From Polychytrium aggregatum (taxonomy: Eukaryota; Chytridiomycota; Chytridiomycetes; Polychytriales), in the NCBI RefSeq assembly GCF_025602895.1, contig NW_026516229.1:62001-126000 (forward strand): a stretch of DNA of 64,000 nt. The letters run 5' to 3'. Both the position numbers and the translations under genes were made by a program. The notes beneath the pieces are model-generated. The model was not told where the DNA came from and made no database searches. It saw only the letters and a program-made list of their open reading frames with translations. Shown piece by piece: positions 1 to 64,000 of this stretch. Every line of letters begins with the position of its first letter. The stretch's first letter is position 1.

Positions 1-1841
1 GACTCGTCCACCGTTGCCAACTTTGACCGATCCCACCTGCAGTTCTTCCACAACTTTGACGGCTCCAACCGCTGGTTTGACAAGGCTATCCAGCTGATCG
101 TCACCAACAACGGCCGTGCCGGCATCAACGGAGAGGTAACGACGACAGTAGCAGCGGCAGCAGCATGACTGGCAGGATGAGCTAGTATCTGGCTGTTTGA
201 AACGCAAGGACTTGGAATGCAGCGGATGGCTGACAACCTGCATCACTGTGCGTGCAGCACTCTCCCGCAGATGCCGTTATTGCCGGTAAAATGATGGACT
301 ACATCGTCCAAAAGTGAGTCTTGTCCTCTCCGGGCGAGAGATGCAAGCCCCGGCGCTCTTGGCTGCACACACAAGCTGACTTGCGCGAGTGGGATTGCCG
401 CGATGGTACTGTATCAGCCCTTGCGACTGACTCTGCATGTCGTTCCCGATGATCGCTAGTGAGCCTGCTGTCGATCCCGCCTCCGTGGAGCAGTTCGCCG
501 TGCCCTCGGTTCGACGACTGGAGTGGATCGTGGACGAAAAGGTCACCAAGGCCATCGATGAAGCCCTGTTTGCCTCCGAGCACGCCGCCAGAAACATCGA
601 GAGCTGCATCCTCCACACCGACGCCTACGGTGCCCGCTATATCAAGGAAGTCGGTAGGTGTTTGTCTATGTTGTACTGGAGCCTGGTGATGATGGTGGCG
701 TATTGGGCTTCTTATCCGGACAGAAGCAGTCTGGGTGCCGCAGCATGCGACCGAAATGATTCGAGCGACGCCGGTATGTGCTCTTACACGCCCTTCTCTT
801 ACTGCCACCCCCTCCTCCTCAGCCGGCGCCAGCCCCGATGCCTATGTCCAGATGGCGCTCCAGCTCACATGGAGACGCCTGCACAACGACCCCACGGCAG
901 TCTACGAGTCGGTCTCGACACGCCAGTTTTTGCACGGCCGCACCGAGACCGCGCGAAGCCTTTCCAAAGAGTCCTGGGACTTTTGCAAGGCCTTTGATGA
1001 CGACAATGTCCTTGTAAGTGGATCGATGCATGCACGCAGCAGTGAAGCGCATGGGCAAGTCGGGAACGGTGACTGTCCCGCATCACATTCCTCTGCGAGA
1101 CCATCCGTACGCTAATGTGCCGGGCGGTCCCTTGGCTTGCAGTACGAGGACAAGACCCAGCTCTTCCGCAAGGCCGTCGCGGCGCAGTCCAAGTATGTCC
1201 GCGAGGCGAGCCAGGGCAAGGGCATCGACCGCCACTTCCTTGGTCTGAGAAGCATGATCACCAAGGAGGATGCCGAGAACGAAGCCGGCATGGCCATTTT
1301 CAAGGATCCGGCGTTCTCCCGAAGCGTCAACTTCCGGCTGTCCTCGAGCAACGTCTCCCCCGGCAAGCACTTTTTCGGTGGCTTCGGGCCGGTGGTGGTC
1401 GACGGCTATGGTGTCAACTACGCCATCGACACGGACCAGCTCAAGTTTTCGATTTCGCGCAGCATTCGCTGCAAGGAGACCTCGGCCTTCAAATTCCGAG
1501 AGACGCTGCAACGAACGCTGACGGATATGATGATTCTGTTCCCCAAGCGGTAGGTGGCTGCTGGCGTGCCTTTCCTCCCCTTCCGTTGCATCGATCGGGT
1601 CTCGCGCTGAGATTGCCCCGCTGTCTTCGCGCTTGCCCCGATCCGATGTCCTCGTGCTTGCCGTCGCTCACACCGCTGTCGTGCCTGTGCCAGATCCGAG
1701 GTCTGGGGATACGACTGGAAGGATAAGCGCAAGCTCGAGCGCAAAGAGAGCGAGTACCTCCGAACGATGAAGCAGATCTCGGACGAGTACGAGCACAAGA
1801 AGCAGATCATTTCCGCCAAGTACGACCGAACGCAGAAATAA
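1..1841 (+). CDS. Carnitine O-acyltransferase (acetyltransferase type), 5' end outside window
   Basis: This enzyme moves acyl groups between CoA and carnitine, normally in mitochondria or peroxisomes. Six exons are visible (1-135, 258-313, 460-653, 823-1013, 1143-1549, 1694-1841) and encode the last 376 residues in one consistent frame; the N-terminus lies left of the window. The first exon holds the family segment FDGSNRWFDKAIQLIV. The codons at 258-263 give the catalytic His of the EHSPADA motif. SPDAYVQMALQLTW (exon 4) and GGFGPVVVDGYGVNY (exon 5) are also diagnostic. The usual Ser-Thr-Ser carnitine/CoA-binding triad reads Ser-Ser-Ser here (LSSSN). The C-terminal exon adds a charged, Lys/Glu-rich tail rather than a recognisable peroxisomal signal. 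The family is clear. Acetyl versus longer-chain preference and the organelle cannot be decided from this fragment. Confidence 0.93.
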
Positions 1842-2254
1842 ACTCCCCCCGTCTGCCGGGGTGCCATCCAGTAGCCAGCGACGCAGTGACCCCCGGGTGC
1901 GGCCAGACCGCACAGCAGGGCGATGTGCCACTGCTTGTGAGCCGGTGATGTACATGCCAAGCAGGCATTGGTGCGCTGGGAGGTTGGGTGACCGCCCGAC
2001 AGCCAAGCCCAGCCAAGAATAGGAGGAGGTCTGCGTCGATGTTGGTCACGCATGTCTGTTGCCGTTTCTGCGGCCTTGTTGTGGGCCACCGGACTTGCTC
2101 CTTTTGGCCACCCCCGTCTCCCAAGGTGCCCCCAGCATCCTCCTGGCTGGCCCAGTCCCGCCCCCACAAACTCCATCCAAACTGTCCATCCTGCTCGTCG
2201 CTTGCATCTGCCTCAAAGCCCACGTTTCCCCCGTCTCTAACACCCTCGTCCAAC
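1842..2254. other. Intergenic: 3' of acyltransferase and 5' of CRAL-TRIO gene
   Basis: No conserved reading frame, RNA gene or clear TATA box was seen. It should hold the 3' UTR of the upstream gene and the promoter and 5' UTR of the next one. The part just before 2255 is rich in C and CT runs. Confidence 0.5.
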
Positions 2255-3742
2255 ATGTCGATCACCACTGTCGATACTGCCAAGTTACAGGTGAGCACTG
2301 GCCCTCAGAGGGCTGCTTCATCCAGACCAGACCAGACCAGACCAGATACAGGCCCGCTCCTCTGTTGGGCACACGGACGCTGCGCAAACGGTCGTGGCCA
2401 TCGTGCAGGACTGTGTCCCCTGTCGCTGCATTCGCCTGAGGGATGCGGCATCGATGTGCGCTGACTCTGGCACACCCGAAACCGCCCCCCCCCCTCTAAA
2501 GGAACTGATATCCCGAGTGCGATCGAGCCCCGATCTCGAGGCCCTCGACTCGAGCCAGCTCTCGGACTGGTGGATCCGCAAGTACTACATCTCTGCCGGC
2601 GGCAACCTCGATGTAGCCCTCAAGGCCATCGAAAACACACTGGTAAAGCCGGTCCTCCGGTGCGAGCTTGGTGCCCTCCCGGCCGATGGGCCATTGATCG
2701 GCTTGTGTGCTAATCCCACTTGCCATCCGTCCGTCCCTCCGTCCCTCCGTCCTGCTGCTGAAGATATGGCGCCGGGAGTTCCGGTATCAGGATATCTGGC
2801 ACGAGAACTTTGCCGAGGAGGTCCAGTCTCGCAAGCTGTGTTTCCAGGGCAAAGCCCGAGATGGCTCGGCTATCCTGTACTGGAAGGGCAGCCGCCACGT
2901 TGCCGACGTCAAGAAAGCCGACCATCGCATCCGATTCATTGTCCGCACCATCGAGCAGGCCATTCGGGACGGGTGCGTTTGCGATCGAACAGCAGTGCCG
3001 CGCAGCGAATGGGCTATGCACGGCCGAGCTTTGGCCGACTGAGTTCTCCTCCAGCTGGCAACCCCCGCTCACTGATCATGTTTGCACCGACAGCATCCTG
3101 GATGACAGGCTGACCATTGTTGTCGACAAATCCGATGTCGGCTCAGAGAACCTCGACGGAATGCAGGTTCGTTTGGCGTGGCGGCTGCTGTGTTGCTGGC
3201 TCGGCAAGCGTCTGTTCATCCATTCATCCATTCATTCAGCCATTCGGTCATTCAGCCTTTCATCCATTCATCCGGTCATTCGCCCATTCATCCTCGCTCG
3301 TCTGCACTGGCCCAGAGTTACTTACCACCAACCGGCTTTGCTCTTTTGTCTGCCGCTTTGCCCGGCTCGCACTGCACAGTTCTACCGCATGCTCATCCGG
3401 GTTCTCCAGGACAAGTTTCCCCAGATTCTCCAGCGGGTCATTGTCTTTCCGACAAACTGGATCCTGTGGACCACTTGGAAGGTCATCAAGTCCTTCTTGG
3501 ATCCGTCGGTAGCCGACAAGTTCATCATGCTCGGGCCCAAAGAGATGCATGAGGGCCTCCTCCGATATCTCTCGCCCGAGGTCGTGCCTGTGCGCTACGG
3601 CGGGACCCTCACGGACCAGCAATGCGATGAATATTTTGTGCGAGAAAACGGCATGGCCCAGCAGCCAGCTGGCTTCAGAAGCAACCCGTGCCTTTCGACA
3701 GTCGACGACAGCAGCACGATGGACTCTGCCGTCTCGATATAG
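2255..3742 (+). CDS. CRAL-TRIO domain (Sec14-like) lipid-transfer protein
   Basis: Five exons (2255-2290, 2502-2642, 2764-2972, 3094-3166, 3380-3742) give 273 residues in frame. A three-helix CRAL-TRIO-N region (residues about 13-80) is followed by the lipid-binding fold. Family marks include DGSAILYWKGSRHV, LTIVVDKSDV, and the C-terminal stretch FPQILQRVIVFPTNWILW followed by FLDPSVADKFIML. After the domain comes YLSPEVVPVRYGGTL, which matches the usual 'lp.eyGG' end of the fold. Such proteins carry a phosphoinositide or another hydrophobic ligand between membranes. There is no signal peptide or membrane segment, so it is probably cytosolic. The first coding exon is only 12 codons. Introns 1 and 4 contain simple repeats (a CCAGA-type run near 2317-2347 and CATT/CATC-rich sequence at 3217-3300). 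The ligand cannot be predicted. Confidence 0.88.
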
Positions 3743-3785
3743 CACAGAGTCGTAATCGGACCCACATACGCTCCTCAAGCGCATA

Positions 3786-3880
3786 CGGACATGTGCTTTG
3801 TATTCCGCCTGTCTATTCATGTGTTTCGCCTGTCTGCTCATGTATTCTGCCTGTCTATTCATGTACTTTGCTTGCTGTTC
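3786..3880. repeat. 21-bp imperfect tandem repeat, about four units
   Basis: Units reading roughly GCCTGTCTATTCATGT plus five bases recur at 21-bp spacing just 3' of the CRAL-TRIO stop codon, probably in its 3' UTR. The rest of 3743-4249 holds no recognisable gene. It should contain the promoter of the peroxiredoxin gene. Confidence 0.75.
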
Positions 3881-4249
3881 ATATCAATACTGTCGCTCTG
3901 CAATCATCCTTCCGACGACGACACCATGTCTCTGTTATGCTGCCCATTCCGCATCCACCGCATCCACCGCCTCGCTCCTCGCTGGTATCGGATCGACGGG
4001 CGGATTTCATCCGCATCCGATTCCATCGCCAGCGAGCATCCGATTCCCGCGGCCGTGATCCCGCTGCGCCGGGCTCCGTTTCAAATCCGAGCCTGCCCCG
4101 CGTTGCTCCAGGGAAACGCAGGCGGCGCCGTTCTCAGCCCAGTATTTGAAGCTGCCCTTCGCCGCGGCTTGCTTGGTCGCCATCTGCCCCCCCCCTACAG
4201 CCACCGCTCTCTCCTCCACAACCGTCGTCCGCAGCTTTACCGCATTGCC

Positions 4250-5273
4250 ATGGCTCCCGTAAGTCTGCAGACTGTGCTCCTCGCCGATCGTCTCTCTGGA
4301 GCAGCAGACCCGGCCCCCCTGGCTTCTTGCGTCGCTTCTTCCAACCGCGACATGCACTGCGTTCCTTGATGGTGCTGGCGGCGCTCCTCTTCGATCGCTC
4401 CCCTCTTCTCCACCGCATTGGAGATGCCCATCTTGCATGTCGCTCAGCAGTATCACTCGCCCAAGTTGTGATCTACCACTGACATGCGTCCTGCTTCGTC
4501 GCGTGAACACATCCAGATCGAGGTCAACCACCGCATCCCCTCTGCCACCTTTGGCCACTCTGGCAACCCCGAGGAAGTCGGTGCCTGTGCTCGCCCCAGC
4601 ACCATCTCGTCTGACGAGCTTTTCAACAACAAGAAGGTCGTCATCTTTGCCGTTCCCTTTGCCTACAGGTACTACTACGCCGCCAGTCGGCCCAGCGCTT
4701 GATCTGCTTCGCGATCGCCCCTCCTCCACTAACCATCCAGAGAGTTTCATCCGCGTGGCGGGCGATTGATCTGCTGCACCGCAACTGAGGGCTGACTTGT
4801 CGTTGTCTGCTCTCGCACTTCAGTCCTGGATGCCAGGGCACCCATGTTCCGGGCTTCCTGGAGCACTATGATCAAATCAAGGCCAAGGGCGTCGACACCG
4901 TCGCCTGCGTGAGCACCGACTCGGTCTGGGTCATGGATGCCTGGGGCAAGGCCCTTGGTGTTGGCTCCAAGATTCTGATGCTCTCGGACGCCCACGCCGA
5001 GTTCTTTGACAAGCTTGGCCTGACCGTCGACTCGACCGCCAGTAAGTGCTATGCCGTATGCTCTTACCCGGCACCATTATTTGCCGCTGGGCAGCCCCAG
5101 TCGCGGCACCATCTCCTGACAGTTTGCTGCTCTCAGGCCCTCGCGCCGGATTCTACCTCAAGCGCCCCGAGCGCTTCGCCCTCATCGTCGACAACGGCAC
5201 TGTCAAGTACGTCGGCGTCGATGCCAGAGATATCCAGCGCTCGGCCGCCGCTACTGTCCTGGCCAACCTCTAG
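4250..5273 (+). CDS. Peroxiredoxin, type II / PRX5 class
   Basis: A thiol peroxidase that reduces hydroperoxides. Four exons (4250-4258, 4517-4668, 4824-5041, 5137-5273) give 171 residues, the usual length for this class. Exon 1 encodes only Met-Ala-Pro; joined to exon 2 it gives the family start MAPIEVNHRIPSATF. The peroxidatic cysteine lies in SPGCQGTHVPGF, assembled across the exon 2/3 junction after VVIFAVPFAY. This segment differs from the common 'GAFTPtCS' form. Downstream marks are GVDTVACVSTDSVWVMDAW and LSDAHAEFFDKLGL. FYLKRPERFALIVDNGTVKY closes the thioredoxin fold. There is no targeting sequence, so a cytosolic form is likely. The reductant is probably thioredoxin or glutaredoxin, as known for the family. 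Confidence 0.93.
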
Positions 5274-5602
5274 GCTCAATGTGTTGAGAATATATTGACG
5301 ACTGCTCTTGAAATACGCTGGTCTTGGGATACGGTTGTCTTGGCTTGAGCCGCGTCCACGGCCGATGGATTGTACCATTTCCCAGCGAGTGCGATCTAGC
5401 ATCCGTGATCATCTGCTCCGCATTCCATACCGCACACAAACTATCCAACTGCCTCGCCTGAGAGATGCGGCTCTCAGCAAGTGGCGAATTATGGATGCAT
5501 CTGTATTCCCATCCAAAAAAAAGAGCCATAAACACGGGATGTTCCGTTTCATTCTGCAAAGTGTATTACGGCGCGGCAAGAGCCGGCGTCCTGCTGCGTG
5601 AC
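5274..5602. other. Convergent 3' intergenic region
   Basis: Lies between the ends of the peroxiredoxin (+) and NDUFA9 (-) genes. Only an A-run at about 5514-5523 stands out. No gene or structured element was seen; it should hold both 3' UTRs. Confidence 0.5.
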
Positions 5603-8295
5603 TCAGACTCTCCACTCGGTGGTCTGGTACTTCTTGAGGATGGTCTCGAAAGGAGCGTGCTGGAACTGGTTGGAGCGGTATAGACGGACGAATCGGCTGA
5701 TGGTGTCCTCGACGCTGAGCGGCTCGATACTGAGGTCCTTGAAGGTCAGGGCGCCAGGGGTGGCTTGGTCGTTGATGTACAGCTGGCGGCGCACCGGAGC
5801 GTGGCGGCAGTTAGCAAGGACGGTGTTAGAATTCATCCGCAGCATGTACGGCGCTGCAGAGGACATGGGAGCTGCTTGCATCGCATCCGACTTACTCGCT
5901 CGACTTCATCGGCGGTGATATGAGGGAAGACCATGACGGTGTCCAGAGCACGGCCAAAGAGCCTGAGCAGCAGGGGCAATTGATGAGCACACATTGGGCT
6001 GGTTCGACCTGCGTTCCAGTGAGCGGATGTGAGCGAGCGGCAGAACGGCGCCCGCAAACTTACTTGTAGACAGCTTTTGGGACGGGGAAGGTCTCGTGGG
6101 GATGCATGGCCATATCACAGAAAAACTTGAACAGGTTGCCGTAACGGTACTCGTAGGGGCTGACGGGGACAGCTGTGTCAGCTCAGCGAGATGCGGGATG
6201 GGATCCAACGCCATGGGGCAGATATGCGGAGCGGCACAGCACCTACCCGTAGAGCTCGACGATCTTTCCGGCAACTTGGCTGTCAGACTCCATGGCGGCA
6301 AGAGCCTTGGCAACATCGCCAACCTAAAGCCGTCGAATAATGTCTCAGCTATAGTGCATCGCATTGATCCCCTTGTACACCGGCTCAGAAGGCTGAGACG
6401 AATCTGGGGGTCCATCGCCGCGTGTCGTCGAGCCGATCGCCTGCCGGCAGATGCGATCTACTTACATAGACGGGTCTCAGCAGAGTCTTGCCGCCGTTGG
6501 GAATGGGGGTCGGTCCGGGGACCCACTTTGTCCACCCTAGCATGACAAACAGAGCGGGTTAACCAGTCTAGCTCGGCTGTCTCACAATGGTGTTGCGGCG
6601 CAAGGAGGATGTCGAGCATCAACGCCGACGAAAGTTGCGAAAGCCGCACCCAGATACCACCCATCAACCCATCAACCCATCAACCCATCAGCCCATCAAC
6701 CCATCAACCCATCAACCCGCCCGTTCGCACTTACAGCCAAAGCGGTTCCAGAATTTGTCTTCCTTTCCGTACATGTATCCAGGTCGAACGATCGTGGCCT
6801 CAGGGAACTCCTCGCGCACCGCAATCTCACCGAGAGCCTAGCCAGGTCCGATGAGAGTTGTTAGGTCCTGAGCGCGCCTGTAATGTCGCACCGTACTCTG
6901 TTGCTGGCCACTCGTACCTTCGATCGGAGGAACGCAGAAGTCGAGTTGACATCAGCGTTGAGGGCAGAGACATGAATGAACTTGGTCGCACCCTCCTCAC
7001 GGGCAATGCGAGCCAGTCGTCTGGCGCCATCGACATGCACAGCCTCGAAGGAGAAGTTCCTGGAAACCACAGGAAGAATGTCAATATGCACCGCCGTGGC
7101 AAAGGGGCTCGTAGGGCAGGAGGCAGGCAAAGATGCGGCAGTGGGGCTTACTTGGTGGTGAAGTCGCGGCCGACCAGGTTATAGACGACGTCGGAGTGAC
7201 GGACACACTCGGCAATCTGGGTCTCGTTGCGGATATCAAAGCGCTGGCACGACAGAGAGCAGACGCATCAGCCGAGTCGATTCGTGTCTCCCCGAAGCGC
7301 GCATTTCTTTGGCGACCGGCTTGTTTGATTAGATACGCTGCAGAGTGATCGGTGGGCCTTACCAGCGGCACGATCTGGCCGAGATCGCCCATAAGCTTCA
7401 GGTGGCGCTTGTCGTCATCGTTGCCGCGGTACGGAATGACGACCTGGGTGCCCTTCTTGCCTGTGTTGCAGATTCGCAAAAGCCGCGATCGTCAGCCACA
7501 GCCTCATTGCCAGTACGCATGTACTCTGCTTCCGAGCGATGCAGATTGCCGTCCGCGGTGCACTACGTCTCATAATCCCAAGGTTGTGTGTGTCGGGGTG
7601 CGTTTGGTATCATCTCGATAACATAGGTCGCGATTGCCGCTGTTCATAAACCGATGCGGCGGTTCGTCTATACATCCACAGCGCCTCGTTCCATGCTGTC
7701 TAGCTAGCGTATGCTGATCTCGGCTGCGTACGCACCAAGGTTGTTGACCAGGTATCTGCCGAGGAATCCGGTACAGCCAAAGACAGTGGAGACATGGCCT
7801 GCAGCCAAACAAAGGAGTCAGAGACAGCAGTGAGCAACGCCGCGACGATCCAACACCGGCTATCAACCGGGACTGCACGGCGAGGTCCACTTCCAACGCG
7901 AAGCGACTGGAGATTCGTGTCGGTTGCCACAGCCGTCAAAGATAGGACCTGCATCCATCCAGTGATAACAGCGGAAACGTGGATTGTCCATCGACAGTAC
8001 CGGAGACAGAGGAGCGGCCGCCGGGGCCTTGCTTCACAAAGATCTCGCCGGCGGTCGATCGCTTGACGACATCGTGAATGCCACGCTGATTTGGTCGGAG
8101 ACGCACAATGATTATTTTTCAATTATTGGAATGTTAGTGTATCCGAGCTGGATCTGTCGGGTTGCTGCCTCGTCGGCCCGGCCCGGCCGCGAATGGCGAG
8201 GAAAAGGAATCGATCGAGGAGAACGGCGACAGCGCCGCAAACCAAAAAGGAGCAGGCGCCATCGCTATCGCCCGTTGCACCCGCACCAGCGACAT
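5603..8295 (-). CDS. NDUFA9: NDUFA9, complex I 39/40-kDa NAD(P)-binding subunit
   Basis: Accessory subunit of mitochondrial NADH:ubiquinone oxidoreductase, built on a short-chain dehydrogenase fold that binds NADPH. At least eight exons on the minus strand read [10 protein letters not shown], then [18 protein letters not shown] (dinucleotide-binding glycine motif). These are followed by [39 protein letters not shown] and [44 protein letters not shown] and [17 protein letters not shown] complete the match to this subunit. The stop is at 5603-5605. The mature N-terminus begins in an exon starting near 8085 with a CTAAC branch-point-like sequence upstream of it. The start codon is uncertain: the ATG at 8295-8293 gives a short Arg-containing leader that splices in frame. 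Gene identity is secure; the 5' exon is a guess. Confidence 0.9.
6657..6718. repeat. 8-bp tandem repeat (CCATCAAC)n in an NDUFA9 intron
   Basis: About seven near-perfect copies of CCATCAAC with one G variant, inside an intron of the NDUFA9 gene. Confidence 0.9.
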
Positions 8296-9057
<762 letters not shown>

Positions 9058-12040
9058 CTACATGATGCCCTGATGTGCAGGCCAAGGTTAAACATGGGCG
9101 TCGTATGAACAACGACGGCCATATGTACGAATAAGTCGGTACCACAACCCCACGCCAAGTCATGCGTGCTCGTATGTGCACCTACCGAGTCTCGTAACGC
9201 ATTCTGTAGGCCATTGGTTGTTACGGTTATGGGCGCAAAGTTAACGTCATGAGTTGAAGCGCTATTCTTGATTATATGCCGGAGAGCACTGCATATCATA
9301 GCCATCTCCACATCCACATCCACATCCACATCCACATCCACATCCACATCCACATCCACATCCACATCCACATCCACATCCACATCCACATCCACATCCA
9401 CATCCACATCCACATCCACATCCACATCCACATCCACATCCACATCCACATCCACATCCACATCCACATCCACATCCACATCCACATCCACATCCACATC
9501 CACATCCACACCCCCACACAAACCTGCAGAATTGTTACTTTGACCGCTGCAAACACAAGCCGAATATTGGAGGTGTCTGTTGCTTGTGTGAGACTGCGGT
9601 GGACAGCATTCGCACATGCCATACAACCATCGTCAGCATTGAGTGTGAGAATATGAAAAGTTCGTCACTAAGGAGCGTCGTTCGGCCGATGTTTCAAGAG
9701 TGCAAGCAAGTCCGGCGAAGCACGTTCGTCACACCACTGCCCTCTTCGGCGACAGAGTAGAGACAAGCCAAGCGAACGCAACCATATTGAACTAAATCAT
9801 CTCGATCGAGCTCCGTCATACGTACTGTGGGTAGATATTTAGCCGTGCTCGATTGACCTGGGTGAATTTCCATAGGATAAACTTGGCGGCCTTGTTGAGG
9901 TCTGCGCCGCCGGCGAATTCTGCATAGGAACCGAGTCAATGGCCCGTCAGACATTCGGCCGTTTGTCTCCGCGGTTATGGGAGTGGCATATGCGGTCACG
10001 ATGCAAACACCTTGCCTTTGTATTCCGGAAAGTAGTTCTCAAGCGGAACTTTCTGGAGCTTGATTTTAAAGAGGTCAATTTTGTTGAGAAACAGCACGAT
10101 GCTTGTCCGTAAGAACCACCGGCTGTTGATGATGGACTCGAATAGCGTCAGGCTCTCGACCATCCGATTCTGGTCAAGGCATGCGAGAGTTAGCTTGGGC
10201 CTGCGGTGAAGAGCCTCATCTGCGCAAGCGAAGGGCCATGCAATCGCATCATACGATGGCACCCGACACCGCAGCAGAATGAGCTTGAGAACCAAGATGC
10301 GGTTCTGGAGCTGCAAGCAAGTAGCGCGAATGGTGAAGCTGCCAACCTGTCCGGCCTCCTCAAGGAGCACTTGGTCATATTCACTCAGTGCCACGCAGAA
10401 TATGATCGACGTCACGGCTTCGAAGCAGTGGATCCATTTTCTTCGCTCCGATCGCTGTCCTCCAACGTCGAACATGCTGGTCGTAGAGTTGGCGGGCAAT
10501 ATGGGCTTGTTGCATCAGCATCGCCGCTCATCATCGGGTACACGCCATCGGCAAAGACTGATACGGGCAAATAGTGATATCAAGCAGCTAAGCGTCTTAC
10601 TGAATATTGAGCTGCCCCATGTTGAACCGGGTCTCGGTAATGCCTGTCGTCTTGGTTCGTGCCCGCAGAACGTCCTGCTCGAGCGGGATATAGTCCGGCG
10701 TGCCTATGCGCTTGATGTTTTCAAAAAAGCTGGTATAGGGGGCAAAGATGATGGGAATAATGAGGATGCCATGCTGCGTGATGGACACGCACAAGCATCA
10801 GTGCCGAAGACGTGCAGCTCAGGACCACGGGCGTGAGGCCGATCATGTGTAGCGGCTCGATCTCGCCTCTTTTCCTCAGGCTGCCGACTTACTATGGCGC
10901 GGAATCGATGATGTAAAACTCGCTGCTCCGATCCATCAACTGCACCACGGTGGGGTCGGCCCATAGTTGTGAGAGATCCTCGCTGATCTCGGGGGTGATC
11001 CGAAAATTGCTGTCGTGTTCGATCCGGAGACCGGCGTACTTTTTCTCGAGGCGCTGCAGTGTGTTGGGGCGGCGACATCATCCCCGAGTCGGGTCACCAG
11101 AAACAGTCCGAGGATCGATATCGATCAGAAGCGCGTCCCCATATTTCATAGTTTCCAGCGATGCCAGCGATGCCAGCGATGTCGTTAGCAGGCCAAGAAA
11201 GCATGCGAACCCAATATCCGGCGGCAAAACCAACGAAAGTGCAAAGACCGTGGTGTTGTCGCTGATGGTGGAGACACGCCTCCACCAAGATCAAGAGCCA
11301 TCATCCGCTTCCAAACCGCAGCCAAGGCGAGGCTGTGCTTACTTCGCAGTCGTTGTTGGTGTAGGTCAGTCCAAACTTTTTGACGGCCTGCAGTATGGCC
11401 TGCGTGCTGTCGATGATGTTTCGGTATATCGTTGGCCGGAAGGTGAGGAGCTCTTCTTTACTGTACCCACTCTGGTGGATGATCTTCATCTGCTTGACAA
11501 TCGTGGACTTTCCTGACTCGCCTCCTCCTGGTGGCGGTAATGAAGGGATATGAGCCATTCATTCAGTCCAAATAGCGCAGACCGAGGCCGAGGGCATGCA
11601 GGCCAGCCCGGACGGCGCCGACACCCGCCCTTGCTTATGCCGTGCTTCTGAAAAGGTCCTGTCGGCCGCGTCCGCGAGGAGGCGAATATCCCAGCGCCGG
11701 ATTTCCGGGAGCGAATAGACGATCCTTGTGGGAAAGGACCGCTCTCAGCGGCAGCGCCCGTCCGCGGCCAGAATCGTCGCCAGTCAATGCCACTTTGCCC
11801 CACACTTTTCCCACGCGAATGTGGTTGCGCACACATTTAGGCGAATGCTGCAGCGCAGGTTTCCCCCGACACGCCTGCAAGTTGGGAAGGGGTGTGCCCG
11901 CGCCAGCGAAAAGATAGGTTACCCAGCAGCAGAATCTTGCATTCCTTCTTGAACTTTTGCGAGTCGGCCTCGATGATCTTTTCGATGTTTTGTGATTTTT
12001 GGCGCATCTCTCGGACTTCTTTGGTTATGCACAGCCCCAT
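9058..12040 (-). CDS. Heterotrimeric G protein alpha subunit
   Basis: Membrane-attached GTPase that relays signals from seven-helix receptors. Ten minus-strand exons give 356 residues with every phase consistent: 12040-11923, 11527-11343, 11053-10893, 10729-10601, 10476-10347, 10169-10016, 9919-9826, 9593-9524, 9203-9186, 9069-9058. The N-terminus MGLCITKE carries Gly2 (myristoylation) and Cys4 (palmitoylation). The P-loop reads GGGESGKST (usually GAGESGKST). Switch I contains the Arg and Thr of RARTKTTGI, switch II is [14 protein letters not shown], then FLNKIDLF (NKxD) and [11 protein letters not shown]. The C-terminus is NALRDSGIM, split over 18- and 12-nt exons. The -4 residue is Ser, so a pertussis-toxin site is absent. 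Intron 6 needs a GC donor (AAAG|GCAAGG). Intron 8 holds the hexanucleotide repeat. Confidence 0.93.
9303..9510. repeat. (CCACAT)n hexanucleotide array, about 34 copies, inside a Galpha intron
   Basis: About 34 almost perfect copies of CCACAT on the plus strand (ATGTGG in the sense of the Galpha gene). It occupies most of the intron between the exons ending at 9524 and starting at 9203. It is open in several frames (His-Ile, Ser-Thr, Trp-Met, Val-Asp), which would fool gene finders. Confidence 0.98.
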
Positions 12041-12544
12041 GGTTCATCTCCTCTCGCTCTGGAGACAACGGCAGGAAGTTGCGGATCGCGGCCTCGGCGT
12101 GACTGCTGATGCGACCGAGGACAGCTGCGAAGGTGGGCTGGAGGTCGGGGGCGCTTTTGCTGTTCGCCAGGGAAGCTGGTCGATACCGGCAGTGACGATA
12201 TTCCGCTGAGATGCAAACCGACGCACCAGGCACGGCGCTGCCTCTATTGTATCGTCCCTTCCAAAAGAATACGACTTTTTCCCGACCGAAACGGGACACC
12301 CCGAGCACGTGGATGGCTTGTGAGCGAGCTGCAAGTGATCATGTTTGTGATTGGCTTCTTCAACATTTGTTCGGAGGGAACCGCCAAGCTCGTTCTTGTC
12401 CTGCATCTTCCTCTCGCACATGTCCTCGTGCACAGACCCGTTTGTCTGCATCTACGACGTCTCGTCGAGTTTCGGTCGTCTCCGCTCACCCCATGTGTCC
12501 CCAGGCCAGCACTGGCCTGGGTTTTGCCTCGAGCACGGCGTCAG
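12041..12544. other. Intergenic: 5' of Galpha and 3' of lipase
   Basis: Between two minus-strand genes. No gene, TATA box or repeat was recognised. A short AAACGGGACACC run near 12292 resembles the end motif of the mobile element at 17901, but the similarity is too short to claim a copy. Confidence 0.45.
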
Positions 12545-14208
12545 CTAACTCTCAACATCGCAGCCCTTGATGCCAAGCTTCATACCCCAAACGCGCAAGT
12601 GTTCAGTTGCCGCATAGCCGGTCTTCAATCCATTGGAGCAGAGGTCGCTTTCGAGGCCATCCATGCCTTGTTCGGTAAAGTCAGCGAGCAGGTTCGCGAG
12701 GGTATCCTCTGGCATATCCTCCAGCATATCGTCTGGACTGTCGCTCTGCAGAACCAGATCCTGAGCAGCGCCCTTGAGTCGCTTCTTGGGTGCTCGCAGC
12801 ATCTGTGTCTGGAGCGACCTGAGAGATTCGGGTTGATCCAACCTGAGGCTGTGTCCGTTGGTATCGAGGCACTCGAAAGTGGTGCCATTTGCATCTCGGA
12901 CCCAGATCTCATTCGGCACATGGCAGAAGCCCGAGAAGGTTGGCGGCAGATGTGGGGTCAAGTCGTTCTGGTTGACGACCCGCTGGATGGTGCGCACGCC
13001 GAGCCCATACACAAAGTCGGCAAACTGCGAGTTGCCGACTCGGGGCTGGCCAACGGTGAAGATCCGCATTCGTTTGGAATCCAGCCCTGCGGTCCCGCTG
13101 GTGAGGGCATCCGCAGCGGCAAGCAAGGCGAGGGCTATTGTTATCCCGGCGACCAAAGATGTGGGAGCGGCTCCATGAGTGACTCTGGGCTGGAACCAAT
13201 GTATCGGCGATGCAACGCGATTCACAGGCCCCATCTCCATATGCTACCGGCACGGATGCGGAGCACATGTTCCCAGAGGACATCCGCCATCTCGGCGCTT
13301 GCGTTCGATGAAACATGAGTCGGTGCGACTACTTACCGCCACCCAAGCTGTGCCCGGCAAAGAGCACCGTATGTTCTGGAGCCAGCGCAATCAGGGCTGC
13401 GAGTTCCTCCAGCACCGATGCCCGGACATACTGCCAACTCTGAAGAAACCCGTAGTGGACCTTTGTTCCGGTCGGGGCGCCTGGGAACGGGCAGTCTGGC
13501 TTGGCCATCATGATATTGTTGATCCAGTTGTTGAAGTTGCGGGAGCCGCGGAAGGCGACAATCGTCAGGTTGCGAGTGCGGTGCAAGGCCGCATATCTGT
13601 CGACGGCAATAATGTCAAGCCACGATGACTGAAGCTTAGAAAATGGTAAATGATCGGGCCGTGCGCCCTCGTCGATCGAAGCTCGATCCATCTTACCCAA
13701 ACACTCGGTCGGCTTGACCAAAGAGTCGCACGTCGGATGTTCCCACGGTCGGCCCAACACAGGTGCTGCACGACCATGTGTCGAGTCCATCGACGCAATA
13801 TGTGCTTTGCAGATAGCCGATCAAAGACTGTGGCAGACGGAACGGTCGACTCAGCAGTGGTGCGCAAGATGGCCCAGCCGAGCGTGTGAATGCAGTGCTG
13901 CCTTGGCCGATGCGTCTGGATTTGTCTGTCGCCGTGAACACCAGAGCTCGGCGACCATCCGCTTTGCTCCAACATACCCGAGCTCCTTCCTCTCAAATCG
14001 TCGGAGCGACTCTTACCTTCATTTCGTCGAGAGCCTGGCCGGACACCTCGACCGGCTCGGCAAAGGTGCCAACCACAGACGTCGCTGGCGTCGTCGATGT
14101 TCCATATGATCCAGATGGTTGACCAGGATGCTGACCACCAGGCACCCGGGCCGATCGAGCGCCTGTTATGATGCAGAGGGCGAGAGCGATGAGTTGGCGA
14201 GGTCGCAT
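12545..14208 (-). CDS. Secreted class-3 (fungal lipase_3) triacylglycerol lipase
   Basis: An alpha/beta-hydrolase of the Rhizomucor/Thermomyces lipase family. The ATG at 14208 starts MRPRQLIALALCIITGARSA, a typical signal peptide; an in-frame ATG upstream at 14259 is possible but would bury it. About four exons: 14208-14017, about 13827-13698, about 13634-13340 and about 13170-12545. Motifs in order are a Cys-rich segment (YCVDGLDTWSCSTC), NLTIVAFRGSRNFNNWINN (oxyanion region) and LFAGHSLGG with the nucleophile Ser. RIFTVGQPRVGN and NQNDLTPHLPP follow; the Asp in the latter is the probable second triad member. The junctions of exons 2/3 and 3/4 are approximate. The C-terminal 120 residues beyond the core are acidic and not conserved in any family I recognise. 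Confidence 0.87.
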
Positions 14209-14864
14209 ATTCGATCGTGGCAGGACGAATGCCCTGTTAAGCTCTGGCGGCTGCGTCACTCATATACCGAGCCAGCTGTTGGGTGGCGAGTCACGATGTT
14301 TGTTGTTGGCGAGACAGCATCGCCTCTTGCACCAGTGAGTCCCTGGTGGCTCCGTCGTGCCCACTGGGGGAAAGCAAGCAGCCGATGAGCGAGGATGCTG
14401 GAGTTTAGAGTGCGAACATGTCCCGGGTTCATTTTTGACCTGGTCCAAAGGTGATCACTTGCGCGCCAATGTCAGCATGATCCGCGATGAGAAGGTGCGA
14501 AACATCAAATTGGTGGATTGTAAGGCGCAACCCCATCTACAGCAGTGTGGGCACATCCTGATGAACCCTTGCGGACGACGAACAGGGGGGCATATCCTTT
14601 GCTCTGCATGAACGGAATGCATGAACATTTTAGACGATGGCTGTGTATGTATTCCATTCAAAATGAAGCCAGGGTATCCTGTTCATTGATTCGGCGCTGC
14701 TGTTGGCTGAGACTGGGCCGGCCGAGCCTGCGCTAGCTACAGACCATCGGCTGTCAGCTGTGTTCCCTCATACAAGTAGACCATCGCAGAGGAGATCGGC
14801 GCCTTCGATGCGCTGGATCGAGCATAGAGCCGGTGTCCTTGCACGGGCCTCGTTGACCGATGGA
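14209..14864. other. Intergenic: lipase promoter and 3' of GGTase-I beta
   Basis: Both neighbours are on the minus strand. No coding sequence, TATA element or repeat was recognised in this stretch. Confidence 0.45.
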
Positions 14865-16572
14865 CTACTCGTCTCGCCACCACACGACCTGGGACTTGAT
14901 TCGCTCAAAGGTCGGGGCAGAGATGTTCAGACTCGAGTGGAGCCCATGCACGCCATGCGCTCCGTTCAAGGCCATTGCAGCAAGACCAAGATAGGAGTGC
15001 ATGATATCTGGGTGGGTAAGTAAATCGGAGAAGTGATCATGGTGAGTGGGTGTTGCCGAGGGCAACGAGCAGCAGAGCAGTCTGTATCAACTGCTCAGCA
15101 AGGAGACCCACAAGCTCAATGATGGCTGCATCAGCTCTACCCTCGCTGCCCAAGCCATACCTGGAGGCAAGCCAGGATACTTTCCAAATCCTCCCCAGAC
15201 GGTTTCCGTCGTCTTGAGGAACTCCTGGTCTCGTTTGGTATCGACAAGATGATAGTATCCAAGGATCTGTGTGCCATGGCGGCGCTCGTTAATGGTACGG
15301 ACAAGAGGTGAAGCCACCTGGTGCGGACAAGTGCTCTAGAGAACAGAGTGGTTCGTATGGTGCCGGATTGATCAGAGGAGCGGAAGGCCCGCCTGACTTA
15401 CATGCAGGCTGGCTCCAACCCAGAAGGAGTAGCAGGTGTCGGGGATCTTGGCAGGGCGGCCTTGGAATCCACTGGACTGGCGGAACAGACACCACTCCAG
15501 GCACCGCTTCTTGCTGCTGGCATCCAGAGCATCCAGGCGACCCATCAGAGCCAGAGATGCAAGGGCGCAGTACGTTATTCCACCATGAGCCTCGTTGGCG
15601 GGACCTCTACCGAATCCACCATCGAATGCTTGAGAAGCCAAGATGTGCTCAACGATGCGATCTTGGTCGATGCCGCTCCAGTCCCGGATCAGGAAGGAAA
15701 CGGCGCATGCAGAGAAGACAAATCGCAGATCGTGCTCTTCGTTGCCGAGGCTGTCGACAAAGCTGTGGGGAAGAGCGCGAATGTGACCCGATTGGACTTT
15801 AGTACATCAAGTGTGTCAGAGAGTGCTGCTGGTGACCAAATTGACGAGAGGGGCGATGCTGCCCTGAACGAGCCTGTCCCAAGACCTCTGCCGGATAGGC
15901 TCGAGGGCCAGGATTGAAGAAACGCTGCCGCCACCGTACCTGCCACTTGGAAGCTGCAGTGCCTTAATTCCAGCAGCGACAGCCGCACGGTCGACTCGCG
16001 ACAGGTCGTCACCAAGGATTATTAGAGTCAGCAAGGCCGTATAGGACATTGTGACATGGCTGGCATCGTAAGCTGTGAATGGCGTCGAACAGGCGTGCGG
16101 ATCGTGAGGCGCCCCCATGAAGGGCGAGCCACGGAATCCGCATCGCCCTAGACTCTGGTCTGCGAAATGGAGAAGGCAGCTGGGTTGAATGGCATGAATA
16201 CATGGCGGCTGTGGACCGGAGCCCGACATCGAGACGCTGGGTCGGTTGCCGTTGATTGCGCTGATGTGTGCGGGTTGGATTGGGTTGGGCTGACCGCTAC
16301 ACCCCGAGACAGCAAGACCAACCTTTGAGCTCCGGGCGCTCGTCGGGGTGAATTTGTTGGGCATATATCCATTCGATCCAGTGCTTCTTGTTCTCGGGAG
16401 AAACGACCTTGTCGACAGCGCCAAGCAGATCCAGTCCCGAGAGGGCAAAGTAGGCCAGCATGAGCCTGGAGGTGTCAAGCGAGGTGTAGTCCTGTGGCAT
16501 CAGCGATGTGCACCGGTTGAAGTATTTGACGTGAAGATCGACGTTCAAGCTGCAAGGTTCGTTGGTTTCCAT
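14865..16572 (-). CDS. CDC43: Protein geranylgeranyltransferase type I, beta subunit
   Basis: Catalytic subunit that attaches geranylgeranyl to CaaX cysteines, working as a heterodimer with the shared alpha subunit. Minus-strand exons read METNEPCSLNVDLHVKYFNR, then TSLDTSRLMLAYFALSGLD, WIEWIYAQQIHPDE, CGFRGSPFMGAP and ILGDDLSRVDR. These features, especially the last two, match the type-I enzyme better than farnesyl or Rab prenyltransferase beta subunits. RFVFSACAVSFLIRDWSG, AFDGGFGRGPANEAHGG and IPDTCYSFWVGASL follow. The Asp and Cys of DTC and the His of DIMHSYLGL are the zinc ligands expected from the family. The start is the ATG at 16572; an upstream in-frame codon at 16653 is not ATG. 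The stop is at 14865-14867. Confidence 0.92.
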
Positions 16573-16976
16573 GGCTTCTGTCGTCGCTTGTGGGTGCAAT
16601 GGACGGGGCGGTGGGCTGCGACGGCTGCAGGGACTGCGATGGGGTTGATGCAAGCAGAGATGGAAACGAGGTCAGCCAGGGGCGCGCTGGCGGGCAGCCA
16701 AGAGCCAGGGCGGATGGGGCTGGATCCAGTGCGGCTCCAGTGCGGCTCCAGTGCGGGTGTCACTGGCCGACCCCGTGATGTCCCGCTCCGCAGTCGCGCA
16801 GCCACAAACGCACAGCCACAAACGCACAGCCACAGCCGCAGACCCTTGCGCGTGGCTTGCGCGTGGCTTGCGCGTGGCTTGCGGCCTGTGCATGATGGCC
16901 CACGCTGGCCCTATAAATCCAATCCCTGTCTCAGGGCGCTCTGACTGCCTTCGTCTCCAAAGCCGACCGACGAACC
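16573..16976. promoter_or_regulatory. Divergent promoter region with three short tandem repeats
   Basis: Shared upstream region of the minus-strand GGTase-I beta gene and the plus-strand gene at 16977. It contains TGCGGCTCCAG repeats (16728-16757), a GCCACAAACGCACA repeat (16799-16836) and three CGCGTGGCTTG units (16849-16882). A TATA box lies at the plus-strand end. Confidence 0.7.
16911..16918 (+). promoter_or_regulatory. TATA box (CTATAAAT)
   Basis: CTATAAATC lies about 60 bp before the ATG at 16977. This spacing would put the transcription start about 30 bp upstream of the start codon. Confidence 0.7.
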
Positions 16977-17687
16977 ATGGCCAAGTCCTCGCTCCTGGTG
17001 CGGCTCACCGTCTCCGCGGCCCTAGCCGGCTCTGCAGGCGCCCTGGCCTACCACCAACTGGCTCTCAAGCGTGTTCGCCGTATTCCGGTGCCAAGCAACT
17101 CGATTCTCAAGACCTCGCCCCTGAACAACGCCGTCCAGGCATCAACGAACCTCCCGCACTACTTTGACTGTTTCCTCGTCACCGTTCGAGCATCGTCGCT
17201 CAAGGACTGGGCCAGTCTTCGTGCCCAGTTTGACCCTGCAAGCGACGAGGGTCGTCGGGCTCTGAACGACCATATCACGACCCAGTTCGCCCGCTCGTTC
17301 TTCACCTCCAGCCTATTCTCGCTCGAAAGAATGGTGCTGACCTTGGCAGGGTTCCCAAGGAAGGTCCTGACCAACGACCAGACTCGCCAGCTGGCTTTCC
17401 AGCCCGGCGATGACGTCCCGCCCTTCGCTGTCATCGAGCGCAGCGGAAACGAGATTCTGAACAGCTGGGCGTTCCAGCCGCGCATGGGCGGGCTCAACTG
17501 GATATCGGCCGAGTTTGTTCCGGACCAGGGCGACGGCGTTGTCCTGCTGCGATACGGCAACGCCTGCTGGGTCGGTGCTCTGGATACGAAGGCCGTCCCA
17601 ATGGAAGAGGACCGACTGGTAACCAGGGTCCATCGGCTCTACGGGAGGATGCTGATGGACCTAGCTGTCCGCGGACTCGAAGCATGA
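16977..17687 (+). CDS. Uncharacterised 236-residue protein with N-terminal membrane segment
   Basis: Intronless frame that I cannot assign to a family. The N-terminus (MAKSSLLVRLTVSAALAGSA, continuing Gly-Ala-Leu-Ala) is a signal peptide or membrane anchor without acidic residues; an organelle-targeting role is also possible. The remainder is a mixed globular domain with segments such as HYFDCFLVTVRASSLKDW, SLERMVLTLAGFP and GLNWISAEFVPDQGDGVVLL. It ends in an amphipathic helix rich in Arg and Leu. No cysteine cluster or nucleotide-binding motif is seen. A TATA box 60 bp upstream and codon use like the neighbours support a real gene. Confidence 0.75.
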   Translation: MAKSSLLVRLTVSAALAGSAGALAYHQLALKRVRRIPVPSNSILKTSPLNNAVQASTNLPHYFDCFLVTVRASSLKDWASLRAQFDPASDEGRRALNDHITTQFARSFFTSSLFSLERMVLTLAGFPRKVLTNDQTRQLAFQPGDDVPPFAVIERSGNEILNSWAFQPRMGGLNWISAEFVPDQGDGVVLLRYGNACWVGALDTKAVPMEEDRLVTRVHRLYGRMLMDLAVRGLEA

Positions 17688-17900
17688 AACCCCCCGCACT
17701 TCACCGACAGTCGCTCGCCTCACGCCATTCTCCTTCGTCTCCTCTGGCGGTGGCGACCTTCAAGCTGTACCAGGCACTTCCGGTGTGTCCAGCTACCGTT
17801 CCGCTGTGGGCTGACCGAGTCCTGCTGTTAATACGACGTACAATTCTATTGAAGCGGCTGATGTGCTCCGACTGCAAGAGCGGGCGGGACGGGTTACAGG

Positions 17901-18191
17901 CAATCCAATAAAAAACGGGACATCCGGGGTTTTTGACCATTCATCGAATATTTTGTTACCCAATGTTATCGCGCGCTGGCCATGACCATTCGCCAGACAG
18001 TGTGGAATCGCGACGTCAATGCGGCGCGCAACATGATCACAGTGTGCAGGTCGATTGTGGAGACCGGAGGGCGACCGGTGGTCTTCACTCGGAGGCTGCC
18101 AAAGTGATCTGATCTATTTATTGTGGCTTTGCTTGACGCATGCCATCACATACTACATGTTCATGGAAACGGCTATATTGTCCCGTTTTTT
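17901..18191 (+). mobile_element. Decayed DNA-transposon remnant with 13-bp inverted ends and a TnpB/Fanzor-like tail
   Basis: AAAAAACGGGACA at 17910-17922 is repeated in inverted orientation at 18179-18191 without mismatch. Between them lies the pseudogene at 17937-18107. Sequence starting at 17896 is similar to 60190-60302 (same strand) and 50881-50967 (opposite strand), so this is a dispersed family. No target-site duplication was recognised. The full region 17688-18497 holds nothing else recognisable. Confidence 0.6.
17937..18107 (+). pseudogene. C-terminal fragment of a TnpB/Fanzor-like RNA-guided nuclease
   Basis: An open frame without a start, bounded upstream by a stop at 17934-17936, ends at TGA 18105-18107. 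It contains TVWNRDVNAARNM, the conserved 'RDxNAARN' pattern that carries the third RuvC catalytic Asp in TnpB and Fanzor proteins. The tail is GGRPVVFTRRLPK. Upstream domains and the zinc-finger cysteines are missing, so the copy is dead. The motif call rests on recognition of a 13-residue pattern and should be checked by profile search. Confidence 0.55.
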
Positions 18192-18497
18192 TCTGAATAA
18201 AGTGTAGCACCAAGGTATAGCCAATGAGGAAGAGGGGATTCTGCAGCCGACATGTTCCATGGCTGTCTCGGGAGAGAGCAAAATAGGCCGAGACCAGGAG
18301 ACGGCTCGCAGAACAAGTCGACACAGACAAAGAAAAGAACCACTGGCCAAGTCAGGCTGAGGATAGGGCAGACCAAGTTGGCCAAAGCGAGAGAGAAAAC
18401 GAATACAAGACAGATCGAGGTTGGGCAGCCCCCCCCCTCGCTAAACTAAACACGAAGCAAATGCAAATCGAGTCTGCGACAAACATCGCCAGTCGCT

Positions 18498-21400
18498 TCA
18501 GCGGCGCACCGCATCCGGGCCAATCTGTTGGATCGTGGAGTAATACAGGCCCTGGACTTCCTTCTCGCTGCTTCGCCAGGCCTCGCGTGCAAACGTGGCC
18601 CCTTCCATGCGGAGCGCCGTGAGGCCGAGTTCCCCAAAGTGGAAGACCACGCGCATGAAGAACTCCTGGCGCCGTCCGGTGACATCCGGGAGCGAGGGCT
18701 CCCAGTCCGTCCGCAGAAGGATGCGTCGGAGCAGGTCGCAGAGCCACATGGCGTCCCCGACGGTGTCCCCGATCGTCACGCCGGCCTGCTGGAGGGCGTC
18801 GATCAGGCTTTGGTGATGCATTCCGACGGCAATAACAAGCTTCTCCCGCCAGATGCCCCAGGTGCCGTCATCGGCTTTGCTGATCTCGGCGCCTTCGGCT
18901 GTGAGGTATTCGAAGCCGTCTTCCCAGACCGGCTCGACTGGATCGGTCATGCCGCAAGTCAGCGGCAGCAACGCGTCCAGGAGCTTCTGTGGCATCCGCT
19001 TCTGCGCCCGAGCGTTGGCAACCAAGAAGATCAGGCCAGCAAAGTTGCGGCTGTGGATGGCGATCGGGAGCCATCCGCCCTTGGATGAAGGGAGCCAGAT
19101 CACAGGCTTGCCCTTGAGCGCCTGGGTTGGGACGACTGGCTGATCCGGGCCTTCTTCTTCGGGGACCTCCAGGTCCGTGAGCCCGTGCAGCTTGGCAATG
19201 ACCAGGCCCTTGCCGCCAAAGCCGCCGATGGCAACGTAGTCCGTGTCTTCGGTCATGTAAAGTCGGCCGACAGTCGGGGCGATGTTGGAGCCCATCCAGA
19301 TCGTGTGGATGCACCGGCCCGAGACCGGATTCCAGACAAGAATGGCGCCGTCGCCTTCGCGCATCGTCAAGAGCTTGGAGTCATCATCCGACCAGGACAT
19401 GGAGATGACAGGGCCCGACGGCAGGTCGCTGCTGGTGCCCTTGGCCAAGTTCCAGAGCCGCACGACGTAGTCCGAGTCGTCCTGCGACAGCGAGGTGCGG
19501 TCGCCGCTGCGCATCGATCCCGTCGCCAAGAGGAACTCGTTTCGTCGCGCAAATGCCGAGATGGGCTTGCCCGAGTGGGGGCTCTTGAACTCGACAACGG
19601 CATCGTCCCGGCGCTTCCAGATCATGAGTACATTGCGCTCTGCGTCCCAGCCGTCGGTAAGGGCGGCCAGCAGCTGTCCGGTGCACGAGTACTCGAGGCG
19701 CTCGATTCGGCTGACCGACCCGCTGGGGTTGCCTGTCAGAGTGCCATCGTCCTTTCCCCACCAGCCGACAAGCGCGGGGATCGGCGATCCTTCGGTGTAG
19801 TGGTAGAACTTGACGGCGTTGTTGGAGTAGCCGACGGCCAGCTCGATCGAGTCCTGTGCGCGGCCAGAGGCGGCGCCACCGGATCTGGGCTGAACGGGCG
19901 CAAAGGCACAGCAGATCTCTCCAGCAACAGGCCAGTCGCGGTCCGTCTCGGCCAGGGGATCCAGCTCTTCGTACAGGGCCGTCGGTGTCGACGAGAAGAG
20001 CTCGACACCGTTGATCGAGACAGACATGTAGTACGGCTCGGTGGGATGGGCGACGACCTGCTCGATGCCCTGGATGAACACGCTCGTCATCTTGTTCTTG
20101 AGCTCGAGATCAACAATCTCGAGCATGCCCTGCTTGCCGGCACTGACGACCGCCACGGGCTCGCCCTGTGCGTTTCGCACAAAGTCGATGACTCCGGGGC
20201 ACTCGACATATTCGCCTGGGACGGTCGAGCGGGTCTTGGCCTGCGAAATGTCCCAAAGCCGAATGGTGGTGTCGTTGCCGGCCGTGGCAAGGATGTTGGC
20301 CGGGGACCGGTGGTCGAAGCGCATGGCGTGAATGTGATTGGTGTGCAGGCAATCACGGCTGATGCGCAGCATCTCGACAGAGTCGGCGACGAGAATCCAC
20401 TGCTCCACGACGCCGCCAAAGCTCGAGAGGGCGACCTGGCCGTCGTTCGAAACGGCGGCGAGGTTGACGTTGTCGTCGAGCTTCTTGTTGATCAGGCCGA
20501 CGACGTTGCCGGTGGATGTGTCGATCACCGACATGGCTCGCGAGGTTGCGACGAGAATAAAGAGTGCGTTGTGGCTCATGGCGAGGGCCAGAGGCGCCTC
20601 GTGGCGACTGTAGTCGCCGCTGTTGGGATCCAGCTTCGAGGGATACAGGCCGTACCCAAAGGTGCCGGTCTCGAGCTCGATCCACACCGCGTCCTTGTTG
20701 GCGATGGTGCCAAACATAATGACCTTGCCAGAGTCGACCATGGCGATCTGTCCGTCGTATTCGAGCAGCAGCTGCTTGAGCGTGCAGCCCTCGAGCTCCC
20801 AGACCGAGAGCTCGCAGGTGCACGGGTCGATGTCGACGTCGCGGCCCTGACCAAGGGCAACGGCAAGTTCAGTGTCGTCGTTGATCCACTGCATAACCCG
20901 CACACCAACCAACAAATTGGGGTCGCAGCCGAGATCGAAGCACTTTTTCTCCTCAAACGTGGCCGCGTCGATGAGATGGATAACGGACTCGGTCGGCCAC
21001 CAGACAGCCAGGATGGCCCCGCTGTGCGACAGGCGGAGCACAGGCTTGAGGACGCCATCGCCGTCATTGAAGGATGGGAAGTGGATGCGGTAGGTCTCGA
21101 GCCCTGTCTGGACATCCCATTTGCGTAGGATGCCGTCCGACGAGGCCGAAAAGACCGTGTTGCTGGCAATCTCGAGGGCAATGATGCTGAAGCCCTCCGA
21201 GGCGCCAGCATAGCCAAGCTCAAAGGTCTGGAAGCATCCGTGCTGCGAGTCGTCGCGGGTCAGCCAGTCGAGCCAAACGCTACCGTTTTCTTCCAGGATC
21301 TGGCGAGCAGCGAGGGCAACGAGCGAGTCTTTGGGCTGGTTGGCGGCGTGCTGGAGGGTGATGCCTGGATGGAGGCTCAGAAGCCGGAGTTCGCGTTGGA

Positions 21401-24400
21401 CAAACTTGTGGAAGGCAGAGACACGCGCGTCGATCTTGTCCGGGTGCTCGCGGGAGGCAATGTCAAAGTTCTTGAGGAAGGCAAAGAGAAGCTGCTTCTC
21501 GGCTGCGCCTTGGATCTCCCGCAGGTCGGTCATGATGTCAAACGCCTGGGTACACTCCGCGGCGTGGAGGAGATGGTAGACTTGCGTGACCACTCCGGTC
21601 CTGTCTGTGCGGCTGGCCAGGAGTAGCGGTTGGGTTTCAATATCGTCCGAAAGATCGATGTTGCCGCGGCAGCCGCTCCAGTACTCAGCGAGAGCTCGGT
21701 GCGTCTGCTGCGCAACAGAGTCGCTGCCAAGGTAGATTCTCTGGACCGCAGCCTTGACGGCAGGGTACCTCCAGACAGTTACGGTCTCTCCGAATGAGAG
21801 CTGCTCGCGCACGAGGCCCTCGAGGTCTCGCTTGAGCGAGGTCCACAAGAGAGGGGGGATGCGTTTGAGGGACGGACTGTGGATCTGTCGGCAGAGGTAC
21901 AGTGATTGGCCGTTAGCTCGGAAACACCGGCATCGGCACGAGACCCGGCACACTCACTCGGACGGCGCGAGAGCGCAGTGGTCCTAGAATCGGAGCGAGG
22001 ACAAAAACAAAAGGATAAACTTGTGCCTGTGGCGTGCAAATGTCTCCCGGGCTACCTTTTCGATCAACTCCATGAGCTCGGTGTCGAGTGTTAGGAGATC
22101 GTCCATCTCCAGCATGCTCAGCCCGAAGCGGGACGCAGTCAAATAACCCAGGGCCTTCGAAACAAGTAGTCGTCCGTGCTTCTTTTCCAGAGGTTCCAGA
22201 ATGGACTTGGAAACCAGCTCGTCCAGAGACGACGGAAGCGGATCAGCTGCATCGCTCGAGCTCCACTTGGAAGCGATCTCGGCGCACAAAGCCACCTCTG
22301 CAAGGCACTCGTGCGCCTCGCAGAATGTCCTGACACACTCCTGCTGGGGGGCAGTCAGAACTCTGTCGGCAGCGCCAAGGCGGCTGGCAACGATAAACTC
22401 TCGGTCTTTGACAGGCAGCGGCTTGACATGGTAAATTTGCTTCTCGGAGATCAAGAGACGAGCCAGGGCCGGGATGGGCTTGCCGTCAGCCTGCGGAGAT
22501 GCAGAGAAGATGAAGACAACGTTGGGAGGGATGTGCCTCGGGAGCCAGCCCAGCTCAAGGCTACGATAGTCGCTGTCAAGACGGTCGATTGAGTCGATGA
22601 CAACAATGAGCGGCTTCAGTGACGTCGCCAGCGTGAGGAACTTGGTGAGTTGGTTCACCAAAAGGGGGAACTCGGTTGGGATAGGTGCATCGGCCTCGTA
22701 AAGGATGCCGATCTGGACACAGATCGAGTGGAGAATGGAGCGGATGTCGGACGACTCGGGTGTTGCGCCAACGAATCGGTAGACAACCTGCGCATAAGGA
22801 TTAGCAACGCCGATCGCTTGGATGGTCTTGGAGATCAAGGCGGTCTTGCCAGAGCCAGAGGGGCCTGCGTCGTTTGGCCAGGGATGTATACGAGGGAGGC
22901 ATAAGCCAGGTGCAGAGCGGCTGGAGATGTGGTAATCGGTGACCGTCGGCGACAGTCGGTGGCAATCGGTGACAATCGGTGACAATCGGTGACAGGGTCC
23001 AGGATAAACTGTACATCGACGAAACGAGATGCGCTCACGACGACTACTTACCCACGATGCTAAAGACCGAGTAGTCAAAGGGTCGCTGCACCCACTGTTT
23101 GACCTGGACCATGAACTCTTCGCGGCCAACAAACTTGCTGCACTCTTCCATGGCGATCTCACGATGCGAGTTGACTTCGCGAACGATGGGATGGAGCTCG
23201 GGGTTCTCCATCTGCATCTGGTAGGCCTCGATGACCCCTCCGGCGATGGCAACAGAAAAGTCGTCGCAGAACTGCTTGAGGTACGCCTCCTGCTCTGGAC
23301 TCTTGAGGGGATTGAGGCCATCGCCCTCGTCCCACTCGATATCGTAGTCGTGGTTGGGGAACATGGATTTTCGCAGGCGATTCATGCGGCCGATGGCCTC
23401 CATGTCAATCGGATGGTTGTCGTTGAGCATATCCAGATCGATAAATTTGCTGGCCTCGACATGCTGCTGCGACGCATACTTGACCAGGTTGATGAGGTTC
23501 CGCCTATAGCCAGGACGCGAGACATGGCAAACGCAAGAGGATGAGCTACCGCGTGCAGTCTCTTCGCCAGGCATATGTAAGCATGTATCGCTGCTCAAAA
23601 GGAAGCCTTGTCGCTGAGACGCAAGGACATGCTTACTGGAAGCAGAAAAAGCTGTCGGTTTCGCGGCCCAAGGTCTCGTTGCTTGCGATGGACACCTGGC
23701 TATGTGTCGTCGAGGAGCGGTATTTTTCGGTGGTCTCCTCGGGCTGCCCTTCGATGCCCTTGCGGAGGGCCCTCTGGACACTCATCGAGACCTTGACCCA
23801 CTCTCCCCGCGCTTCGGCCTGAAGGACAGGGTCCTCCGAGATGAAGTTGGGGATGTGCGAAGAAACACGCTTGAGCTGGTAGACGGGCGGGTTGATGTTG
23901 TCGTTTTTCTCGTACCAATCCTGAACGAGTCGGAGCATCTCGTTTCCATCACCCTCAGATGCGATCGACAGCTTGTTGACGATGATGTCGTATTCCTCGA
24001 CCGACAGCGTGCGAGGAGGAGGGCGGTAGCCATACTTGTTGCCTGGTTGCAGCGAGGGATGCGTGAGTGGTCAACACGGACGCCGGTATCGTTGGTTACC
24101 CGGTCAATCGACCCGGCTATGGTGAGCGCCTTGTCCCCAGGAAGAGTTGCATGGCCGAGCTGAAGCAACCCAAGCAACTCGTCCAACCCGAGTGGCCGGC
24201 ACGACTCACCCAGCAGACACGCAAATGCAGGGCCGGCCGACTGCTTGATCGACTTTGACAGTTCGTTGAAGATGACCTGTTCGACCCAGTATGAGCATGG
24301 ATACCTCTGTGCATGGCTTTGCTCCTTCATACCAACATCGACATCTCTGACTGATTGTAGCCAGCTGGCGGTCACCGTTCTTACGCCACGGTCGTCTCTC

Positions 24401-25341
24401 CAAGCACGCTTACCTCAGTTGTGGTATGGTCGTCGGAATCGTAGTGGCTGACCCCCCAGGTTCTGCAACAGCGCGACTGCAATCAGAAGATACTCTCTCG
24501 ACCGGAGCGTGCATGTGCGATTCATCTTGTGCAGGTGTGGCCTCATACGTACAGATCCAAGGGATGGAACTCCAGGCCAAGCTCCTTGCAGAACACCTTC
24601 AGAAACGGAAAGACGTCGAGCAAGAGCCCGTTCTTCTCCCATTCGTAATCTGGAGCATCGCCATCGTGCCGAAGAGCCGGGGTCAGCACGCCAATTTCAT
24701 TCAGACGCACTACACGGCTGAAGCACACAGTTGCCGCCACCAAGGACGCGAATGCAACCCGTCGCTTCTGGTGAGCTTACCCTGCAGGCAGCATCGGCAA
24801 TCGGATGAACAAAGCGGCGATCGCGAGCCGGGCGAAATACGCAGCAATTGTAATCGAGAGGATGAGTACACATGGGCAGAGCCACAGAGGGCGGGTGCAT
24901 GTTCTGCTGCCGTCCGCAGCCTCCAAAGAAGCGACCAGCGGTCAAAACTGGGCAGCCACCGACGCAGATGAAACCCACTGGGCTTTGCAGCTCGACTTAC
25001 GGTGAAGGTCGAGCTGATGAACAAGCGGATTGCAGACTTTTCGAGGTCGTACTCGACAGCCACATCGCCGCTGAGAATCAAACGGGAGGGGTCGTGCTGG
25101 CGAATGGAGGCCCCAGAAGAGTTGGTCGAAGTCAGCCGGTGCTCGCGGAGGGCACGAGCCTGCTGGATCAGCTCGACAAACTCCTCTCGCGAGGCCCGCG
25201 GGGTGTCAGGCCAGCCAGTATACACGGAGCCTGGGAGACGGAAGGAAGGTCGGAATCAGAGGACAGGGCGCCCCGGTGGACGAATATACCAGCACACAAC
25301 GGCCAGACACACAGCGGCTGGACGGACATTCGACTGGACAT
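18498..25341 (-). CDS. NWD1-like STAND ATPase: DUF4062, NACHT, long WD40 domain
   Basis: A very large multi-exon gene. The N-terminal DUF4062 region reads SAIRLFISSTFTDYEWEKNG, FKELGLEFHPLDL-type core (CKELGLEFHPLDLTWGVSH) and DSDDHTTTE, then QSAGPAFACLLG and NKYGYRPPPRTLS. This order is that of animal NWD1/TEP1. The ATPase has Walker A GPSGSGKTA, which is formed across an intron (repeat-filled, about 22870-23050), and Walker B LIVVIDSIDRLD. The last exon (18498 to about 21900) encodes a winged-helix-like stretch and more than ten WD40 units, for example TIRLWDISQ and YVVRLWNLAKG. Such STAND proteins oligomerise on sensing a ligand. The start is tentative: ATG at 25341-25339 opens a short exon that joins in frame to the exon beginning near 25229. 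Reading frames look intact. Confidence 0.87.
22933..22995. repeat. 10-bp tandem repeat (TCGGTGACAA)n in the intron that splits the P-loop codons
   Basis: About six units of a TCGGTGACAA-type decamer, with the early units diverged, in the intron between the Gly and Pro of Walker A of the NWD1-like gene. Confidence 0.85.
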
Positions 25342-26037
25342 CAAACAAACATACTCGATGGCATGGTGGGAGGGGATGGCTCTGGCGAGCTGTCGGCGAG
25401 CTGTCTGTGGCAGGGAGTGAAGCGGGCAGAGAAGCAGCAGGTCGGCGCTCTGAGCTCGAGAGCGAGCCAAGGGAGTTGCGGGTGGCACGCCTCGCTGTGT
25501 CCTCGCTGTGCTCTCGGCGGGCCTGTGTCGCTGTGTTGCACAGGCAGCAGCGCCCCTTCTCGCCGCGCTCTCGCCGAGGAGCGGCTCTCGCCCAGGGCAA
25601 GGGCTGGGGCTGCCCCTCCTCGTCGCGTGGCCACGCGCTGCACCGTCGCACAGACACAAACACAGGGGCGGGCTTGTTTCGCAGTCACATGCTTGGGCTG
25701 CGCGGTGGGACAAAGGTAACACGCGGCCCGATTTGGACAGGATTCATGACACTCGCTGCACAAGCAAATGGGATGTCTGGGCTTCTGGCTGCGACCAAAT
25801 GGCCCGAATACACACCACTCGCCGCTACCATGACCAAAGGTGCCGATCGATCGTCGCCACGGGAGATCGACCAGGATGTATTCAAGACCACACCGCACCC
25901 AACGAAAACAAAGCGATGGTCAACCAGGGCCGGAGACAATCGTACGGCCTGTCTGCCAGTCTCCGGAAGCACAGCAGACTTCAGGTCTCTGATGCCAGAG
26001 AAAAGGGGCGTTGTCCCATTCTCTGTCCGGAATGACT
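25342..26037. other. Intergenic: promoter of NWD1-like gene and 3' of AP-2 alpha
   Basis: Between two minus-strand genes. The centre (25480-25660) is very GC-rich with repeated CTCGC/CTCTCGCC words. No coding region was recognised. Confidence 0.5.
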
Positions 26038-29000
26038 CTATGCGCTGGCGAGGGCGGTTTCGACGAGCTTCTGGAGATGCTGGGACACGTTCTCGTTGGT
26101 TGCGCGGATCGTCAACCGGAACAGCTGTTGGCGCCAAGGAGACGGGCAGTGACGAATGTCAGGCATCGACAGAGCCGCACTCCTTCACGTCATCGATACA
26201 ACCGACAATCCGCATACACCACAGACAATCCACACCGCCGCGCAGGCCAGACACCCCGCACGCCCAACTTACCTGCTGCTCCATGTTGGGCTCCACGCGC
26301 ATCAGGCAGCCCACCTTGCCGATCTCGATCGAGTTGAAGACCGCGCCACTCACTGTGTTCAGCGGGTTGGGGTCGATGCCTTCGATGTGATCGAGCTTCA
26401 GCCCCGCGAGGATTCTCTTGGTCGTCTTGGGATCGATGGGGCTTCGTGCCTTGAAGATCGACTGCGTCTCGCGTGGTGCCCCGCCAATCTGCCGCCAGCG
26501 CGCGAAAAAGTCGACCGAATTGAGCTCAACCGGCGACAGGAACTTGGTGAGGGCAATCGGCAGCTGCAGCGGGAGCGTGACGTTGGTGGGGCCAAACATG
26601 AACGAGACCGTGAGCCCGGGCAGGCTATCGAATGAGTTCAAGCACTCCAGGTTATAGACCTGGTTGAACTGGTTTGCGGGTGGGATCGTTCCAGGAATCG
26701 GCTGGGTCAGGGTGATCTTGAGGCCGGGTGGGGCTTCGACGGACGTGCTCAGGTTGCTGATGACCCCGGCGCTCTTGTTGCCATAGTACACGGCAATGCG
26801 GCCCAACTGGCTCTGGTACTCCGACTTGATGCCGATCTGGATGACACTGTTTTCGAACAGGATGCCATTCGACTCGATGATCAGGGTCTGGAGGTTCTGC
26901 TCGTATTTGGCAAGAGGGTCGTCCTGAAAGGAGCCGGGTTGCTGCTGCTGCTGCTGCGCTGAGGGCTGCGAAACAACCTCCAGACCAAGCAGATCGTCGG
27001 GTCCATTGTAGTTTACTGCCGATGCCTGCGTCGCGGTAGCAGCATTTGAGACCTCTTCGTTCATGCGCACAAGCGATCGACGCCGGTCCTCCTTCTTCTC
27101 CTGATTGGCCAGAATTCCCATTTGCCAGGGGCGCTTCTCCTCCGTCTCAGCAATCTTCTTGTTCAGCTTGAGGACCAGCGCCGACTCGCGCTCCGGGAAT
27201 GGCGGCATCTCGTCGCAAACAGCCTGAAGAATGTCCTCGGTGGGGAGAGACACAATGTTGAAGTACTCGCAGGCTCTCTGCTGAAGTTCAACGTCCAGAA
27301 CATAGCGGTACTGCTGGAAGACCCGCATGATCTCGTCCTTGATCTCGGGGAACAGATTGACAAACTTGAGATAGGTTGTCATCAGCAGCGCGCGGGTGCT
27401 GGCCGAGCACATGCCAAACTTGGAGTGCAGGATCGAAAACTGGTCCATCGGGGCGCATCCGGGCTTGTTGGCAATGAGATAGCCACACTCGCCGAGGATG
27501 TATCCGCCCACCTTGAGCGCCGTTTCGTGGCAGGTGGGGGACCGCAGAGCCGTCAGGACCGTCGTGGCGGCATATTCCTGCAGGTTCTCGTTGTTGGTGA
27601 CGATCTGGACGACTCTGTACCAGATATCCTCGCTGACGTGGTCGCCGGCGATGGTAATAAGCTGCAGCACAACGTCCAAGTACCACGATGGCTCGACAGT
27701 GAACTTCTCGGTCAAAATCGCAATCTTCAGCACAATCTCTTCGCGGATGGCAAAGTCGGCGATCGGGAGATACTGCAGAAGCTCCGAGACGATCGTGCGG
27801 GAGTTGTTGCCGTCGCACATGCAATAGAGCAGGTCGAGAGCACGACGACGGACACTGATGTCTTTGTCCTTGAGAGACTCGATGATCGTTTCCTGGTGCT
27901 GCTGGATGGTTTCGAGCGATCGTGACACCGTAGCAATGTGTGCCATGGTCTCCAAGCCAAGGTAGCGAACGTTTGTTTCCTTGGAGGAGATGAACTTGCC
28001 GAGCAGACGTGTGGCCTGGGCAATCAGATCCGATTCGCTGTCGATATGGATGGCCAGCCCCACAGCCTCAAAGAAAATGGCGTTCTGGGCATTGTTATGC
28101 TGCACGTTTTTGGGAATCTCGTGTGCATTCTTGATGATGGTCTGGAGCACCGTATTGATCAGGCTGCTGAGTCCGCTATCGTCTGGGTGAAAGGCCACAT
28201 CATCGTCAGCATGAGAAGAGCTGCTCATCGCAAGCCCACAGAGCCCAGAACGCTCGAGCGTCCCCCCCCCCCGACACTCTGGCGACGGCGTCACGGCCCG
28301 ACATACTTGGAGGAGGATAGTACTGCAAAAGTCGCAGAAGCTTGACCTGAATCCAGGGCACGGGCACCTTGTAATATACGTAATCGGTTGTGTACTCTTT
28401 GTCGTGAACGATCTGTGGAGAGGGAACGCAGTTAGCATGGTGCACTCGGGGATACCCCAAGACACTTGCGGTGTGGGACAGTGAACCTACCTTGTAGAGC
28501 TTTCGGATGGCCTTGCCGGCGGCTTCATAGTAGGGTCCCGGGAAGTTTTGAACGAGGACCAGCACAAAGGTTGTCACGCACAGAGACACGCCCTGTCATT
28601 GCAGCATTCGCCATCAGCAAGAGCGAACGGCGCACTTGAATATCTGCAACTTCGCAACAAGGCGCCAATCCCCTCAGCCGAGCAGGCAAAGTCAACTGGC
28701 ATCCTCCCCTATTCACCACTCGGTTGCAGTGCGCCTCGCTCTGTTCAACAGATCAAATGCAGGCACGACACAGCGCAACAGACCATATCGGGATCGTCCA
28801 TCATGGCTATCAGACGCGGTGCCCAGTCTGCAGCAGGAATAACCTCGGGATGCTTTCTGTACAGACGCAAGAGACAGAGCGAGGCCTTCTTCTTGACAAA
28901 GCGAGAGGGGCTGCATGGAACAACATCCAGTCAGAATCAGCGTCTCGGCTTGGCGGAGAGAAACCTCATAGCGGCCTATTGTGGAGCGACTGAGGCCAAA

Positions 29001-30080
29001 ACAAGCCCGAGACCAAGCCACAGAGTGGACTCGATAATGATCCAGCATTGATCAGGGGGGCACCCGTGGCTGCGACGCGAAGACAGACAGGCTAAGCGAG
29101 CAGTAGAGCGCATATTCCAGCCAACCTCTTGGTCAAAAGGCGATAAATGTCGTGAACGAGGGTTTCGGCCATTTCCTTGGCACCGATATTGGCGATTGCG
29201 TGGATGGCAAGGCAGCTGAAGAGTTCATCGGGATCGTCAAGGTCTCGCTTCATGGAGTTCACGACGAGACGGATCAGCTCGTTATTTTCGCTGAGCATTA
29301 GCGTGATGGCCAGATAGCCCTGTGGAAGCACCGCGGCAGAGAAGTGTAGTGGATGCGCGACGGGAGGGTCAGTGCACAATATCAGAAGGGTGTACACTAT
29401 CGGGGAATCGGAGCACACTATCGTGACGAGCGAGCCCAACGGACGGGATCAATAGAATTGGCCTGCACTGGCAGGCGCAGAGGAGCAAGGGCACGAGAAA
29501 GGCTTGTCAATCCACATAACGCGGAGGCAATTGCCGCTCACTTACAATCTGCTTCTCGGTGAACTTTTGCGAGGACAGCAAGTTGATGGCCTCCATGTGG
29601 CCAAAGTCGATGTCCCAGCCGAGGATATACATATACAGGAGCTTGCAGACATACTTCTTCTTCTGGTATCCGTTCAGGTTCGGATCTATTACCGTCGCAG
29701 AAGAAGCAAGTCCACTTGGCAGGTCAGCCGGCGAAACGTATGCCGCAGACCTCCACGCGTCCACGGAGCTCGTGAAGAGCCAGCAACCAGTCGAGCGGGA
29801 TTCACCTTTGAACTTTGAGCGGATATTGGCAAGCTCTTTGTTGACTCTCTTCTCTTCCAGCTCGCGGGCTCGGCCTGTGTGATGGATGCCGAAACGGGAT
29901 GTGAGCCGAGCATTGGAAGCGCTTCGGGAGCAAGGGCAATGCCAAGGGACACGGCGCGGATGCCACAATCCGGCATGATCCAAACGAGCTGTTCTGGGCC
30001 AAGCGATTGTGGCAGAATCTCCAGGAGCAGCAATACATACAGTTGCGAAGGTCCGAGATGAACACCGTCAAGCCACGCAT
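26038..30080 (-). CDS. AP-2 adaptor complex, alpha subunit
   Basis: Large subunit of the clathrin adaptor for endocytosis at the plasma membrane. The start ATG at 30080 gives [14 protein letters not shown], the invariant opening of alpha adaptins; exon 1 (30080-30041) joins to [20 protein letters not shown]. Then follow [50 protein letters not shown] and [17 protein letters not shown]. The HEAT-like trunk continues with [44 protein letters not shown] and [17 protein letters not shown] linker with a short poly-Gln tract (around 26940-26957) leads to the appendage domain. The final exon ends [13 protein letters not shown] with the stop at 26038-26040. The length is close to the usual 930-980 residues. 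No sign of decay. Confidence 0.95.
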
Positions 30081-30846
30081 CGACTGGGTGGGGGAGAGCA
30101 GAGAGCGAGATGCAGAGACGATTATTCGCGCTGTCTCGCATAGGCGACGCCGGCTGCATGTTGCTGGATAACACAGGCATGGCACGGAAAGCAGTCGATG
30201 GCGAGAGGGCATAGACCGGCAGGAGAGCAAACACACGAACCATGTTGACGAGATATCAAGACAGGGAAAGGCAAAGTGGTTGGAACGGCACCACGCAAGC
30301 GACTCGGCTAGAGGCTTGGTGCTGGCAAACGCAGTATGGGTTGGTATAGAGCAGGACGGGGAGGACGAGGCGATGCCGGCTGGCAAGCTGGCTGGGCGGT
30401 GCGGCAGGAGCGTCGAGGCGGCGGATCGGTTGGGCCTTGGACCAGCTGGGCAACAGGCAAGAAGCAGATTCGAGCGAGAGTCGGTCTTGGGCAGGGGTCG
30501 GGGCAGGGTCTTCTCGCCGCGGCCTCGCCGTGCCCTCGCCGGCCTCTCGCTGGGCCCTCGGCTCTCGCCCGTCTCTGTCGCACAAGCACAGCACTCCTGG
30601 CCAATGGCGAGCCGCGCCCCCACACGGAGCCGAGAGTATCGTGGGAGTCGTCGCCGGAATCAATCGGGCACTCGTATTCGCAGCTATATTGTCGAGACTT
30701 GCACTTGAACCACGAGCAAACAGGACACCCTCTCTGCTCGCTTTGGCGTGGTATCCCACCCGCTAGCTGATCTCTCACGACCGAGATTAGAGTCCCGAAA
30801 TCCGCAGCATCATTGCACAGCATCGTGGCCTGTCGCAGGCTCGAGA
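30081..30846. other. Intergenic: AP-2 alpha promoter and 3' of CFAP298
   Basis: Holds the upstream region of AP-2 alpha and the 3' end of CFAP298, both on the minus strand. A GC-rich CTCGCC-containing block at 30490-30600 resembles that at 25500-25660. No gene was recognised. Confidence 0.45.
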
Positions 30847-32498
30847 CTACTTGGGCCGCCAGGAGATGTTCGACATGCCTTGAAAGTGGTTCCGCAGCGC
30901 CTTGGGATTAGCCCAGGACGAGTTCAAGTAGTCGTCTTCGTCGTTCTCTTCCAATTTCTGGCAAGCGCAAGCACGTCAGGTTGTGTGGACCCGCATCCGG
31001 GATGGCCTCGCCAAAACCATCCCACGACCCACTGCGGGGGTGGAAACCCGCACCGCTCGGTCAGGCATGGCTGACGTCTCACCTTTTGCTCTTCCTGTTT
31101 CTTGTAGTAATACGCCATCAAGGCCTTCTGGCCCTCTTCGTTCAGCGGCGGCTCGCGAACAGGGGCATGGCGTCCCCTCTGCATACCAGGCGAGGCATCG
31201 ACCGCGGTCAGCATCGATCCGACAGCGTGTGGTTATCTGTGCATAACAATCTCGCAAAAACGCCCAAATTATCGCCGTGTCACTCACCTTTTGGATCTTG
31301 GCGACAATTTTGGTCTTTTCGTTTCGACCCACGTAGTCCGAGAGATGCTTTTCGCGAGCAAGCTCCTTGCCCGCCCACCACATGCTAGTGTCGGCTGGAT
31401 CGAACACACTCTTGGACGCCTGCGAACCACCGGCACGAGCGGCGACGTTCAAGACCCGCCAGATCCGTCAGTGCGAGAATCGTCTGCGTTTCTTTCGCCC
31501 ACAGAGCAGCTCGTACCGGGAACAGACCGAGCACGCCAACCAACCTCGGTTCCCGCGAGATCCTCGTTGTCCTCGATTGCAAGCCGAGCAGGCTCCCACT
31601 CGACAAGGCCCATCGGATACACAATCGTGACGGCACCACTGATAAGATTGAGGCATCGGTCAAGAGCATCAGCAGTCAACACCCGGCCTGCTTTGATGTT
31701 TTCCTGCAGAGAAGAGACGGCACCAGCGTTACGAGATTGTCCTCGATGGCCTCTGATGCGAATCAATCAAGGCGATCTGTCGAATCGTGCGAGCTCACCT
31801 TGGGGGCAACGATTTCCTTTGCATAGTCGACTTGCTTCTGGATGACCTGGGCCATTTCCTCGACTGGGGCTATTCCAGACAACGAGCAGAGAACAAATCA
31901 GCGCTGCCGCCCACAGGCGCCCATTCCCGATAGCCAGTCCATGCTGCAATAGCAACTTACCCTCGCCCGTCCGCCGACCAGTCGGGTCGGGATTCAGTAG
32001 TACTTCGTTGCCCCGGCTGTCTTTGCCTCGCTTTTTCTCGACAATCTCCTCAAAGCGACTGCCTTGCTCCTTCTTTTCCTTCTCGCGACGCGCCATCTCT
32101 TCAAGTTCTTCCTCGGAAAACCCCTGCTGGGACTCAGGCTTCAGCTGGCCATACTGAATCAGCTCCTCGCATGCTGGGTGCGAATGCACTCAGTTAGTCT
32201 TTGAGTCAGAACAACCGTTGGCCGACGTGTCGTGGCGTATCGTACGTCTCGGCAGACCCGGCTCGCTCTCGGATGGCACTTCTGACCAGCAGGTCCGGGA
32301 CGTTTCTCGGAAACGGTACGCTCATCTCGCAAAGTAATCTGCGGCGTCGCGATCCACACCTGAGATCAAACGCACAACGCGTTGGCGCTTGTTTTCAACG
32401 TCGACCACGGCATCGACAACTTGGGCAACGTGGGTCGATCCCGGGAACTCAGCCAGAAACAGCAACTGCTCGGCTTTTTTGACCTCCAAGAGCACCAT
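30847..32498 (-). CDS. CFAP298: CFAP298 (C21orf59/Kurly) ciliary protein
   Basis: In animals and algae this protein is needed for outer dynein arm assembly and ciliary motility. The start ATG at 32498 gives MVLLEVKKAEQLLFLAEFPG, like the human MVLLHVKRG start. Later exons carry ELIQYGQLKPE, GKDSRGNEVLLNPDPTGRR, ISGAVTIVYPMGLVEWEPAR and NEDLAGTE. SMWWAGKELAREKHLSDYVG, followed by RNEKTKIVAKIQK, is the most conserved block. APVREPPLNEEGQKALMAYY and a terminal GMSNISWRPK finish the match. The stop is at 30847-30849. Its presence argues for an organism with a motile flagellum. It is divergent from the coiled-coil gene at 33061. Confidence 0.93.
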
Positions 32499-33060
32499 GT
32501 TTGTCAACCTGGCTGGTATGGGTGGACGCGAATCAAAGAGTTTGGGCTGCGAGAGTGGGAAGATGGATCGCAGACCACGAACAACCCAGGGCTCAGTGCT
32601 TGATAAAGAGACAGGTGGACCCGCCGAACTCGCGCGCCATTGCATCAGTCTGGCCGCTGCTTCTTCCAGGCCGGGCGGGGCGCCGTTGGCCAGACAGGTT
32701 TGGCCAGATGGATGCTGCCAGAAGATTCCGCTGCCCGCCAAAGGTGGCCAAGTTGCAGCCGGTCAGATTGGCGCTGCGGGGTGGCGGCCAACGGCCCCGG
32801 TTCGGAGGCTGACCGCTGTGCATCGACTCCTCATGCAGCAGACGTGCCAACCGCATATGATGCTGCAGGAGCGCTCCCGGCCGAATTCCACATGAATGTC
32901 CATGGGTGTCTTCATGCGCCGGCGCTGTCGGTGGGGCTTGGCCTGGCCCGGCTGGGCGCCGCGCTCCCTGGCTGTCGACTTTGCCAGCGATCGCACTCTG
33001 GCATCCAGAGCGCCCTCCGACCCCCATCAACTCCGGCCCTCCCAGCGGCCAGAGCCAGCA
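32499..33060. promoter_or_regulatory. Divergent promoter between CFAP298 and the coiled-coil gene
   Basis: A 562-bp region between start codons on opposite strands. No TATA box, repeat or RNA gene was recognised. A shared promoter could co-express the two genes. Confidence 0.5.
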
Positions 33061-34729
33061 ATGTCCGATCTTGCGCTGGAGCTGCTTACTTCGGAGAACC
33101 AGCGACTCAGAGGTGCGTGCTACTTGCCGCTCAAGTCGCAGCGAATGGCAACGCCCATCCGACATCTGCTCAACATCTGCCCAGCATCTGCCTAGCACCC
33201 CGCTGACTCCCGCCGCTGGGCTTGTGATCTGTCTCTTGCAGGCGAATTGGAACAGTCGAGCGTTCTTCTGAAACAGTCGCACGCAGCCAAGAACCAGCTC
33301 CTGGAGACTATAACCCTGCAGCAATCCACCCTCGAGGATGTGCTGAAGCAACTCGAGACCTTCCGCCTCACAAAACACCAGAGCCACGAGCGCCTCGTGC
33401 AGGACAAGCAGAGACTGGCCGAACAGAACGAGCAGCTTCGGAGCCAGGTTGCCTATCACGAAGAAAAGGACCGCCAGCGATCCGCCGAGAGCTCAAATCG
33501 ACAGAGCCCCTCCAAAGACCTCAAAGCCGCACTGAAGGAGAAGCAGGATCGGATCCGGGACCTTAAGAAACAGGTGTCCAACCTGGAATACGAAGGTTCG
33601 GCTGTTGTCTGGCTGCATCGGGCTCCGTTCCGCCGGCATCTGTGCCCCTGCCACGGCCAAGACTGCAGGCGCATCAGCACTTTGCGTGTGCGAACGGCAC
33701 AATTACCATGGCGTTGCTGATGTACTTGCTGACCTCTCCCTCGGATCGCACGATCCAGTCCGCCAGTGTCTCGAGAAGGTCCAGCTGTTCCATCGACTTC
33801 AAAATGAACACTCTGCTCTCCAGACCGAGCATCAGAAGCTGAAGTCCGAGGACGAAAAGCTCAGGCGAGAGCTCGAACAGCACTCCCGACAAGCGACCAA
33901 GACAGCCCAGCATCTGCAGGACCAAGTCGCCCAGCTCCAGTCTGAAAACCGCACGCTCAAGGAAGACAACCGTCAACTCTCGCGGCAGTACATGGACCTA
34001 CAGAAACAGAGCCACATTTGGAAGCAGCGGCTCACCCACGACGACCAGCAGCTCACTCAAATGACTGCTGAGCTGTCCACCTGCATCGGCGAACAGCGTC
34101 GGCACGAAGAGACCGAGAGGACGCTCCACGAAGAGCTGTCTCAGATGCGCCAGCTACACTCGAATACACAGCAACAGCTGCAAGGCCAGATGGACAAGCT
34201 GAAGGCGCAACACGCCGAACAAGTGGCTGCCCTGATGGACGATATCCGAACGCTGGAGGCTCGGGAAGCAAGGTGGTCGATGCTGTACAAGCGAGACGCA
34301 TTCTCCGCCAGAGATCACCGTAGCGACAGCGGCCGGGCAGTGGACCATGGATCACCATCGCCACTGAAGCAAGATCACGACCGCTCGCCACAGGGCCGGC
34401 TGTATGGCCATAGGATGAGCCCATCCAAGCCGCCGACACCACCGAAACCTGGGGCTGCTCTGGCGGCCACTGCCACTCCGCTTTCCGACCGTGCTGTCCA
34501 CTCCACGCCGTTTCCAAGTCGTGCGGCAATCTCGCCGATCACCAAGGAAACTCGGTACAGCCCGCATCAGCCGATGGCCGTCGATTCTGCTCACGCCAGA
34601 TCAACGACCTCCGAGACGCCAACCTTCCTGTTCGACGAGGCCAAGAACGCGGCCAAGGTCGTCGAAGATTTTTCGAGGAAGATATCCGAGCTGGAGAGAA
34701 ACTTTGACCGGATCGAGTTTGGGCTGTGA
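33061..34729 (+). CDS. Long coiled-coil protein of unknown function
   Basis: Three exons (33061-33112, 33242-33595, 33759-34729) give 458 residues. From residue about 5 to 330 the sequence is an almost continuous heptad-type coiled coil, rich in Gln, Glu, Leu, Lys and Arg (for example ELEQSSVLLKQSHAAKNQLL and LRRELEQHSRQATKT). A Ser/Pro-rich disordered region with several SP and TP sites (RMSPSKPPTPPKPG) follows. A short C-terminal helix, AAKVVEDFSRKISELERNFD, ends the protein. I cannot name a family. The head-to-head arrangement with CFAP298 makes a basal-body or ciliary role worth testing, but that is only inference from position. There is no transmembrane segment or signal peptide. Confidence 0.82.
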
Positions 34730-35238
34730 TGGGCAGCCATCGCAAGGGACCGACCTCGGGGTTCGCCCTGAACCCGGCCCCACAAGCATCTATGGAAGAG
34801 TCCCATCGAATATATAGACGGACCGGAACCAAAGCGCATTCATTGGAGCGCGTAAGCCAAGCAACTCGCATCGCGAGCAGCATGCCAGACGGCACACTTG
34901 CTGCACGGCGTACCGAACGATGCGCCGCTAGGACACCGCTCATGGCTTGCAGCCAACCAACGCACCAAGCACGACCAGGCAGCCTATGCAGTATTACTGT
35001 TTCATATGCATCACCGATAGCAACATGCTCGATGGGCCATGCCAGCATCCGCAACCACATCGTCGCCAAGAAGCCGTGACAGCGAACAGACGGGCAGTGG
35101 GAGAGGAGAGGAGGGTTTGTTTGCCTCGATGCTGGGTGCTCGGGCGAGTTGAAGGCGTATGTGTGATATATTGCATGATCTGGAGCCCCCAATACACGTC
35201 CTGAGGCGAGAGAGCCGAGAACCTAACGGAGAGCAGCC
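34730..35238. other. Convergent 3' intergenic region
   Basis: Between the ends of the coiled-coil gene (+) and RRP45 (-). No gene or repeat was recognised. Confidence 0.5.
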
Positions 35239-37250
35239 TTAGCTCTGCACACGAACGTTGGGGGAGGGCGCACTAGCTATCGTTTCTCCGATAGCGCCTA
35301 GAGAGAGATGGACTTGGTCAACGTAGCGATCAGGCGACTGATTCCAGCAGCAAGTATGCGCCCCCGGAGAGCGGACAGCCGGAGCCAATGGTGCCAGGAT
35401 AATCCGTAATCACTCTGGCCGAGCAGCGGCGTGTGCGGCAATCGATGACAACAGCAAAACCCCAAGAGCCTTCGTAGCATCGACAAATTACTCACGGCAT
35501 TGACAGCTGCCCGAATCAGCTCAGTTACTTCAGCGCCTTTGACGGCAGCGATTTGCGAGCATCGCAGGATGGTTGCCATGTCGAGCGGAACGCCGCCGGC
35601 TTTTGAGAGGGTGCACAGCTCGCGGTGGATGTTGACGACCATGGTCATGCTGGATTCCTCGACTTGCTCTTCAAGCGACGACGGATCGACGGCCAGCAAG
35701 TTCCTGCAGACAACAGACGCGAACGGACTGAGTGTTAGAGGTCCACAGAGAAGAGGACTGGACGAGCGATTGTTTGAGTAATGCAGTGAACCAAATGGCA
35801 CTGCCAACCGGAACAGTGGTTCCTAGATATCCTCTGGCAAAGGAAAGCCGTCCGTTGCAGTAGGGGGGGGGCACCCAGTCGCCTATCTCCAAACTTGCTG
35901 GTATCCACTCAGCGAGCGCCTCTAGCGAATCGTGCTTGAATCGATAATCGATAATCGACCCACGGGCCATCCTGGGTCACGGCCGGGCATGTGCTTTCGA
36001 CGCTGAGCTTACCCTCCGTCAAAAAATGCAAAGCTGACGCAGACAGGGATGTGGTGGACGCTGAGAGGGATGGGGTTGCGCTCGTCCATTGGGTGCTGCA
36101 GGTCGTTCGTAGTGAATGTGGTCGCAGTCAGCCTATGTAGGATTCTCGCGAGCGCCCCGCCTGCAGGATGAAGCGCCTGCACACCGCCACTTACGATGAT
36201 GACCTCGGTTCCGCGAACAGTGACATCCGGACGTCTGAAGTGGAGCAACGCCGAGATTGCGGCGATGCAGGCACAGTCGAGCAAGTTCCCTTCGTGGTCC
36301 AGAACTCGGATGTCCACTTGGATCGACCACACCTGAGAGACAATCCCGCGCGCCAGAGCATCAGAACCCAGATCGTTGATGCAGAGGGCATGGTGGGCCC
36401 ACTGAGGACGAGCATGCACCGGCTGGTGACAAAGTCCCGACAGCGGTGGCTTTCGTTTTGGTTTGGATCGTGGTTTCGATTTGGATCGCCCCAAGCGGTG
36501 AGATTCAAGACGACAGCATAGCTGAACCTGCCTTTTCTCCAGCAATGACGCAGAGGCCTTCGGTATCGACAGCCCGGCTCTTGCGCAGCGCCTTCTCTAG
36601 CATTCGGCTGACCAAAACCTCGTCGTCCGACATTCTGGAAGAGCGTTGGGCATCGCGGTGAGCAACGCGCCGCTTAATGGCCTCAAAATCAGAGAGGTTT
36701 CGCTGCAGTCAAATCGACCGAAGCGCCGGGATCTGCTCCTCTGCAGCGCCAGATGCTCAATCCATTCGCTCCCGTCCCGTTTGGTATGGCTGTTGCTGAA
36801 GCTACCTTCCGACCTCAAAGCCAGGCGAGGCCATGGGCGAAAAATGCGTCGAGAACTTCACAAATCCTTCGCTGGGGTTGTTTGGTCGGGGTCGAACAAG
36901 CTCGCAGGAAACCCGGGCCAGAACTCTGTGTGGTGCATGCAGTTTGGAGCCACAGGAGACAGAAGCAACGAGCGATGGGTGAGTCCAACGGCTGACCCAG
37001 ATCGGATGGCACAAGACGCAGTGCCAGCAACGCAGCCAGCAACGCAGCCATCTCGACCACGACTGCACGGCCTCGCCTTGACCGACCTCGTTTTCCCCAG
37101 CTGTGCCTCGGCATGGCCCGGTGTCGAGCCAAAGGTGATCTTGATGGAGCGGAAGTCATATGGGCCGCGACCGTCCGCTCTCACTCCTTCGGCGAGGGCG
37201 CTGTTGACAAATGCCTTATTGGCGAGGGGCGGATCAAGCTCTCGGACCAT
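35239..37250 (-). CDS. RRP45: Exosome subunit RRP45 / EXOSC9 (RNase PH fold)
   Basis: Ring subunit of the RNA exosome. The start ATG at 37250 gives MVRELDPPLANKAFVNSALA; GVRADGRGPYDFRSIKITFG is the family's 'rlDGR..yDyR.i.i.fG' block. Splicing AG|A then gives TRVLARVSCELVRPRP. The next exons hold NPSEGFVKFSTHFSPMASP, MLEKALRKSRAVDTEGLCV and a segment ending VWSIQVDIRVLDHEGNLLD. AAISALLHFRRPDVTV, PIPLSVHHIPVCVSFAFF and HRELCTLSKAGGVPL follow. The last exon is less certain. Using the strong GTGAGT donor near 35495 and the acceptor at about 35340, the stop falls at 35239-35241; a competing frame would stop at 35298. Identity is firm. Confidence 0.92.
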
Positions 37251-37931
37251 GGCGCTGCGCTGTTTTCAGGCGGTGGGCGTGCGGCTGGGCGAGCGAACAG
37301 GCCTGAGTGGCGGTGGATCTGGATCTGGATCTGGATCGGTGGTGGTGGATCTGGATCGCCGCTGGTCCTGGAGTGGTGCCCTTTTTTCTCGCCAACAGCC
37401 CGTCACATGACCGCGTACAGAGTCGACGATCCCAATCACTCCGAGGCAAAACCGGAGGCTCCGCTGGAAGAGTTGCGTTCAGGCATCGTGTTCTCACCGC
37501 ACAGTTCCAGCCAGGCAATCCCGGCCAGGGAGAACAGAGACAAGAATGGTGCAGGGTGCTGGAACTCTGGTTGACTTCTGGGCCAGAGTTGAGGCACGGC
37601 TTTGACAACAGCTGTCGAATCAACAGGTGGTCCACACGGCTGAGCGTCAACCAAATCAACGAATGGGGTCACCCTGTTCAAATAGAATCAGTCCAGCAAC
37701 CTTGAAAGCGATGTGGACGAGTGGTATCCTCGCTTGGCGGCGCGATACTCTTCCAGCCACAAAGCGCCGTACTCGTTCCGGGAATGAATGGGCTGTGATG
37801 TAGAGCGACAGATCCGTGGTCAGAAACATCGTTGCTGTGCGCAGAAGCCCCACTGATGCACAGGGCCCAACTGGTGCACAACAACCCAAAGCATCCACGA
37901 GCCGCTAGGGTTTCCTTTGGATCTCCATATC
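37251..37931. other. Intergenic: RRP45 promoter and 3' of the SAM-TIR-NACHT-WD40 gene
   Basis: Contains a GGATCT hexamer run at 37314-37362 near the RRP45 start. No coding region was recognised. Confidence 0.5.
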
Positions 37932-40900
37932 TCAGGCAGTGCAACAAGCCATAATCAGAGAATCAGGTCGGATGCAGATACATACACATATGATCGTAAA
38001 GGTGTACCTCGCCATGCAAAGAGCATTTTGACTGTTGAGGACTCGAGGTTCGGTGCTGAAGAGCGAGTAAGGTACCTTGGTGCGATGCTCCCAGTGCTTG
38101 ATCCACTGATCACCCGCGGCATCCTGTTTCAGCTCCCATCGATCGAGCGACTGGCACTGCTCCAGGATTCGCATGTTCTTTGCAAGTGGCTTGGCAGTTC
38201 CTCTCTCGAGCAGCCACGATGAGATATCACTCGATCCATCGCTCGACTCGATGGTGGATTCGTCCTCACCGATCCGGACCATCAACACACCGCTCCAATG
38301 AGCTTCGAACAACGCGGCTTCTTGGCCTGTGACTCGGTCCCAGACTCTGATCCATCCATCCCATCCGCCGGTGGCAATCAGTTTGGGCGAAATGTCGATG
38401 GCGCACACGCCGTACTTACTCCCCGCAAGAGTCCGGATGGCATTTCCAGTTGCAACATCCCAGACGATGGCGGTCGTGTCGGTGGAGCCTGTGACCAATT
38501 GGTTTCCGTCCGACGAAAACTTGACAGCCAGCACCTCGGCCGTATGTTGGCTCAGAGTGCGAACCAATCTGCCGGTCAGGGCATTCCAGATCTTGGCCGT
38601 GCAATCCTTGGATCCCGTCGCGACAAGCCGGCCGTCTTCGGAGAAGGTAACGGCGGCAATCATGCCGGTGTGCTTCTCGCTGGTGGCCTCGAGGGTATTC
38701 TGGGCCGCGACACTCGAGAGATCCCAGAGCCTCACGGTCATGTCGACGGATCCAGAGACGACGGTCATGCTGTCGGGCGAGATCGTAACCGAGCCGATCT
38801 GTCTGGTGTGTCCGCTGAAGACGCCCTTCAGCGTGCCGTCGGCGAGACCCCAGACCTTGATCTCGCCATCATCGGAACCGGCCACGAGGAGCGTCTCATC
38901 AGTCGTCACGGCAACAGAGCGCACCGGGGAGCCCTGATTGAAGCTCTGGATTTGCTCGCCAGACTCCAGGTTCCACACTTGGATCAGTCCTTTCTTGTTT
39001 CCCGAGACGATGCGAGTGTCGTTCGAGGTGAGGGCAATTGTGTACACTCTTTCTTTCACATTGATTGTTTTGCGGCAGGCGCCAGTCTCCTTCCAGATTC
39101 GAATGGTTTTGTCGATGGATCCAGTAACTATCGTCAAGCCATCCTTCGACAGGGCGACCGATCGAACGTCGCGATCATGGCCACAAAGAGTCTGCTGGAG
39201 AGTTCCCTGCGCCACATCCCATACCTTGATAGTCCAGTCTTCCGAGCCTGACACGAGGGTCTTGCCATCACTGGAGAACGCCAGGGATGTTATTTCGTCC
39301 TCGTGATGATCCAGCCTGTGGAGCACGGTGCCAGTGACGACATCGATGATTCTTAGAACTTGATCAACGGATCCAACAGCAATCCTTTGGGTCGCAGAGG
39401 AAAGCGCAACGACTTTGATTTTGCAGGGCAGCGGGCCGATGCTCCGTTTGAGCTGTCGAGTAGTGGAATCCCAAAGCTTGATGTATTGATCAAGCGATCC
39501 AGACACAATCGTCTTTGAGTCCGAGGAGACTGCAACAGAGCACACCACGTCGGTATGACCCGACAGCGTCGCCTCACACAAGTCCCAAGTGGACCCAGGA
39601 CCGGCCGTGACCAGGAACGGGATCTTGTCCTCGAGTCGGTCGGCATATGTCTTGTAGATCGCCGTCTCCTTCGGTGTGAATGCATATCCCGAGTTGTACA
39701 CCTGTGGTGCACTCTTGATGATCGGGTCGGCAAACTCGCGGATGAATCGATACGTGTCCTTGACCAGTTCCTTTGTGGTGTCGTCGACGATGGTGCTGGG
39801 TGCCTTGGCGATCACTCCTCGCAGCACAGCCAGTTGCTCGATGATCGGCTTGATGGCATATGTAAGAGATCCACACTCGAGCCAGAAGAACACATGCGTC
39901 TTGACGAACCGAGCGAACACCGTGGTTGCCTCGACGAGCTCAGGCGACTGCCACACCGGACTCGACTCGGCCACTCCTTTCAGACACCACACAAAGTGTG
40001 TGATCCAGTGGGCGACGCTGTATCGCAGCGACGGCGAGATCTTGAGCCTGACCTTGGAATCAAAGTCATGAATCATGGTTTGGACGTCATAGATCTCGCA
40101 GATGTTGACCGCGGGCTCGTGCGAGAGGATCACTCCGAGACATCCCTTGGCGAACTTCACATGGAACTCTTTCGGCACATGCCATGGTTCGTCCTTGGAC
40201 TCCTCGCCGAGGAGATAGTCCGCCACCGATTTGTGGTTGAACTTGACCTCGCCATCGTCGGTGGATCCGTTGGCAACACGATCCAACACCATCTCCAGAT
40301 TCTTGAGGCAGTGGCGCACGGTCATCAAGGCGTATACCGACTCTCGGCCAATGAAGAAGATCTGGGCCAGTGTTCTGGGTGTCTGGATTGATTGTGCCGT
40401 AGCGATCGCCGAGATCACGGTGATCAGGTCTTCTTTGTCGCGACAGTGGTTGTAGAGCATCGAAAAGGTCTTTTGGTACAGCTGGCCGACATCGTTGGAG
40501 CCGCTGCTGATGGATTTGATTCTTTGCAGGGTGGTACGCTGGTCGTTGGTGCCACGCTTCAGGGATTTCAGAATCAGATCGATCCACACAAAGGTTTTGG
40601 ACTGGCTCAGCAGGATGGTGACTGCCTCGGTGCAGTCCGCTTCATTGAGGCTCGTCTCGTTTTTCAAGCGGTGACGGATGTACAGTTCCAGATCGGCAAT
40701 GTTCTCCTCGCTCGACGGCTTGATGGTCTTTGTCGCCAGGCTCTGGAAGGCCTCGGTGATGTCTCTTTCGGGACGCGATGTCAGCAGCAGTTTGACTTTG
40801 AGATTTTTGCTGAGCAGAGGCAGCCTCTGGGTCAAGAGAGTCAGCATTTCGTCCCGAGGGAAGCACTCATCAAGGCCATCAACAACAATTACAGCAGCTC

Positions 40901-42997
40901 CCTTGGGATGATACTGCTCCAGGGCAGTGATGGGGCTCTCGATAATGGTTGCGAATAGATCGGAAATGGGCATCTTCTCGAGATTCTCTCTACTGAGCTT
41001 GGCTTCGATGAGTTTTCGGCCGATCGGAGCATACCAGCAGCATAAACCAAAAGCAATTGTTGTGATGATATCACGGGGATTGTTCTTTTGGGCTTCGTTG
41101 TACTTGAGGAACAGCGCCGAGACCAGCTGGTCCGTGCTGAGGAGCATATTGGCAATCTGCGCCGCAGCAACAGACTTGCCTGCTCCAGCATCGGCATTGA
41201 TCCACAAGACTGTATCGGAAGTATTGCTGCTGGCCCAGTCGGTGACCTCTTTGAACAACCACTGGCGCGTGCCCTCGACATACAAATCTTGCATAGCCTT
41301 CCTGTCCGAATCAGAGTTGATGGGATTGAGGAGGGTATGCAGCTTTGTCACATCTTCGGCATCAAGAACGATAGATTCCTTGACATCATAGTTGGATTCG
41401 GGTGCTGCAGCGATCTGTGTTCGAGAAATGAGCTGGAAGATCTCTGGAGCAAGCCTGTTTTCAAGACCGGAGATGCGAGTTAGCCATCGACGTGTGTGTT
41501 TGGTGCCAGGATGACCAGCAACAAGAGTTTGAAACAGGCCGAAACTTACTTGGCAAGAGCATAGCTGTTTGTCGCAAACAATCCCTGAAGCTTCAAAAGC
41601 TTCTTGAGCACGTTTCGGATCGTAGAACGTGGTGGCACCGAGCTGAGCCGTGACGGACTGGACGGGTGACAGTGTACTTCGTCAGGATAATCATCGCAAT
41701 TTGGAACCCAGGCTGAGTAGTAGTCCTTGCCGTCAATGTAACTCTTGGAATTCATAAAGACAGGCAAGACGACGACAGGCGACGACGATCCCTTGGAGCT
41801 TTCCATTTGCTGCAGAGCCACCTCGATCTGCGATTGATGAAAGTGGCATGGATATGAGAATCACATGCATAACAAACCGAGTCAAGTCTTTCGCATCACT
41901 ACCCAGGCGACGATGGCATACCTCCAGCAGCTGATTGTCAGGCCATCTGTGGGCATTCTTGGCCCGCTCGAGTCCCTTCTCGGACAAGATGATAACAATG
42001 ACCTGCGAGTTGAGGATGCCGTTGTAGAAGCCCTCCTCAAATGGCATGGAGGTGGCAAGGCACATTTGGTCGAGATATACACGTCGGTCGTAAGTGTCCG
42101 TTGTTTTCTTGGTGATAAGTGTGGCGTAGAGATTGACGACAGCATCTTTCTCGGTCACGACACGGTAGCTGAGAATTGATATTACCGAGTGAGAGGACAA
42201 CAAAATCAGCATGGTGGTGGCCGCAGAGCCAAAAGGTAATCGATCTATTCCCTTATGAGGAGCCGTTGGCTCGCCGGAGAATCGTCCGAATGATAGCGCA
42301 GGGCGAACATACCTGATGAACACATGGTGGTGCTTGTGTCCAAGCGCACATTGCCAGTTGCTAACGATATTGAGCGGTATGTAGGCCTGCACGACGTTAT
42401 GCTCTGGGGCAGACTCGCCGGATTGAGCGACCGGGGGAGCGGGGCCGGATTGAGCGGTCGGAGGAGTGGAGCTGGATTGAGCAGCTGGAGGAGAAGGACT
42501 GCCAGACTGGGTGGCGGGGTCCAAGGGCGGAGCAGATCGAACAAGATTCGGTTCGCTTGGAGGTTGGACTGCGCTGCTGCCATCGTTGCTAGTGACGATA
42601 GCGGTGTTGCTAGTGACGATGGCGGTGTTGCTGGGGCCGGTAGCGGTGTTATGATCCGGTGTGGAAGGGTTGGGAGAGCCTGGAAGAGGTTGACGCATGG
42701 CTGCCTGGATGTCCCTGATTCGCACCTTGATGCCGACGCTGAAATCCAGTTTGTCCATATCGCCCTCGGTCAGACCGCAGAGCTGCAGAGGCGACAAGTG
42801 TCAGAGCGGGGCTTTCCAGCAGAGAAACCGGAGCAAGGCAAGCCAGAGCAGGAGATGGCAAAGCAGAGTAGATGGCAAACACACACATCGCCGATGGTTT
42901 CAATATCATTGTTCTGCAGGCGGTCCCCTATCTTCTCGAGGCGGTTATTACGGAGCCACTCCTGAGTGATCTCAGTATTCAGAGAGCGATTGCTCAT
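37932..42997 (-). CDS. SAM-TIR-NACHT-WD40 STAND receptor-like protein
   Basis: Five exons (42997-42887, 42782-42313, 42168-41922, 41827-41550, 41454-37932) give 1542 residues in one frame. Residues 1-65 form a SAM domain (WLRNNRLEKIGDRL, DIETIGD, then LTEGDMDKLDFSVGIKVRI). A Pro/Ser/Ala linker follows. The TIR domain (about 190-330) opens with HVFISYRVVTEKDAV, created by the exon 2/3 splice. It continues with RRVYLDQMCLA, SQVIVIILSEKGLE and DNQLLE joined to IEVALQQM; that Glu aligns with the catalytic Glu of TIR NADases. The NACHT ATPase has Walker A NADAGAGKS, Walker B AAVIVVDGLDECF and LLLTSRPERD. Eleven WD40 units close the protein. By analogy with NLR and SARM1 proteins, ligand binding to WD40 would drive oligomerisation and NAD cleavage. 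That is inference. Confidence 0.9.
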
Positions 42998-43104
42998 TAT
43001 GGCCGAGCTGGTCAGTTCGGGAGATGGGCAGATGAGGGGGGAACCCAAACGGCGAGGGCCGGTGGCGGCAGAGCCCGGGTTGGCAGGAACAGAGCGGCAC
43101 GAGC

Positions 43105-43204
43105 AACCACTTGGACAGAGACTTGGACAACCACTTGGACAGCCACTTGGACAACCACTTGGACAACCACTTGGACAACCACTTGGACAGCCACTTGGAC
43201 AGAG
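43105..43204. repeat. 12-bp tandem repeat (CCACTTGGACAA)n, nine units
   Basis: Nine units of CCACTTGGACAA/G, with AG replacing CC at two joints. It lies about 110 bp upstream of the TIR-NACHT start codon. Confidence 0.93.
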
Positions 43205-43524
43205 TCTCGACCTGCCACCCCGGCAGCCAATTGGACCATCCCCCACACGCGTCCGCGCACGGGGCTTCTCCTTTTGGCAGGCCGGTGTTCGCCCTCCACG
43301 CGCCACGGCTCGCTCCCCCCCGGCCCATAAAACCGCCTCGCCTCGCCCTTCTTCGGCTTCTGCCCACATCCTCATCGCGCCGAACCTCAACCACCCTTCC
43401 GTCGCTTCGTGCTTGGTCTCCCTGTCCCTGCTCGCCGAGCCCCTCCCCTCCATCTCTGCAGGCTTGCTCCCTCTGACTGGTGCGTTGGTCTGTTGGACTT
43501 GCTGTCTTCCTGGCCAGCCCCGAT

Positions 43525-43575
43525 TCATCTCATCTCATCTCGTCTCGTCTCGTCTCGTCTCGTCTCGTCTCCTCC
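43525..43575. repeat. Pentanucleotide CTCAT/CTCGT run
   Basis: About nine consecutive TCTCA/TCTCG pentamers in the presumed 5' UTR of the myosin V gene. Confidence 0.9.
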
Positions 43576-43702
43576 ATGTCGCCAACCCACCGCCGAGCCC
43601 TCGCCTCCCCCCTGTCAGCCCCATAGATCCACTCGCCGCTGACACTCTTATCCATTGCAATACCCACTCGTTTCTCGATACCCACAGTCTGCTCGTTCCG
43701 AC

Positions 43703-46700
43703 ATGACCACGCCTGATCCCCTTGCCGTCGAGAAGGCCCTGAAGGATTACAGCAAGGTACGTCGCTGGACTGAGCCCCTGCCCACATGCCAACCGCATCC
43801 ACGATCGTATCGCAGCCATCCATTCTAACTGCAGCTGCTCGGACCCCCAGGGCACCAAAGCCTACTTTGCTGATGACTCCGAAGGCTGGTCCATCGCCAC
43901 TCTCCAGTCCAACGTTGTCGATGGCGACAAGCTCACCCTCTCCTTCAGACTCGATGCCACCGGAAAGGTACCCCTTCGAGCTGCAGACTATGCCGCCAGC
44001 CAGTTCTCCGCCTGTTCTGCCGTCCTTGAGCAGCATTGCTCTCTTCCGCTGCTGCCCATGTTTTCCGCCCCAGGCCATGTGTCCAGCGATGAGCCTTCGG
44101 TTGACCCACGCATCCTTGTCCCCCCCTTCCCTCTGACATGGCCGACATTCTATCGGATAGGAATTCACCTTTTCGTCCAGCCTCTCCAAGCTCGCTGCTG
44201 AAAAGTTTGCTGGCCTTCCTCCTCTGAAGAACCCGCCCATGCTGGTAAGATCTGATGCTTCTCCTGGCCTGACCTGTCCACAGTCGCCGATGGCCGGTCG
44301 CGCCTCATTTGTCGCTGTGCTTCACCCTCTCGACTATGGGCTCACTCAAACGCCATTTGTGTTTTCAGGAGGGAACCGACGATCTGGCCACCCTGTCCTA
44401 CCTTCACGAGTAAGCGTCTGCAACAGCACCGTCGACACGACTGCCCAGTTGGCCCGCCGCGCTCTGCCCGCCGAAGATTCGGATGGCTGTCGTCGCCCCA
44501 GGCCAGCACCTCGTTGGACCTGAGCCTGGGCATGGCACATTCCACGCGGCGTAGGGTCTATGCTCACCACCTCCACGGGTCCGTCTCTGTCGTAGGCCCG
44601 CTGTCCTGGATGGCGTCCGCATCCGTTACGCACAGGAGCAGATTTATACCTACTCCGGTATCGTCCTGATTGCCATGAACCCCTTCCAGCGACTGGCCAT
44701 CTATACGCCCGATATCATGAGAGAGTACTCTGGCAAGAGTCGCGGTGAACTGGAGCCCCATTTGGTAAGCTCATGAACAGCGCCACTGCACCTGCGTCCT
44801 TTGACTGTAGTAGACGCTGTAGAATGCCGTCTGCCAAGCATTTTGATCTGGCCGAGCTACGTGGATCGACTCCCTCACTCTGCATCTACCTAACCCTGTC
44901 CAATCTCAATCAATCGTGTCCGACTCGCCACTTTTGTAGTTCGCGGTGGCCGAAGAAGCTTACCGCACCATGATCAAGGAGCGCAAGAACCAGTCCATCA
45001 TCGTCAGTGGTGAATCGGGTGCCGGCAAAACCCAGAGTGCAAAGTACATCATGCGCTACTTTGCCACCGTCGATACCCTCGAGAGCTTCTCCCGACAGAC
45101 CAGCAGCGACAATGTGGCCGCCGCCCCACAAGGGATCTCGGAGGTTGAAGAGGCTGTTCTGGCCACCAACCCTATTATGGAGGTGGGTGTTTTCTGCCAC
45201 GCTGCATTGCTGCTTTGACTGAGCCGAGCGGGTCGCTGATCGTGGGCTGGTGGCGTCGCACACACACACACACGGCAGCTGTTTCGCAAGGGGCTGCCTG
45301 TTCCTGATGTCCTTCACCTTGCCTCTCCAGTCCTTTGGTAACTCCAAGACGACCAGAAACGACAACAGTTCTCGCTTCGGCAAGTACATCGAGATTCTGT
45401 TCTCCACGCCCGAGGGCCCCAAGAACAGCGTTCGCATCGTGGGTGCCAAGATCCGCACCTACCTGCTCGAGAGATCCCGTCTGATCTTCCAGCCCGCCAC
45501 CGAGCGCAACTACCACATCTTCTACCAGCTCTGCGCTGCCGCCCCCGCTGCCGAGCGCAAGGAACTTGGCCTCAGCTCCTGGGATCAGTTCTTCTACCTC
45601 AAGCAGGGTGGAACCGGTATCGTGCCCGGCTTTGACGATGTCGCCGAGTTTGCTGCCACCCAGAAGGCCCTTTCCATCATCGGCATTTCGGTTTCGATGC
45701 AATGGTAAGCGCGTGTCCATGTGTCCCAATAGCCCCCCCCCACTCGCAACAGTGCGATGCGCTGGATCAACCGGCCGGGGCCAATCCGTCTCATCCTCTT
45801 TGTTCTGATACCACAACACAGGCAAATTTTCACCATTTGCGCCGCCCTTCTGCACATCGGCAACATCGAGATCAAGTCTGTCCGTGACGAAGCCACCATC
45901 GACGACAACGATCCGGCTCTTATCCAGACTTGCCAGCTCCTGCAGGTCGACAAGAGTGCCTTCAAAAAGTGGATCATCAAGAAGCAGATCATCACTCGCT
46001 CCGAGAAGATCGTTTCGAACCTGAACCAGTACCAGGCCATTGTTGGACGTGACTCGATCGCCAAGTTCATCTACTCGATGCTCTTCGACTGGATCGTCAA
46101 GATTGTCAACAAGAATCTGCACAAGGATGCCGAGGACGTTGCCACCTTCATCGGTGTCTTGGATATCTACGGTTTCGAGCACTTCAAGAAGAACTCGTTC
46201 GAGCAGTTCTGTATTGTGAGTGGCTGTCTCAGCAACGCTTGATGTCCAGCGCCGGGGTGTCGAGTGCTGCTGGCTTGTTCTGTGTTTCTGGATCGCTGCG
46301 TCGCATCGTAATTGCAGCCGCTCCATCTCTCTCTGCCTTGCATCCCCCGCTGACACCCGCTGACACCCGCTGTCGCCACTCGTCCAGAACTACGCCAACG
46401 AGAAGCTTCAGCAAGAGTTCAACGCCCACGTCTTCCGTCTGGAGCAGGAGATCTACGTCCAGGAAAAGATCAACTGGTCGTTCATCGACTTCAACGACAA
46501 CCAGCCCTGCATCAACATGATCGAGAACAAGATGGGTATCCTCGACCTCCTCGACGAAGAGTCGCGTCTCCCCTCCGGCGCGGACAAGTCGCTGGTGACC
46601 AAGCTCTACCAGCGCTTCGCCGTCCCCACCGAGAAGTTCTTCGAGAAGCCCAAGTTTGGCCAGACCGCTTTCACCATCAAGCACTACGCTTGCGATGTCA

Positions 46701-49700
46701 CCTACGACATCGAGGGCTTCATCGAGAAGAACAAGGACACCGTCGCCGATGAGCAGCTTGCTGTGCTTAACGATGGCGCCAGCGAGTTCCTCAAGGAGGT
46801 CATCCACATCGACGTCCCTGACGCCGCCCTCTCGCCCAAGCCCGGTCCTCGCGGTGGCGCCACCAAGAAGCCCACCCTCGGCTCCATCTTCAAGGCGTCC
46901 CTTGTCCAACTCATGGAGACCATGCGCACGACCGAGGCCCACTACATCCGCTGTATCAAGCCCAACTCGACCAAGACGCCTTTTGGCTTCGAGTCCCCCA
47001 TGGTCCTGCAGCAGCTCCGTGCCTGTGGTGTTCTCGAGACCATCCGCATCTCCTGCGCCGGCTACCCGTCCAAGTACAGCTTTGCCGAGTTTGCCGAGCG
47101 CTACTACCCACTCGTGGCCTCCAAGCTCTGGGGCCCTGACCCCAAGAAGCTGACCGAGTCGATCGTCGCGTCGCGCATCTCGGACCCGGATAAGTTCCAG
47201 GTCGGTCTCACCAAGATCTTCTTCCGAGCCGGCCAGGTCGCTGCCCTCGAAAAGGCCCGCACGGAGCGCATCCGCTACTGCGTCGTCCTGATCCAGACCA
47301 ATATGAGACGCTATCTCTACCAGAAGCGATACAAGGCCATTGTCCAGGCTGCCCTCACGGTCCAGACCTCGCTCCGTGCCTGGAGCGCCCGCGAGTCGCT
47401 CAAGGAGAAGCGCGAGCAGAAGGCTGCCGTGGTCATCCAGACCTCGATTCGCACCTGGCTCTCTCGCTCCTACTACGAGGCCCTCCGCTCGGCCGCGCTC
47501 TCGGTGCAGTGCGCCCTCCGCGTCCAGCGCGCCCGCAAGCAGCTCATCGACCTGCGCCAGAATACCGCCGCCACCCGCATCCAAAAGGTCTTCCGCGGCT
47601 TTATCGTCCGCCGCGACTACAAGCTGTATCTGGCCCAGGTTGTCCTTGTCCAGTCGTGGATCCGCACGCATGCCCCCATCCTCGAGCTTCGCCAGCTCAA
47701 GACCGAGGCCCGCTCCGTCGGCAAGCTCCAGGAGACCAACACCAAGCTCGAGAACAAGGTTGTCGAGCTCTCGATGGCCCTGCGCAACCAAGAGTCCGAG
47801 AACAAGGTCATGGCCGAGAAGCTTGCCCAGTTCGAGCACCAGTCCTCCATCTGGAAAGAAAAGTTCCAGAAGGCCGACCTCGACAGCAAGGCCGTCAAGG
47901 TCGAGTTTGTCGACAACTCGGCCGAGTTCAAGAAGGAGATTGCCGAGCTTAAGGACGTCAACGAGAACCTCTCCAAGGAGGCCGAGCGAGCCAAGGCCCT
48001 CGCCAAGAAGCGCGACGAGGAAATCGCCACGCTCCTTGCCGAGCTGCGCCAGCAGAAGGACGAGGTCCAAAAGCTGAAGGAGGCCGCCGCCAAGGTCGTC
48101 CCCAAGGAGGAGGACACCGCCACCATCACTGCCCTCAAGAAGGAGGTTGCCGCCCTCAAGGAGCAGGTCAGCCGACAGGTTGCTGGCAAGTGGAAGACCG
48201 ACCGCGTCGCCGATGCCCAGTACCAGCAGGCTCCCAGCTACCACCAGCCCCAGTACCAGACCACCTACGTCGACGAGAAGGAGAACTACCTGTACAGCTC
48301 CTACGGCGAGCCCCCCAGCCGCCCGTCGCTGGACGAAACCAAGCGCCCCTCCGTTGCCCGTCGCCGCTCGTTCATGGACACCCAGGACCTCAAGAAGTCG
48401 GCCCTCAGCAGCCTCAACCCCGAGGCCGAGCGCTCTGCCCGTGCCCTCGAGGACAAGGGTCTCGAGGACGAGATTAACGACGCGCTCATCACCAACCTCC
48501 GCATCCCGCTCCCCAGCACCCAGACCGTGGCCACCCGCAAGGAGATCTTCTTCCCTGCCCATCTCATCGGCACCGTCGTCTCGCAGTACATGCAGCGCGA
48601 CATGCCCCACAAGATGCAAACCACGATGGCCAGCGTCATGAAGTCGATCCAGAACCTGACCATGAAGTTCGAAGACGACTATGTCTCGGCCTTCTGGCTC
48701 TCCAACACCTTTGAACTGCTCTGCTTGATCAAGAGCATCCAGGAACAGGAAAAGCGCAGCACCCGTGGCAGCACCACCGAGTCTGACCGTGCCATCGACA
48801 AGGTCCGCACCGAGATGGACTACCTCCTGATCGAGATCTACCACGGCTGGATCAAGGAGCTCAAGAAGCGCCTGACCAACATGATCGTCCCCGCCGTGAT
48901 CGAGAACCAGTCGCTTCCCGGCTATATCTGCAAGCAGTCCGGTGGTCTCTGGAGCAAGTGGGGCAAGAACTCGACCGCCTCGCAGTTCACCATCGAGCAG
49001 CTCCTGAACCTGCTCAGCAAGCTCAGCAAGACCATGCGCTGCTACTACATGGAGGACACCATGTCTCGCCAGATCCTGACCGAGCTCCTGCGTGTCATTG
49101 GCGTCTCTGCATTCAACCATCTCCTGATGCGCAAGAACTTTTGCACTTGGAAGCGCGGTGTCCAGATCCAATACAACGTCTCGAGACTCGAGGAGTGGTG
49201 CACCAGCCACGGCATCGCCGAAGGTAAGTCGGTGGACCATCGCAAGCGCGGCGTGCTTGCAACGTGCTATATCACACACGGCTGTGGTGCACGGGCAGGC
49301 TACAGTGCGGATATGCTGGGGATCTTGGTCTGTTTGTTGCGTGAGCGTGTGGCATGTGTCCGGTGAGCTAATCCAGCAATGCGTTTCTGGCCCCGCTCAT
49401 TCCGTCCGCCATGTCCGTCCGGCTCGCCCGATGCATGATGCTCGGACTACAGCCACCCTCCACTTGCAGCAGCTTCTTCAGGCTGCCAAGCTCCTTACCC
49501 TCAACAAGACCTCGCCCCAGGACATCGAGACCATCTTTGATGTCTGCTTCCTGCTCAACCCCACCCAGATCAAGAAGCTCCTCTCGCTCTACTACGCAGC
49601 CGACTTTGATTCTCCGGTAAGCACGATGGCCCCATCCTGTGCGCCGGACGGCACTGGCCCGATGACATGTGCACATCTCTGCTGTCACGCAGGCAACAGC

Positions 49701-49991
49701 TGGGAGCCCTCCCCCCACCTTCCGGTTTTGCCGCATCTGCCTATCCTGCAACGCCTCGACTGATCTTCGATCCTGCCAAAATCTCTCTCATTCGCACAGC
49801 TCTCGCCCGAGCTGCTGAAGATCGTTGCCTCCAGAGCCGTCCTCAACGAAAAGTCCGACATTCTCCTTTTGGACCTGGAGCTCTCTCCCGAGTTTGTCAA
49901 GCCCAACTTGAAGAACGTCGAGAACATTGAGCGATTCATCCCCTCCTGGACGAATCTGCCCGAGATGCAGAACTTCCTGCTTGCGATGTAA
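43703..49991 (+). CDS. MYO5: Class V myosin heavy chain
   Basis: Actin motor for organelle and vesicle transport. Eleven exons (43703-43756, 43851-43967, 44161-44244, 44369-44409, 44596-44764, 44940-45182, 45331-45704, 45822-46215, 46388-49223, 49453-49616, 49800-49991) give 1555 residues in frame. The motor begins with a short SH3-like region; then come [38 protein letters not shown] (P-loop) and [13 protein letters not shown] (switch I). [17 protein letters not shown] (switch II) and the actin-binding [18 protein letters not shown] follow. Six IQ motifs (about 47,250-47,690) give a long lever arm. A coiled coil and a basic Ser-rich linker ([12 protein letters not shown]) lead to the C-terminal dilute/cargo-binding domain. 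The protein ends [17 protein letters not shown]. Confidence 0.96.
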
Positions 49992-50588
49992 GACACCCGG
50001 GCCATCCTCCAGTGCATGGCCCAGAGTCGGCCCCCATTCCTGTAAGGGCCGCCTCGCTTGCTCGCTCTCGCCCTCCCGCCTCTCTTTCTCCCGCTTCCTT
50101 TGCGCTCCAACTCGCGCCGCCACACGCCGCTGCCCCCCGCTTCTTTGTCGGCCATGTCAGCCCTGGTGGCAACGGCTCTCGGATTCCCACTTTCTTGCAG
50201 TTCGAAAAACGATGCGGATATATATTCATGTATATATATTCCACGCATTTCATTTCCCTTGTGTGTTTGTTCTGTCGTTTGACCCCCCCCCGTTTGGTGT
50301 AACTAGTTGACCTTTGTAAATCCCCTTGAACGAGACATGTATTGCAGTATCTTGCCTATTCTTTCTTTCCTTCTTTCTTTCCTTCGTGTTGCTATCCCGA
50401 TCATTTGTCCAAGCGAGAGAGGGGCCCCCTCCAACACACTCCACCTCGACCAGCCCGTTCCTATAGAAATCCCTCCTTCCCTTCTCAACCAAACCAAAAT
50501 CCGCGGGCGCCCTCTCCTCTCTTCCAAAATACAAAGAGTCTCTGGTACAGTCTATCCAGAACGAAACGGGGACAGTCGCTTTCTGGCA

Positions 50589-50834
50589 TCAGCAACACAA
50601 GTCTGCTAATCCATAGGCACCAGTGAGCAAGCCATGCGATTGTTTCCCGCCCTGGTTGGCAATCTCTCTGTGTGGTGCATCCACTCGACCACCTGGACAG
50701 TTCGATGGTGTATCGATATCAAGATACTCGGCTGTCTCGAGTCGCTTGGCTTCCCGGCACTGTGAGCACACCTGGAGATCGAGTCGCTTGAATCGCCGTC
50801 GCCTGGGTGGTGCCTTTCGCTTGCAGGGAGCCAT
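50589..50834 (-). CDS. Doubtful small basic protein with one CxxC pair
   Basis: An 81-codon frame starting with ATG at 50834. It encodes MAPCKRKAPPRRRRFKRLDL, then VCSQCREAKRLET and a tail without recognisable features. The Arg-rich start and the CxxC pair could be a short nuclear or ribosomal protein, or part of a larger spliced gene. They could also be chance in GC-rich DNA. It begins about 50 bp downstream (minus strand) of the mobile-element copy at 50881-50967, so a transposon-derived frame is also possible. No family was recognised. Confidence 0.22.
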   Translation of the reverse strand: MAPCKRKAPPRRRRFKRLDLQVCSQCREAKRLETAEYLDIDTPSNCPGGRVDAPHREIANQGGKQSHGLLTGAYGLADLCC

Positions 50835-50880
50835 CTGAGCGAGAGAGCGTCCTTGATTCAGATCCAGAAGCACATCACTG

Positions 50881-50967
50881 AATGGCCATACCCAACACGC
50901 AATGTGTTGATAACATTCACTAATGCTCGAAACCCGGTGTGTCCCGTTTGTATTGGATTTGCCTGGC
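50881..50967 (-). mobile_element. Third, diverged copy of the TnpB/Fanzor-like element end
   Basis: On the minus strand this reads AATCCAATACAAACGGGACA followed by CACCGGGTTT. It matches 17903-17935 closely and then more weakly down to a GGCCATT motif. Only the left-end segment is present; the WNRDVNAARN part was not found here. Confidence 0.5.
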
Positions 50968-51477
50968 GAGCTGAGGGTGGGTAATGGACATGGCTGGGCT
51001 CGGCTGGTCGAGAAGCTCGCTGTGGGTCCCCGTCCTTTCCAGCTTGGAAACTTCTGTTGCGGCGCCCGATGGCACATTCTCCAGATCGCATCCTTTGCGC
51101 TGCGACAAACCTGCGCGAATCACACAATAGCAGCTTTCCCCGCTGCTGTCAGCGAAATCCGCTGGCTTTTGTCGAAACAATGTGGCAGCCACGTCTGCCA
51201 CGCCTCCATCAGGCAGACAACCCCACAACTGCCATGCCAGACTCGATACCCATTGTAAAGATCCGCTCTGCTGCCCAGCTCTATTGTTCACCACCGACAC
51301 AGTTCAACAATGTCCATAGCTCCGATGTCTCCGTCTGTCGGCGGTAAATGCCCATGACAATCGACAGATCCTCGGGTGACCATTGTTTGGATCCGCATCA
51401 CCCTCAATCAGGACATTCTCGGGAGGAAGGGCATTATGTCGAGGGTGGCTGATTGTTGGGATTAAGGCATCGGGGGC

Positions 51478-51486
51478 CTATATAAG
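51478..51486 (+). promoter_or_regulatory. TATA box (CTATATAAG) of the GH20 gene
   Basis: GCCTATATAAGAC lies about 330 bp upstream of the ATG at 51814. This implies a 5' UTR of about 300 nt, perhaps with an intron starting at the GTAGGT near 51645. Confidence 0.6.
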
Positions 51487-51813
51487 ACATATATGAGGAA
51501 CCGCATCAGCCGGCAGCGCATCGGCCGCACTCCGTTCGTCTCTCTTCGAGGAGGTTTTCAACCCAAGCCGCTCGAGCACCTCAGACGCCGCTCTCCGTCG
51601 TACTTGCCCTGGAAACATACCCAGTCCCATTTCACCTCCCCTGGTAGGTATCTCTATCCCATTGAATGGTGGCCACTGTGCATGACAAACATACAAGGCT
51701 GGGTGATTGCCCGTTGGTTCGGCGAGGCCGGCTTTCCCAGGTGCTTGCTCTCTGATCCGCGCTCACCACTCTCTGGCTTTCGGATTGCAACCCTTCAGGA
51801 TCAATAACTCAAG

Positions 51814-54213
51814 ATGGTCAAAGTCGCCTGGATCTGCTCGATCGCCGCCCTCACTTTGGGAATGGCCGCCGCTACTGACTACGACCCCTACCACTCGACC
51901 TCGAGCCCAACCGACACTGTGCATGACTACGGAAAGGCCAACGTCACCGATCCCGGCAGCCAGCGACCCAAATGCTCCATCAAGCGAACCCGCTCGGCCC
52001 TGGACTATCTCTGGCCGCTCCCCGCCAGCGTCACCGACAAGTACTACGATGTCAAGTTTGGCTCGCTGCACCTCGAGGTCCACTCGAGCGACGACGACCA
52101 GCGCGATTACGTTGTTCAAGCCTTTGGCCGCTTCAAGCATTCGTTGGCCGCCAAGAAATCCGGCAAGAGCTCTCGCCGACTGCCGGTGATTGTCAACATT
52201 CTCGGATCGGACTGCGTCGATGCCTCGTCGCTTCAGGGCATCGACGAGTCCTATACCCTCGATGTCTCTGATGTCTCGATCCACATCAATGGTGGGTGCA
52301 CTGCTCCGCGCACAGCCAACCCTCTCTATCGCTGTGCCATGCAACTAATAGAGCATGCTCGGTCGGATATGGAATGTTACCTATCACTGTTGTGGTCTCG
52401 TCCAGGCAACGGAGGGCAACGGAAGCACCCTCCGCCCTGGGTTGAGATACTGACGCGTGCATGTCGCTTTGGCCTCCAGCACAGAACCAAGTTGGTGCTA
52501 TATATGCCCTCCAAACGCTCTCGCAACTGGTGACAGACAAGGGTTCGCTTGTCGCAGCCAGCATCACAGACAAGCCTCGCTTCCCTTACCGCGGCTTCAT
52601 GCTCGACACAGCCCGCAACTTCTTCCCAGTCGTCGATATCAAGCGCATACTCGACGGACTTGCATACTCCAAGATCAATGTGCTCCACTGGCACATCTAT
52701 GATTCTCGTAAGCAAATGCAGCTATATGCCCGTGGCTCGCCAAATCGGCCAACACCGCTCCAGTCCAGATCTCCCCATTTCCTTCCCAAAGGCTCTCCGA
52801 TTTCGGCAATGCTACTGCTGTGGCACATATACACTTGCAGAGGCCCTTCTCCGTGCTGATACGACGCCGTTGACTGAACTTTTCGCTCTGCACTTTCTTT
52901 ACGCATCGATAGAGTCGTTCCCGATCAAGTGGGACCGCTACCCCGGTCTGCTGAATGCTGCCTTCAAGTACGACGATGGCACTCCAAAGATCTACACCAA
53001 GGACGACATCCGCAAGATTATTGCCTATGCCTTTGCCCGCAACATCCGCGTGATTCCCGAGTTTGAGTTCCCAGGGCACAATGCTGTGTTCCACTTTGCG
53101 GACCCAAGCTTTGTTCTTGCGTATGCGCACTCGCCGTGGGATGGCCGCAACGGCTATCTGAAGAACGACTCCACGACCCAGCTTGTTGGTTGGGGTGCTC
53201 AGTATTGCAACGAGCCGCCGTGTGGCCAACTCGACCCCACCAACTACAAGGCCATGTGTCTCGTCAACGACTTGGTCAACGAAGTCGGTTCGTGGTTCGA
53301 GGATCCTGTCCTCCACGTTGGTCACGACGAAGTCAATGGCCGTGTCTATGGCAAGGTTCCTGACAACTGGGACACGTTTGATCCCACCGTCTACACTAAT
53401 CCGGTCGTTCAAGCCTTCGAGAAGCAGTTTGTTCCCATACTCGCCAAGGCAAAGAAGCAATATGCCGCCTGGGACGATGCCGCCACCGACTTTGGCATCG
53501 AAAAGATCATCCCCTCCAACGCCATCATTACCCAATGGCAGACCGGGCAGGATGGCACCAACGGCGGCAAGGTCAACGACATCGCTGCCAAGGGCTTCAC
53601 CAACATTGTGGTCTCGCCCTCGTCGCACTACTACTTGGATTGCTCGCCCTCGGTTGCTTGGTGTATGAGCAACCCTTTGCCCAACATCAGCTACAACTTG
53701 CCCGGCTACAAGACCCTCACCGGTCAATGGCACAACTGGACCATGATCTACCAGTACGACCCATTGAGCGGCGTTTTGCCCGCAAACGTCCCCTTCGTCA
53801 AGGGCGGCTTTGGCTCGCTTTGGTCCGAGACGATCAAGCGCCACAACCTCGACCGATACGTTTTCCCCCGCATGGCAGCCATCGCCGAGCGTCTCTGGTC
53901 CTACACCAATGCCGCATACGACCCTGTGGCGACACCTCGCCGCCTGAACCGCTTCCGCGCCTCGCTGATCAACGAGCTGGGCATTGCCTCCGCCGATCTT
54001 GACTATCTGGGCAATGGCGAGGGCACGGTGTTCCGCACCGAGCTCTGTGACGGGCCCGGCACTACTGCTGCATTCCAGAAGACCTCTGAGTGCTGCTTTG
54101 CTGGCCAGCCCACAGCTCCAGGCGCCTCTGAGAACTACTGCGAGATCGCCTGCACCTACAAGACCAACAGCTTTGTCTACACGATCCCCGCCAACGTGCC
54201 ATACGACTACTGA
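51814..54213 (+). CDS. Secreted beta-N-acetylhexosaminidase, GH20 family
   Basis: Removes terminal GlcNAc or GalNAc from chitin oligomers and glycoconjugates. Three exons (51814-52291, 52480-52707, 52913-54213) give 668 residues. MVKVAWICSIAALTLGMAAA is a signal peptide. The N-terminal GH20b domain is followed by the barrel: AQNQVGAIYALQTLSQLV, FPYRGFMLDTARNFFPV and INVLHWHIYDSQSFPI. RVIPEFEFPGHN and LHVGHDEVNG follow; the Asp-Glu pair in the last is the catalytic pair of this substrate-assisted enzyme. WDDAATDFGI, ITQWQTGQDG and GSLWSETI complete the site. A Cys-rich C-terminal extension (CDGPGTTAAFQKTSECC) of about 60 residues is unusual. In a fungus the likely roles are wall chitin turnover and nutrient release. 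Confidence 0.95.
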
Positions 54214-54252
54214 TTTAGATGCCTGGCCTGCGATCCTTGGCCGGCTCTCAAA

Positions 54253-54253
<1 letters not shown>

Positions 54254-54283
<30 letters not shown>
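54254..54283. repeat. (CAGC)n tetranucleotide run, about seven units
   Basis: AGCC repeated without interruption just after the GH20 stop codon, in the presumed 3' UTR. Confidence 0.9.
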
Positions 54284-54284
<1 letters not shown>

Positions 54285-54412
54285 TATCAGTGAAACTTGC
54301 GTCTTTCTACTTTTACAGAATATTGGCAAACTCCATTTACTACTGCTAATGACATGGTATTGAGCAAACAACAAGATGGGGGAATATACTGATTGTAACG
54401 TTCAAGAAGCGC

Positions 54413-54592
54413 CTAAGCTGAGTAAAGCAAAAGCCAGGCATGGGAGGGATATCGAGCGACCAAGAAGCGAACGTGGTGCAGATACCTGAGACACTTCTTG
54501 GCGATCAGCACAATCGAGAGACACGACACCGGGTAGATCGAGCGGGTGCTGGCGTTGTCGATTTTGAAGGATATGTCCATCATGATGTGCAT
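54413..54592 (-). CDS. Possible exon of an unidentified minus-strand gene
   Basis: An open frame of 59 codons with the protein-like start MHIMMDISFKIDNASTRSIY and a hydrophobic stretch LSIVLIAKKCL. It has hydrophobic periodicity unlike the surrounding frames. A second open minus-strand frame at about 54656-54855 could be an upstream exon, but I could not join the two convincingly. It may be chance. Confidence 0.22.
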   Translation of the reverse strand: MHIMMDISFKIDNASTRSIYPVSCLSIVLIAKKCLRYLHHVRFLVARYPSHAWLLLYSA

Positions 54593-55015
54593 GAGCGGGA
54601 ACAGCGAGTGTTGGCGAGTTTCAGGGGAGGATAGTCAACCGACTTGCTACAGCTGTCATCCCATGCTGGTTGCTTGGGTCGACATCGCTTCCGGAACACC
54701 CAAGTAGCCAAGAAACCCTGCCCCGGCGATCCTGGCAACAGCTCGCCGTCCAAAACCGCATCGGATTGAGCAACAGGAGCAACGCTGGCCCCGACGATTG
54801 TGGATGGCCGCCGACGACTTTGCTGCCGCCGATCTGTCTTGGTGATCGGGCTGCAGCTGCGTCATTGCGATGACATGGACACCGCCCGAGCCAGCCAGCC
54901 AGTCAGTCGCACACCCACTCCGTTGATTAACCCGTTGGATGCCCGACTCGCCCGCACAGCGCTCCCCGCCATCGATCGCACACCCTGCAGGCAACAACAC
55001 TACCCCTGAGCAACC

Positions 55016-56274
55016 ATGACACCACAGATCTATCCTGTTGCGGTCGAATACGGTCTGACACCGCCCGGCGGAAGCAGCCATATTGTCGACGCCCTGAATC
55101 GAGACATCAAATCGTTTGTATCCGGCACATTGGACCAAAAGCTTAAAGGTTTGTCTGCGCTGTCACCTGTGCAGCTTGCTCGGTGTGGCCTCCCAAGCCA
55201 GCTCCTGTCTGCCGCAAAGCGCATCAGTGGGTAACGACACTGACCAGCGATGCATGTGCTTGGCTCTGCAGCCTGCATCGAATTCTCATACCTGTTTTAC
55301 ACATCAAACGGAGCCCAACTGGAAGAGGTAGCCCGCGTCACAGATTGCCCTGATCCGCTGGACCAGCATTTCTGCCCCGCCAACCGTTACGGAATATAAC
55401 CATTGAACTCACTCGGGGTCAGGTTCTATCCAAAGACCCTCTGCTTATCAAAGTGCTGGTGGGGGTGCTTGAGAACCCAAGTCAGCCCACCGTACTGCGA
55501 CTGGTAGGATCCAAGGGCTGGACGCCCAAGAGCCACTCTTCAAAGACTCTGTTTCTGTCCACCTTGTGGTCCCTTGGGCAGCTACTGTATCGGCCGCTTG
55601 GGCTCGGCCCGGCTGTCGGTTTGAGCGTATGCGCTGCTGACGACTCGCCGTGAACTCGCCATGAACTCTGCAGGAAGTCATCCAGACTGTCTCAGTTATC
55701 GGACGCTGCACGCCGAACATCCAGATCATCCTTTGCAACCAAGGGATCATCGAACTCTTGACCGACATACTCATGGATAGGCGAATGGACATGGTATGCA
55801 CCCAGGGGCGTTTGGTAACAGCGTCGACACCAACTCTGATCCAGATACCGTCGTGGTGTGAGATGGCTACCCAGAAGGCAGATGCCCCACATTCTTCCCG
55901 CAACTAACATATCAACACCATTGCTGCTGATTCCTTATTACGCTGGTGTTCACCGTCCGCCAGAGACAATGGGCGGCGCACTGCCTTTCGCTACTGATGA
56001 TCAAAAACTTTGATCCCAAACGTCCCGCATGGAGCAGTCCGAAGCTGAAGGTAGGGTCGCGCAGCCCTTCTTTTAGTACCCTGAGCCGTCATTGTTCTAC
56101 CCAACCAGTTGTCGCCCGCCCAGTGTGCAGCATAGCTCGTAAATGGCTGCTAAGCACCATGGATTTCGCATTCCTGTACAGGTAGGGTTGGAAGATGCCA
56201 CGAGTGACGACTGGAGCAAGTGGCCTCACAACGCAGCGTCCGAGGTTCTTGAAACCTTGACATTGTCTTCGTAA
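55016..56274 (+). CDS. Small armadillo/HEAT-like helical protein, unidentified
   Basis: Six small exons (55016-55148, 55272-55327, 55423-55503, 55674-55793, 55964-56050, 56182-56274) join in one frame to give 189 residues. All junctions are GT-AG. The segments are helical and repeat-like: VLSKDPLLIKVLVGVLENPS, EVIQTVSVIGRCTPNIQIIL followed by CNQGIIELLTDILMD, and RQWAAHCLSLLMIKNFDP. They resemble armadillo or HEAT units. The protein starts MTPQIYPVAVEYGLTPPGG and ends with an acidic tail, SDDWSKWPHNAASEVLE. I could not assign it to a named family. The consistent phases across five introns support a real gene. There is no signal peptide or membrane segment. Confidence 0.72.
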
Positions 56275-56514
56275 ACCATGGGATAGTCTGCATATCCTCG
56301 ACCGCCGATGCGGCAAGTCGAGCCCAGAGCTCTGCCTTGGAGACTTGTGGGTATACAAAGAACACTCGCAGGAACGTATTCAGGGATACCTACTTCGCCG
56401 CCGCCTCGAACACATCGGTAAACTCCTGGGTCGACCCAATGCGACCAGTGAATATACTACCTTTATTTCGGATTTGAGCTGGACAGAGCGTCCTTGGCGT
56501 CCCATCCGCATGAT

Positions 56515-58136
<1,622 letters not shown>

Positions 58137-58477
58137 GAAGCGCTCGCTGTGGTTGGGCGCTGGATGCTAGGCGTTTTTCGGCGATCGGTGCGGAAGAAAG
58201 CGCTGGAGAAAGGTTTTGCTGGCTCGCGTCGATGACGGGATTTTGAATTGCCTTTGGTCCCACCCCAGGGTCGCAGCCACCCACGCCCGAATCATGGAGC
58301 CCTGCCCCACCAGGTCCAGAAGAAAGCCTCGGCACGTTTTTGATTATTGCTACTGCTTTTTATTTTTCGCGGGCTCGCATCACGCAGCAGCGGCGGATTC
58401 CGACCAACGCTCTCTGGCTTTGCATCTTCCTCGCGTCTCTCGGCTCCGTAGTATCTGAACCCGCAAATCACTCCAGC
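58137..58477. promoter_or_regulatory. Divergent promoter between PLPBP and RAB23
   Basis: 341 bp between opposite start codons. A T-rich stretch near 58350-58370 is visible, but no clear TATA box. Confidence 0.5.
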
Positions 58478-60065
58478 ATGAACCAGAGCGTGCTGACGAC
58501 CGAAGACGTCGAGACGGCCATCAAAATCCTTATAGTCGGCAACGGCAGCGTCGGCAAGTCGTCGCTGATTCGGCGATTTTGTCGAGGCCAGTTTACCGAA
58601 AACTATAAGAAAACCATCGGCGTGGACTACATGGAGCGCGATATCACTGTTCCAGGCCACCATGGCGATGTGAAGCTCATGGTTTGGGATACCGCCGGTA
58701 TGCTCGGATATCGGTGCTCTTCAGTGCGCTTGGTGCTCCAAGCGGCCCCTGCGTCGTCTTTGCTTGAGTTCTGCGTGTGCTTCTGGAGCAATGCGTCGCT
58801 GGGTTGTCGCATGGCTACGTGCATCTCAGGAAGATGCTGACCACGCCGCACTGTGCATTGGCGACAGGCCAGGAAGAGTTTGATAGCATAACCAAGGCAT
58901 ATTACAAAGGTTCGTATCCTCCGGTCGTGCACCCGCCGTATCGGCGGCTGCAGACGCGGGTGGGCTCGCAAGATCGGTGCGCCGATTGACTTCCAGAATG
59001 CCTGACTGATTCGGCGGCCTCCTCGGCCAGACGCCAATGCTCTCGTGCTGGCGTTCTCAACCACGGACCGACAGTCATTCGAGACTATCAAGTCGTGGCG
59101 ATCCAAGGTCGAGCAAGTGTGCGACGATCTTTCGATGGTTCTAATCCAAAATAAGATCGATCTCATCGGAAGCGCCGCCGTCACCAAGTAAGTCGGATTT
59201 ATCCATCCCCAGCAAATATTGATGTCGCATGGCTGGGTTCTGTTCAATCGAAACCATGCTCTCAAATCCCGGAGCAGCGGGCGTGTTGGTGGGCAGATTA
59301 CTCAGGCCTATCCCGAATTGCACTTATCGCTCGCCAGCGAGGAAGCCGAGAGCCTTGCCCGCGAGCTCAAGCTCAAGTTTTACCGAATCTCGGTCAAGGA
59401 TTCGCTGAATGTCGAAGAGAGTACGTGTCGTCGTCGTCCTTGCAGATCCGAGTTACTTGCCGTCCACGCGATAGCCCAGGACGACGGCGGCGATTCCGAT
59501 GCTGGACTGTTGACGGCATTCGCTATCGAATGTGTGTCAATGCATATCTTTCTCAGCCAATGAGTGGGCTTTGCAGCATGGTTCGCATACGGGCAGCTAA
59601 CGCTGCACGGGTCCCACAGCTTTCCAATATATAGCAGAGCTCCACCTGAAGCGGCTTAAGGAGCGAGCCAAGAACGCCGTGGGCCCGATCAAACCCCGTA
59701 AGTAACCGATCCGTCCAGCGACCATGCCGCAATCCCACCCTGCTCCCGCCAGAAACTAACCAAGGACACTGATACCACCGACCTTAGCAACACTTGAGAC
59801 TGTGATGGCTCGGAAAACAAACACGTTCCTGGATCCAGTGCCGCCCAGCTCCCCGGCCAGATCCCCGTCGCCTTCGACAACTGTCCCGGGTGCCCCTGCT
59901 GCATCTGCTGCATCTGCTGCGCCTGTTGCCCACTCTGCCGGAGGACTGGCTACCTCGGCCCAGGAAAAGAGCCCTTCCCGAACGTCTTTCCCAGGCAGCG
60001 AGCGGCCTCAGTCAGCCCGAGGCGGCAAGACAGGGACTGCAAAGAAAGACTGCATTGTATCATAG
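58478..60065 (+). CDS. RAB23: RAB23-like small GTPase with CaaX end
   Basis: Six exons (58478-58697, 58868-58909, 59031-59187, 59338-59420, 59620-59697, 59788-60065) give 285 residues. The GTPase core reads ILIVGNGSVGKSSLIRRFCR (P-loop), YKKTIGVDYMERDI (switch I) and WDTAGQEEFDSITKAYYKG (switch II). VLAFSTTDRQSFETIKSWR, VLIQNKIDLIG and LKFYRISVKDSLNVEE follow. KTIGVD.ER, ITKAYY.G and FSTTDR.SFE are specific to RAB23 rather than other Rabs. A long Pro/Ser/Ala-rich tail ends KKDCIVS, a CaaX box. The terminal Ser favours farnesylation by known CaaX rules. RAB23 acts in ciliary traffic in animals. Flagellated fungi keep ciliary genes that Dikarya have lost. Confidence 0.93.
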
Positions 60066-60491
60066 CACAGCAACCATCGACGAGATCACTGTGGCAAGAT
60101 CAGCAACTCATGCGTTCGCACAGAGTAATAGACAATCTTGCCCTTTGGAAGCCGATGGCGCCGTCTTTCTGGATCCTGAATACACTTGACAGCCAATCAA
60201 ATGCAGAACGGGACACCCTGGTTTTTGATCAACGACTCAAGATTTGCTGCCTTGTACCATCGTGCACTGGCCACGGCCTTCACTCGGGGGCTGCCGAGAT
60301 GATGGTCTGGTTCGGCGCCGGCTATCCCAGACTGCATGTTCGCTTGGAGTGGAGCTGGCGAGCGCCCTGCAATGCATCCTCGTCAGCGGCACTGTTGCGT
60401 TCGCGCCATCTCCCCAGCCCCAACAGCCCCAACAGCCCCTTCTTGGTCCTCATCGAGACCAGCACGCCGAATCCATCTTGCGAGCACTACA
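60066..60491. other. Intergenic: 3' of RAB23 and 5' of FAM114-like gene
   Basis: Apart from the mobile-element copy at 60188-60302 nothing was recognised. The promoter of the next gene should lie in 60303-60491. Confidence 0.45.
60188..60302 (+). mobile_element. Second copy of the TnpB/Fanzor-like element, internally deleted
   Basis: CAATCAAATGCAGAACGGGA (60194-60213) and the TTTTTGA that follows match 17901-17937 with few changes and one gap. The end, CTTCACTCGGGGGCTGCCGAGA then TGA at 60300-60302, matches the end of the reading frame at 18083-18107. About 100 bp containing the RuvC-like motif is missing. The frame around the junction is kept (RALATAFTRGLPR versus RALAMT ... VFTRRLPK). The right inverted end was not found. 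Confidence 0.55.
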
Positions 60492-63400
60492 ATGAGTGCC
60501 GACCCTCACCAAAGGCCCGTCGCAGAGCCCCTCCACTCTTCTCCGATGCTTGCCGCTGTTCCCGAATCCATGTCTGCCGAGCCCTCGCCTGCTCCGTCGG
60601 GATCGCCCCAGCCAGGCACGCTACCAATTCCCGAGCGCATCATGGAGAGCGGTTCGGACGTTCAGACGGCCTGCATAGAGCTCAGACGGCCTGCATAGTT
60701 CTCGTCGCTGGGAGCGTGCTCGTTGACCGACCGAAGATGATGGCGAGCGACTGACAGGACGAGTGCGGCGGCGCTCTACCAGCACCTCCAATGCCACGAC
60801 TCTTGTTGCGAAACTCATACTCATCCTCTATGTATATATGTATCGCAGCGGGTTTCCCACTCGCTCCTCATCATCCTGCTCCTGTCCGTGACCAAGACCA
60901 AGATGACCAGGATGACCAAGACACATCGTCTGCCCCACCTCCGTCCAAGAGCTGGGGCTGGGGATTCGTCAACATAGCCAACAACCTCGCCTCCGACCCG
61001 ATCTCGTTTCTGTCGTCTGCCGCCTCGACCGCAGTGAACTCGGCCTCGTCGGCCGTCAACACCGTCAGCGAGGCACTCATGGAGCCCACAGACTTGATAT
61101 CCAGTGTTACGGAGCTCACTAAGGAAGCCAAAAACAAGGCCGTTGCTCTTGGTAATGCAGCGGGCGAGAATCCAGAGAGCAATCGTGCATGCACAACCGC
61201 CGCCTTTACTGCGTGACGTGGAACTGACTGCTTTCCCCAACCAACCATAGGCAAGGAGATCCGCTCGGCAACCACCAAGGCCGTCGAGTCTCTGGACAAG
61301 GAGTTTAGCATGGACTCATCCCGAGATGATCGCGCGCTCTACCCCGATGCTGATGCCAGCCCGGTCGAAGCCGAAGAGCGTGCTCAGGAAAAGGTGGGCA
61401 TGATGAGGAAGGAGCAGACCGAAAGTGCCGGGATGTTGGAAGCGATGCAGCCAGCGATGCAGCCAGCGATGCGCCAGCGATGCAGCTTCTGGCTGATATC
61501 CGTGATCTCTTAGCAGGCCGAATCGCTGCTTATACAAATGGACAAGACCCTGGACATGGCCGCCAGCGCCGTCGGCCAAACAATCATGGTACGTACCGCC
61601 GAGGCAGCTTCCTTCGAGTCCCGAGCTCGGGCAGAGGCATTGCCCCAGCGTCAGTTGGTTCGTTGTTTTGGGTCGCTCATCCGTCTCGCCGTTGGGTGTG
61701 CAGACCGGGTATAGGAAGATTGGCGAGAGCCATCTCGTGAAAGATGTCCGTGAGTCCGAGACTCTGCAGCAAGGACTCGAAATCGGCCAACAAGCCGTCA
61801 GCCAAGGACTCCAGACGCTGGAATATTTTGGAGCCAAGGCCCTGTCTGCATTGATGGTAAGCGTGCACAAAGCCCTTCGATGGCCCTGAGTCCTTGAATC
61901 CTGCCCCGAACAATTTGCGATTGCAGAGACGCCGGTATCGGATGAACGAACGATTGACCTGAGGCGGTCTGCTTCCGCTATAGGATATTGGCTCGCCAAC
62001 CGAAGTCTCGCCAAGCAATCCAGTGGGTGAATCCAAAGTGAGTCCATTGTGTGAGAAGCACTGATATGACTGAGCAGCGCATGTCCATGCCCACCGGCTT
62101 GGGTGAACATCGCTCACAGAACCCAAGCGTGCGGGCCCGAACTGCACGGATGGCGAGCAAGCCCGCAGCTTCTGATTGCATGGCTGAATCCAAATCTGTC
62201 CACCCCGCTTACGTTTCGTCGCCGGCTCGACGCTCGGTACAGTCGATCGAACAACTCTTTGAAGAGCAGGGCGGAGGTGTTCGTCTCCAGGTAACTCACC
62301 ACAGTCACACGGCTGTCCGGATGCTTGCTTAGCCACACTCCTGTGCCAGCACGACTGACGCCAGATCACCCGCTTTCAGGCCCTTGATCTTCTCTCTGTC
62401 GAGGCAACCGAGCGACTCTCCAAGTTGCCGGTGTCCGACGACGAAGTGGTCAACAACGTCCAAGCCACTTTGAATCAGTCTGTGATTCTTTCCGAAGCAC
62501 TCTCGCGAAAGGGCAGCCTCTTTACCTCCCCGGACCATCTGACGCGGTGGGCAGTAGTTGTCGGTCGCCTGGGTCATGAGTCTGACAAGATCATGAAGGA
62601 CATCCAGGACATCTCCATCTCGGCGAGTGGCTTCCAGGCAGACAAGCTGGCTGTCTACAACAAAGGCAAGCATTGTCATTCGACCCGAATGTGTAGCGGC
62701 CGATGCGATGGCGCTGCCACGTTGTTGACTGCAACTCCACATGGCTCTGCCGAGGCGGTCGTGGGATCTGCGCTACCCGGATCCGTCTATGTTTGTCGCA
62801 GTGTCGCAGTGTCGGGCGAAAGGCGCCGACGGAGATCAAGTGCGCCAAAGATTGACGCTGACTGTCGACTGGATACAGATCTGGAAACCCTGGCGTCCAG
62901 CGGCGAACCGCTCTGCCAAGCCATGATCGATGCTGTCAACAATGCGTAAGTACATTGGTGTAGCTGGACCACAGCGCACGATGGACTACAACTCACGGCC
63001 ACTCTGGCTTTGATTGCTGTTTGCAGATACCAGACGAGTGCCCGGTCCAAAGCTCAGATGACCGAAAAGGCTTGTGAGCAGGTATGGATCGATGCCGGCG
63101 TCCCATGGCTCTGTCGTTGCATCGGCTGCTGTCTCACGGCCGGGTGTGCCGTCAATACCAGCTTGATGGGCTACCTGGCCCCGGCTCAAGCGTATCGCCC
63201 ATGCTAACAGCTCGGACTGACGCTAGATCCTGAGGATATCCGAGTTGATTTTGATGCGTATCCGCCATCTGGAAGCCAAGGAAGCTGCTTCGGCCGACAG
63301 CAGCAAGCAGCCCCCTGTCCTTGAAATTGCCAAGATGCTGAAGAATATGACAGTTGCCTTCATTGCGGTAGGATCCCTGTCTGGCAGCACAACCCCGTTG

Positions 63401-63796
63401 CAAACGCACCAAGTTGCTGGCGCCGCCTGCCCACTTACCAGGATGCGGACCCGCCGTTTGCAGGAGCTCCACTATTACAACTCGATCTACACACAGTTCC
63501 TGGAGACACTCAGCATCGGGGTGCCAGAGCGTCTCGGCGACCCAATGCAAGTCAGCCTGGTTCACGACTTGGTGAGTATCAGCCGCGATCGTGACGCCAC
63601 GCCACTGACTTGACTGAGCAACGGCTCATGGTACTGAACAATCCCTACCCATCTCCTTCTTGGCCAGATCGGGACCCGGACCAATGTGATGCTGTCCGAT
63701 TCCGATGCGCTCATCCGCTACTTGCAGTCTGCCACCCAAGGAACCGTTCCGATTGTCCTGCTCTTGCATCGAACCCTCGCCGCTGCTTCTGAGTGA
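60492..63796 (+). CDS. FAM114-like (Noxp20 family) protein
   Basis: A multi-exon gene; clear exons are 60492-60651, 60849-61151, 61251-61393, 61517-61588, 61704-61856, then about 62240-62300, 62365-62665, 62879-62945 and several to the stop at 63794-63796. The order of blocks matches FAM114A1/A2. SKSWGWGFVNIANNL is the family Trp-Gly motif. Then come LEYFGAKALSALM (family 'LEfiGkKtmdvi'), IEQLFEEQGG and FQALDLLSVEATERL. An Asn/Ala-rich helical region with HLTRWAVVVGRLGHESDKI and MLKNMTVAFIA follows. Animal relatives bind RAB2 at the Golgi. The exon at 61857-62300 is uncertain. The intron at 62666-62878 appears to use a GC donor. There is no membrane segment. Confidence 0.8.
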
Positions 63797-64000
63797 TCTG
63801 CTCGAGATGAACCGGGCTGCACAAGAGTTTAGCTCCCTCATTGGGAAGACCGTTGCTCTGCAGCAACCTCACCCGCCGCAGTTGGAATATAGTTGCCCCG
63901 TGTTTTGCACACGAACCGCAGGACCGCAAAAATAAGCAGATAGAAGCACGGGATATACGACGGAAAAAGGTACGGGAGATGACAGAACTACAAGCGGACG
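63797..64000. other. 3' flank of the FAM114-like gene
   Basis: Only the end of the window; no further gene start was recognised. Confidence 0.4.

Follow-up and report, generated by a model that had tools for sequence, protein, structure and literature searches.

The window, a 64,000-nucleotide stretch of the Polychytrium aggregatum genome, carries on its minus strand a five-exon gene (37932..42997) whose predicted product joins SAM, TIR, NACHT and WD40 domains in one chain. With a NACHT NTPase, C-terminal repeats and an N-terminal TIR, the predicted protein has the features of a NACHT-type STAND/NLR receptor. The same genome holds at least 88 assembled TIR–NACHT loci, haplotype copies included, and these dozens of related genes suggest a large, little-described fungal immune-receptor family. 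The functional reading that we favour, and regard as rather probable, is that of a STAND sensor in which activation would cluster the SAM–TIR heads and trigger cleavage of NAD in the service of cell death or defence. More broadly, the chances are about even that this chytrid bears a plant-like repertoire of true TIR-NLRs, with a SARM1-like SAM–TIR NADase head placed on a fungal NACHT–WD40 body.

Four GT–AG introns (42886-42783, 42312-42169, 41921-41828 and 41549-41455) interrupt the gene, and the spliced frame translates into 1542 residues followed by a stop. Exon 1 (42887..42997; splice check and translation) encodes the first half of the SAM domain, and exon 2 (42313..42782; splice check and spliced alignment) encodes its second half, a linker and the TIR entry HVFIS. 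The TIR core, with the Glu codon at its end, lies in exon 3 (41922..42168; splice check), and the C-terminal half of the TIR in exon 4 (41550..41827; splice check and spliced alignment). Exon 5 (37932..41454; splice check) contains the NACHT, a winged-helix region, the WD40 array and a C-terminal tail. A homology-guided spliced alignment with a Chytriomyces hyalinus protein (P0001) as the guide returned the same four introns. Two extra introns from this alignment, within the low-complexity linker, were taken as spurious; P0001 is shorter there. A sequence-only reading of the window had proposed this five-exon, four-domain frame and had suggested that HVFISYR and DNQLLE-IEVAL are each created by splicing. 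Both proposals hold, with intron 2 cutting HVFIS/YR within the Ser codon and intron 3 cutting LLE/IEVAL right behind the Glu codon (41924-41922). Contig C169 is identical to the window across a 2,201-base stretch (exons 1–4 and part of exon 5), so the haplotype comparison was uninformative on the gene model.

The TIR domain spans residues 186-365 (41561..42338). Taken alone, this piece matched Pfam TIR_2 just above the cut-off (29.0 bits versus 28), in line with the TIR call of the sequence-only reading, and HET was absent from the three Pfam families that it matched at E up to 1. Relatives scored lower, which counts against the favoured reading: the L051 model (22.0), P0009 (20.1) and P0011 (20.2) fell below the TIR_2 cut-off of 28, and P0010 and P0012 gave no TIR_2 match at E up to 0.1. 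The top solved-structure match of the family TIR profile was the NAD-cleaving TIR of SARM1, with the Glu aligned. Glu276 (41922..41924) thereby falls at the SARM1 catalytic position, while Asn occupies the place of the SARM1 Trp four residues before it; the kept Glu and lost Trp had both been read correctly from the sequence, the latter counting against the favoured reading. A Glu is found at this position in all 25 aligned rows and at 68 of the 70 close loci; the other two have Gly or Gln, again a point against. An intron directly follows the catalytic-position codon in 70/70 close loci, and the DN..LE motif is invariant at its D, N, L and E positions in alignments A2 and A3. Within the family, TIR dN/dS has a median of 0.23 and is below 1 in 178/178 usable pairs. 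The predicted fold of P0010, a SAM–TIR relative from the same genome used here in place of the window protein, resembles SARM1 and plant TIRs, and Foldseek also returned SARM1 as the best PDB match for this model. Foldseek matches covering SAM and TIR together had low TM scores (0.37-0.39) and high rmsd (14.5-17.7); these values count against the favoured reading, and a SARM1-like domain arrangement is therefore not demonstrated. As judged by sequence for the family and by the predicted model for P0010, a TIR fold is present.

Ahead of the TIR lie a SAM domain (residues 8-66; 42696..42976), split by intron 1, and, from the translation, a low-complexity linker (residues 67-178; 42360..42695). 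The window SAM alone stayed under all Pfam cut-offs (SAM_EPH, E 0.0011; SAM_2, E 0.022), which counts against the favoured reading. SAM_2 was matched by 12/12 aligned family members at E up to 0.1 (best 4.1e-8), the family profile matched Caskin SAMs (1.1e-10), and the annotated same-genome relatives P0009 and P0010 exceeded the Pfam SAM cut-offs; these matches support the SAM call for the window gene. Among 24 loci examined, 16 have a full SAM, one a partial SAM and seven none, the last eight counting against the favoured reading. The SAM is interrupted by an intron in 16/16 loci where it was found. P0009 has two SAM-like stretches ahead of its TIR.

The NACHT domain (NPHP3_N; residues 430-596; 40773..41273) was matched in the spliced protein with a Pfam E of 6.3e-28, and PF05729 was also above cut-off at this locus. 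Key residues of its Walker A (GAGKS) and Walker B (VVDGLDEC) motifs are invariant in A3, as are 8 of the 11 columns of a KFNHKSVADYL motif that follows the NACHT (residues 773-783; 40212..40244). The WD40 array (residues 1001-1450; 38211..39560) gave a Pfam E of 1.2e-76. Eleven units had been proposed; the array stands, but the count is 10 by an HMM trained partly on the gene's own units, for which an eleventh would be too weak. WD40 repeats are present at 7/7 loci read at length. The units of the window gene are diverged, with a mean identity of 0.17 versus 0.87 at L048, and so show no sign of rapid repeat turnover; this counts against the favoured reading. Towards the C terminus, the WIKHWEHRTKVPYSLF region (38055..38123) forms a tail motif that, by eye, resembles the tails of paralogues L045, L049 and L051.

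The TIR lies upstream on the same strand at 70/70 close loci, which collapse to 52 groups at 99% and 41 groups at 97% nucleotide identity over the TIR stretch. TIR loci without a NACHT match in the examined stretch also occur in the genome, for example the annotated SAM–TIR-only P0010. One allele-like pair (L066 and L067) consists of a copy with the Glu and a copy without it, Gly standing in its place. In a tree of 19 rows the base was not resolved and the window gene sat on a long branch, so we name no member as ancestral.

The gene product would be an intracellular STAND (NLR-type) receptor, whose C-terminal WD40 propeller may sense a ligand or monitor the state of some guarded protein. As an ATP-dependent switch, the NACHT would oligomerise on release, and the N-terminal SAM–TIR head would be the output, with the SAM aiding assembly of the TIR cluster. 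Clustered TIRs would cleave NAD+ via Glu276, by which the cell would be killed or arrested, or an ADP-ribose signal made. Functionally, a sensor with putative NAD-cleaving activity fits best, and we infer oligomerisation, NADase activity, ligand sensing and a part in cell death or defence. The family, in which heads are conserved and WD40 arrays vary, is amplified in the manner of an immune repertoire.

The TIR may instead be a non-enzymatic adaptor, the SAM–TIR heads forming a scaffold that recruits separate, acting TIR proteins. The missing SARM1 Trp and the two loci that have lost the Glu fit such a role, for which TIR loci lacking a NACHT match, such as P0010, could supply the partners, but the retention of the Glu elsewhere in the family and the invariant DN..LE residues argue against it, and we consider an adaptor unlikely. 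We are similarly doubtful that the family acts in allorecognition, that is, in fungal self/non-self discrimination as in Podospora HET-NACHT-WD40, rather than in defence against viruses or parasites. Consistent with allorecognition, the NACHT–WD40 body is the same, the TIR sits where the TIR-related HET does, and the WD40 repeats of L048 are near-identical; fungal genes of the HET-NACHT-WD40 type control incompatibility, according to the accessible part of one paper (PMC12881547).

Two further alternatives concern the genes rather than their function. The expansion could be mostly copy-number noise, with many pseudogenes or assembly duplicates and few working genes. Near-identical duplicate contigs do exist in the assembly (C169 versus C190), the 70 loci shrink on clustering, the TIR model of L075 contains a stop, and L085 and L019 score low. 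Yet 41 groups are still a large family, and both the low TIR dN/dS and the conserved intron position behind the Glu codon argue against this explanation, which we judge improbable. Much less probable still is that adjacent SAM–TIR and NACHT–WD40 genes were falsely merged over intron 4. A SAM–TIR-only gene (P0010) in the genome, and deposited models of P0009, P0011 and P0012 that end inside or close to the TIR, speak for a wrong join; against it, intron 4 was found again using a Chytriomyces protein predicted as a single chain, other genomes have P0001 and P0002 modelled as one chain each, and the TIR precedes every close NACHT on the same strand.

SARM1, an animal NAD hydrolase, resembles the NAD-cleaving sensor proposed here in having SAM and TIR in one chain and in its catalytic Glu, whose position aligns without a gap from the preceding strand onwards. 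SARM1 has the order ARM-SAM-SAM-TIR, with the TIR C-terminal. One paper (PMC7075850), in the portion available, describes a C-terminal TIR paired with SAM or Arm. The window protein has one SAM, and its SAM–TIR is N-terminal to NACHT–WD40, leaving no room for ARM; the Trp near the Glu also differs. Only 185 residues precede the TIR, and no ARM family appeared among the 25 of 57 Pfam matches listed for the full protein, nor among those of its SAM and TIR pieces. Podospora HNWD proteins (HET-E, HET-D and HET-R; HET-NACHT-WD40) share an N-terminal TIR-related domain, NACHT, WD40 and organisation as a gene family. HET, however, is only remotely TIR-related, and SAM is absent from the sources as far as available, whereas the window protein has a TIR_2-type TIR, with no HET among the families matched by that piece. 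Compared with plant TIR-NB-ARC-LRR proteins, NACHT replaces NB-ARC, WD40 replaces LRR and a SAM is added; neither NB-ARC nor LRR was among the 25 of 57 Pfam matches listed.

If the TIR-NLR reading is correct, an early-branching fungal immune system uses SAM-assisted TIR clustering and NAD cleavage, as a counterpart to the Dikarya HET-domain NLRs, whose enzymatic activity is still unproven. According to the accessible text of a review, the HET domain of fungi is yet to be demonstrated to act like a TIR (PMC10197012), and that of a 2014 survey reports no NLR matches in chytrids (PMC4986451). As a group of fungal NLRs, the family combines a TIR_2-type TIR with a conserved Glu and comes in many natural variants, among them the allele-like pair. 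It opens three questions to direct test: do fungi employ NAD-cleaving TIR-NLRs, in what way do SAM and NACHT drive TIR clustering, and when did TIR-NLRs arise?

The available portions of published work mention TIR in NLRs of Chytridiomycota (PMC9815663) and describe fungal TIR-NLRs as a small group (PMC10197012). These proteins of Daskalov and colleagues likewise carry an N-terminal TIR on a fungal NLR, but a SAM–TIR–NACHT–WD40 family of this size is not described in those portions. In the literature found, we saw no description of the four-domain design or its amplification. The sequence-only reading knew of no fungal protein with all four domains. That no such protein exists is not supported: in P0001 (Chytriomyces hyalinus HDU78_009105, nr), precomputed Pfam matches include SAM, TIR, NACHT and WD40. 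The four-domain gene in a chytrid thus stands but its uniqueness does not, given P0001 and the many TIR–NACHT loci of the same genome.

P0001 shares 40% identity with the window protein over 59% of the SAM–TIR part and keeps the Glu; unlike the window gene, its deposited model has a second SAM–TIR at the C terminus, perhaps a fused neighbour. P0002 (Chytriomyces sp. MP71 BC830DRAFT_1233804, nr) also keeps the Glu. It has NACHT and WD40 by Pfam and three WD40 units by HMM; SAM–TIR was found by alignment and is absent from its precomputed Pfam list. Both are unnamed nr proteins with no recorded function. P0003 has NACHT and WD40 among the matches listed, and P0004 (508 aa) has NACHT. A scan of prokaryote genome contigs with the SAM–TIR alignment, run without a positive control, gave 27 pattern matches and none confirmed by tblastn; within its sensitivity, a recent bacterial source has no support. 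A profile search with SAM–TIR–NACHT returned eight proteins at E up to 1e-10 (7,999 candidates scored), and the four strong ones (P0001-P0004) were all from Chytriomyces, which does not support a wider fungal spread of the design. The SAM–TIR search returned 26 proteins at E up to 0.01 (7,506 candidates), adding Polychytrium P0009-P0012, single Siphonaria, Cladochytrium and Rhizoclosmatium proteins, and unnamed TIR or TIR-like proteins.

The SAM-TIR-NACHT-WD40 gene occupies 42997–37932 on the minus strand. Splice checking and translation gave five exons and a frame of 1542 residues, as the sequence-only reading had proposed; all four introns are GT-AG. The same four introns were picked by spliced alignment guided solely by the Chytriomyces hyalinus protein P0001, the only input protein to a small purpose-written program. 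This alignment also placed two extra introns, both in the low-complexity linker, which we took as spurious because P0001 is shorter there. The frame continues past the WD40 array into a tail that resembles, by eye, those of the paralogues L045, L049 and L051; the frame is therefore supported to about residue 1502, the last 40 residues excepted.

Pfam searches of the full protein matched WD40 (E = 1.2e-76) and the NACHT-type NTPase family NPHP3_N (E = 6.3e-28), bearing out both assignments. The proposed TIR domain was likewise recovered, with TIR_2 matching the TIR piece at 29.0 bits, barely over the cut-off of 28. The proposed SAM domain fell under the Pfam cut-off in the single sequence and emerged with its relatives: SAM_2 was matched by 12 of 12 aligned members with E no greater than 0.1 and as low as 4.1e-8, two of these rows coming from P0001, and a profile of the 12 matched solved SAM domains of Caskin and Eph receptors, the strongest at E = 1.1e-10. 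Two annotated proteins of the same genome exceeded their cut-offs, P0009 for SAM_1 (28.7 bits; cut-off 23) and P0010 for SAM_2 (23.4 bits; cut-off 20.5). By these profile matches, the SAM is clear once relatives are included. The TIR alignment likewise had 12 rows, two of them again from P0001, and every row matched TIR_2 with E no greater than 0.1, some below the cut-off; the L051 model scored 22.0 bits (cut-off 28), and P0010 had no TIR_2 match at E up to 0.1.

Against solved structures, the family TIR profile best matched SARM1 TIRs (E = 8.8e-6), and the family Glu (Glu276 in this gene) aligned with the Glu of the SARM1 KEI motif. SARM1 carries a Trp four residues before this Glu, whereas the family has an Asn facing it; a Glu kept at the catalytic position and a Trp that is not kept are what had been read from the sequence. 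The SARM1 Glu was taken as the catalytic one from the title of structure 7cm7 (NAD+-bound Sarm1 E642A) and a passage on the Glu required for SARM1 NADase activity (PMC6040629), its exact position being presumed. Glu occupied this position in all 25 aligned rows, many of them close copies and L014, L015, L018 and L019 being left out of the count. Over 70 loci, 68 had Glu, the exceptions being L067 with Gly and L083 with Gln. L067 (G000:C66:32277-33377) groups at 99% TIR-stretch identity with L066 (G000:C397:964098-965198), which has Glu. An intron lies immediately 3' of this codon in 70 of 70 loci, 66 of which also had an intron called at the SYR Ser. The TIR dN/dS is low (median 0.23, interquartile range 0.17–0.31) across the 178 of 2415 locus pairs passing filters, which are non-independent and do not include this gene.

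The finding is real, and larger than the sequence-only reading had it. Polychytrium aggregatum is placed in Chytridiomycota, Polychytriales by its taxonomy record, and its assembly (G000; 64.7 Mb, 418 contigs), in which the window spans positions 62001–126000 of contig C190, holds an expanded family. A NACHT-region search gave at least 75 matches, merged into 70 places (70 of 166 candidates scored), every one with a TIR match upstream on the same strand. With 150 of 238 candidates scored, the TIR search reported at least 180 matches; the listed ones, 150 rows, fell into 109 places, 39 without a close NACHT in the first NACHT list. Among the 26 of these inspected, NACHT was present at 18 (14 of 20 newly fetched, plus L018, L022, L045 and L006), one on contig C169 was a copy of the window gene, and seven, including L103 at a contig end, had none. 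The NACHTs of L006 and L117 are distant, at about 30% identity. Altogether, at least 88 TIR-NACHT loci are assembled, haplotype copies counted. Some contigs of the assembly are near-identical duplicates: C169 and the window agree over 2201 bases at 100% and over 6859 at 99.8%. The TIR stretches of the first 70 loci collapse under single linkage to 52 groups at 99% and 41 at 97% nucleotide identity, so the true gene number lies below 88. All seven loci read at length (L045–L051) carry 7–11 WD40 units after the NACHT. TIR genes at C386:1072842, C46:286122, C363:213896, C68:231151 and other places had no NACHT match in the stretches examined and belong to other subfamilies.

Among 24 loci with upstream sequence, 16 had a SAM profile score of at least 97, each with one intron within the SAM; L019 scored weakly (48), and seven were at background (L006, with just 171 bases upstream, L014, L015, L020, L021, L049 and L050). 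Shuffled controls, 20 per locus, reached a maximum of 39. Nine of the 16 had gone into the profile and most others are near-copies, L045 (score 102) being the independent case, so that SAM is common, not universal, in the set examined. P0009, deposited for L075, has two SAM-like stretches ahead of the TIR (residues 57–109 and 137–188), an order recalling the two SAMs and TIR of SARM1. The TIR model built for L075 (G000:C57:39169-40269) contains a stop. P0010 is a short SAM-TIR-only gene (L110, G000:C23, about 59800–61700) that keeps the Glu and had no NACHT match in the downstream stretch examined; it is a possible partner of the receptors.

Outside this genome, strong relatives of the SAM-TIR-NACHT part, among the candidates scored from about 5.8 billion proteins, were all from Chytriomyces (P0001–P0004). 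By precomputed Pfam, P0001 alone of the four has all four domains, and the view that no fungal protein combines them is not supported. Its residues of about 1395–1690 form a second SAM-TIR at the C terminus of the deposited protein, which may truly be double-headed or may be an annotation that merged two tandem genes. Shorter TIR relatives occurred in other chytrids and unnamed records, and no prokaryotic relative was confirmed. The eight matches listed in the SAM-TIR-NACHT profile search included no Polychytrium-named protein; P0009, P0011 and P0012, as deposited, are short models that sit at family loci, with pieces matching L075, L045 and L098, respectively, at 96.8–100%.

Passages in the literature report no NLR matches in chytrids (PMC4986451), TIR in Chytridiomycota NLRs and a SAM_Ste50p family among the N termini of fungal NLRs (PMC9815663), a small group of fungal TIR-NLRs (PMC10197012), fungi with a TIR-like HET domain (PMC9153377) and the HNWD family (PMC12881547). 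The titles and abstract openings covered, from a search mostly outside the subscription literature, named no SAM-TIR-NACHT-WD40 family or Polychytrium NLRs. The gene and its family are fungal TIR-NLRs, a kind already known from such passages, in a variant with a SARM1-like SAM-TIR head. By analogy with NLRs, the most likely scheme is that the WD40 array would act as sensor, the NACHT as a switch that oligomerises, and the SAM-TIR head would cluster and cleave NAD. The domain anatomy, the retained Glu, the low TIR dN/dS and the family expansion are what the data establish. The WD40 units of L048 share a mean identity of 87%, reaching 100%, whereas those of the window gene have diverged to 17%, so paralogues may differ in their rate of sensor change.

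A second NACHT gene lies at 18498–23781 on the minus strand, with a C-terminal sequence that is WD40-like by eye. The stretch around it (L001) had no match to the family's SAM, TIR or NACHT queries, and its NACHT (22386–22865) is the best PF05729 match in the genome. It resembles animal NWD1. On the 3' side of L045 and L047, open frames that may belong to these genes adjoin or overlap the family-gene 3' end; by eye, they encode SEL1-like repeats.
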